Assembly: GCF_017921895.1 (NCBI RefSeq)
Contig: NZ_JAFIDN010000005.1
Location: 62,001-126,000, forward strand
From: Natronogracilivirga saccharolytica
GTDB taxonomy: Bacteria; Bacteroidota; Rhodothermia; Balneolales; Natronogracilivirgulaceae
Direction of reading: 5' to 3'
DNA length: 64,000 nt
Part shown: positions 1-64,000 of the stretch, one piece after another
How the letters are laid out: every line of letters starts with the position of its first letter
How positions within the stretch are numbered: position 1 is the first letter of the stretch
Notes under the pieces: generated by a model
What the model saw: the letters and a program-made list of their open reading frames with translations, nothing else
Database searches by the model: none
Told to the model about the DNA's origin: nothing
Position numbers and translations under genes: made by a program

Positions 1-726
1 GCAAATGACAACACGCTGAAGAACAATGTTGTCACCGGCGGGGACGACAACGCTTTCAGAGCCCACGATGATGCCGAAGGCAATGAAATTTACCGGCTGC
101 ATCTCGACAATGGTGCCATCCTGAGTACCCATCCGTTGAACTATTCGCTCGACCCGGTCCACGAAGCCCCGGAACCTTCAGATGAACTGCAGTCTCTCGG
201 CGTTCATTTCGAGGCCATGCAGACCGGTGATGAATACAGCCTGGAGGTTTCCGTCCATTTTGATGATCTGGACATCGATTCCGGGGACCAGGAGCGGCTT
301 TCTGTCCGTATTCGTGATGATGATCAGGACGCTTGGGTTTCAGCCGGCGAGGCGGACATTGACACAGAAAACGAAACCGTTACAATCACAACTGCCGAAG
401 AGGGAGTATTCGGACTGTTTCTGGATGAAACAGGGACTCAGGCGGATCAGGACGAGCAGCCTGAACAGTTTGCACTTTCTCAGAACTACCCCAATCCTTT
501 CAATCCCGAAACGCAGATTGCCTTTGAACTGCCGGAGCAGGCACATGTCACACTGGAGGTTTACAACTCACTCGGGGAGAAAGTCACCACACTGGTTAAC
601 GAAACCCGTGAAGCCGGCAGGTTTGAAGTCGAATTCGATGCATCACATCTTTCAAGCGGAACCTATATCTATCGTATCCGTGCCGGTGATTTCACCAAAT
701 CCCGAACCATGATGCTCGTCAAGTAA
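1..726 (+). CDS. T9SS type A sorting domain protein, 5' truncated
   Basis: The frame is open from the first base of the window, so this is the C-terminal ~241 residues of a longer secreted protein. The first possible start inside the window is a TTG at 136, which is not needed if the gene begins upstream. The last ~80 residues carry the T9SS sorting domain: QNYPNPFNPET at about residues 161-171, then a beta-rich region with LSSGTYIYRIRAGD and the terminal MMLVK. Such domains direct proteins through the outer membrane by T9SS and are cleaved or anchored. The part before it is acidic and contains no catalytic motif I recognise; an early HDDAEGNEIY stretch resembles parallel beta-helix (right-handed repeat) proteins, which is only a guess. 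The final 20 bases seed a tandem repeat that continues past the stop codon. Confidence 0.85.
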   Translation, partial: ANDNTLKNNVVTGGDDNAFRAHDDAEGNEIYRLHLDNGAILSTHPLNYSLDPVHEAPEPSDELQSLGVHFEAMQTGDEYSLEVSVHFDDLDIDSGDQERLSVRIRDDDQDAWVSAGEADIDTENETVTITTAEEGVFGLFLDETGTQADQDEQPEQFALSQNYPNPFNPETQIAFELPEQAHVTLEVYNSLGEKVTTLVNETREAGRFEVEFDASHLSSGTYIYRIRAGDFTKSRTMMLVK

Positions 727-804
727 CCATGATGCTCGTAAAGCAACCATGATGGTCATAAAGCAACCATGATGGTCATAAAGCAACCATGATGCTCGTC
801 ACGT
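705..804. repeat. Five tandem copies of a 20-bp unit made from the gene's 3' end
   Basis: Units lie at 705-724, 725-744, 745-764, 765-784 and 785-804. The first unit, AACCATGATGCTCGTCAAGT, encodes the terminal TMMLVK residues and runs into the stop codon formed at the junction with the next copy (TAA at 724-726). Later copies differ at a few positions (GGTCATAAAGC against GCTCGTCAAGT). Because 20 is not a multiple of 3 and the stop lies at the first junction, the extra copies are untranslated and sit in the 3' UTR. This looks like slippage expansion of the gene end. Confidence 0.9.
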
Positions 805-958
805 AACTTGAAGGCCCGTTCATAGCGACCGATTAAATAGCAAAACGGATAATAAATACACGTTTGACTATATCTGTAGCATTGCGTATCGTAAATATTA
901 AGATTTCTTAATCTTCTTAATCATCTACGACACTATTACACATCTCAAGGCTATTGGT
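805..958. other. Intergenic AT-rich region, weak promoter candidate
   Basis: No gene. It holds a Bacteroidota-like arrangement, TTTG at 863-866 followed after 20 bases by TATCGTAA at 887-894 (consensus TTG/TTTG, about 17-23 bases, TANNTTTG), which is only a partial match at the second box. A small inverted repeat AAGATT-tctt-AATCTT lies at about 900-915. Both could belong to the promoter of the downstream T9SS protein gene. Confidence 0.3.
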
Positions 959-3900
959 ATGGAATATCGTGATACGACTGCCCTTTTGCGCAAATTTGTA
1001 CGGTTTTTCTGCATCCTGACCATCATTCTGCTCGCCGGCTCCCTGGTATCCCGGGCTCAGGTTTTCACCCACGACAGTGGTCCGCTTAACGATCCGGACA
1101 GCTGGTCGGGCGACCCCCAAAACTTCACCGATGACGGACAAACGTTCATCATTGAAGGTGAAGCCGCCACAGATGATGACTGGTTACTTTCCGGCGCCGG
1201 AACCCGCCTCATTATCGACACTGATGCTGATATCACCTTCCCGGCCGGCAATACCGTTACCTTCGACGGCATCACCATCGAATTCGGCGATCAGGCTGGC
1301 GGCACCCTGATTGCCAACAGCGATATTGTCGTGCAAAACGGCACAGAATGGGGGTATGAGCAACCCGAAGACGTCTGGTCCCTCATTTTCTGGCAGGATG
1401 GCAGCCAGTCCGTCACCGCCGGTGACCAGTCCGAATTCATGGCCTTTGATATTCAGGCGGATGCCACAGAGGGCACATTTGACCTCCTCGCACATGATGC
1501 CCCGACCGTCGTATTGCACGCACTGAACAACCTCGATCTGGATTTTACAGACAACGCCCTGTTCCGCGACAACGGAAATACAATCATGGCCGGCAGAAAT
1601 ATCTCACTTGACGGCGCTGCCGACTCCTACCAGCTCGCCGGAACGCTCACCCATCAGGTCTCCGGTGCAAGTGCCGATTATATTGCGGTCGCACCGCAGC
1701 TGAACAACCTTAATCTCATCGCACGGGGTGACGCCAATCCGCGTTTCCGGTCCGCGCAGAACCACGCCCGGGAAATATCCGTCAACGGTAATTTCACGGC
1801 TGATATCGAGAGCAGCTCTGACCTGGAATTCAACGATGTGGAACTGATCATCGGCGGCAACTTAACCCTGGACCATCACCGGCCCGAAGAATCGCCCGGG
1901 CAGGGCATTGCCGACTTCAGCGACGCAATTATTACAGTCGACAACGACCTGTACCTGAATGTATCCGGCCAGGAAGAAAGTCAGACGGCAGGCATCCTTG
2001 CCGGAAACGGGGCGTTTTCCGTCGGGGGAAGTGTTTTCCTGGACGCCTCCGGGTACGGATCGGCACACCTTGGCTCCTCCCTTTTCAATATTCAGGGCGA
2101 TGTGGATGTCAGCCTGTCCGGCGCCGGCACCATCGATCTCGACGACACCGAAGTCTACATCGACCGCAATCTGGCATTCGGTCTCGAAAGCCGCGGCGAC
2201 CTTCGGTTCGGAACATCCTATATCTTTGTTATGCAGGATGTTGACCTCACACACCATCGCCCGGAAAACTCCGGCGGAGCAGGCATGGTTGCAGGTGAGC
2301 AGGCCATCATTGACATCGTAGGCAATTTCAACATAACCCTTTCAGGCGATGAACCGGATGAAAGTCCGAACCTGGACCTTGACCGGGCTGAAATCGTCGC
2401 GGAATCGGATATGAACCTTCTTGCTCTGGAATACGGCGTGCTTGCACTGAGCGAAGCCGTTATCGAGATCCCGAACGGCAGCCTTTTTCTCGAAGGATAC
2501 AATCAAAGCAGCCTGAATCTGGGCGATGGCATCATCATATCGGGAAAAAACCTGGATATCCTGCTTGACGAAACCTCCGGAACCGACTTTGCAAATTCAA
2601 GCCTGAATGCCCGCGGCAATGTCACCATCGACGCCGCAGACCAAAGCACTCTGGACAGCGAAGAGTTCGGGCTGACCCTTTCCGGCTCTTCCGATCAGAC
2701 CCTTTCCGGACTCCACAGCGTGACCGTGCATACTTTCGGCATCGAAAAAGACGGCGGTTTCGTCAACCTGCAAAGCGATCTCACCGCTTCCTCCATGGTC
2801 ACCATCGACCTGGAAAATGATGCTGTTTTCAGTGACGGGGGACATACCCTGGCAACCGGCTATGCCGCTGTATTCAGGGGATCAGGCAATGCTTTTGATT
2901 TTACGGGCGAACTGCTTCTGACTGAAACGCCGCTCACCAAAAATCCTGTCCTGCAGGGATTGCAAAACGGAAGCGGCGGCTCCGCAAATCCTGCGGCAGA
3001 CAACGGCTCCGGTCAGATCTCCTTTATATACGAACAACTCACCGGCCGTGATGTCCGTTTTGACCTGTTTATTCAGGATGAGCTTCCCGAAGATCCTGCC
3101 GAGCCGTTTGAAAGTTTTACCCTGTCCGCAGAGAATGAGACGGAATCAACCGGCACCCTGTCCTTCGATAACGACCATCCTTACATCGTTTTTCTTCAGG
3201 ACCAGCAGGCATCGGGCGGCAGTGTTGCCATCAGCGATCTGGAGTGGATGCTTCCGGGCGAAGATCCCGCCGGCCCCGTTGCCCGCGCCCGGCTGATCCA
3301 TAATGCTGCCGATCCGGCCATTGATGTGCTGGATATATATATAAATGACGAGCTGTTTGCCGAAGAAGTCGCATTCCGGCAAGCCTCATCCCTTGTTACG
3401 CTCCCTGCCGACAGTTCGCTGCAGATCAGCGTCTTCGGACATGGTGCCGATCCGGATGAAGAGGATGCCCTGTTCACCATGGATGATGCCGTTTTCTCCG
3501 AGGGCGGATCCTATTCGATCATTTCCAGCGGCGTGAGCGGTGACGGATTTGCCGCCAATCCGGACGGAGAAGCTACCGGATTCAACCTGCATATCCTGGA
3601 AACCACGCCTTCTGCCGATGATGGGGAACTGGTGAACTTTGTTCTCTGGCACGGTGTCACCGATGCTCCGGCCGTGGACATCTGGATTCAGGACGGTCCG
3701 GCACTAATGGACGGCGCATCCTACACCGATCAAACCCAAATGTTTACGGCTATGGCCTCCGATTACCAGTTCAATGTCGGGCTTGATGGAGACAGTTCCG
3801 GCGATCCCCTGATCGAAATCACCGGAGATCTGTCTGCAGCAGCCGGATCCGGGGCCATTATTCTGGCTTCCGGATTTCTGGAGCCGCAGAACAATGAAGA

Positions 3901-4261
3901 CGGCCCCGGCTTCGGCCTGCTCGTTGTGCTTTCTGATGGCAGCACTTTTCTGATGGATGCAAGCGAAACATACAGCGAACCGGATGCCGGACGCCCGGAT
4001 TCTTTCGTGCTTGGCCAGAACTATCCGAATCCGTTCAACCCGGTCACCAGCATTGCATTTTCGCTGCCGGAATCATCCAGCGTCACCCTTGAGGTTTTTG
4101 ATCTGCAGGGAAGGCGCGTTGCTACCCTGGTGGATGGCCGTCGCAGTGCCGGCGATCACACGGTCACATTCGATGCCGCTCATCTTTCAAGCGGAGTCTA
4201 CCTGTACCGTCTGCAGGCCGGTGACTTTGTGCGCAGCCGTCAGATGATGCTGGTCAAGTAA
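959..4261 (+). CDS. Large secreted beta-solenoid protein with DUF4397-like domains and T9SS sorting domain
   Basis: 1100 residues. The N-terminus is a signal peptide (hydrophobic FFCILTIILLAGSLV, likely cleavage after SRA near residue 35). Residues ~40-700 are acidic beta repeats in which short strands alternate with Asp-rich turns, with recurring HHRPE motifs (near residues 304 and 430). Two segments at about 780-885 and 895-985 resemble DUF4397: RARLIHNAADPAIDVLDIYI and VLWHGVTDAPAVDIWIQ. The last ~80 residues are the T9SS sorting domain, with QNYPNPFNP near residue 1019 and the end MMLVK. The start ATG is the one that gives the signal peptide. The next gene is a clear paralogue over the first ~650 residues. 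Likely role: an exported surface or extracellular structural or binding protein; no catalytic residues are visible. The function is unknown. Confidence 0.85.
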   Translation: MEYRDTTALLRKFVRFFCILTIILLAGSLVSRAQVFTHDSGPLNDPDSWSGDPQNFTDDGQTFIIEGEAATDDDWLLSGAGTRLIIDTDADITFPAGNTVTFDGITIEFGDQAGGTLIANSDIVVQNGTEWGYEQPEDVWSLIFWQDGSQSVTAGDQSEFMAFDIQADATEGTFDLLAHDAPTVVLHALNNLDLDFTDNALFRDNGNTIMAGRNISLDGAADSYQLAGTLTHQVSGASADYIAVAPQLNNLNLIARGDANPRFRSAQNHAREISVNGNFTADIESSSDLEFNDVELIIGGNLTLDHHRPEESPGQGIADFSDAIITVDNDLYLNVSGQEESQTAGILAGNGAFSVGGSVFLDASGYGSAHLGSSLFNIQGDVDVSLSGAGTIDLDDTEVYIDRNLAFGLESRGDLRFGTSYIFVMQDVDLTHHRPENSGGAGMVAGEQAIIDIVGNFNITLSGDEPDESPNLDLDRAEIVAESDMNLLALEYGVLALSEAVIEIPNGSLFLEGYNQSSLNLGDGIIISGKNLDILLDETSGTDFANSSLNARGNVTIDAADQSTLDSEEFGLTLSGSSDQTLSGLHSVTVHTFGIEKDGGFVNLQSDLTASSMVTIDLENDAVFSDGGHTLATGYAAVFRGSGNAFDFTGELLLTETPLTKNPVLQGLQNGSGGSANPAADNGSGQISFIYEQLTGRDVRFDLFIQDELPEDPAEPFESFTLSAENETESTGTLSFDNDHPYIVFLQDQQASGGSVAISDLEWMLPGEDPAGPVARARLIHNAADPAIDVLDIYINDELFAEEVAFRQASSLVTLPADSSLQISVFGHGADPDEEDALFTMDDAVFSEGGSYSIISSGVSGDGFAANPDGEATGFNLHILETTPSADDGELVNFVLWHGVTDAPAVDIWIQDGPALMDGASYTDQTQMFTAMASDYQFNVGLDGDSSGDPLIEITGDLSAAAGSGAIILASGFLEPQNNEDGPGFGLLVVLSDGSTFLMDASETYSEPDAGRPDSFVLGQNYPNPFNPVTSIAFSLPESSSVTLEVFDLQGRRVATLVDGRRSAGDHTVTFDAAHLSSGVYLYRLQAGDFVRSRQMMLVK

Positions 4262-4340
4262 GAATGTGACACACTTTTTTACAGTGTCAGGGTCTGCTCC
4301 ATCAAAATCATGATGGTGGTCAAGTAAGAATGTGACACAC
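4244..4340. repeat. Direct repeat of gene 3' end including stop codon (2 x 31 nt)
   Basis: A 31-nt segment at 4244-4274, containing the end of the coding region (MMLVK), the TAA stop and TGTGACACAC, recurs at 4310-4340 with one mismatch (ATGATGCTGG against ATGATGGTGG). The copies are separated by 35 bases. The spacer contains GTGTCA (4284-4289), which can pair with TGACAC (4267-4272) to give a small hairpin after the stop. The second copy is untranslated. It resembles the duplication seen at the end of the previous gene. Confidence 0.85.
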
Positions 4341-4434
4341 CGCCCGGCAACGGTTACGGTGGTTGAAAATGGGTCCCTTTCTGCGTATTGTGAACGCATA
4401 TGCAATGAAACCATGACTCACACATCCTATTTCT

Positions 4435-7014
4435 ATGTACCGATTTCTACTCTGCTGCCTTCTTACAGTCATAATCTCATCCACGGCAGCTCTTGCTCAG
4501 AATACATCATACGTGTTCCAGGAAGGTCCGCTGAACGAAACCACCAGCTGGCAGGATGATGCCGGGGATTATCCGGAAAGCTTCACCGCAGATAATCAGG
4601 AATTCATCATATCCGGAGAAGCCGAAACCGACGGCGACTGGACTGTCGGCGGTGAGGAAACCGTCCTGGTTATCGATACCGATGCCGATATCACTTTCGC
4701 TCAGGATTACACCGTCACACTGGACGACATCACCGTATCGTTCACCGAAAATGGCGGCGGACTGCTGGTGGCAAAAGGCGACCTGGTCCTCACCGGAGAT
4801 CTGACCTGGGAATATGACGATCCCGCCCGTGTCTGGAGCTTCGATTACCGTGAAAACGGCGATCAGACCATCAGTGCCGGATCCGGCGCACACTTCCTGG
4901 TCTACAACTTCCGTTCTGAAAAAGTGACCGGCGAATTCAACCTGGCCGCTTTGTCAGAAAATAACAACGGGAACCAGGATGACACCACCGTCCTGCAAAC
5001 CCTCAATAACTTCCGGACCGAATACCGCAATGAGGCCATGTTCCGCGATCACGGCAACACATTTGTCGTGGGCGACGACATCCGCCTGCGCGGAGAATCC
5101 GCCCGCTATGAACTCACCGGCACCCTCGAACACCGCGTCTATGACGGCAACTCAGATTACGAATACGTCATACCCGATCTTAATCATCTCCATATCATAG
5201 CCCGTAACGACGGCAATCCCCGTTTCCGCGATGATGAAGTCTATACCCAGAGCGTCACGGTAAACGGCGACATGACCATCGACATGGAAAGCGAAGGCGA
5301 TTTTGACTTTAATGATGTCCTGCTCTCCATCGGCGGTGACTTTACCATTACGCACCACCGCGGTCCCGTCGACGGGCGCTTCGGCGAAATCGACATGGAT
5401 GATGCCGAAATTTCCGTTGCCGGCGACATGATCGTCAGCGTTTCCAAGGACGAACCCGACTTCGATGAGAACATTGATGCCGATGATGCCGTGATAACGG
5501 TAGGTGGAAATCTGTACATCAACGCCGTGGACAATGGCGAATTTGATTTTGATGCTTCTTCCTTCACGGTTCAGGGCAATTCCGAATGGATCATGAACAG
5601 CGGCGGAATCATCGATCTCGACGAGTCGGATGTGACCATCGAAGGCAATCTGGACATCGACGCCAACAGTGTGGAAGACCTGGAATTCGGCATTGCTGTG
5701 CTGACCGTCGGCAACAACATGGAACTCACCCATCACCGTCCGGAAGGCGCCAATGGCGAAGGCGAGGTGGATATGGACGAGTCAACCGTCACTGTGGGCA
5801 ATGACCTGATCATCCGGTTGTCCAAAGCCACAGCCGACGGCGACGAAAACATCGACGTGGATGACTCTGAAATCACCGTTGGCGGCAATTTGTATGTCTT
5901 CGCCGAAGACAACGGTGAGTTTGATTTCGATGACGCCACCATTACCGTCGGAGGTGAATACGCCCGTTTCCAGGCATCGGGCAGCGGAATCCTGGACATG
6001 GACAACGGCACACTTTACGCCGCCGGGGATGTAGAGATTCTGGTGGATGCCACCTCCGAGCTGGACCTCGATGATGCCGTTTTCGAGCTGGAAGGTTCTC
6101 TGGAACTGACTGCAGATCAGGCTTCCATTCTTGAAATCGATGAATTTATCGCCCGTTTTGTCGGTGAAAACGATCAGTCCGTTTCCGGAATTGCCGGACT
6201 CCCCTACTACCAGCTGATCATCGAAAAGGATGACGGCGAAGCCACCCTTGAAGGCGATGTCACCGCTGAGGATCTGTTCCGGGCCTCCGTGACCGGGGAT
6301 GCGGTTTTCCACGACGCAGGTTATACCATTGAAGCCGGAAACCTGGCCGCTTTCCAGGGTGCCGATGAGAACGTTTCGCTGGACGGAACTCTGCTCCTGT
6401 CCGCAAACAACGGCAGCAGCGGTGCTGAAAAAACTCCCGGAAGCACGCCCGCCGAAGAGCACACCGAAGGTATCATTACATTTGACTACGAACAACTGAC
6501 AGCCGCCGATGTGGCCTTTGAGCTGTTTATTCTGCCTCAGATGAGTACGGATCCCGTCGGACCGGCCGGACAGTTCACCCTCTCGGAAGAAAACGAAACG
6601 GCATCGGCTGAGCTGAACTTCGATCTTGAATCGCCGGTATTTCTGTTCCGTCAGGTCCAGCAGCAGGAAAGCGGCCCTGTAGCTATTACCAATCTTGCAT
6701 GGGTGCTCACTGATGACACCTCCGCACCCGTCACCGAAACTGAAATTCCCGATGACTTCAGGCTGGAACAGAACTACCCCAACCCGTTCAACCCGGACAC
6801 GCGTATTGAATACGCCATTCCGGAAACAGCCGGCGTAACTCTTGAAGTCTTCTCCGTGGAGGGCCGCCGCATCGCCGTTCTGCAGGACGGAGTTCAGGAT
6901 GCAGGTGTTCATACAGTCGAGTTTGACGCCACTTCACTTTCAAGCGGAACCTACATCTACCGCCTGCAGGCAGGTGATGTGACCCTGACCCGCACCATGA
7001 TGCTTCTGAAATAG
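4435..7014 (+). CDS. Secreted beta-solenoid protein with T9SS sorting domain (paralogue of upstream gene)
   Basis: 859 residues. The signal peptide MYRFLLCCLLTVIISSTAALA is probably cleaved before QNTSY. The body (residues ~25-720) consists of acidic beta coils of about 20-25 residues built around the pattern D-x-DD-(A/S)-x-(I/V)-TVGG-(N/D)-L, with inserted HHRGP and HHRPEG motifs, suggesting a parallel beta-helix or solenoid. It ends in a T9SS sorting domain: QNYPNPFNPDTRI from about residue 779 and terminal MMLLK. The N-terminal ~200 residues align closely with the preceding gene (for example IDTDADITF in both), so the two are tandem duplicates; this one lacks the DUF4397-like part. It lies 173 bases after the upstream gene and is followed by a good terminator. 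Function unknown; probably a surface or extracellular protein. Confidence 0.85.
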   Translation: MYRFLLCCLLTVIISSTAALAQNTSYVFQEGPLNETTSWQDDAGDYPESFTADNQEFIISGEAETDGDWTVGGEETVLVIDTDADITFAQDYTVTLDDITVSFTENGGGLLVAKGDLVLTGDLTWEYDDPARVWSFDYRENGDQTISAGSGAHFLVYNFRSEKVTGEFNLAALSENNNGNQDDTTVLQTLNNFRTEYRNEAMFRDHGNTFVVGDDIRLRGESARYELTGTLEHRVYDGNSDYEYVIPDLNHLHIIARNDGNPRFRDDEVYTQSVTVNGDMTIDMESEGDFDFNDVLLSIGGDFTITHHRGPVDGRFGEIDMDDAEISVAGDMIVSVSKDEPDFDENIDADDAVITVGGNLYINAVDNGEFDFDASSFTVQGNSEWIMNSGGIIDLDESDVTIEGNLDIDANSVEDLEFGIAVLTVGNNMELTHHRPEGANGEGEVDMDESTVTVGNDLIIRLSKATADGDENIDVDDSEITVGGNLYVFAEDNGEFDFDDATITVGGEYARFQASGSGILDMDNGTLYAAGDVEILVDATSELDLDDAVFELEGSLELTADQASILEIDEFIARFVGENDQSVSGIAGLPYYQLIIEKDDGEATLEGDVTAEDLFRASVTGDAVFHDAGYTIEAGNLAAFQGADENVSLDGTLLLSANNGSSGAEKTPGSTPAEEHTEGIITFDYEQLTAADVAFELFILPQMSTDPVGPAGQFTLSEENETASAELNFDLESPVFLFRQVQQQESGPVAITNLAWVLTDDTSAPVTETEIPDDFRLEQNYPNPFNPDTRIEYAIPETAGVTLEVFSVEGRRIAVLQDGVQDAGVHTVEFDATSLSSGTYIYRLQAGDVTLTRTMMLLK

Positions 7015-7082
7015 TAACACCCGCTGCTGATCCGGGACACTTGCTCCGGTCAGCCCGCAATTTCACAGACGTAAAACAACGA

Positions 7083-7127
7083 ACGGTTATCCGGAGCCTT
7101 GAATGGACCGGATAACCGTTTTTTTGT
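7083..7127 (+). terminator. Rho-independent terminator after T9SS protein gene
   Basis: A 12-bp perfect stem, ACGGTTATCCGG (7083-7094) with CCGGATAACCGT (7108-7119), has a 13-nt loop and is followed by a run of T. It closes the plus-strand transcription unit of the tandem T9SS genes before the convergent nfo gene. Confidence 0.9.
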
Positions 7128-7179
7128 TAAAGGCTTAAAGGCACAGAATGTCAATGACAGATTGCAATGTCAGTTGATC

Positions 7180-8034
7180 CTACAATGAGCGAAGCCAGGC
7201 GATTTCGTCCGCCCAGCGGGCCGGTTCGGTGGTCTCAAGTATCATGGGCACCTGTTCCAGCCTTTCATCGTTCATGATCTTCTCAAATACGGTGGTGCCC
7301 ATCGTCCCTTCACCGAGCGGCGCATGGCGGTCCACCCGGCTTCCCAGCTCCGATTTGGCATCGTTGAGATGCAATCCGCACAGCTTGTCAAGTCCGATGA
7401 TACGGTCGGCCTCCGACATGAAGTCCTCATACGCCTCCGGTGTGCGCAGATCGTACCCGGCTGCATGGGCGTGACAGGTATCAATGCAAAATCCCACACG
7501 CGAAGGATCGGCCACCTGACCGATGACCCCGGCGATATGCTCAAGACGATTGCCCAGATTGCTCCCCTGTCCTGCCGTATTTTCAAGTACAACCGTCACT
7601 CCCTCGGTCTGTTCCAGCATCAGATCGACCGTCCCGGCAATGCGCTCCAGACACTTCTCTTCGCTGATTTTCCTGAGGTGGCTTCCGGGATGGATGTTCA
7701 GCTGCGGGATCCCCAGCTGCTCGCACCGCTGCATTTCATCAAGCAGGGCGGCTCGGGATTTTTTAATCCCCTCCTTTTCCGGATGGCCCGGATTGATGAG
7801 GTAACTGTTGTGCGGAAGGATTTTCTTCCCTTCAAACCCCATCTCCTCACAACGCTCCCGGAATGATCGGATCACGGCCGGATCCAGCGGCTTTGCTTTC
7901 CACTGTCTCTGGTTTTTGGTAAACAGAGCAAAGGCATTGGCCCCGATTTCCCGGGCATTCAACGGCGCATTGTCAACACCGCCCGCCGCGCTCACATGCG
8001 CACCGATCCACTTTCTATCGTTACTTGAAGCCAT
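7180..8034 (-). CDS. nfo: Endonuclease IV (AP endonuclease)
   Basis: Nfo cleaves DNA 5' of abasic sites in base-excision repair, using a trinuclear zinc centre on a TIM barrel. The ~284-residue protein shows family landmarks: [10 protein letters not shown] at the N-terminus, [58 protein letters not shown] and MILETT, which together provide the His, Glu and Asp zinc ligands. I chose the ATG at 8034; an in-frame GTG at 8043 would add three residues (MIN). Length is normal for the family. It is a single gene convergent with the T9SS genes and separated by 190 bases from the S9 peptidase gene on the same strand. Confidence 0.95.
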
Positions 8035-8225
8035 ATTAATCACAACTTTTATGTTATTTCCGTGTCATCATGTTACAGGGAATCTCGTCTCACGTTGATC
8101 AGCAAAGCAAAAATGAATCAATAAACTCAAAAAAAAGAAGAGGAACCCCCGGATGCCTTTCACAGCCGAAAATTCCTCATCCATATTTTCACAAGTGATT
8201 TTCTCCTATGCTCTGCTTCAGAAAA

Positions 8226-10289
8226 TCACTCTTCCGCGGGCAGTTCCACACCCAGCTCCTCGAAATCAAGATGAAACCCCGGCATTTCCGGATCGTCCTC
8301 GAGAAGATAGGTCTCGAACCACTGAAGCATTCTCAGATTGTAGTCAAACCGGGATGTGGAGCGCGTATTGCCATGCCCCTCATCAGGATACCATACCAGC
8401 CGGACCGGAACTTCCGGTTTGCGGACCTTGATATGGCGATACAGTTCGAGCGACTGCCCCGGATGCACCCGGGTATCTTCTTCCCCGTGCATGATCAGCA
8501 GCGGTGTCTGGGAATTGTCTACATGATAGATCGGACTGCGCTCAAGATTGCCCTGCCAGTCATCCCAGATCCGCTTGCGCGAATGCACCAGATACAGTTC
8601 TTCCGGAATGTCGCTGGTTCCCCACTTGGATAAATTGTTGCTGATGCCCACGAACATCACGCCGGCTGCAAACCGGTGCGAATAGCGGGTCGACATCCAC
8701 GCAGTGGCATATCCGCCATAGGAACCGCCGGTAACCCCGATGCGATCTTCATCGGCGATGCCCTGCTCTATCAGATAATCCACGCCGTCAACAATGTCAT
8801 CAAACTCCGCACCGGCCAGGTCGGCCTGACTCGATGTGATAAACTCATGGCCGCGCCCCGTGCTGCCCCGGTAATTCGGATAGAACACGGCAAAACCCCG
8901 GTCGGCAGCTACCTGCCCCGGGAGCGAATATCCCGTCAGCCAGCCGTCACTGTAGTGTGCCTCCGGACCGCCGTGAACCATGACTATGGTCGGATACGGC
9001 CCGCCGTCTTCCTCGACCGGATAGATCAGGAGTCCTTCAATATTGCGTCCGTCGCGCGCATCGTGGCTGATAACCACCTGGCGTCCCATCGGAACATCCT
9101 CAAGCCAGTCGTTGGATACCGTCAGCCTTTCGGGACTGCCGCCGGGCTCCATTACAAACACTTCATTGGGATGTTCGGATGTCTCAGCTCGGAATACAAC
9201 GGTGCCGTCATCTGCATAGCTGAACGCATTCAGGATCGGACCATCGGTGTCAACTTTCCGCTCAAAACCACTTCCGTCCGGGTTGATGGCGCCGAAGGAC
9301 CTTTTTGTGCTTTCGCTGGCAATGAAGCGTATGCGGCCGTCATCGGACCAGGAAATCTGTTCAAGTTTTCCTTCGAATTCGTGATAGATATTTTCGGGTA
9401 CTCCGCCTTCACTGGAGACCACCATGACGCGTCCGTCAATGGGATCGTGCAGATTGTGGCCGGCACGCAGGGCAAGCTGTTCGCCGTCGGGACTCCAGGT
9501 GATCTGTCCCAGCTTCCCTTCATTTTTAATTTCATTGATGACCGATCCGTCCGATGCATCAACCACCTTGACCTGCTGAAACATATAGAAATCATCGATG
9601 TGCGGTGTCGGTGTTTCCGATATGGCCAGTTTTTCCCCATCAGGACTCCATTCCATCAGATAGACCGAACCGTCCACCTCAATTCGCTGCGCTTCATCTT
9701 CATCAGCCGTCAGATCAACGATGTAAGCTTCACGGTTGGGAAGATACTCTTCATACACCGTGGGTTCGTAGGGCAGCGGGTTATCGGGAATGCCCAGGTC
9801 CTCCCGCGTCACAAGCGAAAACCGGTTGCCGCAGGGACTCCAGCTGTACGACATAACCCCTCTGTCATGATGATACAGGCGGGTGATCTGAGCGGTTTCC
9901 GGATCTAACTCATACAGCGAAACAGCATCATCCTCGGATCCGCGTGTAGTGAACGAAAATGTATTGTGTCCGGATCTTGCCTGAAGGTTTCCGGGACGGC
10001 TTGCAAGCTCCACCATCCGGGATTCACCGGTCTCGAGCTCGAGAAGATACAGTTCGAGATCGTTCGGCTCGTTTTTTTCTACAGGATCATGCTGTATAAC
10101 TTTGGTATAGGCCACATAGCCGGCATCTTCCGATACAACGACTGTGCCGATCTGCTTGATTTCTGCAAGCTGCTGCGGGGTTATTCCCTCTGCGGCGGCC
10201 GGAACAGAGTAAAAAGCAAGAAAAGTGCCTATCGCCGTTGCGATCAGCGCCTTTCTGTGAAAATTCAGTAACAATGATTTGAAATTCAT
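8226..10289 (-). CDS. S9 family peptidase (prolyl oligopeptidase / acylaminoacyl-peptidase type), secreted
   Basis: About 687 residues from the chosen ATG at 10289, which begins a signal peptide (ATAIGTFLAFYSVPAAAEG); an upstream ATG at 10325 would add 12 residues. The N-terminal two-thirds is a beta-propeller with WSPDGE/SDDGR-type repeats. The C-terminal third is an alpha/beta hydrolase with MVHGGPEAHY, nucleophile Ser in GGSYGGYA (~523), Asp in HGEEDTRV (~605) and His in PDEGHG (~639). S9 enzymes cleave short peptides, the propeller acting as a size filter. Export points to periplasmic or extracellular peptide degradation. It resembles the gene at 52.5-54.6 kb in layout and active-site region and is probably a paralogue. 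Substrate preference cannot be read from the sequence. Confidence 0.92.
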   Translation of the reverse strand: MNFKSLLLNFHRKALIATAIGTFLAFYSVPAAAEGITPQQLAEIKQIGTVVVSEDAGYVAYTKVIQHDPVEKNEPNDLELYLLELETGESRMVELASRPGNLQARSGHNTFSFTTRGSEDDAVSLYELDPETAQITRLYHHDRGVMSYSWSPCGNRFSLVTREDLGIPDNPLPYEPTVYEEYLPNREAYIVDLTADEDEAQRIEVDGSVYLMEWSPDGEKLAISETPTPHIDDFYMFQQVKVVDASDGSVINEIKNEGKLGQITWSPDGEQLALRAGHNLHDPIDGRVMVVSSEGGVPENIYHEFEGKLEQISWSDDGRIRFIASESTKRSFGAINPDGSGFERKVDTDGPILNAFSYADDGTVVFRAETSEHPNEVFVMEPGGSPERLTVSNDWLEDVPMGRQVVISHDARDGRNIEGLLIYPVEEDGGPYPTIVMVHGGPEAHYSDGWLTGYSLPGQVAADRGFAVFYPNYRGSTGRGHEFITSSQADLAGAEFDDIVDGVDYLIEQGIADEDRIGVTGGSYGGYATAWMSTRYSHRFAAGVMFVGISNNLSKWGTSDIPEELYLVHSRKRIWDDWQGNLERSPIYHVDNSQTPLLIMHGEEDTRVHPGQSLELYRHIKVRKPEVPVRLVWYPDEGHGNTRSTSRFDYNLRMLQWFETYLLEDDPEMPGFHLDFEELGVELPAEE

Positions 10290-10376
10290 AGGCTGGAAAT
10301 TTTGACTGTTCGTGAAATGGTACATGATGAATTGTGCTATAGATACGGAATTTGCCGGAATTTTTCAGCCGGGAAA

Positions 10377-10409
10377 CAAAAAACCCCGCCTCCGGTCAGG
10401 GAGACAGGG
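10377..10409 (-). terminator. Rho-independent terminator for the response regulator gene
   Basis: Read on the minus strand: CCCTGTCTCC (10409-10400), a 6-nt loop and GGAGGCGGGG (10393-10384), pairing over 10 bp with two G-T wobbles, then a T run (10383-10378). It lies about 60 bases after the response-regulator stop codon. A second strong hairpin (CCCGGG...CCCGGG, about 10438-10462) without a T run sits between the two. Confidence 0.8.
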
Positions 10410-10468
10410 TCTGTAATCGAGGTTTATATCGCATTTACCCGGGACCAAAGGTGCCCGGGCCCGGTTAG

Positions 10469-11125
10469 TTACGTTGTTTTTCCGGGGTCTATCAGTCTTT
10501 TTGAAATGCCTTTCGCAATGGCTTCGGAGCGGGAATGTACCTGCAGCTTGCGGTAAATATTGCGGATATGGTACCGCACTCCGTCAACGGACAAATAAAT
10601 TTCCTTGCCGATGGCCGTGTAGGAAACACCGGTGGCCAGTTTATCCAGTATCTGATGCTCACGTTCGGTCAGTTCATTTTCACCGCCTGCCTGGTGGAAT
10701 GTGCTGATGACTTTCCGGGCAATGTTCGGAGTAATCGGTGATCCGCCGTTCCAGGCGTCGCGTACTGCATCCACCAGTTCTTCCGGACTCACTTTCTTCA
10801 TCAGGTAACCCATTGCCCCGGCTTTCAGGGCATCGAAAATGTGCTTGTCATCATCAAATACCGATGCCATAATGATGACGATATCCGGATACTGCTGCCT
10901 GATATGCCGGACACCCTCAATGCCACTCATACCGGGCAGACCGATATCCATGATCATCAGATGAATGCGCTGCAAATCGGCAGACTCAAGGGCTTCTTCA
11001 CACGAGCCGTAACTTCCGACGACATTGAAATCCTCTTCCAGATCAAGAAAGGCCGTCCAGCCGTCCCGCATGTATGCATTGTCTTCCACAATGCCAATAT
11101 TAATCAACGATGTTTGCTTGTCCAT
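10469..11125 (-). CDS. NarL/FixJ-type response regulator
   Basis: 218 residues from the ATG at 11125 (GGAG lies 11 bases upstream; an in-frame TTG at 11203 would add 26 unconserved residues). An N-terminal receiver domain has acidic residues in GIVEDN, the phospho-acceptor Asp60 in MIMDIGLPGMSG, and Lys110 in YLMKK. A C-terminal LuxR-type helix-turn-helix occupies ~150-210 (LTEREHQILDKLATG, SVDGVRYHIRNIYRKL). Phosphorylation by a cognate kinase would switch DNA binding. The gene immediately upstream on the same strand encodes a two-component propeller histidine kinase, the obvious partner; the gap of about 190 bases contains an 18-bp palindrome. Confidence 0.93.
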   Translation of the reverse strand: MDKQTSLINIGIVEDNAYMRDGWTAFLDLEEDFNVVGSYGSCEEALESADLQRIHLMIMDIGLPGMSGIEGVRHIRQQYPDIVIIMASVFDDDKHIFDALKAGAMGYLMKKVSPEELVDAVRDAWNGGSPITPNIARKVISTFHQAGGENELTEREHQILDKLATGVSYTAIGKEIYLSVDGVRYHIRNIYRKLQVHSRSEAIAKGISKRLIDPGKTT

Positions 11126-11296
11126 AATATTTTGTGCTCCGGATATCCGTGCATTTCCGGATCTCACGTTATGTCCCGCTTCCGGTATTTGTATTGTCTC
11201 CAAAATAAGTCCCCGGCTTTGTGATGATAACGGTTTCAGAATCTGCTGTCATTTTATTAAGCACAGTAGAAACTAAAACATACTTCAGCTTCATGC

Positions 11297-11314
11297 ACCG
11301 CATAATCATGCGGT
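11297..11314. promoter_or_regulatory. 18-bp near-perfect palindrome between kinase and regulator genes
   Basis: ACCGCATAATCATGCGGT differs at one base from the perfect palindrome ACCGCATGATCATGCGGT at 15169-15186. It lies 5 bases after the kinase stop and about 170 bases upstream of the regulator start. It could be an operator or a hairpin in the message; the sequence alone cannot decide. Confidence 0.4.
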
Positions 11315-11318
11315 TTTC

Positions 11319-14210
11319 TTACAGCCGGATTCCAAGTTTCCAGCAGGTTCCGTCACCGGGCCGGGTATCCAGTTCAAGCTGCCCGCCTATCTGTCCGGCC
11401 CGGGCACGAATATTCCTCAGGCCGTTTCCGCTTTTCTTTTCGCTGCTGTCAAAGCCACTGCCGTTATCGGCAACCTCCAGGCGCAGCCGCCCTCCCGAAT
11501 GTTTCATCGAAACCCGGACAAACCGGGCGCCGGAGTGCCGCACCGCGTTGGTTATCATCTCCTTGAAGATGAGCCACAGATTTTTGCGCACCTGCATGTC
11601 CATCCTGCCGGGAATGTCACCATCCACATCCAGCTCGTATTCAATGCCATGACTTTCGAAACAATCCGAGGCATACCTGCGGCACTTCAACGCAAAAGAC
11701 TTCCAGTCATCATGCTCGGGATTAATGGCCCAGACAATATCGGTGATTTTTTCCTTGGCATCCCCGGCACTCTGGGATATCAGGGAAACAAACCGGCTTT
11801 TGTCACCACCGAGTTTTTCGTTTTCAATGGCCCTGGCAAAAAAGCTGATACTGCTGAGCGTGGCACTGATCTCATCATGAAGGTCACTGGCAATGCTGTT
11901 GCGCATCCGGTGGACACGGGTGACCTGATGCAGACGGATGCGGTAACCGGTGTAAATCACAAGACTGCCGGTAATTATGTAGATCAGGTAGGCCCACCAT
12001 GTGCGGTACCAGGGAGCCAGCACCTCCAGGTAATAGGGAACGGACTCGCTGGTGACCCCGTACACATTCCGCGATTCAACCAGAAACCGGTAACGCCCTT
12101 CCGGTATGTTGGTGTAGTCTCTCTGCACTTCATCAGACCACGGGAGCCAGTCGTCATCGAACCCCTCCATTTTGGTGCGGTATTCGGTTCGCTCGGGCTG
12201 ATGATAGCTCAGGGCCGAAAAGGTGAAACGTAAATCGTTGTCCTCATAATCCAGGACAAGAGGTTCATCCGGGTCGCCGCCGGTAACAACAGAGTCACCC
12301 CTGACAAGCACATCACCGATTTTTGTTTCAAATGACCGGTACTCATCAAATTTCCTTTCCGGGTCATGCCGGATCACCCCCTTTTCGGTTGCAAACCAGA
12401 CATGTCCGCCGGCATCGGCATATATCGCATTGCTTTGCCGGTCATCAATCCGGCTGAGCAGGCCGGTTTCGACATCGTATGTACCGTCATCCTGCAAACG
12501 GGCAACCTGATACTGTTCACCGGCGCGAAACCAGACGTTGCCGCCGTTGTCCTCCGTCGCCCAGAAAACCTGCAGCCCCGGTTCTGTAAACCGCTCACCA
12601 AAACGGCTTGCCGGAAACAGCGAATCTGCGTCAGCATCATAACTCATAAGTCCCCTTCCTGTTGTCAGAAAGAATGTTTCCCCTCCGATTTCGGCTACCG
12701 ACACACGGCTTTGCCTGTCCTCCTCATCCATAACGTAGGTCAGTTTGTGCCCCGTGATGTTACCGTTTTCCTTTTCAAATTCAAGGCGATAAAGCCCGTC
12801 CGCCTCGGTTCCCATCCAGACGAAATCATCAGAACACCTTGCTATGGACTTGATGCGGTGACCGGTGCCCTCAAAACGGTACAGCACCTCGTTTTGTCCA
12901 CCGTCAAAAAGCATCACCTGAATTTCTTCACCAGTGCCGGCAATCAGCGTATCGCCGCGAAATTCACCTATGGCCCTGGGACGGAATTCCGACAGCACCT
13001 GCTCAAACCGGCCGTCTGCGTACCGGAAGACCCCTTCGGTGCATGTCATGTAGAGACCCGACCGGTGGTGGTGAAAGTTCCGGCAGAACGTCTTGCCCTC
13101 ATGAAACTGCGCAACACCATCCGGTCCCATATGAAAGGCTCCGCTGGCCGAAGCGAGCAGCAGGGTATCGTTTCGCATGGAGACGTTAGTGATGGTTTCA
13201 TTTATGCCGTTGCGATGGTCGTAGCGTCGAAACGGCAGACTTACATCCACCCGTGAAATTCCGTTGACCGTTGCCAGCCAGAGCGAACCGGAGTCATCCT
13301 CATATGATCCGTACACGGAATTGCTTGGTAATCCATTATCACTGTTCAGAATCCGAATGACCTCACCGTCCGCGGTCAGCTGGACGATGCCTCCGTTCCG
13401 TGTGGCGATCATCAATGTGCCGTCAGACAGGACTCTGGTGTTGTCGATACCGTTCTGTTCAAGGTACTCCGACGCCCCATGGTCAAACTCACGGAAATCA
13501 CCGTCATCGTACTCATAGCAATTACGAAAGGAACAGAAAAACTCTTTTTCTTCTGTCTGCATATAACCCATCAGAGACCTGTCGGAAAAAAAACGGCCAT
13601 CTTCCCACGGGATAAGAGTGTTTGCCCGGACTTTTTTTATCCCTTTTTCAGCCTCACGCGTATATATGTTTCCGTCCTTTTCGAAAAGCAGCGAAAAACG
13701 GGTGTCGGTTTCATGATAATGCACCTGATCCCCGTCATAAAAAAAGACGTAGCGGTTGGAGTGGAAAAAAACACCGGGTTCTGCCGCGACCACACCCCAG
13801 ATATTTTCAATATTCAGAGTGTCAGCAACACCGGGGAGCAGTGAAACATATTCATATGAACGGGAGTGTGTTCGTGAGCTCCGGGAAATGTAGCCGAAAT
13901 CGCCCGCCCCACCGACAAAAACGGTCCCATCTGAATCACTTGTTATGCTGAAGGTTCTGCGGCCGGGGACGGAGATGGAATGCCACCGCACACCGTCATA
14001 CCTGAGTACCTCTCCGGTATTAGCCACAAACAACATACCCTCATCGTCTGTTGTAAAGCCCCAGTTTTGTACATGTCCGTCATATTCTTCTGCCGATATA
14101 TTGGTGATGAACGGGTAACCGTGCCCCGAAACGGTCTGCCCGGCGCAAGCATCTGTTCCGGATAACCAGACTGCAGCAATGAACAGCCCGATGATCTTTA
14201 CATGTTTCAT
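11319..14210 (-). CDS. Two-component sensor histidine kinase with N-terminal beta-propeller
   Basis: 963 residues from the ATG at 14210, chosen because it opens a signal peptide (HVKIIGLFIAAVWLSGTDACAG); an ATG at 14252 would add 14 residues. The periplasmic part is a long two-component-regulator propeller (repeats such as DDSGSLWLATVNGISR and DAGGHVWFATEKGVIR) followed by a Y_Y_Y domain (TEYRTKMEGFDDDWLPW, PEGRYRFLVESRN). A single membrane helix (WWAYLIYIITGSLVIYTGY) leads to a HisKA_3 dimerisation domain with the phospho-acceptor His in SDLHDEIS (~778) and an HATPase domain (KEMITNAVRH, DNGSGF, GNGLRNI). There is no receiver domain, so it is not a one-protein hybrid sensor. Such architecture in Bacteroidota-like bacteria often senses carbohydrates or other nutrients; the ligand here is unknown. 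The partner regulator gene follows directly. Confidence 0.93.
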   Translation of the reverse strand: MKHVKIIGLFIAAVWLSGTDACAGQTVSGHGYPFITNISAEEYDGHVQNWGFTTDDEGMLFVANTGEVLRYDGVRWHSISVPGRRTFSITSDSDGTVFVGGAGDFGYISRSSRTHSRSYEYVSLLPGVADTLNIENIWGVVAAEPGVFFHSNRYVFFYDGDQVHYHETDTRFSLLFEKDGNIYTREAEKGIKKVRANTLIPWEDGRFFSDRSLMGYMQTEEKEFFCSFRNCYEYDDGDFREFDHGASEYLEQNGIDNTRVLSDGTLMIATRNGGIVQLTADGEVIRILNSDNGLPSNSVYGSYEDDSGSLWLATVNGISRVDVSLPFRRYDHRNGINETITNVSMRNDTLLLASASGAFHMGPDGVAQFHEGKTFCRNFHHHRSGLYMTCTEGVFRYADGRFEQVLSEFRPRAIGEFRGDTLIAGTGEEIQVMLFDGGQNEVLYRFEGTGHRIKSIARCSDDFVWMGTEADGLYRLEFEKENGNITGHKLTYVMDEEDRQSRVSVAEIGGETFFLTTGRGLMSYDADADSLFPASRFGERFTEPGLQVFWATEDNGGNVWFRAGEQYQVARLQDDGTYDVETGLLSRIDDRQSNAIYADAGGHVWFATEKGVIRHDPERKFDEYRSFETKIGDVLVRGDSVVTGGDPDEPLVLDYEDNDLRFTFSALSYHQPERTEYRTKMEGFDDDWLPWSDEVQRDYTNIPEGRYRFLVESRNVYGVTSESVPYYLEVLAPWYRTWWAYLIYIITGSLVIYTGYRIRLHQVTRVHRMRNSIASDLHDEISATLSSISFFARAIENEKLGGDKSRFVSLISQSAGDAKEKITDIVWAINPEHDDWKSFALKCRRYASDCFESHGIEYELDVDGDIPGRMDMQVRKNLWLIFKEMITNAVRHSGARFVRVSMKHSGGRLRLEVADNGSGFDSSEKKSGNGLRNIRARAGQIGGQLELDTRPGDGTCWKLGIRL

Positions 14211-14372
14211 ACGATCCCGCAGTTCCAATACATTCCTGTGCATTCTGCCCACTCCTGTGCATCCCGCTGTGTCGTGCAGAGCATCAAGAGTGACACTTCA
14301 GCCGGACTCACTGCCCGGGCTTTTTTTATACCCTTTCGTTGCCAATCGGATTTAAATATAAAAAAAACCTGC

Positions 14373-14792
14373 TTACGGTTCGGGATCTTTCGGTTCGATA
14401 ACAATTATGTCTTCTTTGTCATCGCCATCACCTGAGCTCCGCAACAGGGTACTTCCGGAATCATCGGCTCCATCGTGTTCGGATGTTTCCTGGTCATCTT
14501 CGTCCAGAAATCTCATTTTGTATGCAGTAACCGTTTTGTCGGGAAAATCCGGATGACTGTTTGTGACCTGCCAGCCAAACAACAAGGTTCCTGCCCCCGT
14601 CTGAACCGCGTAGTTGGAACGCTTGTCAGTGATAAGAACCAATACATCACCCGGGTCAAATTCCATCTTTTCGCCGCTGCGCAAATCATTTTTCTCCGCA
14701 ACTGTCCGGCCGTGTGACAGAACAGCAATACCGATGTTCAATCCGGAGCGCGAATTGGTTTTGTTTATAATGGTCTTTTTGCGGTTGTTCAT
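14373..14792 (-). CDS. Hypothetical protein, 139 aa
   Basis: I do not recognise a family. It has a basic N-terminus (MNNRKKTIINK), a central ~80 residues likely to be beta-rich (EKMEFDPGDVLVLITDKRSNYAVQT with GTLLFGWQVTN) and a very acidic, disordered-looking tail (DEDDQETSEHDGADDSGS). No signal peptide or membrane segment. A strong Shine-Dalgarno (AGAGGAG, about 7 bases before ATG) supports it as a real gene, unusual in a genome where many starts lack one. It lies upstream of the histidine kinase on the same strand with a ~160-base gap. A minus-strand terminator lies about 190 bases upstream of its start. Confidence 0.65.
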   Translation of the reverse strand: MNNRKKTIINKTNSRSGLNIGIAVLSHGRTVAEKNDLRSGEKMEFDPGDVLVLITDKRSNYAVQTGAGTLLFGWQVTNSHPDFPDKTVTAYKMRFLDEDDQETSEHDGADDSGSTLLRSSGDGDDKEDIIVIEPKDPEP

Positions 14793-14979
14793 AAATTCTC
14801 TCCTCTTTTTTTGATTTCACGCACAAATGCACTGCCGATATACCCTGCATGATGGTACGCAATCGCTAACAAAAAAAACAGCCGGACTGAAGACAGCAAC
14901 CGGACAGCAATCAGCAATCCGCCACATTATGGCGCATAAAGGGTCTTGCTTGTATCGGGCGGAAACAGCAGAATGGGGC

Positions 14980-15027
14980 AAAAAAAAAAATCCTTCCGCA
15001 TCCCGGCTGTGCGGGACACGAAAGGAT
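14980..15027 (-). terminator. Orphan minus-strand terminator in a gene-free stretch
   Basis: Read on the minus strand, a long interrupted stem (ATCCTTTCGTGTCCCG at the 5' side with CGGGATGCGGAAGGAT at the 3' side, positions 15027-14990) is followed by 11 T (14990-14980). No protein gene lies upstream on this strand before acnA, which is on the other strand. So it ends either a small non-coding RNA or an attenuated leader of the 139-aa gene starting at 14792. Confidence 0.75.
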
Positions 15028-15345
15028 AAGCGCGCTCAAAAACGTACGCCTTCTCTTGTAAACTCGGAAAACCTTGTAAATCCTCTTCGCAGGTCAACAT
15101 TTACGGAAACAATCTTCAGACTGTTCCCTCATCGCATTTCCAGAATACAAAATGCCGGCCTGCCTGTCACCGCATGATCATGCGGTTCTGCCTGAAATTT
15201 TCTCACATACCCGGAACCGCCTGCAATCCGCGACCGTCAGCAGGGTAATATCAGGATGCTTCAAAGAGAGAAGGATGCCGCAAAGAGGATAACCCGCACA
15301 GGCATGACACACCGTTGCCGGCGGCACAGAACTTGCTCATAGACT
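15028..15345. other. Gene-free stretch, possible source of a minus-strand RNA
   Basis: No convincing coding region on either strand; short open frames here lack family features and start signals. It contains the perfect 18-bp palindrome at 15169-15186. On the minus strand it would be the body of whatever RNA ends at the terminator at 14980-15027. I could not match it to tmRNA, 6S, SRP or RNase P RNA. Confidence 0.5.
15169..15186. promoter_or_regulatory. Perfect 18-bp palindrome
   Basis: ACCGCATGATCATGCGGT reads the same on both strands. A one-base variant occurs at 11297-11314 next to the two-component genes. It could be a dimeric regulator's operator. Confidence 0.45.
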
Positions 15346-15377
15346 TTTGCCTGTCAATTCACTATCGTTAAGCTTTG
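15346..15377 (+). promoter_or_regulatory. Candidate Bacteroidota-type promoter of acnA
   Basis: TTTG at 15346-15349 and, 19 bases later, TAAGCTTTG (15369-15377), one base longer than the TANNTTTG consensus. It would start a transcript near 15385, about 185 bases before the acnA ATG, and that transcript would include the inverted repeats at 15408-15500. Confidence 0.35.
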
Positions 15378-15407
15378 TGTTACACGCCACTTGAATCCGT
15401 CATCCGG

Positions 15408-15500
15408 TACGGACACATCCGTATATTCCGATGTGCCGCCACGCCTTTACCGGCATCCGCGATGACCGCCGGATGCGGAAACGAACACATATCCGGCGGT
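15408..15500 (+). promoter_or_regulatory. Structured leader upstream of acnA with alternative hairpins
   Basis: Two pairs of mutually exclusive stems. TACGGA-CACA-TCCGTA (15408-15423) competes with CACATC (15414-15419) pairing GATGTG (15430-15435). GCATCCG (15453-15459) pairing CGGATGC (15470-15476) competes with the 10-bp perfect repeat ACCGCCGGAT (15465-15474) and ATCCGGCGGT (15491-15500). Overlapping arms of this kind are typical of regulatory leaders. No T run follows, so translation or protein binding would be more likely than simple termination. Confidence 0.4.
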
Positions 15501-15568
15501 GTTGAAATGACATCGGCGATAAACTTCAGATTACCAGGACATTTATTTATTAAAAAAGACCACGTGTT

Positions 15569-18370
15569 ATGAGCAACGATATATTCGGAATTGTAAAAGA
15601 GCTGAAGACACCCACCGGAACGCATAAATACTACAGCCTCCCCGGACTGCAAAACCAGGGCTATGATGTGGACAAGCTCCCTTTCACCATTCGGATCCTG
15701 CTGGAAAATGCACTCCGGAATTATGATGATTTCGCCATTAAAAAAGATCACATTGAAACATTGCTGTCATGGAGCCCTGATGGCGTTCCGAAAGACATCC
15801 CCTACATGCCGGCCCGGGTTCTGATGCAGGACTTCACCGGCGTGCCTTCCGTGGTCGACATCGCCTCCATCCGATCGGAAGTGGCGCGAAAAAAAGGCAG
15901 CAAAGCTGCCTCCGGCATCAATCCGCAGGTCCCTGTCGATCTGATCATTGACCACTCGGTTCAGGTCGATTTTTTCGGCACCACCGATGCATACCGAAAG
16001 AATGTTGAATTGGAGTACGAGCGGAACCAGGAGCGGTACAGCCTGCTCAAATGGGCCCAGCAGGGATTTGCCGACTACAGCGTGCTTCCCCCCGGTCTCG
16101 GTATCTGCCATCAGGTAAACCTCGAATATCTGGCGCAGGGTGTTTATCTGCGAGACGGCTTTGCATTTCCGGATACGCTCGTCGGTACCGACTCCCATAC
16201 ACCCATGGTCAACGGCATCGGCGTGGTCGGATGGGGTGTCGGCGGTATCGAGGCCGAAGCCGTCATGCTCGGCCAGCCGATTTACATGCTGAACCCTGAA
16301 GTGGTTGGACTCAAGCTCACAGGATCCCTTCCCGAAGGTGCAACATCCACCGACCTGGTCCTTGCCGTAACACACTTTCTCCGCAGCCACGGAGTCGTTG
16401 GCAAATTCGTCGAGGTATTCGGCGACGGACTCGATACGCTGACCGTCCCCGACCGTGCCACCATCTCCAACATGTCCCCGGAGTTCGGCTGCACCGTGAC
16501 CTTCTTCCCCATCGATGACCGTACCCTCGACTATATGCAGCTTACCGGACGCAACAGCCAGCACATCGAGACCGTCGAGGCTTATACCCGCAGCAATCTG
16601 ATGTGGCGTGAAAACGAAAACCAGATCCGGTACACCGAGCAGCTTGAGCTGGATCTTGGCGATGTCGTGCCTGCCATCTCCGGACCCAAGCGGCCGCAGG
16701 ATAAAATCAGTCTCACTGATGTCAAAGACTCCTTTGTCAAAATCATGAAAGATTCCTACCAGCGGGACTATATTCCATATGAGGATCGCGAGCGCTGGCT
16801 GGATGAAGGCGGAGAGTTCCGCTCAACCAGGCCAGGTGAATCTCCTGCAGAAATCCCTGAAGAAACCGATGTCGCCGTAGAGACAAAGGATGTCACCAGT
16901 GACGGCATGAAATCCGTCCAGGTGAAAACCGGTGACACCGAATTCATGCTCAGTGACGGTTCGGTGGTCATTGCCGCCATCACCAGCTGCACCAACACCT
17001 CCAATCCGTCGGTTATGCTCGGCGCCGGACTCGTAGCCAAAAAGGCGGTGGATATGGGGCTGGATGTCAAACCCTGGGTCAAGACCAGTCTTGCTCCGGG
17101 ATCCAAAGTCGTTACCCGGTACTACGAAAAATCCGGACTGCTTCCCTACCTTGAGGCACTGGGATTCCATGTTGTCGGATACGGATGCACCACTTGTATC
17201 GGTAACAGCGGGGATCTTCCGCCGCACATCGCCAAAGCCGTTGAGGAGAATGACATGGTAGTCTCATCCGTGCTTTCAGGCAACCGCAACTTTGAAGCCC
17301 GCATCCACCCCAGCATAAAAATGAACTTTCTCGCCTCACCCATGCTGGTTGTGGCATACGCTCTTGCCGGCCGTGTTGATCTCGACATGATCAACGAACC
17401 GCTCGGATACGGACCGAACTTTGAACCTGTCTACATGAAAGATATCTGGCCGACCGAAGCGGAAATCCGTGAAATAATGGAGACGGTCATCACCCCGGAA
17501 GACTTCAAGGAAAACTATGCTACCCTTTTCGAAGGCGATGACGCGTGGAAAGCACTTGAGGCTCCCACCGGAAAGGTCTATGAATGGAGCGATCAGTCCA
17601 CCTATATCAAAGAAGCTCCGTTCTTCCTGGATATACCCGGAGAACCTCAGCCGCTGGACGATATTGTTGATGCAAGAACACTGCTGGTCCTCGGCGATTC
17701 CATCACTACTGACCACATTTCACCAGCCGGAAAGATCGGAGAAGATACACCTGCCGGGAAATACCTGATCAGCAAAGGGGTCAAACCGCAGGATTTCAAC
17801 TCTTACGGGTCAAGACGCGGGAACCATGAAGTGATGATACGAGGCACATTTGCCAATGTCAGGATCAAAAACCAGCTTGTGGACCGGGAAGGCGGATGGA
17901 CCATCCACCATCCGTCCGGTGAAGAAATGCCGGTTTATGACGCCGCCCAAAAGTATGCTGAAGAACAAACCCCGCTGGTTGTACTTGGCGGCAAGGAGTA
18001 CGGTAGCGGCTCATCACGTGACTGGGCTGCCAAGGGCACAAATCTGCTTGGCGTAAAAGCCGTCATTGCAGAAAGTTTCGAGCGGATTCATCGCAGCAAC
18101 CTGGTAGGAATGGGAGTGCTGCCTCTGCGTTTTCAGCCTGGTGAATCTAAAGAGAGCCTCGGTCTTAAAGGCGATGAAGAGTTCACAATCACCGGTATCT
18201 CCGAAGGCCTGTCACCAAACAAGGAGCTGGATGTCACAGCCCGCAAAAAAGACGGCAACGAGATATCTTTCAAAGCTGTAGCACAGCTGAACTCGGAAGT
18301 CGAAATTGCCTATTACCAAAATGGCGGCATTCTGCAGTATGTACTCAGAAGATTCCTCAAGGAAGTCTGA
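15569..18370 (+). CDS. acnA: Aconitate hydratase, AcnA/IRP type
   Basis: Aconitase interconverts citrate and isocitrate through cis-aconitate in the TCA cycle. The 933-residue length fits the AcnA/iron-regulatory-protein branch. The [4Fe-4S] ligands are visible: Cys474 in SCTNTSNPS, and Cys540 and Cys543 in GYGCTTCIGNSG. Other family signatures are GVGGIEAEAVMLGQP, DSITTDHISPAG and GGKEYGSGSSRDWAAKG, the last in the swivel domain. Start ATG at 15569; no clear Shine-Dalgarno, as usual in this window. The long structured leader suggests post-transcriptional control. A terminator follows. Confidence 0.97.
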   Translation: MSNDIFGIVKELKTPTGTHKYYSLPGLQNQGYDVDKLPFTIRILLENALRNYDDFAIKKDHIETLLSWSPDGVPKDIPYMPARVLMQDFTGVPSVVDIASIRSEVARKKGSKAASGINPQVPVDLIIDHSVQVDFFGTTDAYRKNVELEYERNQERYSLLKWAQQGFADYSVLPPGLGICHQVNLEYLAQGVYLRDGFAFPDTLVGTDSHTPMVNGIGVVGWGVGGIEAEAVMLGQPIYMLNPEVVGLKLTGSLPEGATSTDLVLAVTHFLRSHGVVGKFVEVFGDGLDTLTVPDRATISNMSPEFGCTVTFFPIDDRTLDYMQLTGRNSQHIETVEAYTRSNLMWRENENQIRYTEQLELDLGDVVPAISGPKRPQDKISLTDVKDSFVKIMKDSYQRDYIPYEDRERWLDEGGEFRSTRPGESPAEIPEETDVAVETKDVTSDGMKSVQVKTGDTEFMLSDGSVVIAAITSCTNTSNPSVMLGAGLVAKKAVDMGLDVKPWVKTSLAPGSKVVTRYYEKSGLLPYLEALGFHVVGYGCTTCIGNSGDLPPHIAKAVEENDMVVSSVLSGNRNFEARIHPSIKMNFLASPMLVVAYALAGRVDLDMINEPLGYGPNFEPVYMKDIWPTEAEIREIMETVITPEDFKENYATLFEGDDAWKALEAPTGKVYEWSDQSTYIKEAPFFLDIPGEPQPLDDIVDARTLLVLGDSITTDHISPAGKIGEDTPAGKYLISKGVKPQDFNSYGSRRGNHEVMIRGTFANVRIKNQLVDREGGWTIHHPSGEEMPVYDAAQKYAEEQTPLVVLGGKEYGSGSSRDWAAKGTNLLGVKAVIAESFERIHRSNLVGMGVLPLRFQPGESKESLGLKGDEEFTITGISEGLSPNKELDVTARKKDGNEISFKAVAQLNSEVEIAYYQNGGILQYVLRRFLKEV

Positions 18371-18438
18371 TGTACACAGGATCATATTGAGATGGGAAAC
18401 GTCCTGCCGGGTTAACCCTGATATTTTTAACTCAGTAA

Positions 18439-18466
18439 AGAGTGATGGCCTGATCCCTCTTTTTTT
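18439..18466 (+). terminator. Probable terminator after acnA
   Basis: AGAG-t-GAT and ATC-c-CTCT form an interrupted stem (18439-18460) followed by TTTTTT, about 70 bases after the acnA stop. The stem is short with one mismatch, so confidence is moderate. The remaining bases up to 18673 show no gene. Confidence 0.55.
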
Positions 18467-18673
18467 AAAAAAGTGCCCCGCTGTAATAAGAAAATTCGTA
18501 TTATTCCCCGATCAACTTTATTGATCCTCTGCTCAGCGGTGTTCTGTCACCTGGCAAAAACTACAAGCTTTCCGAAAATATGACGCTTGTATTGTTTTGT
18601 GACTTTTATAATGTTTACAGTTATTGTACACGGGGGTCCATCGGTTTTAACACTGGTTACTACAGCAGTTTGA

Positions 18674-19531
18674 ATGCTTTTAGTCATTTTCAACAAATCG
18701 GCAGGTAAAGGAAAAACAAAAGGCGTCGTCGGCAAATTATGCGACGAACTCCATGATCTTGGAGTTTCCTATAAAAAAGTTGAAAAAGCTGATTTTACCA
18801 GAAAAACAGTGGACAACCTGTTTGAAAACGGGAATGTAACCAGGGTTATCATCTGCGGGGGTGACGGCACCGTCAACCGTACCATCAACACTCTGTATGA
18901 CTATCTGCAGGACATCGAGATCGGAATTGTACCCTGTGGATACGGCAACCTGATCGCCAAATCACTTGATGAACCGGCATCACTGGACTCATTTCTCTCG
19001 GACAGTTACCACTCCGATCTTCCTGAAGTAAAGGTCGGAAAAGCAAACGGACGGATTTTTCTCAATGTCGTTTCCATAGGCTCAACTGCTGATACCGTTG
19101 CCACCGTAGAGTCCTTTCGCCGGACGCCCCCGGGATCTGTCATCTACAGGGCACTCGGCGGCATCTTCACCCACACCATTTTCTTCTTTCTTATTCAGTT
19201 CAAAATCCTGTTTTTATACGTATTCAGAGACTATCCCTCATCCATGGCCTGGATGCGAACCAACAGTGAATCCAGGGAAAATCCTTTTGCCCTGTTTACC
19301 GGAGTGAGGGAGACCATCGGCCAGTACAAATCACTTTATCTGCCCAGAACACATTTTATTCCCTGGAAAAAGGATCATAGTCCCGTCAATTCCAGAGAGT
19401 ACACCATTGAGCACGATCATCCTTTTTTCTGGCAGACCGATGGCGAACCCCATGAAAAAACGCGTACCCTCAGGATCTCCTTTGGCTCAAAGAAACTGAA
19501 ACTGGCCACTATTCAAATAGACTGCAAATAG
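18674..19531 (+). CDS. Diacylglycerol kinase-family lipid kinase
   Basis: 285 residues with the DAGK catalytic fold: an N-terminal beta strand and glycine loop (LLVIFNKSAGKGK), the nucleotide motif GGDGTVNR (residues ~62-69), and PCGYGNLIAK in place of the usual P-x-GTGND-x-AR. The family phosphorylates membrane lipids such as diacylglycerol or sphingoid bases with ATP. A hydrophobic stretch around residues 165-185 (THTIFFFLIQFKILFLYVF) suggests membrane contact, and the C-terminal WQTDGEPH is typical. The next gene, a DedA-type membrane protein, begins 3 bases after the stop codon, so the two are surely co-transcribed and probably both act on membrane lipids. The lipid substrate is not known. 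Confidence 0.85.
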   Translation: MLLVIFNKSAGKGKTKGVVGKLCDELHDLGVSYKKVEKADFTRKTVDNLFENGNVTRVIICGGDGTVNRTINTLYDYLQDIEIGIVPCGYGNLIAKSLDEPASLDSFLSDSYHSDLPEVKVGKANGRIFLNVVSIGSTADTVATVESFRRTPPGSVIYRALGGIFTHTIFFFLIQFKILFLYVFRDYPSSMAWMRTNSESRENPFALFTGVRETIGQYKSLYLPRTHFIPWKKDHSPVNSREYTIEHDHPFFWQTDGEPHEKTRTLRISFGSKKLKLATIQIDCK

Positions 19532-19534
19532 CTC

Positions 19535-20149
19535 ATGACCGAATTTATATTCATGACATTTGAGTCCATCTCGTGGCCTGCTGCTTTGTCAATAGGGTTC
19601 ATCCTCCTTTTCCTGCACGGGGTTTTACTCACACCACCCAGTGAGCTCAGCCTGGCCGCCATCGGCCTGTATGCCAGCATACATGAATGGCTGTACTTCC
19701 CCTCCATTTTTTCAACAACCGTCGGCAACATCGCCGGATGCATCGTTCTGTTCAAACTGAGCCGCCACTACTCTGACTGGATAACCGATTTCCTCAGGAC
19801 CACACGGTTCAAATACATTAAATATCTGAACGACAAGGCAAGGCTCGATTTTCACAGGTACGGACACCATTTTGTTTTCTATGGCCGGTTCATACCCAAC
19901 GTCCGCTCTGTCGTATCAATCCCTGCAGGATTGTCCAACATGCCGGCCTCTACCTTTCTCGTCTATTCCGGACTTGGATGTCTGCTCTGGTCGCTGTTGT
20001 GGGTCTCGGTCGGATATTTTGCAGGCAAGCCGCTGCTGAGCATTATCGAAGCCCACCAGAATTTCGCGCTTGCCATGCTCATCCTCACGATTATTGCCGT
20101 AATCGTGCATCGCTATCACATCATCAAAACAAAGAAATACATGTTTTGA
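19535..20149 (+). CDS. DedA-family (VTT domain) membrane protein
   Basis: 204 residues, with several membrane segments (residues ~15-45, ~55-75, ~120-160 and ~172-195). The DedA core is visible: an acidic/proline re-entrant stretch (LTPPSELSLAAIG), GNIAGC, and the arginine motif YGRFIPNVRSVVSIPAG, matching F-x-(G)R-F-x-P-x-x-R. DedA proteins are inner-membrane lipid transporters or flippases linked to undecaprenyl phosphate or phospholipid handling and to envelope homeostasis. Coupling to the lipid kinase gene upstream (3-base spacing) supports a lipid role. The following 109 bases contain several CTGCAG-like repeats but no gene. Confidence 0.87.
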   Translation: MTEFIFMTFESISWPAALSIGFILLFLHGVLLTPPSELSLAAIGLYASIHEWLYFPSIFSTTVGNIAGCIVLFKLSRHYSDWITDFLRTTRFKYIKYLNDKARLDFHRYGHHFVFYGRFIPNVRSVVSIPAGLSNMPASTFLVYSGLGCLLWSLLWVSVGYFAGKPLLSIIEAHQNFALAMLILTIIAVIVHRYHIIKTKKYMF

Positions 20150-20258
20150 GCGGGAATGGATCCTGCAGCCACCTGCAGCTTTCTATGCAGCAACTTTCGC
20201 TTGCATTCTGCAGGGGCTTGCTTCATTCAGCTGTATATATTTTGCAGCAGTTTATTTC

Positions 20259-20582
20259 TTACAGCTGCTTGTCGACATGCTTCTGGAGCTGCGCTTTGGG
20301 TACCGCTCCTACGATCTGATCAACAACTTCTCCGTTTTTGAAAATCAGCAGTGAAGGTATGCTTCTGATTCCGTATTGCATCGATACCTGCGGATTACTG
20401 TCCACATCGACCTTGCCAACTTTGAGCTTTCCTTCGTAGTCACCGGCCAGCTCTTCAACTACCGGTCCTACCATGCGGCAGGGTCCGCACCATTCGGCCC
20501 AGAAATCCACCAGCACCGGCTGGTCTGATTGCAGTACTTCGCTATTGAAATTGCTGTCTGTTAATTCAACTGGTTTTGACAT
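20259..20582 (-). CDS. trxA: Thioredoxin
   Basis: 107 residues from the ATG at 20582. The active site WCGPC is at residues 31-35 in [15 protein letters not shown], with the cis-proline loop in [13 protein letters not shown] and the terminal helix as expected. Thioredoxin reduces protein disulfides in the cytoplasm and is itself reduced by thioredoxin reductase. An upstream in-frame ATG at 20615 would add 11 residues that are not conserved in the family, so I take the shorter form. It is a monocistronic gene, convergent with the DedA gene. Confidence 0.96.
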
Positions 20583-20788
20583 AATATTTGAGATTTTAAT
20601 GAGTCGATTTTTCATTGGATATCCGATGGCAATATAACAATACCGTTCAGATTTCCATTCGCGTTGTTGTTATGCAATAATATATATAATTATATTTATA
20701 GATGCAAGAGCACTTCAGACGAAATGGCATGATGCTCACGGCTGCCATATGTGCCGCTGACCACCTCTGACCGGCAAGCTTGCCGTCT

Positions 20789-23700
20789 CTACCCCGCATC
20801 CGGACGCTTTTCCAGCCATACGTTATTTTCCCCGATAAGGCGCCGCGCCTCGCTCAGCAGGGTATCGTTTGGGTCAACAACAAATTTGCGGGCTTTCATA
20901 CGGACCGGCTTCTCCGCGCCGGATTTCACAAACAGCTGAATATTGGTCTGCCCCCGGTTGGCCTCAAAAACTGACGCAAGCTCTTCAAGCGCACCTTCAG
21001 CTATGTCAGCGGTATCGAGACTCAGACATAAGCGGATGGAGCCCTGATACTTGTCTCTGAGGTTCTCTATCCGGTCAATATTCCGGGCAATGATTTTCGG
21101 CGTTCCGTCCCTGACAGACACATTGCCCTCAACCACAACCAGATTATCCACCTGAATGAGATTCATCGACTTGTCATAGCAATCGGAAAAAATCAGTATC
21201 TCGGTACTTCCTTTTTCATCCTCCATGGTCACAAATGCGATGGGACGGCCCTTTTTGTCACGCGTATGGCGGGCAGCGGTGATAATCCCTGCGCATGTCA
21301 CCGGATCACGTTCCGTCAGGCCGCTCAGCCCCTCTTCTCCCAGATAGTGGGAGCAAAACAGCGACACATCGTCCCGGAACCGGTCCAGCGGATGTCCGCT
21401 CAAAAAGAATCCGATCAGCTCCCGCTCCTGCTTGAGTTTCTCCATGTTTGACCATGGCTCCACTTCTCTCAGCTTCGGCTCCGACTCACTTATCTGATGC
21501 ACGTCATTACCACCGCCAAACAGGCTGGTCTGATTGCGGCTCTTTTCGTCCTGCATCCGCGCCCCGTAACTCAGCGCATCTTCCATGCTTGCCATGAGCT
21601 GCGCCCGGTTACCGTGCAGCTCATCAAATGCCCCGGCCGCAACCAGGCTTTCAAGCATCTTGCGGTTGCAGGTCCGCAGATCCACCCGCGAAGTAAAATC
21701 GAAAATGCTGGTGAACGGACCGTTTTCCCTTCGCTCTTCTACAAAATGGGCAACGGCTGATGACCCGACCCCTTTGATCGCACTCAGACCATACTGTACC
21801 CGTCCCTCCTTCGCAGTAAAAAAGGCCTCACCGGAATTGATGTTGGGACGGTCAACGGGCACTCCGAGATGATAGCACTCCTCAATGAACTGCGACACTT
21901 TCTTGATGTCGTTCATGTTGTGGGTCAGTACCGCTGCCATGTACGAGGCCGGATAATTCGCCTTGAAATAGGCCGTGTGATACGCAACAACCGAATATGC
22001 CGCCGAGTGTGACTTGTTGAATCCGTAGCCGGCAAAAAAGGCCATCTTTTCGAAAACCTCATCGGCCGTTTTGTCATCCACATCCCGCTCTTTTGCCCCG
22101 GCCTTGAACTTCACCTTCATCTCGGCCATCTGGTCGACCTTCTTCTTGCCCATCGCCCGGCGCAGAATATCGGCTTCGCCCAGGGTAAATCCGCCCATCA
22201 CCTGGGCCACCTTCATGATCTGCTCCTGGTAGACCATGATTCCGAATGTCGGTTTCAGCACATCCTCGAGCATCGGATGCGGATAAACCACCTCTTTGCG
22301 GCCATGCTTGCAGTCGATATACTCGGGGATGAACTGCATTGGCCCCGGCCGGTAAAGCGCGTTCATGGCGATGAGATCATCGATGCTGGTCGGTTTGAGT
22401 TCCCTGAGATATTTGCGCATTCCGTCGGACTCAAACTGGAATGTTCCGACCGTATCGCCGCGCTGATAGAGCTCAAACGTCTTCTGATCATCCAGGGGGA
22501 TGTCATCGAGGTGATACTCCTTGCCCCAACTCTCCTTGACCAGATGGATCGCCGTTTTGAGTATGGACAGGGTCTTGAGTCCGAGAAAATCCATCTTCAG
22601 CAGTCCGCACATTTCCGAACTCGGCCCGTCGTACTGCGTCACCACATCCTTTTCCCTGGAAAGCGCCACAGGAACGTAGTTGTAGACCGTACCGGGTGCG
22701 ATGATGACCCCCGCGGCATGAATCCCCGTCTGGCGCGGACACCCCTCCAGTGTCTTGGCAAAACTCATCATCTTCTGGATCTGCATGTCGGGATGTTCAA
22801 ACAGCTCGCGGATCTCCTCTGCTGTGTCCGGATTGGCTTCCGGATTGACCACCTTGTCAAACGTGTCAAGTCCGGGTCGTTCGGGAAACAATTTGGCTAT
22901 GCGGTTGACCTCGCCCAGCGGCACCCCCAGCACCCGTCCCACATCGCGGATGGCGGTCTTGGCTTTCATGGTGCCGTATGTCACAATTTGGGCCACATTT
23001 TCACGGCCGTATTTTTCGACGACGTAATCGATCAGCGCCTGGCGCCCCGAATCGTCAAAATCAATGTCAATGTCCGGCGGATTCACCCGCTCGGGGTTCA
23101 AAAACCGCTCAAAGAGCAGATCATAACGAAGCGGGTCGATGTTGATGATGCCGATACAGTAGGCCACAATGCTCCCGGCCGCCGATCCCCGTCCCGGCCC
23201 GACATACACCCCGCGGTTGCGCGCTTCGGTGGTAAACCCCTCAACAATCAGGAAGTATCCGGCAAAACCCATGTCCCGGATAATCTTGAGCTCCTGCTCA
23301 ATGCGTTCGGTTATCTCACTTGTCAGCTCCCCGTACCGTGCCCGGGCCCCTTCATAGGTAACATGGCGCAGATAGTCATCCATGTCAGCAAACTTTTCGG
23401 GCACATTGAAATGCGGCAGCAGCAGCTCGGATTCAAGCTTTATGTCGTCGACTTTGTCAACAATCTCGATGGTGTTCTCCACCGATTCGGGCACATCGCT
23501 GAAAAGCTCCTTCATTTCGTCCGGCGTCTTCAGATAAAACTGCGGATTGAGCCGGTTCTGATCGTCTGTGAAGCGGAACCGGTTCGGGTCGTTGATGTCG
23601 GCATTGGTCTGAAGCGCCAGCAGGATGTCATGGGCCTCGGAGTCCTGCTTGTCAACATAATGCGAATCGTTGGTAGCGACCATCTTCACCCCGTACTCCT

Positions 23701-24271
23701 TGCTCCACCGGATGAGCACCTCGTTGCAGACATCCTGGTCGCGCAGGCCGTGACGCTGCAGCTCGATGTAGTAATCCTCGCCGAACAGATCCAGATACCA
23801 CTCAAACAGACGGCGCGCTTCTGCTTCTCCGCTCTTGAGGATGGTCTGATTGATCTCACTCTGAATACAGCAGGTGGTGGCAATCAACCCGTCGGAATGT
23901 TCAGCCAGAGTTTTCCGGTCGATCCTGGGCTTGTAGTAAAATCCGTCTATATAGCCCAGCGAACTGAGACGCGCCAGATTGAAGTAGCCTGTTTTGTTTT
24001 TTGCCAGCAGCACCTGATGATACTGCTCCCGTGTCTCACGGTCGGACATGGTCTTCGGCGTGATATAAAATTCACAGCCGATGATCGGTTTGACCCCCTG
24101 CTTGTTCGCTTCGTTTACAAAACTGGGTACGCCGAACATGTTGCCGTGATCAGTGATGGCAATGCCCGGCATGCCGTGGTCAGCCGCCTTGCCGATCATC
24201 TTGGGAATAGCAGCGGCACCATCGAGCAGACTGAACTGGGAGTGGCAATGAAGATGGGAAAACTGGCACAT
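20789..24271 (-). CDS. dnaE: DNA polymerase III subunit alpha
   Basis: 1160 residues, the length of DnaE1-type replicative polymerases. Order: N-terminal PHP domain (SHLHCHSQFSLLDG, ITDHGNMFG, residues 5-280), then the C-family polymerase with GPGRGSAAGS (~359-368), the catalytic aspartates in PPDIDIDFDD (~398-407) and KMDFLGLKTL (~560), then helix-hairpin-helix, and a C-terminal OB-fold (VTCAGIITAARHTRDKKGRP). It synthesises the bulk of chromosomal DNA with the beta clamp and epsilon. The PHP metal-binding His/Asp residues are largely kept. Single gene; a long open frame on the opposite strand is a shadow. Confidence 0.97.
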   Translation of the reverse strand: MCQFSHLHCHSQFSLLDGAAAIPKMIGKAADHGMPGIAITDHGNMFGVPSFVNEANKQGVKPIIGCEFYITPKTMSDRETREQYHQVLLAKNKTGYFNLARLSSLGYIDGFYYKPRIDRKTLAEHSDGLIATTCCIQSEINQTILKSGEAEARRLFEWYLDLFGEDYYIELQRHGLRDQDVCNEVLIRWSKEYGVKMVATNDSHYVDKQDSEAHDILLALQTNADINDPNRFRFTDDQNRLNPQFYLKTPDEMKELFSDVPESVENTIEIVDKVDDIKLESELLLPHFNVPEKFADMDDYLRHVTYEGARARYGELTSEITERIEQELKIIRDMGFAGYFLIVEGFTTEARNRGVYVGPGRGSAAGSIVAYCIGIINIDPLRYDLLFERFLNPERVNPPDIDIDFDDSGRQALIDYVVEKYGRENVAQIVTYGTMKAKTAIRDVGRVLGVPLGEVNRIAKLFPERPGLDTFDKVVNPEANPDTAEEIRELFEHPDMQIQKMMSFAKTLEGCPRQTGIHAAGVIIAPGTVYNYVPVALSREKDVVTQYDGPSSEMCGLLKMDFLGLKTLSILKTAIHLVKESWGKEYHLDDIPLDDQKTFELYQRGDTVGTFQFESDGMRKYLRELKPTSIDDLIAMNALYRPGPMQFIPEYIDCKHGRKEVVYPHPMLEDVLKPTFGIMVYQEQIMKVAQVMGGFTLGEADILRRAMGKKKVDQMAEMKVKFKAGAKERDVDDKTADEVFEKMAFFAGYGFNKSHSAAYSVVAYHTAYFKANYPASYMAAVLTHNMNDIKKVSQFIEECYHLGVPVDRPNINSGEAFFTAKEGRVQYGLSAIKGVGSSAVAHFVEERRENGPFTSIFDFTSRVDLRTCNRKMLESLVAAGAFDELHGNRAQLMASMEDALSYGARMQDEKSRNQTSLFGGGNDVHQISESEPKLREVEPWSNMEKLKQERELIGFFLSGHPLDRFRDDVSLFCSHYLGEEGLSGLTERDPVTCAGIITAARHTRDKKGRPIAFVTMEDEKGSTEILIFSDCYDKSMNLIQVDNLVVVEGNVSVRDGTPKIIARNIDRIENLRDKYQGSIRLCLSLDTADIAEGALEELASVFEANRGQTNIQLFVKSGAEKPVRMKARKFVVDPNDTLLSEARRLIGENNVWLEKRPDAG

Positions 24272-24357
24272 AATATCTCTGTCTTATCCGGTTTTAAACC
24301 GAAAACTATCAATAAAACAGAACATATTCGGCCTTGATTTTTTGGTTTTTTTTTGAA

Positions 24358-25119
24358 TCACAAATCCCTGTGGCTGAGGACCTCTCCGGACGGAAAATGC
24401 TCCGACAACATTTGGCGAACAAGGCGGCCGGCCACATCCTCCGAACTCCCGATCCTGCCCTCTTTCCAGGCATCGACGAAGTCCCGCACCATCGGAAAAT
24501 CTTCTTCGCTGGTATCCCTGATAATTTCCTGCATTCCGGTTTCGATCCGGCCCGGATTGAATGCCATCGCCTCGATGGGGTACCGAACCTTCTGTTGCTC
24601 CAGTCCCACCGTGCGGGTAAACATATCGACACCGGCTTTTGTACTGCAGTAGTGGCTCCATCCGTAATAGGGCTTCTGTGCTGCTCCCGATGATATCATC
24701 ACTACCCGCTTGACCATGCTGTACTCCTGAAACTGTCCGATAAAGGCGTGCGTCAGCAGCAGCGGCGATACAAAATTGAGTTCGAGGTTCTTTCGGTACG
24801 TTCTCAGGTCATACTTCCCGGCCGGCCCCATCGGATCAAGCATTCCCGCATTATTCACCAGGGCCAGAAGACCCGTTTTCTCCGGGGATATTCCCGATGC
24901 GATCTCCTGCATCAATTCGTCAAAGCCGTCCATATCGGTCAGGTCGCGGACGTAGGTGTGGACCATGGCGCCGCGTGACTCCAGTTCCAGCACCAGTTCG
25001 GACATATCGCTGCGGGCAATCAGATACAGCACAGTCTCTCTTTCCGCAAGTGCGAGGGCCAGGTCACGTCCGAACCCTTTTGAGGCACCAGTAATCACAA
25101 TATGTTTCTGCTTTTTCAT
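24358..25119 (-). CDS. Short-chain dehydrogenase/reductase (sepiapterin/benzil-reductase-like)
   Basis: 253 residues from the ATG at 25119. Classical SDR features: dinucleotide loop TGASKGFGRDLA (residues ~10-20), NNAG in LVNNAGML, catalytic Ser in VVMISSGAA, and Tyr/Lys in YCSTKAGVD. The NADP-dependent oxidoreductase family is clear, the substrate is not; overall layout resembles the sepiapterin reductase/YueD benzil reductase group. The start is fixed by the upstream repeat element, whose 3' end is the ATG itself, giving ATGAAAAAG. An earlier in-frame ATG at 25176 would place 19 extra residues inside that element and is rejected. Confidence 0.88.
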   Translation of the reverse strand: MKKQKHIVITGASKGFGRDLALALAERETVLYLIARSDMSELVLELESRGAMVHTYVRDLTDMDGFDELMQEIASGISPEKTGLLALVNNAGMLDPMGPAGKYDLRTYRKNLELNFVSPLLLTHAFIGQFQEYSMVKRVVMISSGAAQKPYYGWSHYCSTKAGVDMFTRTVGLEQQKVRYPIEAMAFNPGRIETGMQEIIRDTSEEDFPMVRDFVDAWKEGRIGSSEDVAGRLVRQMLSEHFPSGEVLSHRDL

Positions 25120-25215
25120 GTGTTTATAATTTATGATTCTGACGTCACATGTAGTACCCATGTTGGCTGCAATCATGCTTCTTTGTGACGATAAGTAGCC
25201 ATGGATATTTCATAG
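25120..25215 (-). repeat. Dispersed leader element, copy S (ends at the SDR start codon)
   Basis: Read on the minus strand it runs from CTATGAAATATCCATGG through AGAAGCATGATT, CATGGGTA and TGACGTCAGAATCATAAATT to ATAAACAC directly before ATG. It matches the element before the gamma-glutamyltransferase gene (50205-50318) almost base for base, but lacks about 17-20 bases in the middle. Related copies lie before the DPP-IV gene. It may be a promoter/leader cassette or a small dispersed repeat. Confidence 0.8.
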
Positions 25216-25256
25216 TCAATTCCTGCCAGATGACGGATGTTTTAATGAAAGTTCAT

Positions 25257-26102
25257 TCAGTTCTCAATATGCTCGCGGATAAACCGGTCCCAGGTTTCGG
25301 AATAACCGGGCTCTGACTGTATGAACCCGTCGTTGTGGCCGCCCCGCATTTCCAGCCAGGTTTTCGGCTCTCCGGCCAGCTCATAGAGCTTTTTACCATG
25401 ATGATATGGAATGACATCATCCTGCGGACTGTGAGCGATCATCACCGGCATCGCAATGTCATCCAGGTGATTGCGTACTGGATACCGGATGGTCATTAAT
25501 GCCCGGGCAGGAATAATCGGATAAAGTTCACCGGCAAGATCAGGTGCCGAAGTAAACGTCGACTCCAGCACGACCGCACCTGCGCTGACATTGCTGCCCA
25601 GCCAGGAAGCAATCCCTCCGCCCAGGGAGCGTCCGAACAGGATGATTTCATCGGGCGGAACATTCTGAACTTCCGTAAGAAAACGCCAGGCGGCTTCGGC
25701 ATCCTTGTAGGTTCCCTTTTCAGACGGACTGCCTTCACTTTTGCCGTATCCCCGGTAGTCAAAAATAAATACATTCAGACCCAGTTCGCGGAATACCGAG
25801 ATACTTTCCAGCCGGCCCGAAATATTTCCGGCATTTCCATGAAAAAAAAGTACGGTGCCGCGGCCGTTGCTTACCGGAATGTACCAGCCGTGAAGCCGGT
25901 AATCGTCATCGGTGTGCAGGTAAACATCCTCGTACTCCCAGCCCCGGTCTGCCGGTGTCATCACAATGCTCCTGGTCGGGAAATAGACAAAAGCCGATTG
26001 GAATATGTACATCAGCAGCAGCAACAGCAGATATCCGCCGGCCACAATACCAATAATCCATAAAAATGTTGATCCTGTCACAATACTCCGCTTAGCAGAC
26101 AT
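25257..26102 (-). CDS. Membrane-anchored alpha/beta hydrolase
   Basis: 281 residues. One N-terminal membrane helix (FLWIIGIVAGGYLLLLLLMYIF, residues ~13-34) is followed by an alpha/beta hydrolase domain. Visible landmarks: oxyanion-region FFHGNAGN, nucleophile Ser in GRSLGGG, acidic residue in AHSPQDDVIP and His in GGHNDG. It resembles the BEM46/ABHD13-17-like serine hydrolases, which act on lipids or acyl-proteins in eukaryotes; the bacterial substrate is unknown. The active domain probably faces the periplasm, but topology is inferred. It is transcribed away from the antiporter gene and does not obviously form an operon with its neighbours. Confidence 0.85.
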   Translation of the reverse strand: MSAKRSIVTGSTFLWIIGIVAGGYLLLLLLMYIFQSAFVYFPTRSIVMTPADRGWEYEDVYLHTDDDYRLHGWYIPVSNGRGTVLFFHGNAGNISGRLESISVFRELGLNVFIFDYRGYGKSEGSPSEKGTYKDAEAAWRFLTEVQNVPPDEIILFGRSLGGGIASWLGSNVSAGAVVLESTFTSAPDLAGELYPIIPARALMTIRYPVRNHLDDIAMPVMIAHSPQDDVIPYHHGKKLYELAGEPKTWLEMRGGHNDGFIQSEPGYSETWDRFIREHIEN

Positions 26103-26215
26103 AATTTCACATTGCCCATACTCGCTCGGATTTCTGATTCAAAAATAGACAAACATTACATATCTGCAAATGCCACGCACAAATTGGCAGCAGCCGTGTG
26201 ATTCGTTTAACTGCC

Positions 26216-26782
26216 TCAATCTGCCTTGTATTCTCTGAGGCAATGGTGGATGGCACCGCCGGAGTGCAGCCGGCTTTGATAGAGCCGGAAGCAGTTTACA
26301 TCAAAAGTCACCTCAAAACGCGAAGCCTCCCCCTGCAGAAAGTCCTCCAGCACCGGAGCAAGCGGAGGCTTTTCATCCGGACGTTTTTTTTCACTTTGAC
26401 GAACTCTGCCAAGCGTGATGTGGGGATGGAATGCTCTGTTCTGATAAGGAATGCCTGTCCGGAACAACTCTTCCTGCATGGTGTCATACAAATCCCCCAT
26501 GACGGGATGATAGCGAACTCCGGCCCACAATACGTATGGAGACGATGGATTCGGAAAACAGCCGGTCCCCGAAAGGGTGATCTCAAACGGCCGGAAGGCA
26601 ACATGAGTCAGCGCGTGGAGAACCCGGCGGGTCAGTGTCTTGTCCGTCTCGCCGATGAACCTCAGTGTCAGATGTATCTGCGACTCCGGTGTCTGACGGA
26701 TATCCGGATGCTCCGGTTGGATGGAGGCAAGCTTTTCCCGTACATCATCCGGAATAGCAATGGCCGTAAAGAGACGCATCAT
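26216..26782 (-). CDS. thpR: RNA 2',3'-cyclic phosphodiesterase (2'-5' RNA ligase family)
   Basis: 188 residues of the 2H phosphoesterase superfamily. The two catalytic H-x-T motifs are present: HLTLRFIG (His37) and HITLGRVR (His121). The N-terminal RLFTAIAIPDDVR is typical of ThpR/LigT. The enzyme opens 2',3'-cyclic phosphates on RNA ends and in vitro can make 2'-5' linkages. It begins 5 bases after the acylphosphatase stop codon, so the two genes form an operon. Length is normal. Confidence 0.92.
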   Translation of the reverse strand: MMRLFTAIAIPDDVREKLASIQPEHPDIRQTPESQIHLTLRFIGETDKTLTRRVLHALTHVAFRPFEITLSGTGCFPNPSSPYVLWAGVRYHPVMGDLYDTMQEELFRTGIPYQNRAFHPHITLGRVRQSEKKRPDEKPPLAPVLEDFLQGEASRFEVTFDVNCFRLYQSRLHSGGAIHHCLREYKAD

Positions 26783-26787
26783 AAACC

Positions 26788-27069
26788 TCAGTCCCGTACT
26801 TCAAATGTTTCGTAGCTTACATCAGGATCAACGGGATAGCGATCCACATGATCCACTTTTGCAAGCGGCGGGCCCTTTCGGCAGGCCGCTTCAACCGATC
26901 CGACATCCGAGTGCTTGCCCTGAAGCATGACTTCAACCGAACCGTCTTCACGGTTGCGGATCCACCCGGTCACGGACCGCTCATTTGCATGTTGATTGAC
27001 GTAGTTTCGAAAACCTACGCCCTGAACACGGCCGTAGATATGTAATAAATGGGTTACAATATGACTCAT
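26788..27069 (-). CDS. acyP: Acylphosphatase
   Basis: 93 residues from the ATG at 27069, the size typical of the family; a longer frame up to 27183 adds 38 residues without similarity and is rejected. The catalytic Arg is in GRVQGVGFRNY (Arg21) and the catalytic Asn in TGWIRNREDGSVE. The enzyme hydrolyses acyl phosphates such as carbamoyl phosphate and 1,3-bisphosphoglycerate. It is the first gene of a two-gene unit with thpR. Confidence 0.94.
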   Translation of the reverse strand: MSHIVTHLLHIYGRVQGVGFRNYVNQHANERSVTGWIRNREDGSVEVMLQGKHSDVGSVEAACRKGPPLAKVDHVDRYPVDPDVSYETFEVRD

Positions 27070-27261
27070 GTCCTGAAAATATTGTAGATTATTCTGTTTT
27101 CCTAACAATTCCCGCACCCGGTCAGTTCTTGATGACTGCAGAACGGCAGTGACGGAAATGGAACGGACGACTGGCAATGACAATACATAATAACGCCGTA
27201 ATATCTTAATACCGGCAAATGCATTCCACCGGATTTTCAGAATAGTGTTACAGGCTTCACC

Positions 27262-28191
27262 ATGTTACTGAATATTTTATACACTTTTGCCGGCATTTTT
27301 CTTCTGTACATCGGGGCGGAAGTCCTCGTAAGGGGAAGTGTCGCCCTGTCGTGGAAGTTCAGAGTCACCACCATGCTTACCGGTTTGATTGTGGTGGGAT
27401 TCGGAACAAGCAGTCCCGAACTCTTCGTCAGTCTTCAGGCGACACTTCAGGGAAGCGGCGAGATTGCAGCCGGCAATATCATCGGGTCGAATATCAGCAA
27501 CCTGGCGCTGGTCATGGGGCTGGCCGCACTTGTTTTCCCTTTGCACGCCAGCGCACAGCTGCTTATCAGGGAAGTTCCTGTGATGATAGCGGTCTCCGTA
27601 CTGCTTACCCTGCTCCTGCTGGGCGGTGTCCTGGGCCGCATGGAAGGCATTATTCTTCTTTTCGCTTTGATGATCTACCTTTTTATTACCATCCGGAGCA
27701 ACCTCAAACCCGCTTTTGCAGAAGAACCCAAAGCTTTTTTCACTAAAAACACTCCGCTTCTGATCGTTGTTACACTCGCCGGACTTGCCGTACTGATCAC
27801 CGGCGCCAGTCTGATGGTTTCGGGTGCATCCGGCATTGCACGCGACCTGGATATCGGTGAAGGCATTATCGGCCTGACAGTGGTGGCCATCGGGACCAGC
27901 CTGCCCGAACTGGCCACCGCCATTGTCGCCGCTGTTCGCAAACAGAGCGACCTTATATTAGGCGCCCTGATCGGTTCGAATATTCTGAATATCCTTTTTG
28001 TGCTTGGTGTCACTGCCACGGTCAGGCCCATCGTGCTTGTTGATATCATGGACCTGGACCTGCTGCTGATGACCCTGCTGGCCATCCTGATGGTTCCGGT
28101 CATCCGGACCGGCTATGTGGTAAGCCGCCTGGAGGGCGGACTCCTTTTTGCCGGCTATATGGTTTACATTGTCTGGCTGTTTATGCGATAA
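27262..28191 (+). CDS. Calcium/sodium antiporter, YrbG family
   Basis: 309 residues with about ten membrane segments arranged as two inverted halves. The alpha-1 repeat has VVGFGTSSPELFVS and GNIIGSNISNL; the alpha-2 repeat has VVAIGTSLPELATA and GALIGSNILNI. These are the ion-binding motifs of the CaCA superfamily. The protein should exchange Ca2+ or a related cation for Na+ or H+ across the inner membrane, useful in a saline habitat. No cytoplasmic regulatory domain is present, as expected for the bacterial YrbG type. Monocistronic; divergent from acyP-thpR. Confidence 0.94.
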   Translation: MLLNILYTFAGIFLLYIGAEVLVRGSVALSWKFRVTTMLTGLIVVGFGTSSPELFVSLQATLQGSGEIAAGNIIGSNISNLALVMGLAALVFPLHASAQLLIREVPVMIAVSVLLTLLLLGGVLGRMEGIILLFALMIYLFITIRSNLKPAFAEEPKAFFTKNTPLLIVVTLAGLAVLITGASLMVSGASGIARDLDIGEGIIGLTVVAIGTSLPELATAIVAAVRKQSDLILGALIGSNILNILFVLGVTATVRPIVLVDIMDLDLLLMTLLAILMVPVIRTGYVVSRLEGGLLFAGYMVYIVWLFMR

Positions 28192-28285
28192 CTGGTCGGG
28201 TTAGCAATTACAGGAGTACACCGGCACACTTTCGGTTTACACCTTCACCGGTATCACTGTTACGACTTCTCTGGTGTACCTGCCT

Positions 28286-30196
28286 TTACTCCTTCACCAG
28301 CACCACGCCGGAACCCGGAGGCATTTCCAGAGTGAGCTTCCCGGATGCGGACTGATGCTGGCTGATGCCGGTCTCACCGGCAGATACCTCAAGCTTTTTT
28401 AAATACTTTTCCGGATGCTCCGCGGATACCGACACACTGACTGCATCTTCCCCAAATGACGGCCGGCCGGACCTGACTGCTCGGGCAGTCTTCCCGCCGG
28501 ACAGTTCCATGTTGCGGACGATCACCACTGCCTCCTTTTCACCGCTGCGCCGCCGGAATGCAAAGACGCCGTTCTCATCATCCGCTGACAGTACGGAAAA
28601 ATCCCCGTACCTGATTGCCTCACTGTCGTTCCGCAGGTGAATCAACCGGCGGTAAAATGCGTGCAGGTCCCGGTCAAATTCCACCGTGTCATACTCTTTC
28701 CTCGGGGATCCGTCCGGCAATACCGCCTCGGGTTCATATTTATAGTCGGGCCACAGCATGGGCTTGCGGCAGCAGGGATCGTTGGCGCCCCACATCCCTG
28801 CCTCATCACCATAGTAGATCATCGGCGCGCCCGGAAAGGTGAACTGCACCAGCGCCATAAGCCGCTGCACCGTCCGCTCCTGCGCATCCGGCTTGCGGGT
28901 ATCGAACTTGCCGTTTTCGGCCCGTGACCGGTTGAAGTAGTCCCACCATCGCCTGCCGCCGCCCAGATCACGGTTTACAATGCGCGATGCGAGCCGGTCG
29001 GTGTCGTGCGATCCCAGCAAATTCTGCATCACCTCCGGAACCGGCCACGGAAAGCCGGTGAGCAGCTCCTCCAGTTTTCCGCCGAACTCTGTTGCAGTCA
29101 CCGGACTCTGAGTCCAGACAAAAAACTCATTGCAGGCAAACTGGAAATTGTAATTCATCACCGCGTCAAATTCATCCCCTTTCACATAAGGAAAGGTTTT
29201 GTCGATGGTATCAATGACCTCGCCCACCAGATAGGCATCCGGATTGATCGAACGGACATGTTTGCGCCAGGCCTTCCAGAACGGGTGCTTGACACAGAAA
29301 GCGACATCCAGACGCCACCCGTCGATGCCGCTGAACGTATCCCCGTTCCCGTAGGGATCCATCCATCGCCGGGTAATCTCGAAAATGTACTCCCGCGGCC
29401 CCTCAACGATACCGCGCCGGTCTTCCCGGAGCTCGGGCAGCTCATTGAATCCTTCCCAGGTGCGCACATTGAAACCGGACCGGAAGGGATGTGCCGGCTC
29501 ACCGCGCCTGCGCTCATCAGCACCCCAGTCCGCACCTTTGTCATCATCCGCCCAGGACTCCACCGCTATCCAGTCACGAAACGGCGAATCCTGCTGCCGG
29601 ACAAGTACATCCTGATAAACCCAGCTGTTCAGTCCCATGTGATTGAACACACCATCCAGAACAATATACATCCCGCGGCGATGCACCTCTTCAATCAGCA
29701 TCAGCAGCTGTTCGTCTGCGCTGGTCCACTCCCAGGTTGAGGGATCGTGCGGAGTTTCGCGCGCAATGATCGCCCGGTCGCCGTCCGGATCCGGACCGAA
29801 GTTGGGGTCCACATGGTGGTATGTCGCACCATCATATTTATGGGCCGACGGCGCCTCGAAAACGGGATTTAGATAAAGCGCTCCGATACCGAGATCCTGC
29901 AGATAATCCAGCTGATCAATAATGCCCTGCAGATCGCCGCCGTACCGGCGCCGCTGCAGATTCAGCCACAAATTCTTGCCGTTTTCCTGTTCGTAGGGCT
30001 GCAGGCGGTACCAGTCTGATCCCCAGGGATGACGCTCCAGCGGTGATTTGTGGTCGTGCGGCCAGGCATTTTTCTGGTCGATGGCGCGCGGGGTGTTGTT
30101 CGGGTCGCCGTTGCGGAAACGCTCGGGCATGATCTGGTACCATACGATGCCCCGGGCCCAGCCGGGCACATCGATTTCAAGCTTTCTTTTTGCCAT
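28286..30196 (-). CDS. GH13 glycoside hydrolase (alpha-amylase / neopullulanase-like)
   Basis: 636 residues without a signal peptide, hence probably cytoplasmic. It starts directly in the (beta/alpha)8 barrel (GIVWYQIMPERFRNGDP). The conserved GH13 regions are present: DGVFNH (I), GWRLDVAF with the nucleophile Asp (II), LVGEVID with the acid/base Glu (III), and LLGSHDTDR with the transition-state Asp (IV). A C-terminal beta domain follows (GVFAFRRRSGEKEAVVIV). It resembles cyclomaltodextrinases, neopullulanases and maltogenic amylases, though it lacks the N-terminal domain of that group. It would hydrolyse imported maltodextrins. Its neighbour upstream is a GH28 remnant. Confidence 0.9.
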   Translation of the reverse strand: MAKRKLEIDVPGWARGIVWYQIMPERFRNGDPNNTPRAIDQKNAWPHDHKSPLERHPWGSDWYRLQPYEQENGKNLWLNLQRRRYGGDLQGIIDQLDYLQDLGIGALYLNPVFEAPSAHKYDGATYHHVDPNFGPDPDGDRAIIARETPHDPSTWEWTSADEQLLMLIEEVHRRGMYIVLDGVFNHMGLNSWVYQDVLVRQQDSPFRDWIAVESWADDDKGADWGADERRRGEPAHPFRSGFNVRTWEGFNELPELREDRRGIVEGPREYIFEITRRWMDPYGNGDTFSGIDGWRLDVAFCVKHPFWKAWRKHVRSINPDAYLVGEVIDTIDKTFPYVKGDEFDAVMNYNFQFACNEFFVWTQSPVTATEFGGKLEELLTGFPWPVPEVMQNLLGSHDTDRLASRIVNRDLGGGRRWWDYFNRSRAENGKFDTRKPDAQERTVQRLMALVQFTFPGAPMIYYGDEAGMWGANDPCCRKPMLWPDYKYEPEAVLPDGSPRKEYDTVEFDRDLHAFYRRLIHLRNDSEAIRYGDFSVLSADDENGVFAFRRRSGEKEAVVIVRNMELSGGKTARAVRSGRPSFGEDAVSVSVSAEHPEKYLKKLEVSAGETGISQHQSASGKLTLEMPPGSGVVLVKE

Positions 30197-30287
30197 ACTA
30201 TAGAAAAATCAACTGAATGTGTTCTGTTTACTGTCTGCCGCCGGGACTGAATAACTTCTCGGCATAGGCTTCATCATCGTTATTCAT

Positions 30288-30371
30288 CAGCATAGACAAC
30301 ATCCTCATTACTCCTCAGCATTGACAACATCCTCATTACTCCACAGCATAGACAACATCCTCAATACGGAA
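30288..30371. repeat. Three tandem 28-bp copies of the 3' end of the GH28 remnant
   Basis: Copies at 30288-30315, 30316-30343 and 30344-30371 (the last diverging after about 20 bases). Plus-strand unit begins CAGCATAGACAACATCCTCA. On the minus strand the unit encodes EDVVYAVE and includes the TAA stop (30336-30338). The extra copies lie after the stop codon in the 3' UTR. Confidence 0.85.
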
Positions 30372-30539
30372 GTTCCGGACGTGCGAAGTGTCAATGCCGG
30401 CTGCGGCCGAATCTACCCTGAATTCCTGAAAAATGACACCCCGAATGGGTTTTTCTTCCAGTCCTCTGGCCAGAACGACTTTTTCGGCATTTCCGGCCGC
30501 TGCAATAAATACAAATAGTATCAGACTGACTTTTCGCAT
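30336..30539 (-). pseudogene. GH28 (polygalacturonase-like) remnant with signal peptide
   Basis: 67 codons. Residues 1-19 look like a signal peptide (VSLILFVFIAAAGNA). The rest resembles the last coil of GH28 pectinases, where NAE...L-RGL...P-I-x-x-I/V-x-F-x-x-(V/F)-R-(I/V) is followed by an Asn/His-Val-R-x-(F/L)-R-I-E-(D/N)-V motif; here VVLARGLEEKPIRGVIFQEF and HVRNFRIEDV. The catalytic Asp residues and several hundred residues between are missing, so I infer an internal deletion that joined start and end in frame. It could instead be an intact small secreted protein. It lies upstream of the GH13 gene on the same strand. Confidence 0.5.
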
Positions 30540-30612
30540 ATTTTGTTCACTTTGATGTTACAGGGGTGGAATAATTTACGATATTCACAACGAAGTCTCT
30601 CAGGAATTTGTC

Positions 30613-31038
30613 ATGCTTGATCACCTTGCCTACAACTGGTTTCTGCTGTTTTACAGTGTTCTGGGCCTGCTCCTTCTCATACAGGGAGTCATCTGGGCGT
30701 TAAACCCCGCTCCGTTTTATGACTATCTCAGGCAGGCCGCACGCTTGGAAAAACGTCCGCCCATGCTGCTTAAATCGGCGCGGTATGTTGCCCTCTTCGC
30801 AACGGCGTCGCTGGTGTTCGGGTTCCTGCAGCTCTCGGTTATCGACATCGTTTTTTCGATGGGACTTGCCGGACTGGCACTTTCCGTGCTGAGTTATCTT
30901 GCCCGATGGGACTACATGCGCCCGATTATTGCGGAACATCCCGAAGCGGTAAAGCGTTTTTTACGTCTCACCGGATATTTTTCAATATCCACGGCACTGG
31001 TTCTGGCCCTGCTTGTTTACCGGCTGCTGGTTTTCTGA
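30613..31038 (+). CDS. Hypothetical four-helix membrane protein
   Basis: 141 residues with four predicted membrane helices (about residues 8-29, 55-75, 78-95 and 118-139) and basic loops (AARLEKRPPMLLKSARY). I recognise no named family. It begins 74 bases after the divergent GH28 remnant and ends 18 bases before the exonuclease gene on the same strand, so it is probably the first gene of an operon with the exonuclease and DNA ligase. That link to DNA repair may be only positional. Confidence 0.75.
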   Translation: MLDHLAYNWFLLFYSVLGLLLLIQGVIWALNPAPFYDYLRQAARLEKRPPMLLKSARYVALFATASLVFGFLQLSVIDIVFSMGLAGLALSVLSYLARWDYMRPIIAEHPEAVKRFLRLTGYFSISTALVLALLVYRLLVF

Positions 31039-31056
31039 TGACCGACGGACCCTCCG

Positions 31057-32052
31057 ATGAACCTTCAAAAAAGCGGATTTCACGGTTTTTATCTGCCCGA
31101 TGCGGGCATTGCTCTTGACGGACCGCTTCCGGACGGGGGTGATGCTGTGTTCATCTCCCACGCCCACGCCGATCATGCTCCCCGCAACCGCGGTGCCGAA
31201 GTGTACGCTTCCCCCGCCACCGCCGCCCTCATCCGCGCACGCGGCCACAAGGGACCGGTAAACGAGGTTCCTTTCGGCGAGACCGTATCTTTTCCCCGCG
31301 CCGATGTCACACTTTATCCGGCCGGACACATCCTCGGGTCCGCCATGATTTACATCGTCTCGGACTCCGGATCGATGCTCTACACCGGCGACTGCCGGAC
31401 ACCCCCGTCCCCGACTTCTGAAGGATTTGAGCTTCCGGATGCGCCCGTTGACCACCTGGTCATCGAAGCTACTTTCGGCCTGCCCATCTACAAATGGGCT
31501 CCTCATGAACAGCTGTTTGCTCAGATACGCGATTTTGCCCGCAATGCGCTGAATGACGGGGCAACTCCGGTGCTGCTTTGCTATAACCTGGGGAAAGCAC
31601 AGGAGGTGATGCATGCCCTTGCAGGCGCCTGTCCCGAAATGGCGGTTCAGATACACGGAGCGGGAGCGCCGCTGTGCCGCGTATACGAATCGTTCGGGAT
31701 CAATCTGGGCCGATGGGAGCCCTATGACAAATCATCGGTGCCCGGAAAGGCGCTGATCACACCCGCATCCACCGCCGACACTGCGATGGTTCAGAATATC
31801 CGCAACGCCCGCATCGCCTATGTCTCCGGATGGGCATCGCTCGAAGCGCGCGCCTCCCAGCTTCTGGCCGATGCGCTGATTCCGCTTTCCGATCACCTCG
31901 ACTTTTTCGAACTCCTCGATACCTGCCGGAAATGCAATCCCGGACATGTTTATCTGACCCACAGTCCCAATCCGGATGTTGCCCTCCATTTCCTGGAACA
32001 GGAAGGGTTTTCGTGCAGCAGCCTTGATCTGGAGATGATCGATGACGGATAG
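31057..32052 (+). CDS. Ligase-associated MBL-fold DNA exonuclease
   Basis: 331 residues, metallo-beta-lactamase fold with the metal motif SHAHADHAP (H-x-H-x-D-H), a later metal His in YPAGHILGSAM, YTGDCR and a beta-CASP-like C-terminal half with YLTHSPNPD. The family is known as the ligase-associated DNA exonuclease: an MBL nuclease encoded next to a PP_1105-type ATP-dependent ligase. Here the ligase ATG lies inside this gene's last codons (11-base overlap), so translation is coupled. The product probably trims DNA ends before sealing. The other two usual partners, an Lhr-like helicase and a Pde-type phosphoesterase, are not seen in the window. Confidence 0.9.
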   Translation: MNLQKSGFHGFYLPDAGIALDGPLPDGGDAVFISHAHADHAPRNRGAEVYASPATAALIRARGHKGPVNEVPFGETVSFPRADVTLYPAGHILGSAMIYIVSDSGSMLYTGDCRTPPSPTSEGFELPDAPVDHLVIEATFGLPIYKWAPHEQLFAQIRDFARNALNDGATPVLLCYNLGKAQEVMHALAGACPEMAVQIHGAGAPLCRVYESFGINLGRWEPYDKSSVPGKALITPASTADTAMVQNIRNARIAYVSGWASLEARASQLLADALIPLSDHLDFFELLDTCRKCNPGHVYLTHSPNPDVALHFLEQEGFSCSSLDLEMIDDG

Positions 32053-33847
32053 CGGCCGGACATATCACGGGCACAAACCGGCTTCGGAGCCGTGCGGTAA
32101 CGGTCCACGCTCCCGGGACAACAGCTTTGAGCGGTTTTGCCGGGTTCTCTTGGAAATCATGCGGACCCGTTCCGGCCGCAGGAAAATTGCGCTGTTTTCA
32201 GACTACCTCTCCTCCCTTGGCGATGAAGACGATATCGATCGTGCCGTTCGGTTTGTCGGTGAAGGTGCCTTTTCCACCATTTCGGGCAGACGGGCCTCCG
32301 TCGGACACCGCACCGTTGCCCTCACGGCTGCGTCATTTTGTGATGTTGATTACGACAAGGTGTTCCGCCCCTGCCGTACCGCCACCGGCAGCGCCTCGGA
32401 AACCATTGAAAAGCTTATGGCCAACCTGCCCGCAGCCATCGAAAAGCGGCAGCCGGCGGGCATCACCCTGGCCGAACTTGAGCAGATTTTCGGGTCACTC
32501 GCCGGAGCCGGCCGCCGGGAGGAAAAACAGCGGCTGCTGACCGATGCCTGGAAACGCATGTCACCTCCGGAAATCCGGTTCATGATCAGGATCATGAGTC
32601 AGGGGTCGCTGCGGATCGGCTTTGAGCTTCGAAGCATTTTGTCCGCCATCGCCCGGGCCTGCGGGACGGATGCCGATGAAGTCCGGCGGGTGCATATGCT
32701 TTCCGGGAGTATCGGACACGCAGCACTGCTTGCCTTCCGGAACGATCTTTCAAGTGCGTCTTTCCAAATGTATCAGCCGGTAGCTTTCATGCTGGCTTCT
32801 CCGCTGGAAAGCCGGTCACTGTCCAAACCCGAAGATTACGTTGCCGAAGAAAAATTCGACGGGATGCGCGCCCAGGCACACATCGGGCCGGATAAGGCAA
32901 TGCTGTTTTCAAGGGACCTGAATGATATCTCCGGCACGTTTCCGGACGCCGCCGCGCAGCTGATCCGTTCACGGCTGAAGCTATCATCAGGCAGTATGGT
33001 CCTCGACGGGGAGTTGTGCGTTTTCAAAGACGGGCAGATTCAACCCTTCCGGCAGCTTCAAAAGCGAATGGGCGTAAAAAAGCCGGGTGCAAAACTGCTG
33101 GATGAGCATCCGGTGGTCTTCATCGCCTATGACCTGCTGTTTCTGGATAATGATCCGGTCCTGGAACTGCCCCTGCCGGAGCGCAGAACCCGTCTGGAAA
33201 CACTGTGCGGCCGGACAGGCATTCCATTTTCGCGTCAGATACCGGTCTCATCCGGGCAGGACATTGAAAGGCTGTTCCGCAAGGCCATTGAAAACGGAAA
33301 CGAAGGACTGATGCTCAAACACCGCAAAAGCCGCTACGAATACGGCCAGCGCAACAAGTCCTGGCTTAAAGTAAAGGAGCCCCGCGGGACGCTGGACACG
33401 GTGATCATGTATGCCCATGCCGGCAGCGGAAAACGCGGAGGCACCTACTCCGATTTTACCCTTGGAATTCGCGTGGCTGATGATGAGCGCTATGAAGAGG
33501 AGTTTATCCCCATAGGAAAAGCATACAGCGGTTACACCGATGCCGAGCTGAAAAAACTCAACAGCCGCATCCGCGAACTGGCCGTCGAGCGGTTCGGCCC
33601 CACACTCTCCCTGAAACCGGGAATCATTGTTGAAGTCGAGTTTGACGATATTCAGATAAACAAACGCACCAAGGCCGGATATACGCTGCGCCTGCCCCGT
33701 TTCAAAGCCATTCGCTGGGATCTTTCACCTGCTGACACTGACACCCTTGCCGATGTCGAACACCGCTATCAGAAACGGGCCGGAAAAACGGGAGACAAAA
33801 CCTCCGGATCTCCTGCGGTCCACTGGCCGGATATCGAAAGCTCATGA
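32042..33847 (+). CDS. ATP-dependent DNA ligase (PP_1105 family)
   Basis: 601 residues. An N-terminal DNA-binding domain (residues ~30-240) precedes the adenylation domain, whose active-site Lys271 sits in EEKFDGMRAQAH (K-x-DG-x-R). Other nucleotidyltransferase motifs: VLDGELCVF, GLMLKHRKSRYEYG, and WLKVKEPRG. A C-terminal OB domain ends the protein. It seals DNA nicks using ATP. Such ligases are additional to the replicative NAD-dependent LigA. Overlap with the exonuclease gene shows that both act in one repair pathway. The ATG at 32042 is supported by the overlap and by the length. Confidence 0.92.
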   Translation: MTDSGRTYHGHKPASEPCGNGPRSRDNSFERFCRVLLEIMRTRSGRRKIALFSDYLSSLGDEDDIDRAVRFVGEGAFSTISGRRASVGHRTVALTAASFCDVDYDKVFRPCRTATGSASETIEKLMANLPAAIEKRQPAGITLAELEQIFGSLAGAGRREEKQRLLTDAWKRMSPPEIRFMIRIMSQGSLRIGFELRSILSAIARACGTDADEVRRVHMLSGSIGHAALLAFRNDLSSASFQMYQPVAFMLASPLESRSLSKPEDYVAEEKFDGMRAQAHIGPDKAMLFSRDLNDISGTFPDAAAQLIRSRLKLSSGSMVLDGELCVFKDGQIQPFRQLQKRMGVKKPGAKLLDEHPVVFIAYDLLFLDNDPVLELPLPERRTRLETLCGRTGIPFSRQIPVSSGQDIERLFRKAIENGNEGLMLKHRKSRYEYGQRNKSWLKVKEPRGTLDTVIMYAHAGSGKRGGTYSDFTLGIRVADDERYEEEFIPIGKAYSGYTDAELKKLNSRIRELAVERFGPTLSLKPGIIVEVEFDDIQINKRTKAGYTLRLPRFKAIRWDLSPADTDTLADVEHRYQKRAGKTGDKTSGSPAVHWPDIESS

Positions 33848-33998
33848 CCGCTGAAAAATCTCTGCTTGCCGGATACCAACAACCCGTGACCGCGTAAAAA
33901 GCCCGGCTGAGCGGATACCATCACCTAACCGCGAGGAGATAATGGCAGACGCTCAAACTTGTGTCACTCCCAGGCGGATGCGCCCTGCCGGGCGCACA
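33848..33998. other. Convergent intergenic stretch
   Basis: No gene. It contains a perfect 7-bp stem with 4-nt loop, TGCGCCC-TGCC-GGGCGCA, at 33979-33996, which may be part of the end of the ligase operon; no T run follows on the plus strand. Confidence 0.5.
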
Positions 33999-34039
33999 TA
34001 AAAAAACCGGCACTCCGGGAAGATCCGGAATGCCGGTTT
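33999..34039 (-). terminator. Rho-independent terminator of groESL
   Basis: On the minus strand AAACCGGCATTCCGG pairs with CCGGAGTGCCGGTTT around a short loop (34039-34004), followed by a T run to 33999. It lies about 65 bases after the groEL stop. Confidence 0.9.
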
Positions 34040-34103
34040 GGAATATGAGTAAGCTGATTGTCCCGGATTAACTCCGGAACAGGCAGTTCTCAGGCGGGGC
34101 GGT

Positions 34104-35759
<1,656 letters not shown>

Positions 35760-35855
35760 AATCTGAATTCCTTTTTAAATGTTTCTGGTTCAAAATTTCC
35801 GGTTTGGCACAAGCTCTGCAGATGTTTTCCGCGCAGCTTCATGCCGGGAAATCCA

Positions 35856-36143
35856 TCAGGAAAGCACTCCGAGGATATCGCTCTCCCGCATGATCATCAG
35901 TTCCTCACCGTCAATCTCAATCTCGTTTCCGGCATACTTGCCGTACAATACCTTGTCTCCTTCCTTGACGGTCATTCCGATTTTGTTCCCGTTTTCATAT
36001 TTGCCGGGACCTACAGCCACGACGGTGCCGCGCTGAGGTTTTTCCTTTGCAGAATCCGGAATGATGATTCCTGAACTGGTCTTCTCCTCTGCAGAATCGG
36101 GTCGAACCAGTACTCTGTCACTAAGAGGTTTGATGCTTGCCAT
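35856..36143 (-). CDS. groES: Co-chaperonin GroES
   Basis: 95 residues, normal for the heptameric lid of GroEL. Family features: [12 protein letters not shown] at the N-terminus, the mobile loop [24 protein letters not shown] and the C-terminal strand ESDILGVL. First gene of the operon. The CIRCE operator lies about 35-60 bases before the start. Confidence 0.98.
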
Positions 36144-36176
36144 AATGTTTCTCTGTTTAATTTTTCGGTTAATGGT

Positions 36177-36203
36177 TTAGCACTCGTCGCTCCGGAGTGC
36201 CAA
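36177..36203 (-). promoter_or_regulatory. CIRCE operator (HrcA binding site) of groESL
   Basis: TTAGCACTC-N9-GAGTGCCAA matches the consensus TTAGCACTC-N9-GAGTGCTAA except at one position. It sits in the 5' leader of groES, as expected for repression by HrcA and release on heat shock. A TATAAT-like box occurs about 25 bases further upstream on the minus strand. Confidence 0.93.
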
Positions 36204-36265
36204 GTTTAATTCGCAACAATTATAATAAAAGCCCGGGAATGGCGCAACAGCTAATTTTTACATTT

Positions 36266-36291
36266 TAGCACTCGGTACATAACGAGTGCAA
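36266..36291 (-). promoter_or_regulatory. Second CIRCE-like inverted repeat
   Basis: TTAGCACTC-N10-GAGTGCAAG, with the stem GCACTCG...CGAGTGC, about 65 bases upstream of the canonical CIRCE. The spacer is one base longer than the usual nine, so HrcA binding is uncertain. It lies between groES and the rsmA stop region and could be an auxiliary operator. Confidence 0.5.
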
Positions 36292-36319
36292 GTACTATCG
36301 GCCAACAATCTGAAATGCA

Positions 36320-37123
36320 CTATCGTTCGCCTTTTTCTTCCAGCCAGGCCGCCAGCGCCACGAATTCCCGCGGCTCCAGCTCTTCTGCCCTCCGGCCCGC
36401 ATCAAATCCTTCGGGAAACATCCCGCCGGTGAGCTCTTTCAATGCATTGGAAAGCTTTTTCCGGCGTTGCTGAAACGCCGTGCGCACCACTCTCTTGAAC
36501 ATCGCTGCCGAAACAGGCAGATCGGCTACTGACCCCGGATAATCCTCATTGCCCGGCCGGTAGGATATGACCGTGCTTTCGACTTTTGGCGGAGGCCGGA
36601 ATGCCCGCCGCGATACCGCCATAAGCCTGTCGGTCCTGCCGAAAACCTGCGCCTGGACACTCAGTATCCCGTAATCCCGGGTACGGGGACGTGCTATTAT
36701 CCGGTCGGCCACCTCCTTCTGAATCATGAAAACCGACTGTGTCACCAGGCTGCCGCAATCCATGACATGAAATAGAATGGGACTGGTAAGATAGTACGGC
36801 AGATTTCCGATGACAAACAGACGTCCCCCGGTCTCTGCCGCAAGACCGGCAAGATCCGATTCCAGAAAACTGCGCTGATGTACCGTCACCCCCGGGTAAT
36901 TTTCACGGACGATGTCTGCCGCCCGGCTGTCTACTTCAAATACATGCAGATCCGGAAATTTTTCCGAAAGAAACTGCGTGAGCGCACCGGTACCGGGCCC
37001 GATCTCAATCACACGGTCCTCCGGCAATGCTTCCAGGCCGTTCACGATAGCCCCGGAAATGTTCCTGTCGGCAAGAAAATGCTGACCAAGTGATTTTTTT
37101 GGTTTGAAAGACTTGTGCGTCAT
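36320..37123 (-). CDS. rsmA: 16S rRNA dimethyladenosine transferase
   Basis: 267 residues. It dimethylates two adjacent adenines (A1518/A1519 in E. coli numbering) near the 3' end of 16S rRNA using SAM, late in small-subunit assembly. Signatures: KKSLGQHFLAD at the N-terminus, SAM motif VIEIGPGTGALT, FEVDSRA, catalytic NLPYYLTSPI, and the C-terminal domain RRAFRPPPKVESTVI. Start ATG at 37123. Same strand as groESL but separated by the CIRCE region. Confidence 0.97.
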   Translation of the reverse strand: MTHKSFKPKKSLGQHFLADRNISGAIVNGLEALPEDRVIEIGPGTGALTQFLSEKFPDLHVFEVDSRAADIVRENYPGVTVHQRSFLESDLAGLAAETGGRLFVIGNLPYYLTSPILFHVMDCGSLVTQSVFMIQKEVADRIIARPRTRDYGILSVQAQVFGRTDRLMAVSRRAFRPPPKVESTVISYRPGNEDYPGSVADLPVSAAMFKRVVRTAFQQRRKKLSNALKELTGGMFPEGFDAGRRAEELEPREFVALAAWLEEKGER

Positions 37124-37225
37124 AAATTTGTAATAGGCCTGCTAATCACGTAATTTAGTAAGGATTTGTTCATTTTCGCGGACTTTTCGATGTGATCCGC
37201 CAAATTCCTATAAAATCACCGGTAC

Positions 37226-38446
37226 ATGGAAATAATGAATCCCTATCAGGTGGCGCATCAGTTTGGCCTGAAAACCCTGGAAAAACCCGAGGAGCAGACC
37301 GGATCCCGGGTCAGCATGAAGATAGGACTGCCCAGGGAACGATCCAACGATGAACGCCGCCTTTCCGTCACTCCCGGTGGTGTGTCCGATCTGGTATCGG
37401 CCGGACACGAGATTTTTGTAGAAGCCGGTGCCGGGGAAGATGCCGGTTTTCCCGACCATGAATTTTCGGAAGCCGGAGCCTCGGTGGCCTGGACCACCGA
37501 AGAACTGTACAAGAATTCCGAGATCATCCTCAAGGTCGCCCCGCCGGCCAAAAGCGAATATGAACTTCTGCAGCCCGACCAAACGGTCATTTCCGCCCTC
37601 CATCTGGGCGATACAACGGACAAGTATCTCAAAGAACTCATCCGCAAAAACGTCACCGCTATCGGTTTTGAATTTATCAAATCCCCGGACAACAGTTTTC
37701 CCATCGTGCGGATGATGCATGAAATTACCGGTTCGATGTCCGTTCAGATCGCTGCACACTACCTGGAAAACAACCAGCAGGGACAGGGCATCATACTTGG
37801 CGGCATCTCCGGCGTCCCGCCCTCAACGGTGGTTATACTCGGTGCAGGTATTATTTCGGAATACGCCGCCCGGACGGCCCTCGGATACGGAGCACAGGTG
37901 TTTGTGATGGATACGGATCTCGCCCGGCTGCGCCATCTCGAAAACTCCCTCGACCGCAGGGTCATCACTGCCATGGCTACCCATCAGTTCATTTCTTCGG
38001 CGCTGAAAGTAGCCGATGTGGTTATTGGCGCGGCCATGGTCGAAGGCCACCGTGCCCCGTGCTGGGTTACCCGGCAAATGGTCGAAAGTATGAAAGACGG
38101 CAGCGTCATTGTCGATGCCGTCATCGACCAGGGCGGTTGCATCGAGACAAGCAAAACCACCTCCCACTCCAACCCGGTTTTTGTCGACAGCGGCGTGGTA
38201 CACTATTGCGTGCCTAACATCCCGTCAAATGCAGCACGCACATCAACAACAGCCCTCAACAATCTGCTGGTACCTTTTCTTCTGGATATCGGCGACGCCG
38301 GGGGCATCCGCGAAGCACTCTGGACCAACGTCAGCCTGCGCAACGGCACCTATGTCTACAAAAACCAGCTGACCAAAAAATCCCTGGCCCAGCTTTTCGA
38401 TATGCCTTACCGCGACATTGAAATGCTGATTGCCAGCCGGATCTGA
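37226..38446 (+). CDS. ald: Alanine dehydrogenase
   Basis: 406 residues of the alanine dehydrogenase/pyridine nucleotide transhydrogenase family. Substrate-binding Arg/Lys in KIGLPRERSNDERRLSVTPGGV, Lys of the ILKVAPP motif, His of ALHLGD, nucleotide loop VVILGAGIISEYAART and VDAVIDQGG (catalytic Asp region). It converts L-alanine to pyruvate and ammonia with NAD+, feeding amino-acid carbon into metabolism, consistent with the many peptidases here. The first 30 residues extend beyond the shortest family members, whose start would correspond to the ATG at 37316; longer forms are common in Bacteroidota-type homologues, so I keep the upstream start with moderate confidence. Confidence 0.9.
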   Translation: MEIMNPYQVAHQFGLKTLEKPEEQTGSRVSMKIGLPRERSNDERRLSVTPGGVSDLVSAGHEIFVEAGAGEDAGFPDHEFSEAGASVAWTTEELYKNSEIILKVAPPAKSEYELLQPDQTVISALHLGDTTDKYLKELIRKNVTAIGFEFIKSPDNSFPIVRMMHEITGSMSVQIAAHYLENNQQGQGIILGGISGVPPSTVVILGAGIISEYAARTALGYGAQVFVMDTDLARLRHLENSLDRRVITAMATHQFISSALKVADVVIGAAMVEGHRAPCWVTRQMVESMKDGSVIVDAVIDQGGCIETSKTTSHSNPVFVDSGVVHYCVPNIPSNAARTSTTALNNLLVPFLLDIGDAGGIREALWTNVSLRNGTYVYKNQLTKKSLAQLFDMPYRDIEMLIASRI

Positions 38447-38550
38447 ACCCATAAATACCTGCCATAAGCAATCCCGACCATCACAGACACTTTACCATGA
38501 ACCAAAAAATTCATCATTACTATTTACAATCTTTAACACAGCATCAAACA

Positions 38551-40209
38551 ATGAAAAAAATACCGCAAATTATCCTTGCAGCACTGCTGCTTATGACCAC
38601 CGCCTGCTCTGTTCCGGAAGAAAACGGGGTTATTCCCGCCGAACTGACGGAAGACCACCTTATGGAACACGTGGAAGTCCTGGCTGCTGATGAGTTCGGC
38701 GGCCGCACCCCCGGCACCATTTATGAAGAAATGACCGTCTCCTATATCTCCGAACAGTTTGAGGAAATTGGCCTTGAGCCCGGAATTCCGGACGGATCTT
38801 TCTTCCAGGATGTCCCGCTTATGGGTCAGGACACCGACCTTGCCGAACTCTCCTTCAGCTCGGCGAATGAAACTGCAGACCTTGAGTACCAGGATGATTT
38901 CATGGCCTGGCCGGCACATGTTCAGGAATCGGTTTCCATCCGGAATGCCGAACTGGTCTACGTCGGATACGGCATCGAAGCCCCCGAAGAAGAGTGGGAC
39001 GATTTCAAAGGACAGGATGTCGAAGGCAAGATACTCGTATTTAAAAATTACAATCCGGTCACCTATGAGGATCGCTTCGATGGAGGCAACCGCCTCTATT
39101 ACGGCCGCTGGACCTACAAATATGAGCAGGCCATTGAAAAAGGCGCCCTCGGGGCCCTCATCATTCACACCGATGAAACCGCCGGATACGGCTGGGATGT
39201 GGTACGCAACAGCTGGAGCCTGGAGCGCTTTTTTGTCTATGACGAAACCGGCCACGATACCGAGTTTGAAGGATGGCTTACACACGATCAGAGTAAACAA
39301 CTCTTCGAAATGGCCGGCCTGGAGCTCGATGACATGCTCGAAGCTGCAGAAAGCACGGAGTTTGAACCCGTCACGCTTGAAGGCGTCACACTTGATATTG
39401 ACCTTTCAGCCTATTACAGGGAAATCGAAGGGCAGAATGTCGTTGCCAAACTTCCCGGCTCCGACCCTGAGCTGGCCGATGAAGCCGTCGTGTTTTCAGC
39501 ACATCATGACCATCTGGGTTATGGCGATCCGGTGGATGGCGACTCCATTTTCAACGGTGCCTGGGACAACGCCAGCGGCGTCAGCAAAGTAATCAACCTC
39601 GCCCGTCTGTATTCACAGGAACCCGAAGATATCCGCCGGACACTCTACTTTGTGACGGTCACGGCAGAAGAGTCCGGACTGCTGGGTTCCGGCTATTTCG
39701 CCGAAAATCCGCCGATCCATGCCGGAAAAATCTCGGCCAACATCAATCTTGATGCCACCAATATCTTCGGAGAAACAAGGGACATTGTTGCCATCGGTTA
39801 CGGACGCTCTGATATTGATGATATACTTCAGCAAGAGGCTGAATTGCTTGGCCGAACCGTCAAACCGGATCCGCGTCCCGAACAGGGGCTTTATTACCGG
39901 TCCGACCACTTCTCCTTCGCCCGCCAGGGTATCCCCTCACTGTTCCCAAACCCCGGAAGTGACTTTGTCGGCAAACCCGATGACTACAATGAACAGGTGG
40001 ATGAATACCGTTCAAAAATCTACCATACGGTCCATGACCGGATCCACGACTGGTGGGATCTGTCCGGTGCGGTGGAGGATACAAAACTGATGTACCGGCT
40101 CGGGCTGAGAATTGCCAATGACGATGATATGCGTCAATGGGTTCCCGGTGACGAGTTTGAACAGGCCCGTCTGGATGCGCTCGAAGAAGCGGCCATGATC
40201 GAATATTGA
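38551..40209 (+). CDS. M28 family metallopeptidase, lipoprotein
   Basis: About 552 residues from the ATG at 38551, which opens a short lipoprotein-like signal (KKIPQIILAALLLMTTAC; acyl Cys near residue 20). A PA-insert-like domain (~100-290) precedes the M28 catalytic domain. Di-zinc motifs: HHDHLG (residues ~318-323), NGAWDNASGVS, TAEESGLLGS with the catalytic Glu, NLDATNIFG, and a late His in YRSDHFSFARQGIP. M28 enzymes are aminopeptidases or carboxypeptidases. Export and anchoring suggest use of external peptides. An upstream in-frame ATG at 38497 would add 18 residues before the signal and is less likely. Confidence 0.92.
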   Translation: MKKIPQIILAALLLMTTACSVPEENGVIPAELTEDHLMEHVEVLAADEFGGRTPGTIYEEMTVSYISEQFEEIGLEPGIPDGSFFQDVPLMGQDTDLAELSFSSANETADLEYQDDFMAWPAHVQESVSIRNAELVYVGYGIEAPEEEWDDFKGQDVEGKILVFKNYNPVTYEDRFDGGNRLYYGRWTYKYEQAIEKGALGALIIHTDETAGYGWDVVRNSWSLERFFVYDETGHDTEFEGWLTHDQSKQLFEMAGLELDDMLEAAESTEFEPVTLEGVTLDIDLSAYYREIEGQNVVAKLPGSDPELADEAVVFSAHHDHLGYGDPVDGDSIFNGAWDNASGVSKVINLARLYSQEPEDIRRTLYFVTVTAEESGLLGSGYFAENPPIHAGKISANINLDATNIFGETRDIVAIGYGRSDIDDILQQEAELLGRTVKPDPRPEQGLYYRSDHFSFARQGIPSLFPNPGSDFVGKPDDYNEQVDEYRSKIYHTVHDRIHDWWDLSGAVEDTKLMYRLGLRIANDDDMRQWVPGDEFEQARLDALEEAAMIEY

Positions 40210-40280
40210 TAAAACAGCTGTACTTTCCGGGATTTTTTCCGGATTTTTTCTTTCACATAACATGTGTTTCGAGGTTTTAC

Positions 40281-40652
40281 ATGAACCAGGCTGAATTAAG
40301 TGAGAGAAATTTCCGGAGAATTTCCTGGATTAATATTGTTCTGACTCCTCCCCTGTTTATCCTGTTTGCCTGGCCGTATCTGTTTATGGGCCTGTGGTTT
40401 GAGTTCCCCGGGGTAATGCTCTATCCCGGCACATTCACTTTTTCATTTCCGTTCACACTGACCATCCTTCACGGCCACGTCACCATAGCCCTCGGCGCAT
40501 TGCACCGCAACGAATACCATGAATGGCTGACGCGCCACTCATGGAGTTACGGCTTTCTGATCAGGCCTGTCTTTTTTTCAACCCGCTTTCGGTTAACGCT
40601 GTTAATATTCAGTTTGGCAATATTACTGGCAGGTGTCCTGCTTTATGCATAA
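40281..40652 (+). CDS. Hypothetical membrane protein, 123 aa
   Basis: The ATG at 40281 is preceded by GAGG six bases upstream and gives 123 residues; a longer frame from 40206 overlaps the previous gene's end and is less likely. Three membrane helices are likely (about residues 16-36, 43-71 and 99-120). A loop with HRNEYHEWLTRHSWSYGF lies between the second and third. I recognise no family. It is on the same strand as the M28 and HiPIP genes. An 8-bp inverted repeat (GAGCAATA/TATTGCTC at 40684-40728) follows before the HiPIP gene. Confidence 0.7.
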   Translation: MNQAELSERNFRRISWINIVLTPPLFILFAWPYLFMGLWFEFPGVMLYPGTFTFSFPFTLTILHGHVTIALGALHRNEYHEWLTRHSWSYGFLIRPVFFSTRFRLTLLIFSLAILLAGVLLYA

Positions 40653-40780
40653 ATTCGTATCGTTGTACTTTTCAGAAACACCGGAGCAATAAAAACAACT
40701 GATAATAACTGAAGAAATTCTATTGCTCTGATTGTACAACCATCAATTCAAATCCTGTCCAAAATCTGATCTTTGCAATT

Positions 40781-41125
40781 ATGAGTGAACAAAACAACAT
40801 CAGCAGAAAAGCATTTCTCGGCAAAATTTCCATGCTCGGACTGGCCGGCGCCGGTGGCGGAGTATTCCTGAAAGGCTGCGGCAATGGAAATGGTGAGGAA
40901 GTTGCCGATGATCCCTGCGCCGATCTTTCCGGACTCAGCGAATCTGATATTGAACTTCGTGAAACGCTGGAATACGTGGCCGAAACACCAAACCCCGACG
41001 AGCGTTGTGACAATTGTGAATACTGGGTGGATGACCAGCACGGTCCGGAGTGCGGTGGATGCACCCTGTTTGCCGGACCGGTTCACCCCGGCGGATGGTG
41101 CAATTCCTGGGTTCCGATGTCCTGA
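40781..41125 (+). CDS. High-potential iron-sulfur protein (HiPIP)
   Basis: 114 residues. The C-terminal part carries the HiPIP [4Fe-4S] pattern: Cys76, Cys79, Cys94 and Cys107 in CDNC...CTLFAGPVHPGGWC, an extra Cys91 being present. The N-terminus (SRKAFLGKISMLGLAGAGGGVFLKGC) looks like a Tat-type or lipoprotein signal, so the protein should sit in the periplasm, perhaps lipid-anchored at Cys33. HiPIPs carry electrons at high potential between the bc1-type complex and oxidases; Rhodothermus marinus is a known non-phototrophic example. No oxidase genes are near. Assignment rests on the Cys pattern and the GWC-x-x-W end. Confidence 0.85.
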   Translation: MSEQNNISRKAFLGKISMLGLAGAGGGVFLKGCGNGNGEEVADDPCADLSGLSESDIELRETLEYVAETPNPDERCDNCEYWVDDQHGPECGGCTLFAGPVHPGGWCNSWVPMS

Positions 41126-41135
41126 CCCGCCGTCA

Positions 41136-43916
41136 TCAGTTGCCATCATAGGGAATGCCGTACCGGATCCAGTCCGGTGCCGGCTTCCCCTTCAGATAGT
41201 GATCCAGATACTCCTTCATCCGCAGGAAGTAGTCAAGCTTGTTGGCATACTCCTGAGGATGATGCGGCTCTCCCCGATACTGCAAAAAAATCACATCTTT
41301 CTGCAGCCTGCGCATGGCCAGGTATAGCTCTATTCCCTGTTCCCACGGTACGGCCTCATCTTCATCTCCGAACATGATAAGCATGGGTGTTTCCACCCGG
41401 TCGGCAAAGAATACCGGCGAATTTTCGATGTACCGCTCGCGCTTGTCCCACAGACTTCCGCCAATACGGCTTTGGGTCTGTTCATACTGAAACTGCCGCG
41501 CCAGCCCGGTTCCCCAGCGTATGCCACTGTACGCACTGGTCATGTTTGACACCGGAGCCCCGGCAATCACAGCAGAAAAGATATTCGTCTGGGTCACCAT
41601 ATGGGCTGCCTGATATCCGCTCCATGAATGCCCGTGAAGGCCGATCGCATCCGGATCAGCCACACCCATATCGATCAGCTTGTTTACACCCGGAACAATT
41701 GACCGCGTAGCCGAATACCCCGGAATGCCGATGTCATATCGTACGTCAGGCAAAAAAACGGCATACCCGTTGCTCACATAAAACGGAAAACCGGGCCGGT
41801 GATTTATCACCTGTTCGTTGAAATGGTGCAGCCGCTGGGAAAACTGTTCATAAAAATAGACCAGTACCGGCAGTTTCTCACCCTTCTGATGACCCTCCGG
41901 CGTAATCAGCACCCCGTCCAGCTTTTCACCATCCATATCGCGCCAGCTGACCAGCCGGGCTTCACCCCAGTCAAACTCCTCTGTCTGCGGATTCAGATCG
42001 GTCAGTTTGCGTGAGTCTCGTATCCGGTCATCGGCAATGTGCAGATCAGGAAACTCCCTGTAGCTTTCACGGGTGTACAATATGCGGTCACCGGATTCCG
42101 ATGCATCCACGAACCGGTAGCGGTGCGGCCCCTCTGCATACCGCTCATACCCCTCCCTTCCGACGCGGATTCCGTAAAATCCGTAGGTTTTGTCCTTTTC
42201 GCCAAACCCGCGAACAAGCAGCCGCTCATCCCGGCCGAAATAATCCTTGTCCGGATCGGTCTCAACCACCCTGAACTGCCTTTCCGTTTCCCGTCCGCCA
42301 CCGCCGGTGAGATTACGCGCCTCGCCTGACCGCGTATCGATCTGCCAGATATCATACTTGTCATATATCAGTACAGCCCGGTCGCCCTCAACCCATCCGG
42401 CCATACCGTAACCCGGAGCAGGAAACGGATAGTCATGATCTTCATTGGCGAAAGGGACATCCAGCGTCTCTGTCAGGTTGCGGATGATATTCCTGTCACC
42501 GTCATACAAGTGCCAGTTTTCCGCTTCATAAAACACCACATACCGCCCCTGCGGCGAAAGGGAAACGGTAGTCGCCCTGAGCCGGTCCACTATCTCATTC
42601 CTGCTGCCGTCCTGAAGATCTATCAGGTAATAATCGTTGTAGCGGCCGTCCCACGTGATTTTTCTTTTATACGGACGCGGATTGCGTCCAAGCACATAGC
42701 GCGGATTATCTGCAGGCGAAACGTATGGCACCTGCTCATCAGCCAGGTCAACAACCCTGCGGCTGTCTACATGCAGGACCGACAAATACGTATGGGTTCT
42801 GCGCTGCTCCCAGGTGTTCTTCTCATGGGTCTTGATCAGCGGATCATCTCCATGCCAGACGTCAACTTCCGCATCGGCCAGAATGGTATCCCGGTCGGCC
42901 ACCGTGACGTTTTCTTCCTCCTCTTTATACAGCCCGAGGCGGTACTTCTTCAACGGCTTCCATCCGAAGAACAGCCGATCGCCATCATCGGACCATGTAA
43001 GCTCACCATGAAGCGGCAGCACGCGTTCATCATCATAATAATCTGATGCCACCGCAGTCCGGACCTCCCCGTTGTCTCCGTTCATAATGTGCAGGGATGC
43101 GGGAAGAGGATTGCCCAGAGAATCCTCGCGGCTGTGCAGAAAGGCCAGCTTCCGGCCCGGGTTGTGCCAGGAAAACCCGTCATAGACCGCATGCATGCGG
43201 CGGTGAATTCGCTCTGCTTCAAGCGTTTCGGCCAGCAAATCCACGCGATATAGTCCGTTCTCTTCTCCCGTACTGTCGGTTACGGCGTAAACCAGGTTGG
43301 TGCTCAGGCTGTCAACGGTAAAATCCCGCACCTGTCCGGCCCGGAACTGTTTGCGGTTATGATCATCACCCGAAGATCCATCCGCCAGTGAATAGACTGC
43401 AAGCTCGCCGCCCTGACCGGTACGCTCTCCATCCTGCCGGTCATCCTCCGGTTCATGCAACACGATCAGCCAGCTGCTGTCTTTGGTAAATCCGGCACGC
43501 GAAACCTCTCCGAACGAGAGTGTGTCGGATGCGTCGGTGCGGAGAGCAACCAGGCTGTCGGGATCGCCAGGCTCACGCATCCGGTCACGGTACGGTCTGT
43601 GGATATATGACATTATCCATCGTTCATCATTGCTGATAGCGGGCTTTGTGCCGCGGTTCAGGGTGATCCGTTCTGCTCCCGAATCATCCTTGAGCTGAAC
43701 TTTTCCGTCACCCCGGTCAGGTGCCGCTTCAAAAACAATGAAAGAACCCTGTTTTGATATGGCGGGATCATGAAACTGCCGGAATGTCATGATGTCCTCG
43801 ACTTCCATCGCCCTTCCCTGTCCTGCTGCCGTGCTCAATGCCGGCTGAATTCCGGATATCATGACCACGACCGCAAAAATTGCTGCGGGTATGCTTCCTT
43901 TTTTTTCTGTCACCAT
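41136..43916 (-). CDS. Large S9 family peptidase, secreted
   Basis: 926 residues from the ATG at 43916, which starts the signal peptide (IPAAIFAVVVMISGIQPALS); a longer frame to 43979 overlaps the next gene upstream and is rejected. A long N-terminal beta-propeller (~40-680) has Asp-rich blades. The hydrolase domain has the nucleophile in HGHSWSGYQ (Ser ~764), the acid in FGDEDEAVP (~851) and His in GEPHHPQ (~885). The motif GHSWSGYQ differs from the GGSYGGY of the other S9 enzymes here, marking a different subfamily. It is exported and would degrade peptides. The stop codon is 10 bases from the convergent HiPIP gene. Confidence 0.9.
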   Translation of the reverse strand: MVTEKKGSIPAAIFAVVVMISGIQPALSTAAGQGRAMEVEDIMTFRQFHDPAISKQGSFIVFEAAPDRGDGKVQLKDDSGAERITLNRGTKPAISNDERWIMSYIHRPYRDRMREPGDPDSLVALRTDASDTLSFGEVSRAGFTKDSSWLIVLHEPEDDRQDGERTGQGGELAVYSLADGSSGDDHNRKQFRAGQVRDFTVDSLSTNLVYAVTDSTGEENGLYRVDLLAETLEAERIHRRMHAVYDGFSWHNPGRKLAFLHSREDSLGNPLPASLHIMNGDNGEVRTAVASDYYDDERVLPLHGELTWSDDGDRLFFGWKPLKKYRLGLYKEEEENVTVADRDTILADAEVDVWHGDDPLIKTHEKNTWEQRRTHTYLSVLHVDSRRVVDLADEQVPYVSPADNPRYVLGRNPRPYKRKITWDGRYNDYYLIDLQDGSRNEIVDRLRATTVSLSPQGRYVVFYEAENWHLYDGDRNIIRNLTETLDVPFANEDHDYPFPAPGYGMAGWVEGDRAVLIYDKYDIWQIDTRSGEARNLTGGGGRETERQFRVVETDPDKDYFGRDERLLVRGFGEKDKTYGFYGIRVGREGYERYAEGPHRYRFVDASESGDRILYTRESYREFPDLHIADDRIRDSRKLTDLNPQTEEFDWGEARLVSWRDMDGEKLDGVLITPEGHQKGEKLPVLVYFYEQFSQRLHHFNEQVINHRPGFPFYVSNGYAVFLPDVRYDIGIPGYSATRSIVPGVNKLIDMGVADPDAIGLHGHSWSGYQAAHMVTQTNIFSAVIAGAPVSNMTSAYSGIRWGTGLARQFQYEQTQSRIGGSLWDKRERYIENSPVFFADRVETPMLIMFGDEDEAVPWEQGIELYLAMRRLQKDVIFLQYRGEPHHPQEYANKLDYFLRMKEYLDHYLKGKPAPDWIRYGIPYDGN

Positions 43917-43923
43917 AGTGATG

Positions 43924-45660
43924 TTACCTGATTCGTTTCCTGAAAAGCTTTTTTCTTCCTTCTGTCGGCTTGCCGTCACCGTATGCTTTCCAGAATTTCT
44001 TTTCGGACTCGAGTGTGCCCATCAGTATTAACTTCTGGGTATTTTTAAGATTCAGTTCGGGATCGGGCTGCAGAATCACCCTGCCCTCTTTTTCCACGCC
44101 CACGATAGTGCACCCGGTTTTGTTCCGCACGTCCAGATCATTGATGCGTTTGCCGCACAGTTTTTTCGGCATATCGACCTTGAATATGTTCAGTCCCTCG
44201 GCCAGCATAACCACCTCCCCGCGCTGGAGATAGTTGAAAATGGCATTGGCACCCATAGTAGAATAGGACAGGGTGAAATCGGCACCGGCACGGCGGAGTG
44301 TGTGAAGATTGCGATCCAGAGTGGCACGTGAAATGATCTGAAGATCCGGCCGGAGCCTCCTGCAGTAAAGTGTCAGATAGATATTGGTATCATCCTTGTT
44401 CGGGGTGATGATTACGGTGTGCGCTTTTTCAATACCGGCATCCTTCAATACATTGAAATCGGCGGCATCACCCACGACCTGAACGTCCTGAAACTTGGTG
44501 AGATGCCCGCCGCGTTCCACAATTTTGAACGGTATCTGCCGCTCCTTGAGAGCACGTCCGACCACCTCGCCGACCCTTCCGCCGCCGAGCACGATGACCG
44601 GGGCATCGGTGGCATGATAAATCCCCATCAGCTCATCATAATTCCGGAGGTTGGAGACGGTCCCGACCACAACAAGAATGCTGTGCTCATAGATTCGGGT
44701 ATCCGAGGTGGCATTGCGAAACGTTCCCCGTTCCCAGACTCCGACGATGTTGACGCCTGTCAGTTCCCGAAGCCTGGATTCGGCCAGTGTCTTGCCGACC
44801 AGCGGTGTCTGCATTGCCGGTGCTTCCGCCACTACCAGCTCCTGAAAACGGCCGATGATATGAACGCGCGCACTTCCGCCCACAACCCGCCGGACCAGTG
44901 ACTGTCCCATCATTTCGGAAAGATTGAGAACCAGGTTGCTGCCGGCCAGCTTCAGGATATCCACTGCCTCATCGATGTTCGTAAACGATACCACCGGCAC
45001 CGATTTGGTCAGCTCCCGGATGGTAAAAGCGACATTGGTGTTCACCCTTTCATTGTCATTGGCCACCACCATGGCAGCCTGCTCCACAGCCATCCGCCGC
45101 CATGTGTCGGGGTCATCCACACTTCCGTGAACTACATTGTAGCCGATATCACTGACTTCGAGCGCTTCATTAAGGTCGGATATGACGATCCAGTACTCAT
45201 AGCCGAAAGGCTTGATTTTCTCAATCAGGGCAACAGCCACGCTGTTGTACTTCGTGATGATGATATGATCGCTTGTATCGGGCGGCAGTTTCCGGGGGGC
45301 GCGCGCCTGGGCCTGTGCCTCCAGCCACGGAGCATAAAAAAACTGGATGAAGGTGAACGGCAGCATGACAAGCAGAAATACAACTCCGGTAACCAGCACG
45401 ACCGAAGAAAACACCCGGCCGATATCAGAATAGAAAACGATATCACCGAAACCCAGTGTTGACATGGTAACCAGGGTCCAGTAAAGACCGGACAGAAAAC
45501 TGTGCTCCTGGCCTTCGTAGCGGCTCAGCAGCTGGAAAAGCACCGAAAACAGAAGGATCACCCCTATCAGAACGGATATAAAGAAAAGCAGCCGTTTGAA
45601 GTTGGTGCGCGTGGACCTTTTCTGGAACAAAAAGCTGAGTTCCTGTGGTAATATATTCAT
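43924..45660 (-). CDS. Potassium channel with tandem RCK (TrkA-N/TrkA-C) domains
   Basis: 578 residues from the ATG at 45660. Two membrane helices (about residues 24-46 and 80-105) flank a pore loop with the selectivity filter TMSTLGFGD (residues ~65-73; T-x-G-F-G-D, a variant of TVGYGD). The long cytoplasmic part holds two RCK units: HIIITKYNSVAVALIEKI with a TrkA-C-like domain, then VIVLGGGRVGEVVGRAL (nucleotide-binding G-x-G-x-x-G) with another TrkA-C (LCGKRINDLDVRNKTGCTIVG). It resembles bacterial gated K+ channels of the KefC/MthK style with both RCKs in one chain. The first RCK has lost the glycine motif. Followed within 7 bases by the S9 peptidase gene, probably co-transcribed. Confidence 0.92.
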   Translation of the reverse strand: MNILPQELSFLFQKRSTRTNFKRLLFFISVLIGVILLFSVLFQLLSRYEGQEHSFLSGLYWTLVTMSTLGFGDIVFYSDIGRVFSSVVLVTGVVFLLVMLPFTFIQFFYAPWLEAQAQARAPRKLPPDTSDHIIITKYNSVAVALIEKIKPFGYEYWIVISDLNEALEVSDIGYNVVHGSVDDPDTWRRMAVEQAAMVVANDNERVNTNVAFTIRELTKSVPVVSFTNIDEAVDILKLAGSNLVLNLSEMMGQSLVRRVVGGSARVHIIGRFQELVVAEAPAMQTPLVGKTLAESRLRELTGVNIVGVWERGTFRNATSDTRIYEHSILVVVGTVSNLRNYDELMGIYHATDAPVIVLGGGRVGEVVGRALKERQIPFKIVERGGHLTKFQDVQVVGDAADFNVLKDAGIEKAHTVIITPNKDDTNIYLTLYCRRLRPDLQIISRATLDRNLHTLRRAGADFTLSYSTMGANAIFNYLQRGEVVMLAEGLNIFKVDMPKKLCGKRINDLDVRNKTGCTIVGVEKEGRVILQPDPELNLKNTQKLILMGTLESEKKFWKAYGDGKPTEGRKKLFRKRIR

Positions 45661-45879
45661 GTATACTTCGATCTTTTGCAAAAGCAGTGACTACAACGCA
45701 GTTCCTTGCGGAAAATCATAGTGAAATGTTCTCATAATAGTTACTTTTACATAGCCATGACATTCCGGAGGCATTGCCTGACTTCAAAGATAGGCAACAA
45801 CACACTTAATTCTATAACCATTTCGAAGTTACAGCCGGCACTTCCGGACTGTAATTAACATCATTTACGCATCAATAGT

Positions 45880-46545
45880 ATGACTGACAAGGTATCGTTT
45901 TCTCCGCTGAATTATCACAAACCTGATACACAAGAACTGATTGACCGGTCCGGGTCATTTCTGGAACTCATGAAAAAAAGACGAACCGTTCGCGAGTTTT
46001 CCAGTGAACCGGTTCCGGATGAAGTTATTTACAACTGCATCGAAGCCGCCGGCACAGCCCCTTCCGGTGCACATATGCAGCCGTGGCACTTCGTAGTTGT
46101 TAAAAATCCGGAAATAAAAAGACAGATCCGCCTTGCTGCCGAGAAAGAAGAGCGCACCAATTATGAAATGCGCTACTCCGAAGAGATGAAAAAGGATATC
46201 TCCAGGCTCGAAACCAATTTTGAAAAACCGTTTCTGGAACATGCGCCGGTGCTTATCACCGTTTTCAAAGAATCCTATCGCCTGGAAAATCAAGTACGCA
46301 AAAAAAACTATTATGTAAATGAGTCGGTCGGAATCGCCACCGGCATGCTCATTACAGCGCTGCACTACTCCGGACTCGTTGCACTTCCCCACACCCCCAG
46401 CCCGATGCGCTTCCTGAACCAGATTCTCAAACGGCCGGGTAATGAAGTGCCGACCGTTCTGTTTCCTGTCGGATACCCGGCTGAAAATACAAAGGTCCCG
46501 GATCTCAGACGAAGACCCCGCAATGAAATTATGACGGTGATCTGA
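45880..46545 (+). CDS. Nitroreductase-family protein, iodotyrosine-deiodinase-like
   Basis: 221 residues of the FMN-dependent nitroreductase fold: KKRRTVREFSSEPVP at the N-terminus (phosphate-binding Arg residues), GTAPSGAHMQPWHFVVV, YVNESVGIATGMLI and HTPSPMRFL. The PSGAHMQPW and HTPSPM motifs match the bacterial relatives of iodotyrosine deiodinase (IYD), which reductively remove halogens from halotyrosines. Function here is inferred from motifs only. An Smr-domain gene begins 2 bases after the stop codon. Confidence 0.87.
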   Translation: MTDKVSFSPLNYHKPDTQELIDRSGSFLELMKKRRTVREFSSEPVPDEVIYNCIEAAGTAPSGAHMQPWHFVVVKNPEIKRQIRLAAEKEERTNYEMRYSEEMKKDISRLETNFEKPFLEHAPVLITVFKESYRLENQVRKKNYYVNESVGIATGMLITALHYSGLVALPHTPSPMRFLNQILKRPGNEVPTVLFPVGYPAENTKVPDLRRRPRNEIMTVI

Positions 46546-46547
46546 TT

Positions 46548-46853
46548 ATGGCTGATGAGGAATGGCATTCTGACGACGCAGTGGAATACCCGATCAACGG
46601 GGTGCTGGACCTCCACGTGTTCCCCCCTTCCGAGGTACACGACCTGGTTCCCGAATACCTACGCGCATGTCGTGAAAAGGGCATACTGACCGTGCGAATC
46701 ATCCATGGAAAAGGAACCGGCACCCTGCGAAGAATTGTGCATTCCGTGCTTGAGTCATTGCCCTGGGTAAACCGGTATCATCTTGGCGGACACGGCTGCG
46801 GAAGCTGGGGCGCAACTATCGCCTACCTGGACCCGCCTGATATAAACCCCTGA
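46548..46853 (+). CDS. Smr domain protein
   Basis: 101 residues consisting mainly of an Smr (small MutS-related) domain: LDLHVFPPSEVHDLVPEYLR and the core IIHGKGTGTLRRIVHSVLE, then GGHGCGSWGATIAYL. Smr domains bind or nick nucleic acids, as in MutS2 and some ribosome-rescue nucleases. The HGKG-T/S-G motif is intact. It starts 2 bases after the nitroreductase stop, so translation is coupled, but no functional link between the two is known to me. Confidence 0.9.
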   Translation: MADEEWHSDDAVEYPINGVLDLHVFPPSEVHDLVPEYLRACREKGILTVRIIHGKGTGTLRRIVHSVLESLPWVNRYHLGGHGCGSWGATIAYLDPPDINP

Positions 46854-46874
46854 ATCCGGGAGGTTCACCATTTC

Positions 46875-47477
46875 TCACGGACAGACCCAGCTGCCCTTCC
46901 ATTCATCATCTTTCCAGTGAAAAAGCGCACGGTGTTCTCCTTCCGGATGCAGCTGCAGCCAGTCCAGCTTTGTCAGCTCGGCTGTTATCACACAAAAGTT
47001 TTCTTTTCCCGCTGCCACATCATCCTCATTGAGCGGCGAATTCAAAATATCTTCGGGCCAGGCCTGATGAGGTTTGACAATCGGTGTACCCGGAGCGTGT
47101 TTCACACAGTAAATTCTCCGCTCCCCGGGCACCAGTTTATTCCACTCATTTTCATAGAGCTCGGAACCGGGTTCGTGAAGTTCGCACCGTGATTCAAAAT
47201 GGAGCTGCACCCGCCTGGAATCGTCGTAAAACAGCCAGCTCAGCCGCGGGTTCACACGCAGATCGGATACCTTCCTCGATCTGTTGTCCGTGTGGAAAAG
47301 CAGGGTACGGCCGGTCACAAACAAACTCCGCAATACGACCGTCCGCTGCAGCGGCTTGTCCCGCGAAATGGTACTGATAACGGGATAGCGGAACGGATGT
47401 CCTTTTTTTCCAACCGCTTCGGACAGATTTCTCCAGATTTGATCCAGTACTTCTTCAAGTGATGTGACTAGTTTCAT
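46875..47477 (-). CDS. Pyridoxamine 5'-phosphate oxidase-family flavoprotein
   Basis: 200 residues of the split-barrel FMN-binding fold: ISRDKPLQRTVVLRSLF, LLFHTDNRSRKVSDLRVNPRLSWLFYD and a C-terminal WLQLHPEGEHRALFHW. The C-terminal motif of true PdxH (R-x-x-E/W-x-x-x-R-L) is degenerate, so it is probably a PNPOx-like flavin reductase or pyridoxine-related oxidase rather than the canonical enzyme. Substrate unknown. Convergent with the Smr gene, 21 bases apart. Confidence 0.85.
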   Translation of the reverse strand: MKLVTSLEEVLDQIWRNLSEAVGKKGHPFRYPVISTISRDKPLQRTVVLRSLFVTGRTLLFHTDNRSRKVSDLRVNPRLSWLFYDDSRRVQLHFESRCELHEPGSELYENEWNKLVPGERRIYCVKHAPGTPIVKPHQAWPEDILNSPLNEDDVAAGKENFCVITAELTKLDWLQLHPEGEHRALFHWKDDEWKGSWVCP

Positions 47478-47883
47478 AACAGGGTCCGGTCATTTTAGTA
47501 TTAGAATGTCGGGAAAACGCCATCCTCTTTCTTTGGAGAATATACAAAAGAATTGCTATTCCGCTAAAAAACATGAACTGAGGCAGTGACTTGCAACACA
47601 TTGTCCGCCAATTAATGGTTGCAGCTTGTCTGTGCAGGCCTTATACGCATTTCACGCAGACACAGTTGTAAACGTTGGTAAAAAATATCTTCAGCTCTGC
47701 TGGACAATTACACATAATTGACCTATAATTAATTGGTTATTAAAAACTCATTTCTCCAGCGGAGCGTCGTGCTCTGAAAAGATACGGTTCTGCCGGAAGG
47801 GTACACATAATCCAGTCATAAGCTCGGCAACACTGTTCCAAAAGCGAAAGCTTTCCATTTTCACCATATCGGAGAACTATGAA
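47478..47883. other. AT-rich intergenic region
   Basis: No coding frame with family features. The stretch around 47690-47750 is markedly AT-rich (AATTGACCTATAATTAATTGG) compared with its surroundings and may hold the promoters of the two divergent genes. A GGAG lies 9 bases before the AP2-like gene start. Confidence 0.5.
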
Positions 47884-48402
47884 ATGTCTGATGATCTGAA
47901 AAACATCAGCCGGATTGACCAGCCCTCAAAAAACACCTTTGGCTGGTTTGTCCGGATTCGGCGGGACGGGAAAAAGATCAGCCGCTTTTTTAGTGACGGA
48001 AAATTCAACGGGAAGGATGAGGCATTGCTGTCAGCCAAAGCGTTCCGTGACAAAAACCTGAAAGAGTGGGAGGGTTTTGCAAAAAACTTCGACCGTGCCA
48101 TGCATCTCGGGAAAAAAAGCAATATCGGCTATCCCGGCATCAGCTACTGCGTCAAATCCAAGGTCAGAAACGGCGAAATGTATGAAGAACACGTATTTCA
48201 GGTCTCCTACTCTCCCGAAAAAGGGATCCATAAAAACAAATCATTTTATATCCCCAAAGCCAAATCAAAAAGAGAGTTCAAAAAAAACTATAAAGCCAAA
48301 TTGAAACTGGCCATCAAGTTCCGGGATGAACAGATGATCCGGATTTATGGCGCCCGTTACGTGAACTACAAGAAAAAGCACAAGCTCGACCCGAAAAGGT
48401 AA
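47884..48402 (+). CDS. AP2/ERF-like domain protein, 172 aa
   Basis: Lysine-rich and basic (C-terminal KKKHKLDPKR). The N-terminal half, NTFGWFVRIRRDGKKISRFFSD followed by KDEALLSAKAFRD, follows the AP2 domain layout of three beta strands and one helix that binds DNA. A second, weaker copy is seen at residues ~95-155 (HVFQVSYSPEKGIHKNKSF followed by KLKLAIKFRDEQ). In bacteria AP2 domains mostly occur in homing endonucleases and phage proteins; here no nuclease domain is seen. The role is unknown; a nucleic-acid-binding protein is likely. The GGAG ribosome binding site supports the start. Codon and base use are slightly more AT- and Lys-rich than its neighbours, which may hint at transfer. Confidence 0.6.
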   Translation: MSDDLKNISRIDQPSKNTFGWFVRIRRDGKKISRFFSDGKFNGKDEALLSAKAFRDKNLKEWEGFAKNFDRAMHLGKKSNIGYPGISYCVKSKVRNGEMYEEHVFQVSYSPEKGIHKNKSFYIPKAKSKREFKKNYKAKLKLAIKFRDEQMIRIYGARYVNYKKKHKLDPKR

Positions 48403-48641
48403 GGCTTGTCCGAACATTACGAAGGCTGGCGGGTTATGCACCAGAAATGGCGCCTGCGGAAAATGTGTCCGCTTTCTGCGGAATTGCTCTTATTTTTGCG
48501 TATCCATAACCTGTTTGTCAGGACACGAAGTGTGATTTTCCGTACCTTTCCCCTTATTTTCATATCATGAGCGTGGCCTGACAAGATCGCACTGCGTAGC
48601 CGCATTCCTTTTTCTCATCCGAACACATCCTTGAATATACC
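48403..48641. other. Intergenic region before rmuC
   Basis: Nothing coding. No clear terminator or repeat recognised. Confidence 0.5.
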
Positions 48642-50096
48642 ATGATTGATCTTATTTCACTTCTGATGCTGCTGCTGGGACTGGCTGCAGGTTCGCTGCT
48701 GATGTTTTTTTATCTCCGGGGCGAATCTGCCAGACTGCGTGAGCGTATCGAAAGCCTTTCCCAGGAACAGAATCAGCTGCAAACAGAGACCATTACCCTG
48801 CGCGAACGAAACAACAACCTTCTGCAGCAGCTGGAATCCCTGGAAAAGGAGCGCTCCGGTCTGATGGAGCAAAACCGGGACCTGAATTCCAGCCTTACCG
48901 AAACCCGGACGACAAATCGCCACCTGGAGGAAAAACTCAGTTCATTTAAAAAAGAGATTGAAGAGATTCAGACCGGCTTCCGCGACCAGTTCAAGGTGCT
49001 GGCCGATGAGATCATGGAGGAGAAGAGTAAAAAGTTCAGCGAACAAAACAAGGTGAACATTGAGCAGCTTCTCAATCCGCTGGGAGAAAAAATTAAAACG
49101 TTTGAAAAGAGAGTGGAAGAAACCTACAAGGAGGATGTGCGCGACCGCATCTCGCTCAAAGAGCAGATCTCGCAGCTGAGTGAACTCAACAACAAGATGA
49201 CCCGGGAAGCGGGAAACCTGACACGTGCCCTCAAAGGCGAATCCAAATCACAGGGATCCTGGGGGGAGATGATTCTGGAACGCATACTTGAAAAATCCGG
49301 TCTTCGCAAAGATCGTGAATATGTCGTCCAGCCCTCGTTCACCGATGACGGGCGGCGCAAGCAGCCGGATGTGATCATTCATCTTCCCGATGAAAAGCAC
49401 CTGGTCATCGACTCAAAAGTCTCCCTGATTGCCTATGAAAAATATGTTTCGGCCGAAGAGCAGGAAGACCGCGCCATGCATATCAAAGACCACATCCGCT
49501 CTGTGCGAAAACATATCAAGGAGCTCAGCGAAAAAAACTATCAGAATATCTACGGCATCAACAGCCCCGATTTTGTGCTGATGTTCATGCCGGTTGAGCC
49601 GGCTTTCGGTCTGGCTATTGAACACGACAGCGAACTCTACAATGACGCCTTCGACAAGAATATTGTGCTGGTTTCCCCTACCACTCTGCTGGCTACACTC
49701 GCAACCATCTCCAACATCTGGAAACAGGAACATCAAAACCAGAATGCGGTTGAAATCGCCGATGCCGGAGGCAAGCTTTATGACAAATTTGTCGGCTTCG
49801 CCGAAGACCTGGTGGACCTTGGCAAACGGCTCGATCAGACCCGGAAAAGCTATGACGGAGCCATGAACAAACTTCAGGATGGCCGCGGAAATCTGATCCG
49901 CCAGGCGGAACGTATGCGTGACCTCGGTGCCAGATCAAGCAAAACACTTCCTGCTTCCGTCGGATCAAGGTACGAGCTTGACGATAACATTCCTTCTGAT
50001 GACCGCTCGGAAACTGCCCGGGACCCTGAAAATCGTAATAAGACCGGCAATGAGACCGAAATGGAAGCAAAACCGGACAACAGCGCAGGCCGCTGA
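48642..50096 (+). CDS. rmuC: DNA recombination protein RmuC
   Basis: 484 residues. An N-terminal membrane helix (LISLLMLLLGLAAGSLLMFFYL) is followed by a long coiled coil (~30-135) and the RmuC nuclease-like domain (~190-400) with KGESKSQGSWGEMILERILEKSGL, VIHLPDEKHLVIDSKVSL and FMPVEPAF. RmuC limits inversions at short inverted repeats and is related to restriction-endonuclease-like folds. The last ~70 residues are hydrophilic and likely disordered. ATG at 48642. Confidence 0.96.
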   Translation: MIDLISLLMLLLGLAAGSLLMFFYLRGESARLRERIESLSQEQNQLQTETITLRERNNNLLQQLESLEKERSGLMEQNRDLNSSLTETRTTNRHLEEKLSSFKKEIEEIQTGFRDQFKVLADEIMEEKSKKFSEQNKVNIEQLLNPLGEKIKTFEKRVEETYKEDVRDRISLKEQISQLSELNNKMTREAGNLTRALKGESKSQGSWGEMILERILEKSGLRKDREYVVQPSFTDDGRRKQPDVIIHLPDEKHLVIDSKVSLIAYEKYVSAEEQEDRAMHIKDHIRSVRKHIKELSEKNYQNIYGINSPDFVLMFMPVEPAFGLAIEHDSELYNDAFDKNIVLVSPTTLLATLATISNIWKQEHQNQNAVEIADAGGKLYDKFVGFAEDLVDLGKRLDQTRKSYDGAMNKLQDGRGNLIRQAERMRDLGARSSKTLPASVGSRYELDDNIPSDDRSETARDPENRNKTGNETEMEAKPDNSAGR

Positions 50097-50204
50097 ACGC
50101 ATTGCGCCAATCTTGAAATATGGAATGGTTTTTATATCTTTCATGGTCTTGTCATTTTTTACAGGTCCTTCTTTCAATTAACTTTCCTTTTACCGCAATT
50201 AATT

Positions 50205-50318
50205 CTATGAATACCCATGGCGGCTTACCGTCACACAGAAGCATGATTATTGCCAGCATGGGTATTTCACTTCGTGACCTTCGGTTCATGAGACGTCAGA
50301 ATCATAAATTTTAAACAC
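50205..50318 (+). repeat. Dispersed leader element, copy G (ends at the gamma-glutamyltransferase start codon)
   Basis: It begins CTATGAATACCCATGG and runs through AGAAGCATGATT, CATGGGTATTTCACTTCG, TTCATGAGACGTCAGAATC and ATAAATTTTAAACAC, directly before ATG. It is the longest of four copies. It shares the middle block (TTTCACTTCGTGA, CTTCGGTTCATG) with the copy at 58569-58665 and the outer blocks with the copy at 25120-25215. Confidence 0.8.
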
Positions 50319-52142
50319 ATGAAGAAACTTATTACCGTTATTGCTCTTATCGCACTGATCAGTGCATGCAGGACTGCCGAACCGGTTATCGAACCTGAAA
50401 AGCCCCGGTTTTCTGAAGTTGATGCCCCCACTTTTTACCGCGAGGCTATGAGTTCAGACGGCATGGTTGTCACCGCACATCCTCTTGGAAGCAAAGCCGG
50501 CAGGGAAATGCTTGAAAAAGGCGGAAATGCCGTTGACGCAGCCGTCGCCGCGGCATTTGCCATCGCCGTGCTGGAACCCAATATGTCCGGACTCGGCGGC
50601 AGCGGTGCCATGACGTTCTGGAGCCACGAAAAGGGCCGGGCCGACTATCTGGATTTTTATGCCGCACTGGGAGAAGATCCCGATTATGCACTCGACATTG
50701 ATCCCGACTCACTTCGTACCCGCGAACGCGGCGTAGCCATCCCCGGCATGGTGGACGGTCTGCTTCAGGCGCTTGAAAAATACGGCAATCTGGAGCGCCA
50801 GGCGGTTTTGGCACCAGCCATAGAACTTGCAGAGGAAGGTTTTACCGTGCACCACCTGCTGGCACATATTTTCGAAAACTACTCCGACAGATTCACTCAT
50901 GACGAAGAAGCCAAAGCCGTGTTCTATCCTGACGGTGAGCCGCTGCGTGCCGGTGACCGGCTGGTCCAGCCGCAGCTGGCCGAAGTGCTGCGTAAAATTG
51001 CAACAGATGGCCGCGACGGTTTTTACAGCGGCGAGGTTGCCGAACGCACCATTGAAACCCTTTCCGAAGGAAACAGTGTGCTGACACTTGAAGACTTCGA
51101 AAATTACAGTGCGAATTGGCGCGGCGCACTTTGCGAGGAGTGGGACGGAAGGCGCATTCTGACATCTCCCCCGTCACTTGCCGGACACGAAGTCATACTG
51201 GCACTGAAACTGCTGGAGCGAAGCGGCATTCACCATATGGATCATCCGGTTGCTGATGGAGAGGCTCTCGGAGCCCTCGTGGATGCCATCCGCATTGCCA
51301 TGGCAGACCGCACAAAGTGGCACGGGGATCCTTCTTACGTAGACCTTCCTGTTGCGGGCATGATCAGCGATGAATATGCGTCACTGCGCGCCGGCGCTAT
51401 GGGCGGAGATGTTCCCGATACCATGCATGCCGGAAATCCCTGGACCGCAACGGAACGCTACACAGCCCCTTCAGCGTGTACCGGCGATGGCTATTTCCGG
51501 CTGCCGCTGAATATTGAAAAGCAGGATGAGGACTCGCTCAGGCAGCACATCCCCTCTGAGTACCTTGAGTATGCTGAGGAGGAGGACGACGACCAGCAGA
51601 CCACACATATATCTGTAGTCGACAGCAAAGGCAATGCGGTATCCATGACAAATACACTCGGATTGTATTTTGGGTCAGGTGTGTTTTCTGACGGCATTTT
51701 CTACAACTCGGCAGCGACCAATTTCGGAGGCAGCTACGGCAGCATCCGCGGACCCAACCGTACCGCTCACTCCAGCACCGCTCCAACCATCGTGCTCAGT
51801 GGCAACAAGGTCGAACTTGTCGCCGGTTCTCCGGGATCCGGACGTATTCCACCAGCCGTAGTCTCGATGATCGTCCACACACTGATGTATGATCTGCATC
51901 CGGCAGATGCCATCCGCATGCCGAGAGTATTTCCCGTTCCCAACAACCGTCGCGTCCGCCTCGAGCGCGGATTTTCAGCAGAAGCACTCAAAACCCTGAA
52001 TGAGCGCGGATATGTCATTGCACCGTCAAACTACCCCATGAACATGTACTTCGGCGGAGTCCAGATGATACGCGTCCTTGAGGATGGTACCATGATCGGC
52101 GTCTCCGACCCGCGGCGAGACGGCAGCCCGGCAGGACTCTGA
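50319..52142 (+). CDS. ggt: Gamma-glutamyltransferase, lipoprotein
   Basis: 607 residues. The signal ends in a lipobox (ALIALISAC, Cys17), so it should be anchored in the envelope. Ntn-hydrolase precursor: large-subunit signature GGNAVDAAVAAAFAIAVLEP and GLGGSG, and the autocleavage site before Thr428 in QQTTHISVVDSKGNAVSMTNTLG, which becomes the nucleophile of the small subunit; later AGSPGSGRIPP. The enzyme transfers or hydrolyses gamma-glutamyl groups of glutathione and peptides. The ATG is the last part of the dispersed leader element. A small gene follows 13 bases after the stop. Confidence 0.96.
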   Translation: MKKLITVIALIALISACRTAEPVIEPEKPRFSEVDAPTFYREAMSSDGMVVTAHPLGSKAGREMLEKGGNAVDAAVAAAFAIAVLEPNMSGLGGSGAMTFWSHEKGRADYLDFYAALGEDPDYALDIDPDSLRTRERGVAIPGMVDGLLQALEKYGNLERQAVLAPAIELAEEGFTVHHLLAHIFENYSDRFTHDEEAKAVFYPDGEPLRAGDRLVQPQLAEVLRKIATDGRDGFYSGEVAERTIETLSEGNSVLTLEDFENYSANWRGALCEEWDGRRILTSPPSLAGHEVILALKLLERSGIHHMDHPVADGEALGALVDAIRIAMADRTKWHGDPSYVDLPVAGMISDEYASLRAGAMGGDVPDTMHAGNPWTATERYTAPSACTGDGYFRLPLNIEKQDEDSLRQHIPSEYLEYAEEEDDDQQTTHISVVDSKGNAVSMTNTLGLYFGSGVFSDGIFYNSAATNFGGSYGSIRGPNRTAHSSTAPTIVLSGNKVELVAGSPGSGRIPPAVVSMIVHTLMYDLHPADAIRMPRVFPVPNNRRVRLERGFSAEALKTLNERGYVIAPSNYPMNMYFGGVQMIRVLEDGTMIGVSDPRRDGSPAGL

Positions 52143-52155
52143 TGAATCAGACCTT

Positions 52156-52404
52156 ATGAAACGCATCATCATCGATATTGACATCCAGAACATACTTGAG
52201 ATCATAAAAAAGCGGAAAGGCAGGATATCCGCTTTTCTTGCCAGGTATTTGGTTCGGGAAGAGAATGTCCGGGAAGAAGTGGAGCGCAGAGTAGTCGATG
52301 AAGTTGAAAGAAACATCAAAAAAACGCTGAAAATCAAATTAAACCAGGAAGGGATCAAGGCCCGCCTGAACGTGCGGCAGGCCGATGAGAATACCGGCAA
52401 ATAA
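52156..52404 (+). CDS. Small charged hypothetical protein, 82 aa
   Basis: I recognise no family. Very basic and helical (IIKKRKGRISAFLARYLVREENVREEVERRVVDEVERNIKKTLK split over two likely helices), no signal or membrane segment. It begins 13 bases after the gamma-glutamyltransferase stop and is probably co-transcribed. The regular charge pattern suggests a coiled coil. Confidence 0.6.
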   Translation: MKRIIIDIDIQNILEIIKKRKGRISAFLARYLVREENVREEVERRVVDEVERNIKKTLKIKLNQEGIKARLNVRQADENTGK

Positions 52405-52548
52405 CTATTACCGGTAATCAGAAGACCTGCTTAGTATACTTGTAATCAGCAAAACAGCAACCGGATGCCGGCGTCCGGCATCCGGCACTCTGCACTTTTC
52501 ACCCTGCGCACACTTCACACAGATATGCCGGCGCAGCCCGGTATTCGC

Positions 52549-54624
52549 TTAATCCTTCACATACCGGTCAAACCAGTCCAGAACGCGCTCCATGAAGTCA
52601 ATACGATGCGCACGCTCGGTCAGGCCATGAGGCTGACGCGGATACATCACGAGCTGCGTAGTTATTTCATTGAGCTCCAGAAACTGATGAAGCTGAATGG
52701 ACTGTTCGGGATGCACGCGGTCATCGGCTGATCCGTGAGCCACCAGAATCGGGGTGTCTGCACCTCTGATATGTGCAACCGGCGAGCGGTCCCAGTTGAT
52801 GCCCTCGTTTTCAAACCACCAAAGATCCCAGTGTGTTATAGACATTTCGTGCGGAATGTCTGTGGTACCCATAAACGAAATCCAGTTGGACAGGCCGGCG
52901 AAGGTAATCGCTGCGGCAAAACGGTCTGAATAGCGCGTACCCGCCCATGCCGAAAAGTATCCGCCGTACGAAGTGCCGGAAATTCCCACTTTGCCGGGAT
53001 CGATAGCACCTTCATAGGCCAGGTAGTCAATCCCCTTGATAACATCCTTGAACTCACGGCCCCCGAGATCACGATGATTCGCCATGGTAAACCATGAGCC
53101 CCTTCCGCCGCTTCCGCGGTAATTCGGCTTGAGTACCACATACCCGTTCGTAGCCAGCACCTGGGCCGGATACAGCGGACGGGTGTTCCATCCGTCGATG
53201 CTTGTACCTTCCGGTCCGCCATGAGGCAGGATTGCAAGCGGATAGGCGCCGTCTTCTTCAAAATCCTGCGGATACGTTACCACACCTTCGATATCAAGCC
53301 CGTCAGGTCCGTACCATGAAATCGTCTCCTGGCGGCCCAGTGTCACACCATCCAGAAAATCGTTGTTGTAGGTCAGACGCTCCCACTCACCGTCACGCAA
53401 ATTGCCGAGATACACTTCGGGCGGATGGTCCCTGCGGTCAACAGGAGCAGCAAACAGTTCGTGTGATGAATCAAAGCTTGCGGAGCGGAATATTTCCAGA
53501 TCACCGCCCATGAGAAGTTCAGCTTCACCTCCGGATACAGGGATTTCGCGAAGCCCGGTTTTTGTCCCCTCAAGTGCCACAAACCGCAGGGTCTGATCAT
53601 CTTTCCAGACCAGCCATTCCGGAGTGCCCTCGTAATCCTCAGGAGTGATATCATCCGATACGTAGTCCCCTACCCTGGTCACATAAATGCGCTGCGGCAA
53701 GGGATCATTAATGGCTTTTGCCGCAAGGAAAGCAAACTTCGATCCGTCCGGCGACCAGGTCATTGTGGCCACCTTGCCCTGGCTCTCGGCCAGCAGCTCA
53801 AGCTCACCGTCACGGATGTCCAGCATCATGATTTCACTGAACATCATTTCGTCATCCAGTCCGGTTCCGTAGGTCGTTCTGACCGCCAGCCTCCGGCTGT
53901 CAGGCGCCCACTCGAAATCCCATACGGTCATGTCATCAGGAGTCATCGCCTCGGATACATCATCATCCTTTACCCACAACCGTACATGACGCTCATCTTC
54001 ACCTGAAACATCCATATCATATCCTTGGTCACGGCGCTCCTGCACCTCTTCCGGCCAGGCATCACGCATGGTGTAGGCAAGGTGCGACCCGTCCGGTGAA
54101 AACGAAAAGTTCATCACTCCTTCGGGGGCCGAAGTATGCTTTTTGATGTCCTCTCCTTCAAAGTCGACGGAATAGACCTGCGGCGCATCATGATAATCCG
54201 GGTCGGTCATGCGGAAAGCAAGCCGGTCCTGGCCGGGCACCCACGCCGGAGCAGCCGCGCTTGAAGGTGCCTCAACAACGCCAATGTCATCCCCGGATGA
54301 CAGGTCAATCAGCCGCAGCTCCTGATAGTCGCCCCCGACAGACTCATCCGCTTCCCGGGGAACCGTGATGGTGTAGGCCAGCATTTCTCCATCATCATGC
54401 AGAACGACGCTGTTTACCAGTTTAAGACCGGCTACATCTTCCGGGTTAAGCTGGGCGGATGCAACAGTTGCCGTTGAAATGAGAAGCGCTGTGACCAGGG
54501 TCAGCGATGCAAGAAATTGCGCTGATGTTGTTTTGACGCCGGACCGGTGAGTGTTCCGCCCGTATATGTGCTGCGGATTGCTTCTGAGCTCCGGTTGTCC
54601 GATAGTATTGTAGCCTTTGGTCAT
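52549..54624 (-). CDS. S9 family peptidase (prolyl oligopeptidase type), secreted
   Basis: 691 residues. A signal sequence with a long n-region (hydrophobic LASLTLVTALLISTATVASAQ, residues ~38-58) precedes a beta-propeller (FSPDGSHLAYT, WSPDGSKFAFL) and an alpha/beta hydrolase with LPHGGPEG, the nucleophile in SGTSYGGYFS (Ser552), Asp in HGSADDRVHPEQS (~634) and His in RQPHG (~666). No downstream start codon would give a shorter signal. Same architecture as the peptidase at 8.2-10.3 kb, with matching sequence around the active site (GTRYSDRFAA against STRYSHRFAA). Expected to degrade peptides outside the cytoplasm. Confidence 0.93.
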   Translation of the reverse strand: MTKGYNTIGQPELRSNPQHIYGRNTHRSGVKTTSAQFLASLTLVTALLISTATVASAQLNPEDVAGLKLVNSVVLHDDGEMLAYTITVPREADESVGGDYQELRLIDLSSGDDIGVVEAPSSAAAPAWVPGQDRLAFRMTDPDYHDAPQVYSVDFEGEDIKKHTSAPEGVMNFSFSPDGSHLAYTMRDAWPEEVQERRDQGYDMDVSGEDERHVRLWVKDDDVSEAMTPDDMTVWDFEWAPDSRRLAVRTTYGTGLDDEMMFSEIMMLDIRDGELELLAESQGKVATMTWSPDGSKFAFLAAKAINDPLPQRIYVTRVGDYVSDDITPEDYEGTPEWLVWKDDQTLRFVALEGTKTGLREIPVSGGEAELLMGGDLEIFRSASFDSSHELFAAPVDRRDHPPEVYLGNLRDGEWERLTYNNDFLDGVTLGRQETISWYGPDGLDIEGVVTYPQDFEEDGAYPLAILPHGGPEGTSIDGWNTRPLYPAQVLATNGYVVLKPNYRGSGGRGSWFTMANHRDLGGREFKDVIKGIDYLAYEGAIDPGKVGISGTSYGGYFSAWAGTRYSDRFAAAITFAGLSNWISFMGTTDIPHEMSITHWDLWWFENEGINWDRSPVAHIRGADTPILVAHGSADDRVHPEQSIQLHQFLELNEITTQLVMYPRQPHGLTERAHRIDFMERVLDWFDRYVKD

Positions 54625-54811
54625 ATTTCCAGAAATTTATATTCGAAATTCTTCCATCCACTTCCTTCTTCCCGCAGATGGAGTCAGCATTCTGACATGA
54701 ACAGCGTCCGGAATGTCTCCGCCGGCTTTATTTCAGCCCCGGCAGACCGGATGCACGTGATGAATATAACAAGAAATTATGACCGGCACCTACCGGCACC
54801 GCACCCGGGTA

Positions 54812-55456
54812 TTATTCCGGCCGGTACTCATCGCGAAGCTTGTCTTCGAAAAGCGATTTGAACTTGTCCAGTTTCGGACGGATCACCATCTGGCAGTACC
54901 CCTGATCCGGGTTGCGTTCGAAATAGTTCTGATGATAATCCTCCGCCTCATAAAACGCATCCAGAGCGGAAACTTCGGTTACAATCGGATCATCGAACAC
55001 GCCGGATTCATCCAGTTTCTTTTTGTAGTGTTCGGCACGCTCGCGCTGAAAGTCATCGTGATAAAACACGACTGACCGGTACTGCGGGCCGACATCCGCG
55101 CCCTGGCGGTTCAGTGTGGTGGGATCGTGGGTCCGCCAGAAGATGTACAGCAGATCATCATATGAAATGACTTCCGGATCGTAGGTTATCTGGACAACCT
55201 CGGCATGATTGGTTTCGCCAGTACTGACGATGCGGTAGGAGGCTTCATCTTTTCGCCCGCCTGAGTAACCGGACACAACTGACTTCACGCCTTCGACGCG
55301 CTGAAAAACGGCTTCAACGCACCAGAAACATCCGGCACCGAAGGTTGCTTTTTTTTCGTTGGACATAACGCTTTCGGATAGGTTGCTGGATGCCGATGCT
55401 GCCGGTGATATCATCCACATCAGGCAGATCAGCATCGTGATTCGTATCAGGAACAT
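54812..55456 (-). CDS. msrA: Peptide-methionine (S)-S-oxide reductase MsrA, exported
   Basis: 214 residues from the ATG at 55456, which supplies a signal peptide (RITMLICLMWMISPAASA). Longer and shorter starts exist (55537; 55366, MSNEKK), the last giving a cytoplasmic form. The catalytic motif GCFWC has the nucleophile Cys43, with typical EVVQITYDPEVISYDDLL and YHQNYF. It repairs oxidised methionine in proteins, probably exported ones in the periplasm. No MsrB partner is fused or adjacent. Confidence 0.93.
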   Translation of the reverse strand: MFLIRITMLICLMWMISPAASASSNLSESVMSNEKKATFGAGCFWCVEAVFQRVEGVKSVVSGYSGGRKDEASYRIVSTGETNHAEVVQITYDPEVISYDDLLYIFWRTHDPTTLNRQGADVGPQYRSVVFYHDDFQRERAEHYKKKLDESGVFDDPIVTEVSALDAFYEAEDYHQNYFERNPDQGYCQMVIRPKLDKFKSLFEDKLRDEYRPE

Positions 55457-55553
55457 GTTTCCCGGGGTAATTTGAGATGATAGAACATGGCAATGATTTC
55501 TCTGACAAAATGCACCCGGCGGGAATAACGTTCCCATTCAGTTCATTGCAGGG

Positions 55554-55904
55554 TTACGCCTGCGGGGGTTCCTGACCCTGATCCTGCGGCTTGGTGAACT
55601 GGAACTGATTGCTGAATGACGTTTTCAGCTCTTCCATATCATCCTCGCTGACCAGCTCATTCATATCCTTGATGCCCACCTTCTGGATCAGATTGAAAAT
55701 CATCCGGTTGAAGATCATCTGGTGCGCCATGGAGGTGATCTGCATCAGCTGCTCCTGACTGATCTGCTGGTTGGACAGCTGGATTTTGTTCATGATCGGC
55801 TCGACAACGGTTTGCGCCAGTTTTGCCAGCTGCTTCTCCAGTTCCTGGGCCTGTTCGTTATTTTTGCTTGTCAGCTCTTTTCCGTCCTGATCTACTAATT
55901 TCAT
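55554..55904 (-). CDS. Hypothetical helical protein, 116 aa
   Basis: Mostly helical (ELEKQLAKLAQTVVEPIMNKIQL split across helices, then LMQITSMAHQMIFNRMIFNLIQ) with a Gln/Pro-rich tail (QDQGQEPPQA). No signal or membrane segment, and no family I can name. Same strand as msrA and DPP-IV genes, 98 bases from the msrA start. Probably a small soluble oligomer. Confidence 0.65.
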   Translation of the reverse strand: MKLVDQDGKELTSKNNEQAQELEKQLAKLAQTVVEPIMNKIQLSNQQISQEQLMQITSMAHQMIFNRMIFNLIQKVGIKDMNELVSEDDMEELKTSFSNQFQFTKPQDQGQEPPQA

Positions 55905-56034
55905 GAGTATATATTTTTGGATTTATTATTACTGCTTGCAATGACTAACAGCATTGTCCAACGCATCAGTCAGCTGTTTATTGGAGTATGTAAAGCAAAG
56001 GCCTGATGCCGGCTTCCGTATACCCGTGCAACAC

Positions 56035-58467
56035 TCATTTGCCCAGCGGAAATTCCCGTGGCGGCTCGGCCTGCATCAGATGCCTCACAAAGTAATCCCA
56101 CGTGCGGCGCACATGATAGGCCTCGTTGGCATATCCGTGATTCCTGTTGGGCATGACAATCAGGTCAAAGTCCTTATTCTCCCTGATAAGCTCATCCACG
56201 AGAAGCAGGGTCGTATTGGGATGGACATTGTCGTCCATCGTGCCGTAGGTCAGAAGAAGGTGGTCCTCCAGTTCTCCAGCCTTTTTCCAGATGGCCTGAT
56301 CCTCGAAGGTATCCCGGTCATTTTCCCTGACCCGCGGACCCTGGTATTTCTCCCCCCAGTAGTAGGTATAGCCCCGGTTATCCATGTTGCCCGCACTGGC
56401 CACACCCGCAGTAAAGACACCGGGAAACCGGAGCAGTGCACTCATCGTGGCATATCCGCCGCCGGAGTGACCGTACATGCCCAGCCGTTCGGCATCGAAC
56501 CAGGTGTGACGTTCGGCAAGCTGCTGCACAGCAGCGATCTGGTCTTCAATGCCGTTGTCGGCCATGTCTCCGTACCAGGCAGTGTGAAATGACTTCGAGC
56601 GCAGCGGAGTACCCAGCGCATCAAGCTGAATTACGATGAATCCGAGTTCAGCCAGTGCATGTGTCTGCCCGCGCCGGGCCGGTGAAAAACTGCGGGTTCC
56701 AACACTTCCGATTTGCGGACCGGGATAGATGTTGATCACAACCGGATAGCTTTCATCGGGATCGAAATCCGAGGGTTTGTACTTTAAACCGTATAAATCA
56801 GTCTCCCCGTCGCGTGCTTTGACCTGAAACGGCTCAGGCATCCGCCAGTCGGACTCCTCCAGCGGCCCGATATCAGCCTCTTCCACAGTCATGATCTCCG
56901 AGCCGGCCTTGTCACGCAGCACCGTAACCGACGGTTCGGTGAACGAGGAGTACTCATCCACATAAAACCGTCCTGACGGCGACGCTGAAATCACGTGATT
57001 GGCATCTTCGGGACTCAGCAGTTCCGGAGCCGGGACTATGGCCTGTTCGGGCTGATCCCCGGGATCAGACAGGCCGGAAAAATGGATGCTGTAGAGATGT
57101 TTCAGATAAGGGTCGCGGTCATCTTCAAGTCCGGCACCCGTAAAATGGACGGTAGCGTCGGACTCATCTACATGCAGCACATCCACCACATTCCAGTCAC
57201 CGGTGGTCATCTGCCCGATCTCCCCGCCGGTTTCCAGATCGTATAAATAAAGATGTCCCCATTCATCCCGCCTTGAGTACCAGATAAACTGATCACGCTC
57301 AAAAAGAACCCGCCAGTTAGGCTTGCCCCGCGAGGTCAGATTGGATTCGAAAAATGTCCCGGCCTGCTCGCCGAATACATGGCGCACATCACCCGACTCT
57401 GTGTCGGCGATGTACAGATCCACCTCGCGGTAATCGCGCGATGTGTTCACAAACGCCATTTTCGAGGCATCCTCACTCCACATAATATCGGCCCACTGAC
57501 CGTCGCGCTCCAGCCCGCAGCAATTTGAGGTGCGCTGGTGCGAAGGATCGGTATCCAGCCACACTTTGTTCTGCTCAGCCACATCGAGGACCACACGTTC
57601 GTGCATCGGAACGATGGAGTCACCCGGCAGGGCATACGGCCAGGAATCCGGAACCGGCCGGTCCTCGGCCATCTCCAGCAAATGCATTTCAGAAACCTCC
57701 CGCTCATCGAGACGATAGGTAGCTATCTTGCGGGAATCCGGCGACCAGTGCAGCACTGGTCGGTCGGACCGGAACCACCCCTGTGAGTTCGTCCCGAATC
57801 CATACCGGTACTCCCCCCCTTCAGTCAGTTCGTGCTCCTCCCCGCTGGCCATATCACGCACCCAAATATTATAATCGCGAATAAACGCCGCCCACTTCCC
57901 GTCCGGCGAAAGCACGCTGTCATCCGGACGCACCGGCAGTTCGGATTCGCGGCACTCATACTCCTCAAGTTCGCACTCCCAGCGCTTGCTGTCCGACTCA
58001 AAATCGATCACCGTTCTGTTCTCGCGGAAATCAAATGTGCGGAACGGCAGGTCTCCGGGCGAAACGCTTCGGTCCATTACCGAGGACAGCGAGTCGGCCA
58101 GACGCTCGTGATCAAACGCATCCCTGCGCTCCTCACCTTCGGCATCCACCAGATAAAAGCGGTAGCCGTCATCGGTTCGCGTCCGGTACCAAAAATAATC
58201 ATCTTCAATCCATTCGGGACGGATATTGCTGCGCAGCACCTTGGACTGAAGTTCACTGTTCAGAAGCGCCGCGGCACGCCGGTAATCCTCATCGCTGAGT
58301 GACAGCACCTCGCCACCGGCTGCATCAGTATGACCTGCAGCTGATCTGTCGCCGTCGGCCACTTCCCCAGCACCTGTGCATGAAGTAAACAGCAGCATCG
58401 CAGCAATCAAAACGGCACCCGGCTGCCAAAAAACGCCGGTTGCATTCCCATTTATTACAGATTTCAT
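56035..58467 (-). CDS. Dipeptidyl peptidase IV-type S9B peptidase, lipoprotein
   Basis: 810 residues. A lipobox (AAMLLFTSC, Cys30) predicts envelope anchoring. The DPP-IV-like N-terminal propeller (~60-550) contains RDYNIWVRDM and WFRSDRPVLHWSPDSRKIATYRLDE-type blades; the hydrolase has VVINIYPGPQ, nucleophile in GHSGGGYAT (Ser668), Asp in TYGTMDDNVHP (~745) and His in NRNHGYA (~777). It would remove N-terminal dipeptides, typically after proline or alanine. The start codon is the end of leader element D1, and a second copy D2 lies directly upstream. Confidence 0.93.
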   Translation of the reverse strand: MKSVINGNATGVFWQPGAVLIAAMLLFTSCTGAGEVADGDRSAAGHTDAAGGEVLSLSDEDYRRAAALLNSELQSKVLRSNIRPEWIEDDYFWYRTRTDDGYRFYLVDAEGEERRDAFDHERLADSLSSVMDRSVSPGDLPFRTFDFRENRTVIDFESDSKRWECELEEYECRESELPVRPDDSVLSPDGKWAAFIRDYNIWVRDMASGEEHELTEGGEYRYGFGTNSQGWFRSDRPVLHWSPDSRKIATYRLDEREVSEMHLLEMAEDRPVPDSWPYALPGDSIVPMHERVVLDVAEQNKVWLDTDPSHQRTSNCCGLERDGQWADIMWSEDASKMAFVNTSRDYREVDLYIADTESGDVRHVFGEQAGTFFESNLTSRGKPNWRVLFERDQFIWYSRRDEWGHLYLYDLETGGEIGQMTTGDWNVVDVLHVDESDATVHFTGAGLEDDRDPYLKHLYSIHFSGLSDPGDQPEQAIVPAPELLSPEDANHVISASPSGRFYVDEYSSFTEPSVTVLRDKAGSEIMTVEEADIGPLEESDWRMPEPFQVKARDGETDLYGLKYKPSDFDPDESYPVVINIYPGPQIGSVGTRSFSPARRGQTHALAELGFIVIQLDALGTPLRSKSFHTAWYGDMADNGIEDQIAAVQQLAERHTWFDAERLGMYGHSGGGYATMSALLRFPGVFTAGVASAGNMDNRGYTYYWGEKYQGPRVRENDRDTFEDQAIWKKAGELEDHLLLTYGTMDDNVHPNTTLLLVDELIRENKDFDLIVMPNRNHGYANEAYHVRRTWDYFVRHLMQAEPPREFPLGK

Positions 58468-58545
58468 GTGTTTAAAATTTTAGATTCATATGGTCAGATG
58501 CAATTCCATGACCGTGTTTAATCATGATCCTGTGTGCCCGGGCAC
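58468..58545 (-). repeat. Dispersed leader element, copy D1 (before the DPP-IV start codon)
   Basis: On the minus strand it ends AAAATTTTAAACAC just before ATGAAA, with GATCATGATTAAACACGG and CCATATGAATC further up. It shares the 3' core with the S, G and D2 copies but lacks the block CACTTCGTGAACTTCGGTTC. Confidence 0.7.
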
Positions 58546-58568
58546 CGGCCCGGTCATGATCATTTCAT

Positions 58569-58665
58569 GTGTTTAAATATTTGAATTTATATCGTCACAT
58601 GAACCGAAGTTCACGAAGTGAAATACCATGACAGGTTTAATCATACGCCTGTTTACCTGAGCTTA
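58569..58665 (-). repeat. Dispersed leader element, copy D2 (orphan, tandem to D1)
   Basis: On the minus strand it carries GTATGATTAAACCTG, CATGGTATTTCACTTCG, TTCGGTTCATGTGACG and AAATATTTAAACAC, followed by ATG AAA TGA: the start codon opens only a two-codon frame. Its middle block matches the G copy closely. D1 and D2 therefore form a tandem duplication of about 101 bases of the DPP-IV 5' region. The stretch to 58773 has no gene. Confidence 0.75.
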
Positions 58666-58773
58666 TGTTCTCTCCTTGTTCATTCATTTTTTTTGGTTAA
58701 GAACTGAGGGAAGATCACAAAAGCGAACCGAACCGGCGCCACTCCACAGGTTTACCTTTGCGAATAATTCTTT

Positions 58774-60291
58774 TCAGGGTGATGCCGACAAGTCGCGCCT
58801 GGTATCCGGATAGGCGAATATAAACAATTCCCGGCGTTCATCGCTGACCAGATACATCCTGTTTGTTTCACGGTTGATCGCAATTCCTTCAAGATCCACA
58901 CGACCGGCATGGTAAGCAGCGAGCGGCCTGCCGCCGGGATCCAGTGCGAAAACAGTTCTCGCTTCATCACTTACCACCCAGAGCACCCCGTCTTTGTCAT
59001 CGAAAAATAGTCCGGACAGGTCCAGACCCTTAGCTTCTTCACCAGCACGAAAGTCAATGGGCTTGTACATTACCTGCTGCTCTCTCTCCGGCCTCGACAG
59101 GTCAAGCTCAATCAGCACCCTTGGATTCTGCTCGTTCACAACATAAATATGGTTTGTCTCCGGATTGACAGTGATCCCCTCGAGTCCGTCATTCTCTTGC
59201 TGAACTTCTACATCGACATCAAAACGGTTCAGCTCGTTGCCCAGCGTATCGTACTGCACAATCTGACGCAGCCGCTCTTCGGCGACATACAGGGTCAGGT
59301 CCTCCGGATGCTGGGTGATGGCCTCCATGTCATGCCCGCCCACATCCAGCTCATCTGCGATATTCCCCTCGAGATCAATTTTGTAGATGCTTCCGCCGGG
59401 ATCATCGCTGATTGTCCAGAAATAATTGCCGGAATGATCGACATCCAGTCCGGATGGGTCGCTGATATCAAGACTGCGGGATGTAAGGATGCGCAACTGC
59501 TCAAGCCGGTTGGGCTGACCGGGAGTCGGGGCCGTCATCGGAAGTACAAAGCCGGGGTGGTCAAACTCACCGTTAAAATGCATGCGCCCGATGGATATAT
59601 CGGAGCTTACATCCGGATGTTCGTAAGATATGGTATCCACAACCGGTTTCCCGGCCCACCCGGGGCCATACAATCCGACAAGTCCGCCGTTTTGCGGCAA
59701 ACGGAATGAAGTGTGAATGGATTTTTCTGCAGCCGCTCCTTCACCGCTGGTCCAGATCAGCATGAGATCATCGGGCGGAATCACCGTTCCCTCGGGCAGA
59801 GCATACTGCCGGCTGGTGCCGGATTCGGGATCACGCCCGGCGATGATCCAGCCGCCCAGATCAACGGGAGCGGATTCCCGGTTGCGAAGCTCAATCCAGC
59901 CGCTGTACTGATTGAAATCCGGATCGGCAATGGTGTTTTCCTGGCGAACCATGAACTCGTTGATCAGAATATCAGCCGGTTGAAACGAATCCGGATCGGG
60001 ACTGCCGCCTTCATCACCATCCTCGCCGGAATTGCCGTTTCCGTTACCCGGATGACTGCCGCCCTCATCATCATTTTGCCCGTCTTCGTTATCTCCCGAA
60101 TCATCATTCCCGGACTCATCGTCACCTGACTCTCCGGCATCTCCACTGTTGCTGCCGGCATTTTCACCGGTGCCGGATCCATCAGCCTGGATATCCGGAT
60201 ATCCGTCCGAAACGGGATCCGAGCAGCCCGCAAGTATTATTATGAGCAGTATTGTCAGCAGAGAGTGCAAATGAGTAAAAGATCTAAACAC
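58774..60291 (-). CDS. Lipoprotein with LTD domain and SdiA-regulated-like beta-propeller
   Basis: 505 residues. Signal with lipobox (IIILAGC, Cys23), then a low-complexity Asp/Gly/Asn/Ser-rich linker (~25-105), a lamin-tail (LTD) domain (~108-235: ILINEFMVRQ, GGWIIAG, GGLVGLYGPG) and a propeller (~265-495) of SdiA-regulated/YjiK type (SGLDVDHSGNYFWTISDD, GHDMEAITQHPE, EGITVNPETNHIYVVNE). LTD domains occur in surface and nuclease-like proteins and may bind cell-envelope material. No catalytic residues seen. An acidic linker of this size is consistent with a surface-exposed lipoprotein. Confidence 0.85.
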   Translation of the reverse strand: MFRSFTHLHSLLTILLIIILAGCSDPVSDGYPDIQADGSGTGENAGSNSGDAGESGDDESGNDDSGDNEDGQNDDEGGSHPGNGNGNSGEDGDEGGSPDPDSFQPADILINEFMVRQENTIADPDFNQYSGWIELRNRESAPVDLGGWIIAGRDPESGTSRQYALPEGTVIPPDDLMLIWTSGEGAAAEKSIHTSFRLPQNGGLVGLYGPGWAGKPVVDTISYEHPDVSSDISIGRMHFNGEFDHPGFVLPMTAPTPGQPNRLEQLRILTSRSLDISDPSGLDVDHSGNYFWTISDDPGGSIYKIDLEGNIADELDVGGHDMEAITQHPEDLTLYVAEERLRQIVQYDTLGNELNRFDVDVEVQQENDGLEGITVNPETNHIYVVNEQNPRVLIELDLSRPEREQQVMYKPIDFRAGEEAKGLDLSGLFFDDKDGVLWVVSDEARTVFALDPGGRPLAAYHAGRVDLEGIAINRETNRMYLVSDERRELFIFAYPDTRRDLSASP

Positions 60292-60532
60292 CAGTAATAT
60301 CCAGGGTCAATTGAAGTATGATATGCTGTTGAAACCGTCAGTCATAGAACCGGCGGGAATCCCGGCAAAAATGCCGCTTGAAACCCGTATGTCTTAATCG
60401 CCATTGCCAATGTTTGAAAAATATTGCCAGTGCCTGCATAATTGCCAATGCCTGCAAATGAATCATAAAGACAATTTCCAGCCAAACCTTAAAACTCTGA
60501 AACGCCCCTGTCAAAAGCAATGAAAAAAACGC
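60292..60532. other. Intergenic region with short repeats
   Basis: No gene. It includes three imperfect direct copies of ATTGCCA(A/G)TG at about 60403-60459, the last two extended by CCTGCA. Their function is unclear; they may be regulator half-sites or simple duplications. Confidence 0.5.
60403..60459. repeat. Short direct repeats ATTGCCARTG(CCTGCA)
   Basis: Three copies within 57 bases: ATTGCCAATGTTTGA, ATTGCCAGTGCCTGCATA and ATTGCCAATGCCTGCAAA, spaced 18-20 bases apart, about two helical turns. They lie upstream of the candidate cobA promoter. Confidence 0.5.
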
Positions 60533-60563
60533 TTGCATCAGGAGAAAACGATTGTTAGTTTTG
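60533..60563 (+). promoter_or_regulatory. Candidate Bacteroidota-type promoter for the cobA leader
   Basis: TTG (60533-60535), 20 bases, then TAGTTTTG (60556-60563), which matches TANNTTTG exactly. Transcription would start near 60570, about 335 bases before cobA. Confidence 0.45.
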
Positions 60564-60569
60564 TTTTTA

Positions 60570-60760
60570 TTGGACTAACGAAAAGCAGTACAGCACTGAC
60601 GATATCATAAGCGGCAACCTAAGCAACCTTGACAAAGGAAATTCAAACCATATCAAAAGCGGATAACCTCGTACACCATTCCTCCGCGAAGTGTATGTGT
60701 TGTTATATCCACCTGAATATGGCGGCGGTTGTCACGTGATATAGATTTTTTATCGATTCT
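60570..60760 (+). promoter_or_regulatory. Candidate riboswitch/attenuator leader of the siroheme-sulfate operon
   Basis: The leader contains GGCAACC (60613-60619) preceded by CAGTACAGCACTG-ACGAT and followed by AAAGGAAATTC (~60634-60643). These are reminiscent of the SAM-I (S-box) core, GATGAAACCGGCAACC then AGG-x-GC-AATTCC, but key positions differ and I could not find the closing P1 stem, so the S-box reading is tentative. The combination promoter - leader - orphan terminator - operon supports attenuation whatever the ligand. Confidence 0.3.
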
Positions 60761-60764
60761 GTTG

Positions 60765-60799
60765 AAAAGCCTGCTGCCATACCGGTTGCGGGCTTTTTT
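60765..60799 (+). terminator. Orphan plus-strand terminator upstream of cobA
   Basis: AAAAGCCTGC (60765-60774) pairs over 10 bp with GCGGGCTTTT (60788-60797, one G-T wobble) and runs into six T. No plus-strand gene precedes it; the divergent lipoprotein gene is on the other strand. It therefore probably acts as an attenuator in the cobA operon leader. Confidence 0.85.
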
Positions 60800-60903
60800 G
60801 TTTCAGGCCCGCCCTCTTGCTTTGGAACACTACCGGTAACCGAAGCTTGCAGATCAGCACAATCAGGACTGTAGAAATACATTTTACTGAATAACCTTAC
60901 AAC

Positions 60904-61689
60904 ATGTCGAAACAGAACCATAACATCTCATCGGGAATGGTCTTCCTGGTCGGGGCCGGACCGGGAGATCCCGAGCTCATCACGCTGAAAGGCATGCGGA
61001 TGATACAATCGGCCGATGTCATTGTAAGCGACCGCCTGGTCAACCCGCTGCTGCTGGAGCATGCCCGGGCTGATGTGCGCCACATCCGGGCCGGCAAAAA
61101 TCCCGGAAAACCGTCCGTCAGTCAGCTTGATATCAACCGGACACTGATCCGTGAGGCGGAGGCGGGGAATACCGTAGTGCGCCTGAAAGGCGGTGATCCT
61201 TTTATTTTCGGTCGTGGCGGCGAAGAATGCCTCGAACTGGCGGAAGCAGGTATCCCCTTTGAAGTGGTACCGGGCATCAGCAGCGTGACCGGGGCAACCG
61301 CGTATGCAGGAATCCCGCTTACCATGCGGAATCTGGCTACCGGCTTCACTGTCATAAGCGGACACCTGCACTCTGACAGCCGTAATTACAACTGGCAGGT
61401 CCTGGCATCCACCTCCACGCTGGTAATCCTGATGGGTATGCGAAATCTTTCCGGTATTATCCGCAATCTCATCGCCGAAGGCAAGCCTGCAGGCACACCG
61501 GTGGCTCTGATCCGATGGGGTACCACCCGGCAGCAAGATACCATCACCGGCACACTTGCCGATATTCCCGAGAAGGCTTCCGGTATGGAACCACCCGTCA
61601 CCATCGTCATAGGTGATGTAGTGCGGCATCACGAAACCCTGAAGTGGTTTGAACCCGAACACTCACAAGCAGCCCTCGCACTGGTATGA
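60904..61689 (+). CDS. cobA: Uroporphyrinogen-III C-methyltransferase
   Basis: 261 residues. It adds two methyl groups from SAM to uroporphyrinogen III to make precorrin-2, the first step to siroheme. Signatures: VFLVGAGPGDPELITLKG, VVRLKGGDPFIFGRGGEE, EVVPGISSVTGATAYAGIPLTMR, and the C-terminal PPVTIVIGDVV. Single-domain SUMT, the dehydrogenase/chelatase function being on the separate gene two positions downstream. Its stop overlaps the cysH start by four bases (ATGA). Confidence 0.95.
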   Translation: MSKQNHNISSGMVFLVGAGPGDPELITLKGMRMIQSADVIVSDRLVNPLLLEHARADVRHIRAGKNPGKPSVSQLDINRTLIREAEAGNTVVRLKGGDPFIFGRGGEECLELAEAGIPFEVVPGISSVTGATAYAGIPLTMRNLATGFTVISGHLHSDSRNYNWQVLASTSTLVILMGMRNLSGIIRNLIAEGKPAGTPVALIRWGTTRQQDTITGTLADIPEKASGMEPPVTIVIGDVVRHHETLKWFEPEHSQAALALV

Positions 61690-62375
61690 TTTCAGGCTCT
61701 GAAATAGAAAAACTGAACAACTCATTTGAAGGGACCTCCCCTGCTCGCATCATGAAATGGGCGACCGACACCTACGGCGAGGATGCCGTGCTTTCGACCG
61801 GTTTCGGTGCTTCCGGCATTGTGCTCATGCACCAGCTTTCACTGGTCAAACCCGGAGCAACCGCATTTTATCTGGACACCGACCTACTGTTCGGGGAGAC
61901 CTATGATCTGATCGACCGGATCCGTGAACGCATGGACATCCGGCTTCTTCGTGTGCGAACCAATGTCAGCCTCGAAGAACAGGCCAGAGAGCATGGTGAA
62001 AAACTGTGGGAGTCACGGCCCGATTTGTGCTGCCACATCCGGAAAGTACTGCCGCTGCAAAATTTTCTGAAGGATAAAAAGGCGTGGTTCACCGGAATTC
62101 GCCGCGATCAGTCTCCGACCCGCAAAAACACACCCGTTCTGCAATGGGATGAAAACCTTGAAGTGATCAAAGTCAGTCCGCTAGCCACATGGACGGAGGA
62201 TGAGGTCTGGTCTTACATCCGGATTAATGAACTGCCTTACAATGAGCTGCACGACAAGGGGTATCCCAGCATCGGCTGCTGGCCCTGCACACGGGCGGTC
62301 AAAGAGGGCGAGGATTTGCGCGCCGGCCGCTGGTCGGATATCTCAAAAACCGAATGCGGTATTCACTCAAGGTGA
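61686..62375 (+). CDS. cysH: Assimilatory adenylylsulfate (APS) reductase
   Basis: 229 residues, PAPS/APS reductase fold. The conserved P-loop-like STGFGASGIVL and the Cys pairs DLCCHIRK (Cys115, Cys116) and GCWPCTRA (Cys198, Cys201) form the [4Fe-4S] site that marks APS-using enzymes, and the catalytic Cys224 is in ECGIH. It reduces APS to sulfite with thioredoxin. The overlap with cobA and the 6-base gap to the next gene show a tight operon that couples sulfate reduction to siroheme supply for sulfite reductase. Confidence 0.95.
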   Translation: MISGSEIEKLNNSFEGTSPARIMKWATDTYGEDAVLSTGFGASGIVLMHQLSLVKPGATAFYLDTDLLFGETYDLIDRIRERMDIRLLRVRTNVSLEEQAREHGEKLWESRPDLCCHIRKVLPLQNFLKDKKAWFTGIRRDQSPTRKNTPVLQWDENLEVIKVSPLATWTEDEVWSYIRINELPYNELHDKGYPSIGCWPCTRAVKEGEDLRAGRWSDISKTECGIHSR

Positions 62376-62381
62376 CCTGAT

Positions 62382-63107
62382 ATGTCTTTTTACCCCGTTT
62401 TTCTGACGCGGCTGCACGAGAATAAAGTTGTGCTATTGGGCGGAGATGAAGAGGCCGAGCGCAAAACTGCCGAACTGATTTCCTTTGGAGCCCGCGTACA
62501 TGTCATCAGCTCCGAAATTACAGGCCAGATGCAGAGTTGGTACGAAGATGGTGCTTTTGAATGGACGCCGAGAGAGTACAAATTTGGTGATCTTGAAGGT
62601 GCCGGTTTTGTTGTGGCGGCCGAGTATACAAACCGTGTTGCCGCTGAAGCGGCGCAGGAAGCCGGCAAGCGAAATTTGCTGATTAATGTGATGGATAATA
62701 TTCCGCTGTCGAATTCGGCTTTCGGATCGGTGGTGTGTCAGGGCAAACTGACGGTTTCATTTTCAACCAACGGGCTGGCGCCGGCGCTGGCCGTCCGGCT
62801 GAAGGAACGATTTCAGCAGGAGCTGGATGATGCCTACGGGGAGTTTCTGGCACTCTCAGAGACCATTCGCCCGGCCATCATGGAAACCATCACAGACGGT
62901 GAGATCCGCAAAAAAAAATGGTATGACTGGGTCGATTCCGAAACGATAACTCTGCTTCGTGAGGGAAACCGGGAAAAAGCCCTGGATGTGACCGAATCGA
63001 TCTGGGGAAGCAGGATCATGTTGCGCTCGGGGCTCAGAAAAAACAAAGGGTTTCTGGGCTATCTCCGCGATACCTTCCGGGATTGGCTGCGGTTAGAAAA
63101 AATGTAA
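62382..63107 (+). CDS. Precorrin-2 dehydrogenase / sirohydrochlorin ferrochelatase (Met8/CysG-N type)
   Basis: 241 residues. An N-terminal Rossmann domain (ENKVVLLGGDEEAERKTAELISFG; V-G-G-x-x-A-x-R-K pattern) is followed by a Met8-like dimerisation domain (SFSTNGLAPALAVRLKERF) and a family-typical C-terminal helical part. It oxidises precorrin-2 with NAD+ and inserts iron to form siroheme. It completes the pathway begun by CobA, 6 bases after cysH. A terminator follows the stop directly. Confidence 0.92.
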   Translation: MSFYPVFLTRLHENKVVLLGGDEEAERKTAELISFGARVHVISSEITGQMQSWYEDGAFEWTPREYKFGDLEGAGFVVAAEYTNRVAAEAAQEAGKRNLLINVMDNIPLSNSAFGSVVCQGKLTVSFSTNGLAPALAVRLKERFQQELDDAYGEFLALSETIRPAIMETITDGEIRKKKWYDWVDSETITLLREGNREKALDVTESIWGSRIMLRSGLRKNKGFLGYLRDTFRDWLRLEKM

Positions 63108-63141
63108 GCGGAGACCCCAGTCCTATAAGGTCTCCGCTTTT
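63108..63141 (+). terminator. Rho-independent terminator of the siroheme-sulfate operon
   Basis: GCGGAGACC (63108-63116) pairs with GGTCTCCGC (63129-63137) as a perfect 9-bp stem, followed by four T. It lies immediately after the stop codon of the Met8-like gene. Confidence 0.9.
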
Positions 63142-63273
63142 GGTCCGGATGCGGCTTCGGACTCTCTCTTATTCGTAATGCAATGATTTGTAAAACAACC
63201 TTCCTTCATTTTCACAATTATTATTACCACAACCTTTTTTCCACCGCAAACAGATTGCAGCCCGCAATCAACC

Positions 63274-64000
63274 TCAGATTATTCCGGTCTGTTTCAGGAT
63301 GTGATCCACCGCCTGTTCTGCTGACAGCCTGTCGGTGTCCACCGAAATCACATGCTTGCCCTCCGGCGCCTCATGGCCGGCATCATAGCCTGTCAGTGAT
63401 GCCATTTTGCCTTCCCTGGCTTTTCGGTACAGGCCTTTCGGATCCCGCTCCTGAAGCGTTTCCGGCGCACAATGCACATAAACCTCACTGAACCGGCCTT
63501 CGGGATGCAACCCCCTGACGGCATCGCGGTCGGCACGATATGGCGATACAAATGAACAGATAACCACATCGCCATGCTCAAAAAAAAGTCTTGCCACCTC
63601 ACCGACCCTCCTGATGTTTTCCTTCCGGTCAGCCGGAGAAAATCCGAGATCCCGGTTCAAACCGTGGCGGACCTGGTCTCCGTCAAGCAGCATGGTACGC
63701 TTGCCCTGCTCCCACAACCGCCGCTCAAGTTCCCCGGCTATGGTCGTTTTGCCTGCCCCGGATGCCCCCGTAAGCCATATCACATGTGCAGAGTGGCCAT
63801 TGCGCTGTTCCCGTTCCACCCGCGGAATATTCCACGGCTCCCAGGTCACATCGGGACTTTTCTCCTCAGGCACATCCAGTGCGGATGAGCTCGTGTTCCG
63901 TATCATTCCTGCCCCGACAGTCACATTGTCGGCGGGGTCAATCAGAATAAAACTTCCGGTGGCATTATTGAGCTTGTAAGCGTCAAAAAAGAGCGGCGTT
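63274..64000 (-). CDS. cysNC: Bifunctional sulfate adenylyltransferase subunit 1 / adenylylsulfate kinase (CysN-CysC fusion), 5' part outside window
   Basis: The frame stays open to the end of the window. The first residues visible read F-D-A-Y-K-L-N-N-A-T-G-S-F-I-L-I-D-P, then VTVGAGMIRN: this is the C-terminal end of the CysN GTPase. It continues without a stop into APS kinase: P-loop LTGASGAGKTTIA, LLDGDQVRHGLN, ICSFVSPYRADRD and the GLY-R-K motif. Hence a NodQ-type fusion transcribed leftwards. CysN stimulates ATP sulfurylase; CysC phosphorylates APS to PAPS. Starts inside the window such as the GTG at 63924 would cut CysN and are rejected. Convergent with the cobA operon. Confidence 0.93.
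   Translation of the reverse strand, partial: TPLFFDAYKLNNATGSFILIDPADNVTVGAGMIRNTSSSALDVPEEKSPDVTWEPWNIPRVEREQRNGHSAHVIWLTGASGAGKTTIAGELERRLWEQGKRTMLLDGDQVRHGLNRDLGFSPADRKENIRRVGEVARLFFEHGDVVICSFVSPYRADRDAVRGLHPEGRFSEVYVHCAPETLQERDPKGLYRKAREGKMASLTGYDAGHEAPEGKHVISVDTDRLSAEQAVDHILKQTGII

What the first reader, a model, noticed from the sequence alone, without database searches (positions are those of the whole stretch)
50205..50318. Dispersed leader element ending exactly in the start codon of unrelated genes
The same ~80-115 bp element lies directly before three different genes: SDR (25120-25215, minus), gamma-glutamyltransferase (50205-50318, plus) and DPP-IV peptidase (58468-58545, minus), plus a fourth copy (58569-58665). 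In sense orientation the S and G copies agree through CTATGAA..CCATGGC..CTTA.CGTCAC.., AGAAGCATGATT, CATGGGTA, GACGTCAGAATCATAAATT and TAAACAC, then ATGAA. The genes are unrelated in sequence, so the similarity is not gene duplication. It could be a mobile or copied promoter/leader cassette, a shared riboregulator, or a regulon signal for peptide and redox genes.
Basis: seen in the sequence. Interest (0 to 1): 0.72.

Follow-up and report, generated by a model that had tools for sequence, protein, structure and literature searches.

The report
Tiny RNA-guided-transposon relics at start codons
The repeated "leader" is a ~100-bp mobile element, a stripped-down relative of an RNA-guided IS110 transposon, that inserts exactly at the ATGAA start codons of unrelated genes and rebuilds the start codon at its own end, so genes survive the hit; more than 100 copies sit in this genome and similar ones occur across Bacteroidota.

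Summary
All four copies are present, and the whole genome has at least 104 units in 74 single or tandem arrays. Units are typically preceded by ATGAA and end in AAACASATGAA, whose ATG is usually the start codon of the next gene: 45 of 57 intact array ends open an ORF of 60 aa or more, against 28% of ATGAA sites in the window. Seventeen of 20 family genomes and 12 of 171 sampled Bacteroidota genera carry such units.

The units are not a regulon signal. Their first ~50 nt and last ~28 nt match the two ends of an IS110-family insertion sequence. One full copy lies in this genome, also inserted at a start codon, and 70-82% identical relatives occur across Bacteroidota. A conserved ~130-nt RNA lies downstream of that transposase gene. 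It carries two ATGAA motifs: one predicts the left flanking target (17/19), the other the element's right end (22/22), with cross-controls at chance. Best reading: MITE-like IS110 derivatives guided, directly or by descent, to start codons.

The units also keep a covarying RNA fold that pairs the start codon. Mobilisation in trans is inferred: most unit-bearing genomes lack a detectable partner transposase. I found no earlier description in the papers held.

The parts
25115..25208 (-). Unit 1 (94 bp, type A); its last 5 nt (25119-25115) are ATGAA, start codon of the SDR gene; left flank ATGAA at 25213-25209
50212..50323 (+). Unit 2 (112 bp, type A with the 20-nt double-minihairpin insert); last 5 nt 50319-50323 = ATGAA start of the gamma-glutamyltransferase gene; left flank ATGAA at 50207-50211
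58463..58563 (-). Unit 3 (101 bp, type B); last 5 nt 58467-58463 = ATGAA start of the DPP-IV/S9 peptidase gene
58564..58682 (-). Unit 4 (119 bp, degenerate left end), head-to-tail upstream of unit 3; left flank ATGAA at 58687-58683
24358..25119 (-). Short-chain dehydrogenase gene whose start codon is the end of unit 1
   Evidence: Pfam PF00106
50319..52142 (+). Gamma-glutamyltransferase gene whose start codon is the end of unit 2
   Evidence: Pfam PF01019; orthologues without a unit at the start in several relatives
56035..58467 (-). DPP-IV / prolyl oligopeptidase gene whose start codon is the end of unit 3
   Evidence: Pfam PF00930, PF00326

Best explanation
The element is a non-autonomous (MITE-like) derivative of an IS110-family insertion sequence lineage of Bacteroidota whose insertion site is ATGAA at gene start codons. 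The autonomous element encodes a DEDD transposase and, downstream of it, a bridge/seek-type RNA. In that RNA one sense motif (NNATGAA-A[CT]) matches the left target flank and a second (NNATGAA-AA) matches the element's right end. Recombination at ATGAA leaves ATGAA on both sides, so the gene gets its start codon back at the element's right end; new copies can insert at the ATGAA of older ones and build tandem arrays. The ~100-bp units keep the left ~50 nt and right ~28 nt of such an element plus a short antisense segment, fold into a conserved three-helix RNA, and are most likely mobilised in trans by the IS110 transposase. SHOWN: copy number, start-codon placement, shared ends with IS110 elements, guide/flank matching in the IS RNA region, covariation, insertion presence/absence between relatives. 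INFERRED: the transposase moves the units, the RNA guides it, and retention at start codons reflects targeting plus low fitness cost.
For: 104 units in the genome, 74 arrays; 45/57 intact array ends open an ORF of 60 aa or more vs 64/226 window ATGAA sites, p 4e-12; also enriched over intergenic ATGAA, odds ratio 11, p 2e-8. Identical units at unlinked genes. sucC has a unit at its start in this genome but not at the start codon in 16 relatives with a readable start or near it; GGT has a unit here and a different one in G008 only. IS110 transposase P0001: PF01548 + PF02371, NCBIfam IS110 RNA-guided transposase, 279 bits vs cutoff 140. The IS lies at a start codon and its left end matches unit model positions 2-47; in relatives left ends match ~2-50 and several right ends ~72-99. 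RE RNA region conserved. Guide 1 vs left flank 17/19, guide 2 vs right end 22/22, 0/100000 shuffles each; cross-controls 9/22 and 7/19, not significant. Unit fold: 44 double-change cells vs 17.6 shuffled, slid versions at most 18.
Against: Most unit-bearing genomes show no partner transposase: PF01548 was found in 3 of 20 family genomes, one of which has no units, and a P0001 relative in only 2 of 16 unit-bearing genomes, although several of the others are near-complete. The units' left flanks share only ATGAA, a weak match for a guided target. The guide motifs were found by eye before the permutation test on the same elements. No transposition was observed, and no near-identical strain pair with and without an insertion was available.
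Confidence: 0.8

Rival explanations
1. Self-sufficient mobile guide RNAs: each unit is itself a compact seekRNA gene that carries its own donor guide (the segment GNNCATTCYATSTGACC, complementary to its own joined right and left ends) and borrows only the transposase.
For: The antisense segment covaries with the unit's own right end (69/84 vs shuffle mean 41, maximum 55) and modestly with its own left end (7.95 vs null maximum 7.65). The segment was not seen in the left ends of the full IS. Unit length (94-120 nt) is near that of known seekRNAs, 70-100 nt (PMC11187229). Units persist where no partner IS is seen.
Against: In an RNA the same covariation is explained by ordinary helices P1 and P3. 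No variable target guide was found: the base before ATGATTA does not track the left flank (31/84 vs 31.4 expected).
Confidence: 0.25
2. A cis-regulatory leader RNA: the unit controls translation of the downstream gene by pairing its start codon (P3), and is kept because it is useful.
For: P3 pairs the ATG in 97% of cells and covaries at one pair (C-G 10, G-C 8, A-U 1); units lie in sense orientation before the ATG; start codons are preferred over other intergenic ATGAA.
Against: Targets are functionally unrelated and the insertions examined are not conserved between relatives; tandem arrays of up to four; Rfam has no match; the ends are those of an IS.
Confidence: 0.15
3. An IS200/IS605-type single-strand transposition derivative (Y1 TnpA) with target ATGAA.
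For: Hairpins near the ends, and a left target repeated at the right end, as in IS605 elements (from general knowledge).
Against: Of 20 family genomes only 6 have Y1_Tnp; the three family genomes without units (G005, G006, G009) have it, while G007 (98% complete, 37 units) has none. The one Y1 element here has unrelated ends. The IS110 end match explains the unit better.
Confidence: 0.03

Closest known systems
IS110 / IS1111 elements with seekRNA or bridge RNA (PMC11187229, PMC11208160)
   Same: DEDD transposase with PF01548 + PF02371; noncoding region with motifs that match the target side and the element end; precise, one-orientation insertion; a mini-IS with only the ends can move when transposase and RNA are given in trans (PMC11187229).
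   Different: The target here is the ATGAA of gene start codons. The RNA region lies downstream of the transposase as in IS1111, but no subterminal inverted repeats were found. Natural high-copy miniature derivatives are not described in the papers held.
Bacterial and archaeal MITEs (for example MITECca01 from ISCca4, an IS982 element, in Cardinium, PMC9769881; SMN1 and SM3A in Sulfolobus, PMC3718332)
   Same: Short, non-coding, high-copy, ends shared with an autonomous IS.
   Different: No terminal inverted repeats, an RNA-guided parent family, start-codon placement, and a conserved RNA fold.
Structured 5' leader RNAs (riboswitch-like)
   Same: Conserved fold directly upstream of, and pairing, the start codon.
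   Different: No shared downstream function, presence varies between relatives, tandem copies, ends shared with an IS; no Rfam match.

Membership tests
IS110 family (autonomous element L117) | DEDD transposase with Transposase_20 C-terminal domain | tested here: met
   PF01548 3.4e-27, PF02371 3e-24; NF033542 IS110 RNA-guided transposase 279 bits, cutoff 140
IS110 family (autonomous element L117) | Noncoding RNA region with motifs that match target flank and element end | tested here: met
   17/19 and 22/22 matches across related IS, cross-controls at chance; conserved alignment and fold. L117 itself matches at the right end but not at the left flank. RNA expression not tested.
IS110 family (autonomous element L117) | Circular intermediate with abutted ends | not testable with these tools
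   Needs PCR or long reads
IS1111 group | Subterminal inverted repeats of 7-17 bp | tested here: not met
   No inverted match of 6 bp or more between the end regions of L131; one element tested
MITE (non-autonomous derivative) | No coding capacity and ends shared with an autonomous element | tested here: met
   ORFs opened by an ATGAA that precedes another unit are 2-22 aa; IS left end = model ~2-50, right end = ~72-99
MITE (non-autonomous derivative) | Movement in trans by the partner transposase | not testable with these tools
   Identical units at unlinked genes show spread, not which enzyme did it
IS200/IS605 derivative | Y1 transposase present with matching ends | tested here: not met
Known structured RNA (Rfam) | Match to a curated family | tested here: not met
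   No credible match for the window, units or IS

The most novel reading that the evidence does not exclude
The units are free-living mobile guide RNAs: ~100-nt genes that encode only a seekRNA-like RNA plus their own ends, direct a foreign IS110 transposase to their own ends, and aim it at translation start codons, where they are transcribed in the host mRNA leader and do little harm.
Probability: 0.25. Interest if true: 0.92.

Novelty: new variant of a known kind. Interest (0 to 1): 0.76.

Why it matters
It suggests that an RNA-guided transposase family uses the start codon as a safe harbour: insertion at ATGAA rebuilds the ATG, so even core genes (sucC, rpmJ, mnmG; rpmH in a relative) tolerate it. 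It adds high-copy miniature derivatives to the IS110 family, gives a natural guide/target covariation data set for the bridge-RNA field, and changes annotation, because many 5' leaders in these bacteria would be mobile DNA rather than native control regions.

Tried and rejected
IS200/IS605 origin: rejected because Y1 transposases anticorrelate with the units and the one present has other ends. Known RNA family: no credible Rfam match at gathering or relaxed thresholds. First RNAalifold consensus of MAFFT-aligned units was misaligned between the two subfamilies and found little covariation; a hand-set structure on a broader alignment replaced it. A variable target guide in the unit core (base before ATGATTA) was tested and does not track the left flank. 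First regex for guide motifs failed and was corrected. A plasmid search with the IS right-end RNA region found nothing. The other IS110 elements (L118, L119, L121, L122) showed no unit-like core or left end. A MITE paper on a Bacteroidota endosymbiont was checked; its MITE comes from IS982 and is unrelated.

Full report
OBSERVATION. The four copies are in the sequence and an unfiltered profile search finds exactly four in the window. The 12-mer TAAACACATGAA occurs 45 times in the 3.75-Mb genome and its reversed control never. A covariance model from 24 copies finds 104 units at E<0.01, a lower bound because only 150 candidates were scored. They form 74 arrays, 22 of them tandem, with up to four head-to-tail units.

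PLACEMENT. A unit is preceded by ATGAA in most arrays (39 of 74 read exactly; others are shifted by a base or degenerate) and ends in AAACASATGAA. Of 57 arrays with an intact end, 45 open an ORF of at least 60 aa; of 226 ATGAA sites in the window, 64 do (p 4e-12). Against intergenic ATGAA the enrichment is about 11-fold; genes there were set by ORF, and the two arms use slightly different start criteria, so this is approximate. The downstream genes are unrelated: sucC, rpmJ, purQ, mnmG, flgB, flgK, sugar nucleotidyltransferases, and others (names from the protein starts, by general knowledge, not by a family search).

MOBILITY. Identical 94-120-bp units lie at unlinked genes. For sucC, the readable starts in the family show a unit at the start codon in this genome only (in G011 a unit lies further upstream). 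For the window's GGT gene, G008 has a different unit at the same start, and the other readable orthologues have none. Upstream sequences are too diverged to show a base-exact empty site. Family-wide, 17 of 20 genomes have units, in most of them tens; across 395 sampled Bacteroidota genomes 16 have recognisable units, and many of these again end at gene starts, lpxB for example.

ORIGIN. Two sites with the same 209-bp end but no unit (L020, L040) led to an IS110-family element. In this genome it is inserted at a start codon, directly behind a unit: ATGAA | ATATTCATGCCGG...GACACACAGGGGTATGATTATAAA, a 416-aa transposase, a ~200-bp right end...ATAATTATAAACACATGAA | gene. The transposase is IS110 by Pfam and NCBIfam. 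Relatives at 70-82% identity were found in Bacteroidota; those with readable ends mostly sit before ATGAAA... starts. Profile search shows left ends matching unit positions about 2-50 and several right ends 72-99, with complete units next to many of them. In Salegentibacter three copies of one IS sit at three different sites.

GUIDES. The region downstream of the transposase is strongly conserved and folds into two domains. It holds two NNATGAA motifs. The base before ATGAA in motif 1 equals that of the left flank in 17/19 elements, and in motif 2 that of the element's right end in 22/22, including rare variants; 0 of 100000 shuffles reach either, and the crossed comparisons are at chance. Motif 1 also shares its next two bases with the left end (19/19), and right flanks mostly begin with A, as the bases after motif 2 do. 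This is the pattern expected of bridge/seek RNAs (PMC11187229, PMC11208160). The pattern was noticed by eye first; the test is on the same elements, and related elements are not fully independent. In L117 itself motif 2 fits but motif 1 does not match its present left flank.

UNIT ANATOMY. Helices P1 (left end with an internal segment), P2 and P3 (internal CYATSTG with the terminal CASATG, so the start codon is paired) are supported by covariation: 44 double-change cells against 17.6 in shuffles and at most 18 in slid structures. P1 is the weakest (64% of cells paired), P3 the firmest (97%). The antisense arm covaries with the unit's own right end (69/84) and tends to oppose its left flank (17/84 vs 34 expected), so tandem neighbours mostly alternate between CAC and CAG ends.

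MECHANISM. Likely: transposase plus RE RNA recombine ATGAA at the element's joined ends with ATGAA at a start codon; the gene regains ATGAA and an A/T-rich leader. The unit supplies the ends, and perhaps its own guide. Shown: anatomy, guide matching in the IS, mobility on an evolutionary scale. Inferred: trans-mobilisation, guide function, and the reason for start-codon preference (targeting, retention, or both). Main weakness: many unit-bearing genomes have no detectable partner, explained only by loss, assembly gaps or other IS110s.

KNOWN OR NEW. No description of natural miniature IS110 derivatives or of start-codon targeting turned up in the papers held; most subscription journals are not in that library. 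Rfam has no match to the RNA.

Noticed in passing
window 50212-50323 (long form); also L006, L019, L026, L029, L031, L032: Some units carry a 20-nt insert (CACTTCGTGACCTTCGGTT, two small hairpins with GAA/TTC loops) between the two antisense parts; the same sequence occurs alone and inverted next to other units (L043, L087, L011). Algoriphagus-type units have a different hairpin at the same spot (L305).
   Followed up: partly
L020 (G000:C4:~286990) and L117: A solo copy of the 209-bp IS right end, with its bridge-type RNA region but no transposase, sits at the start codon of a PIG-L-like gene: a second kind of derivative.
   Followed up: partly
tandem arrays, own genome and relatives: Tandem neighbours alternate end type: units with a CAG-type guide mostly follow CAC ends (19 of 24) and the reverse (16 of 23), which suggests that target and donor motifs are kept different.
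   Followed up: partly
P0001 (L117): The transposase C-terminal region weakly matches the TIGR-Tas endonuclease model (E 3.6e-5, below cutoff).
   Followed up: no
L041 (G000:C14:6911-7273): The genome's only Y1 (IS200-type) transposase lies directly beside a sigma-54 regulator-like reading frame, possibly interrupting it.
   Followed up: no
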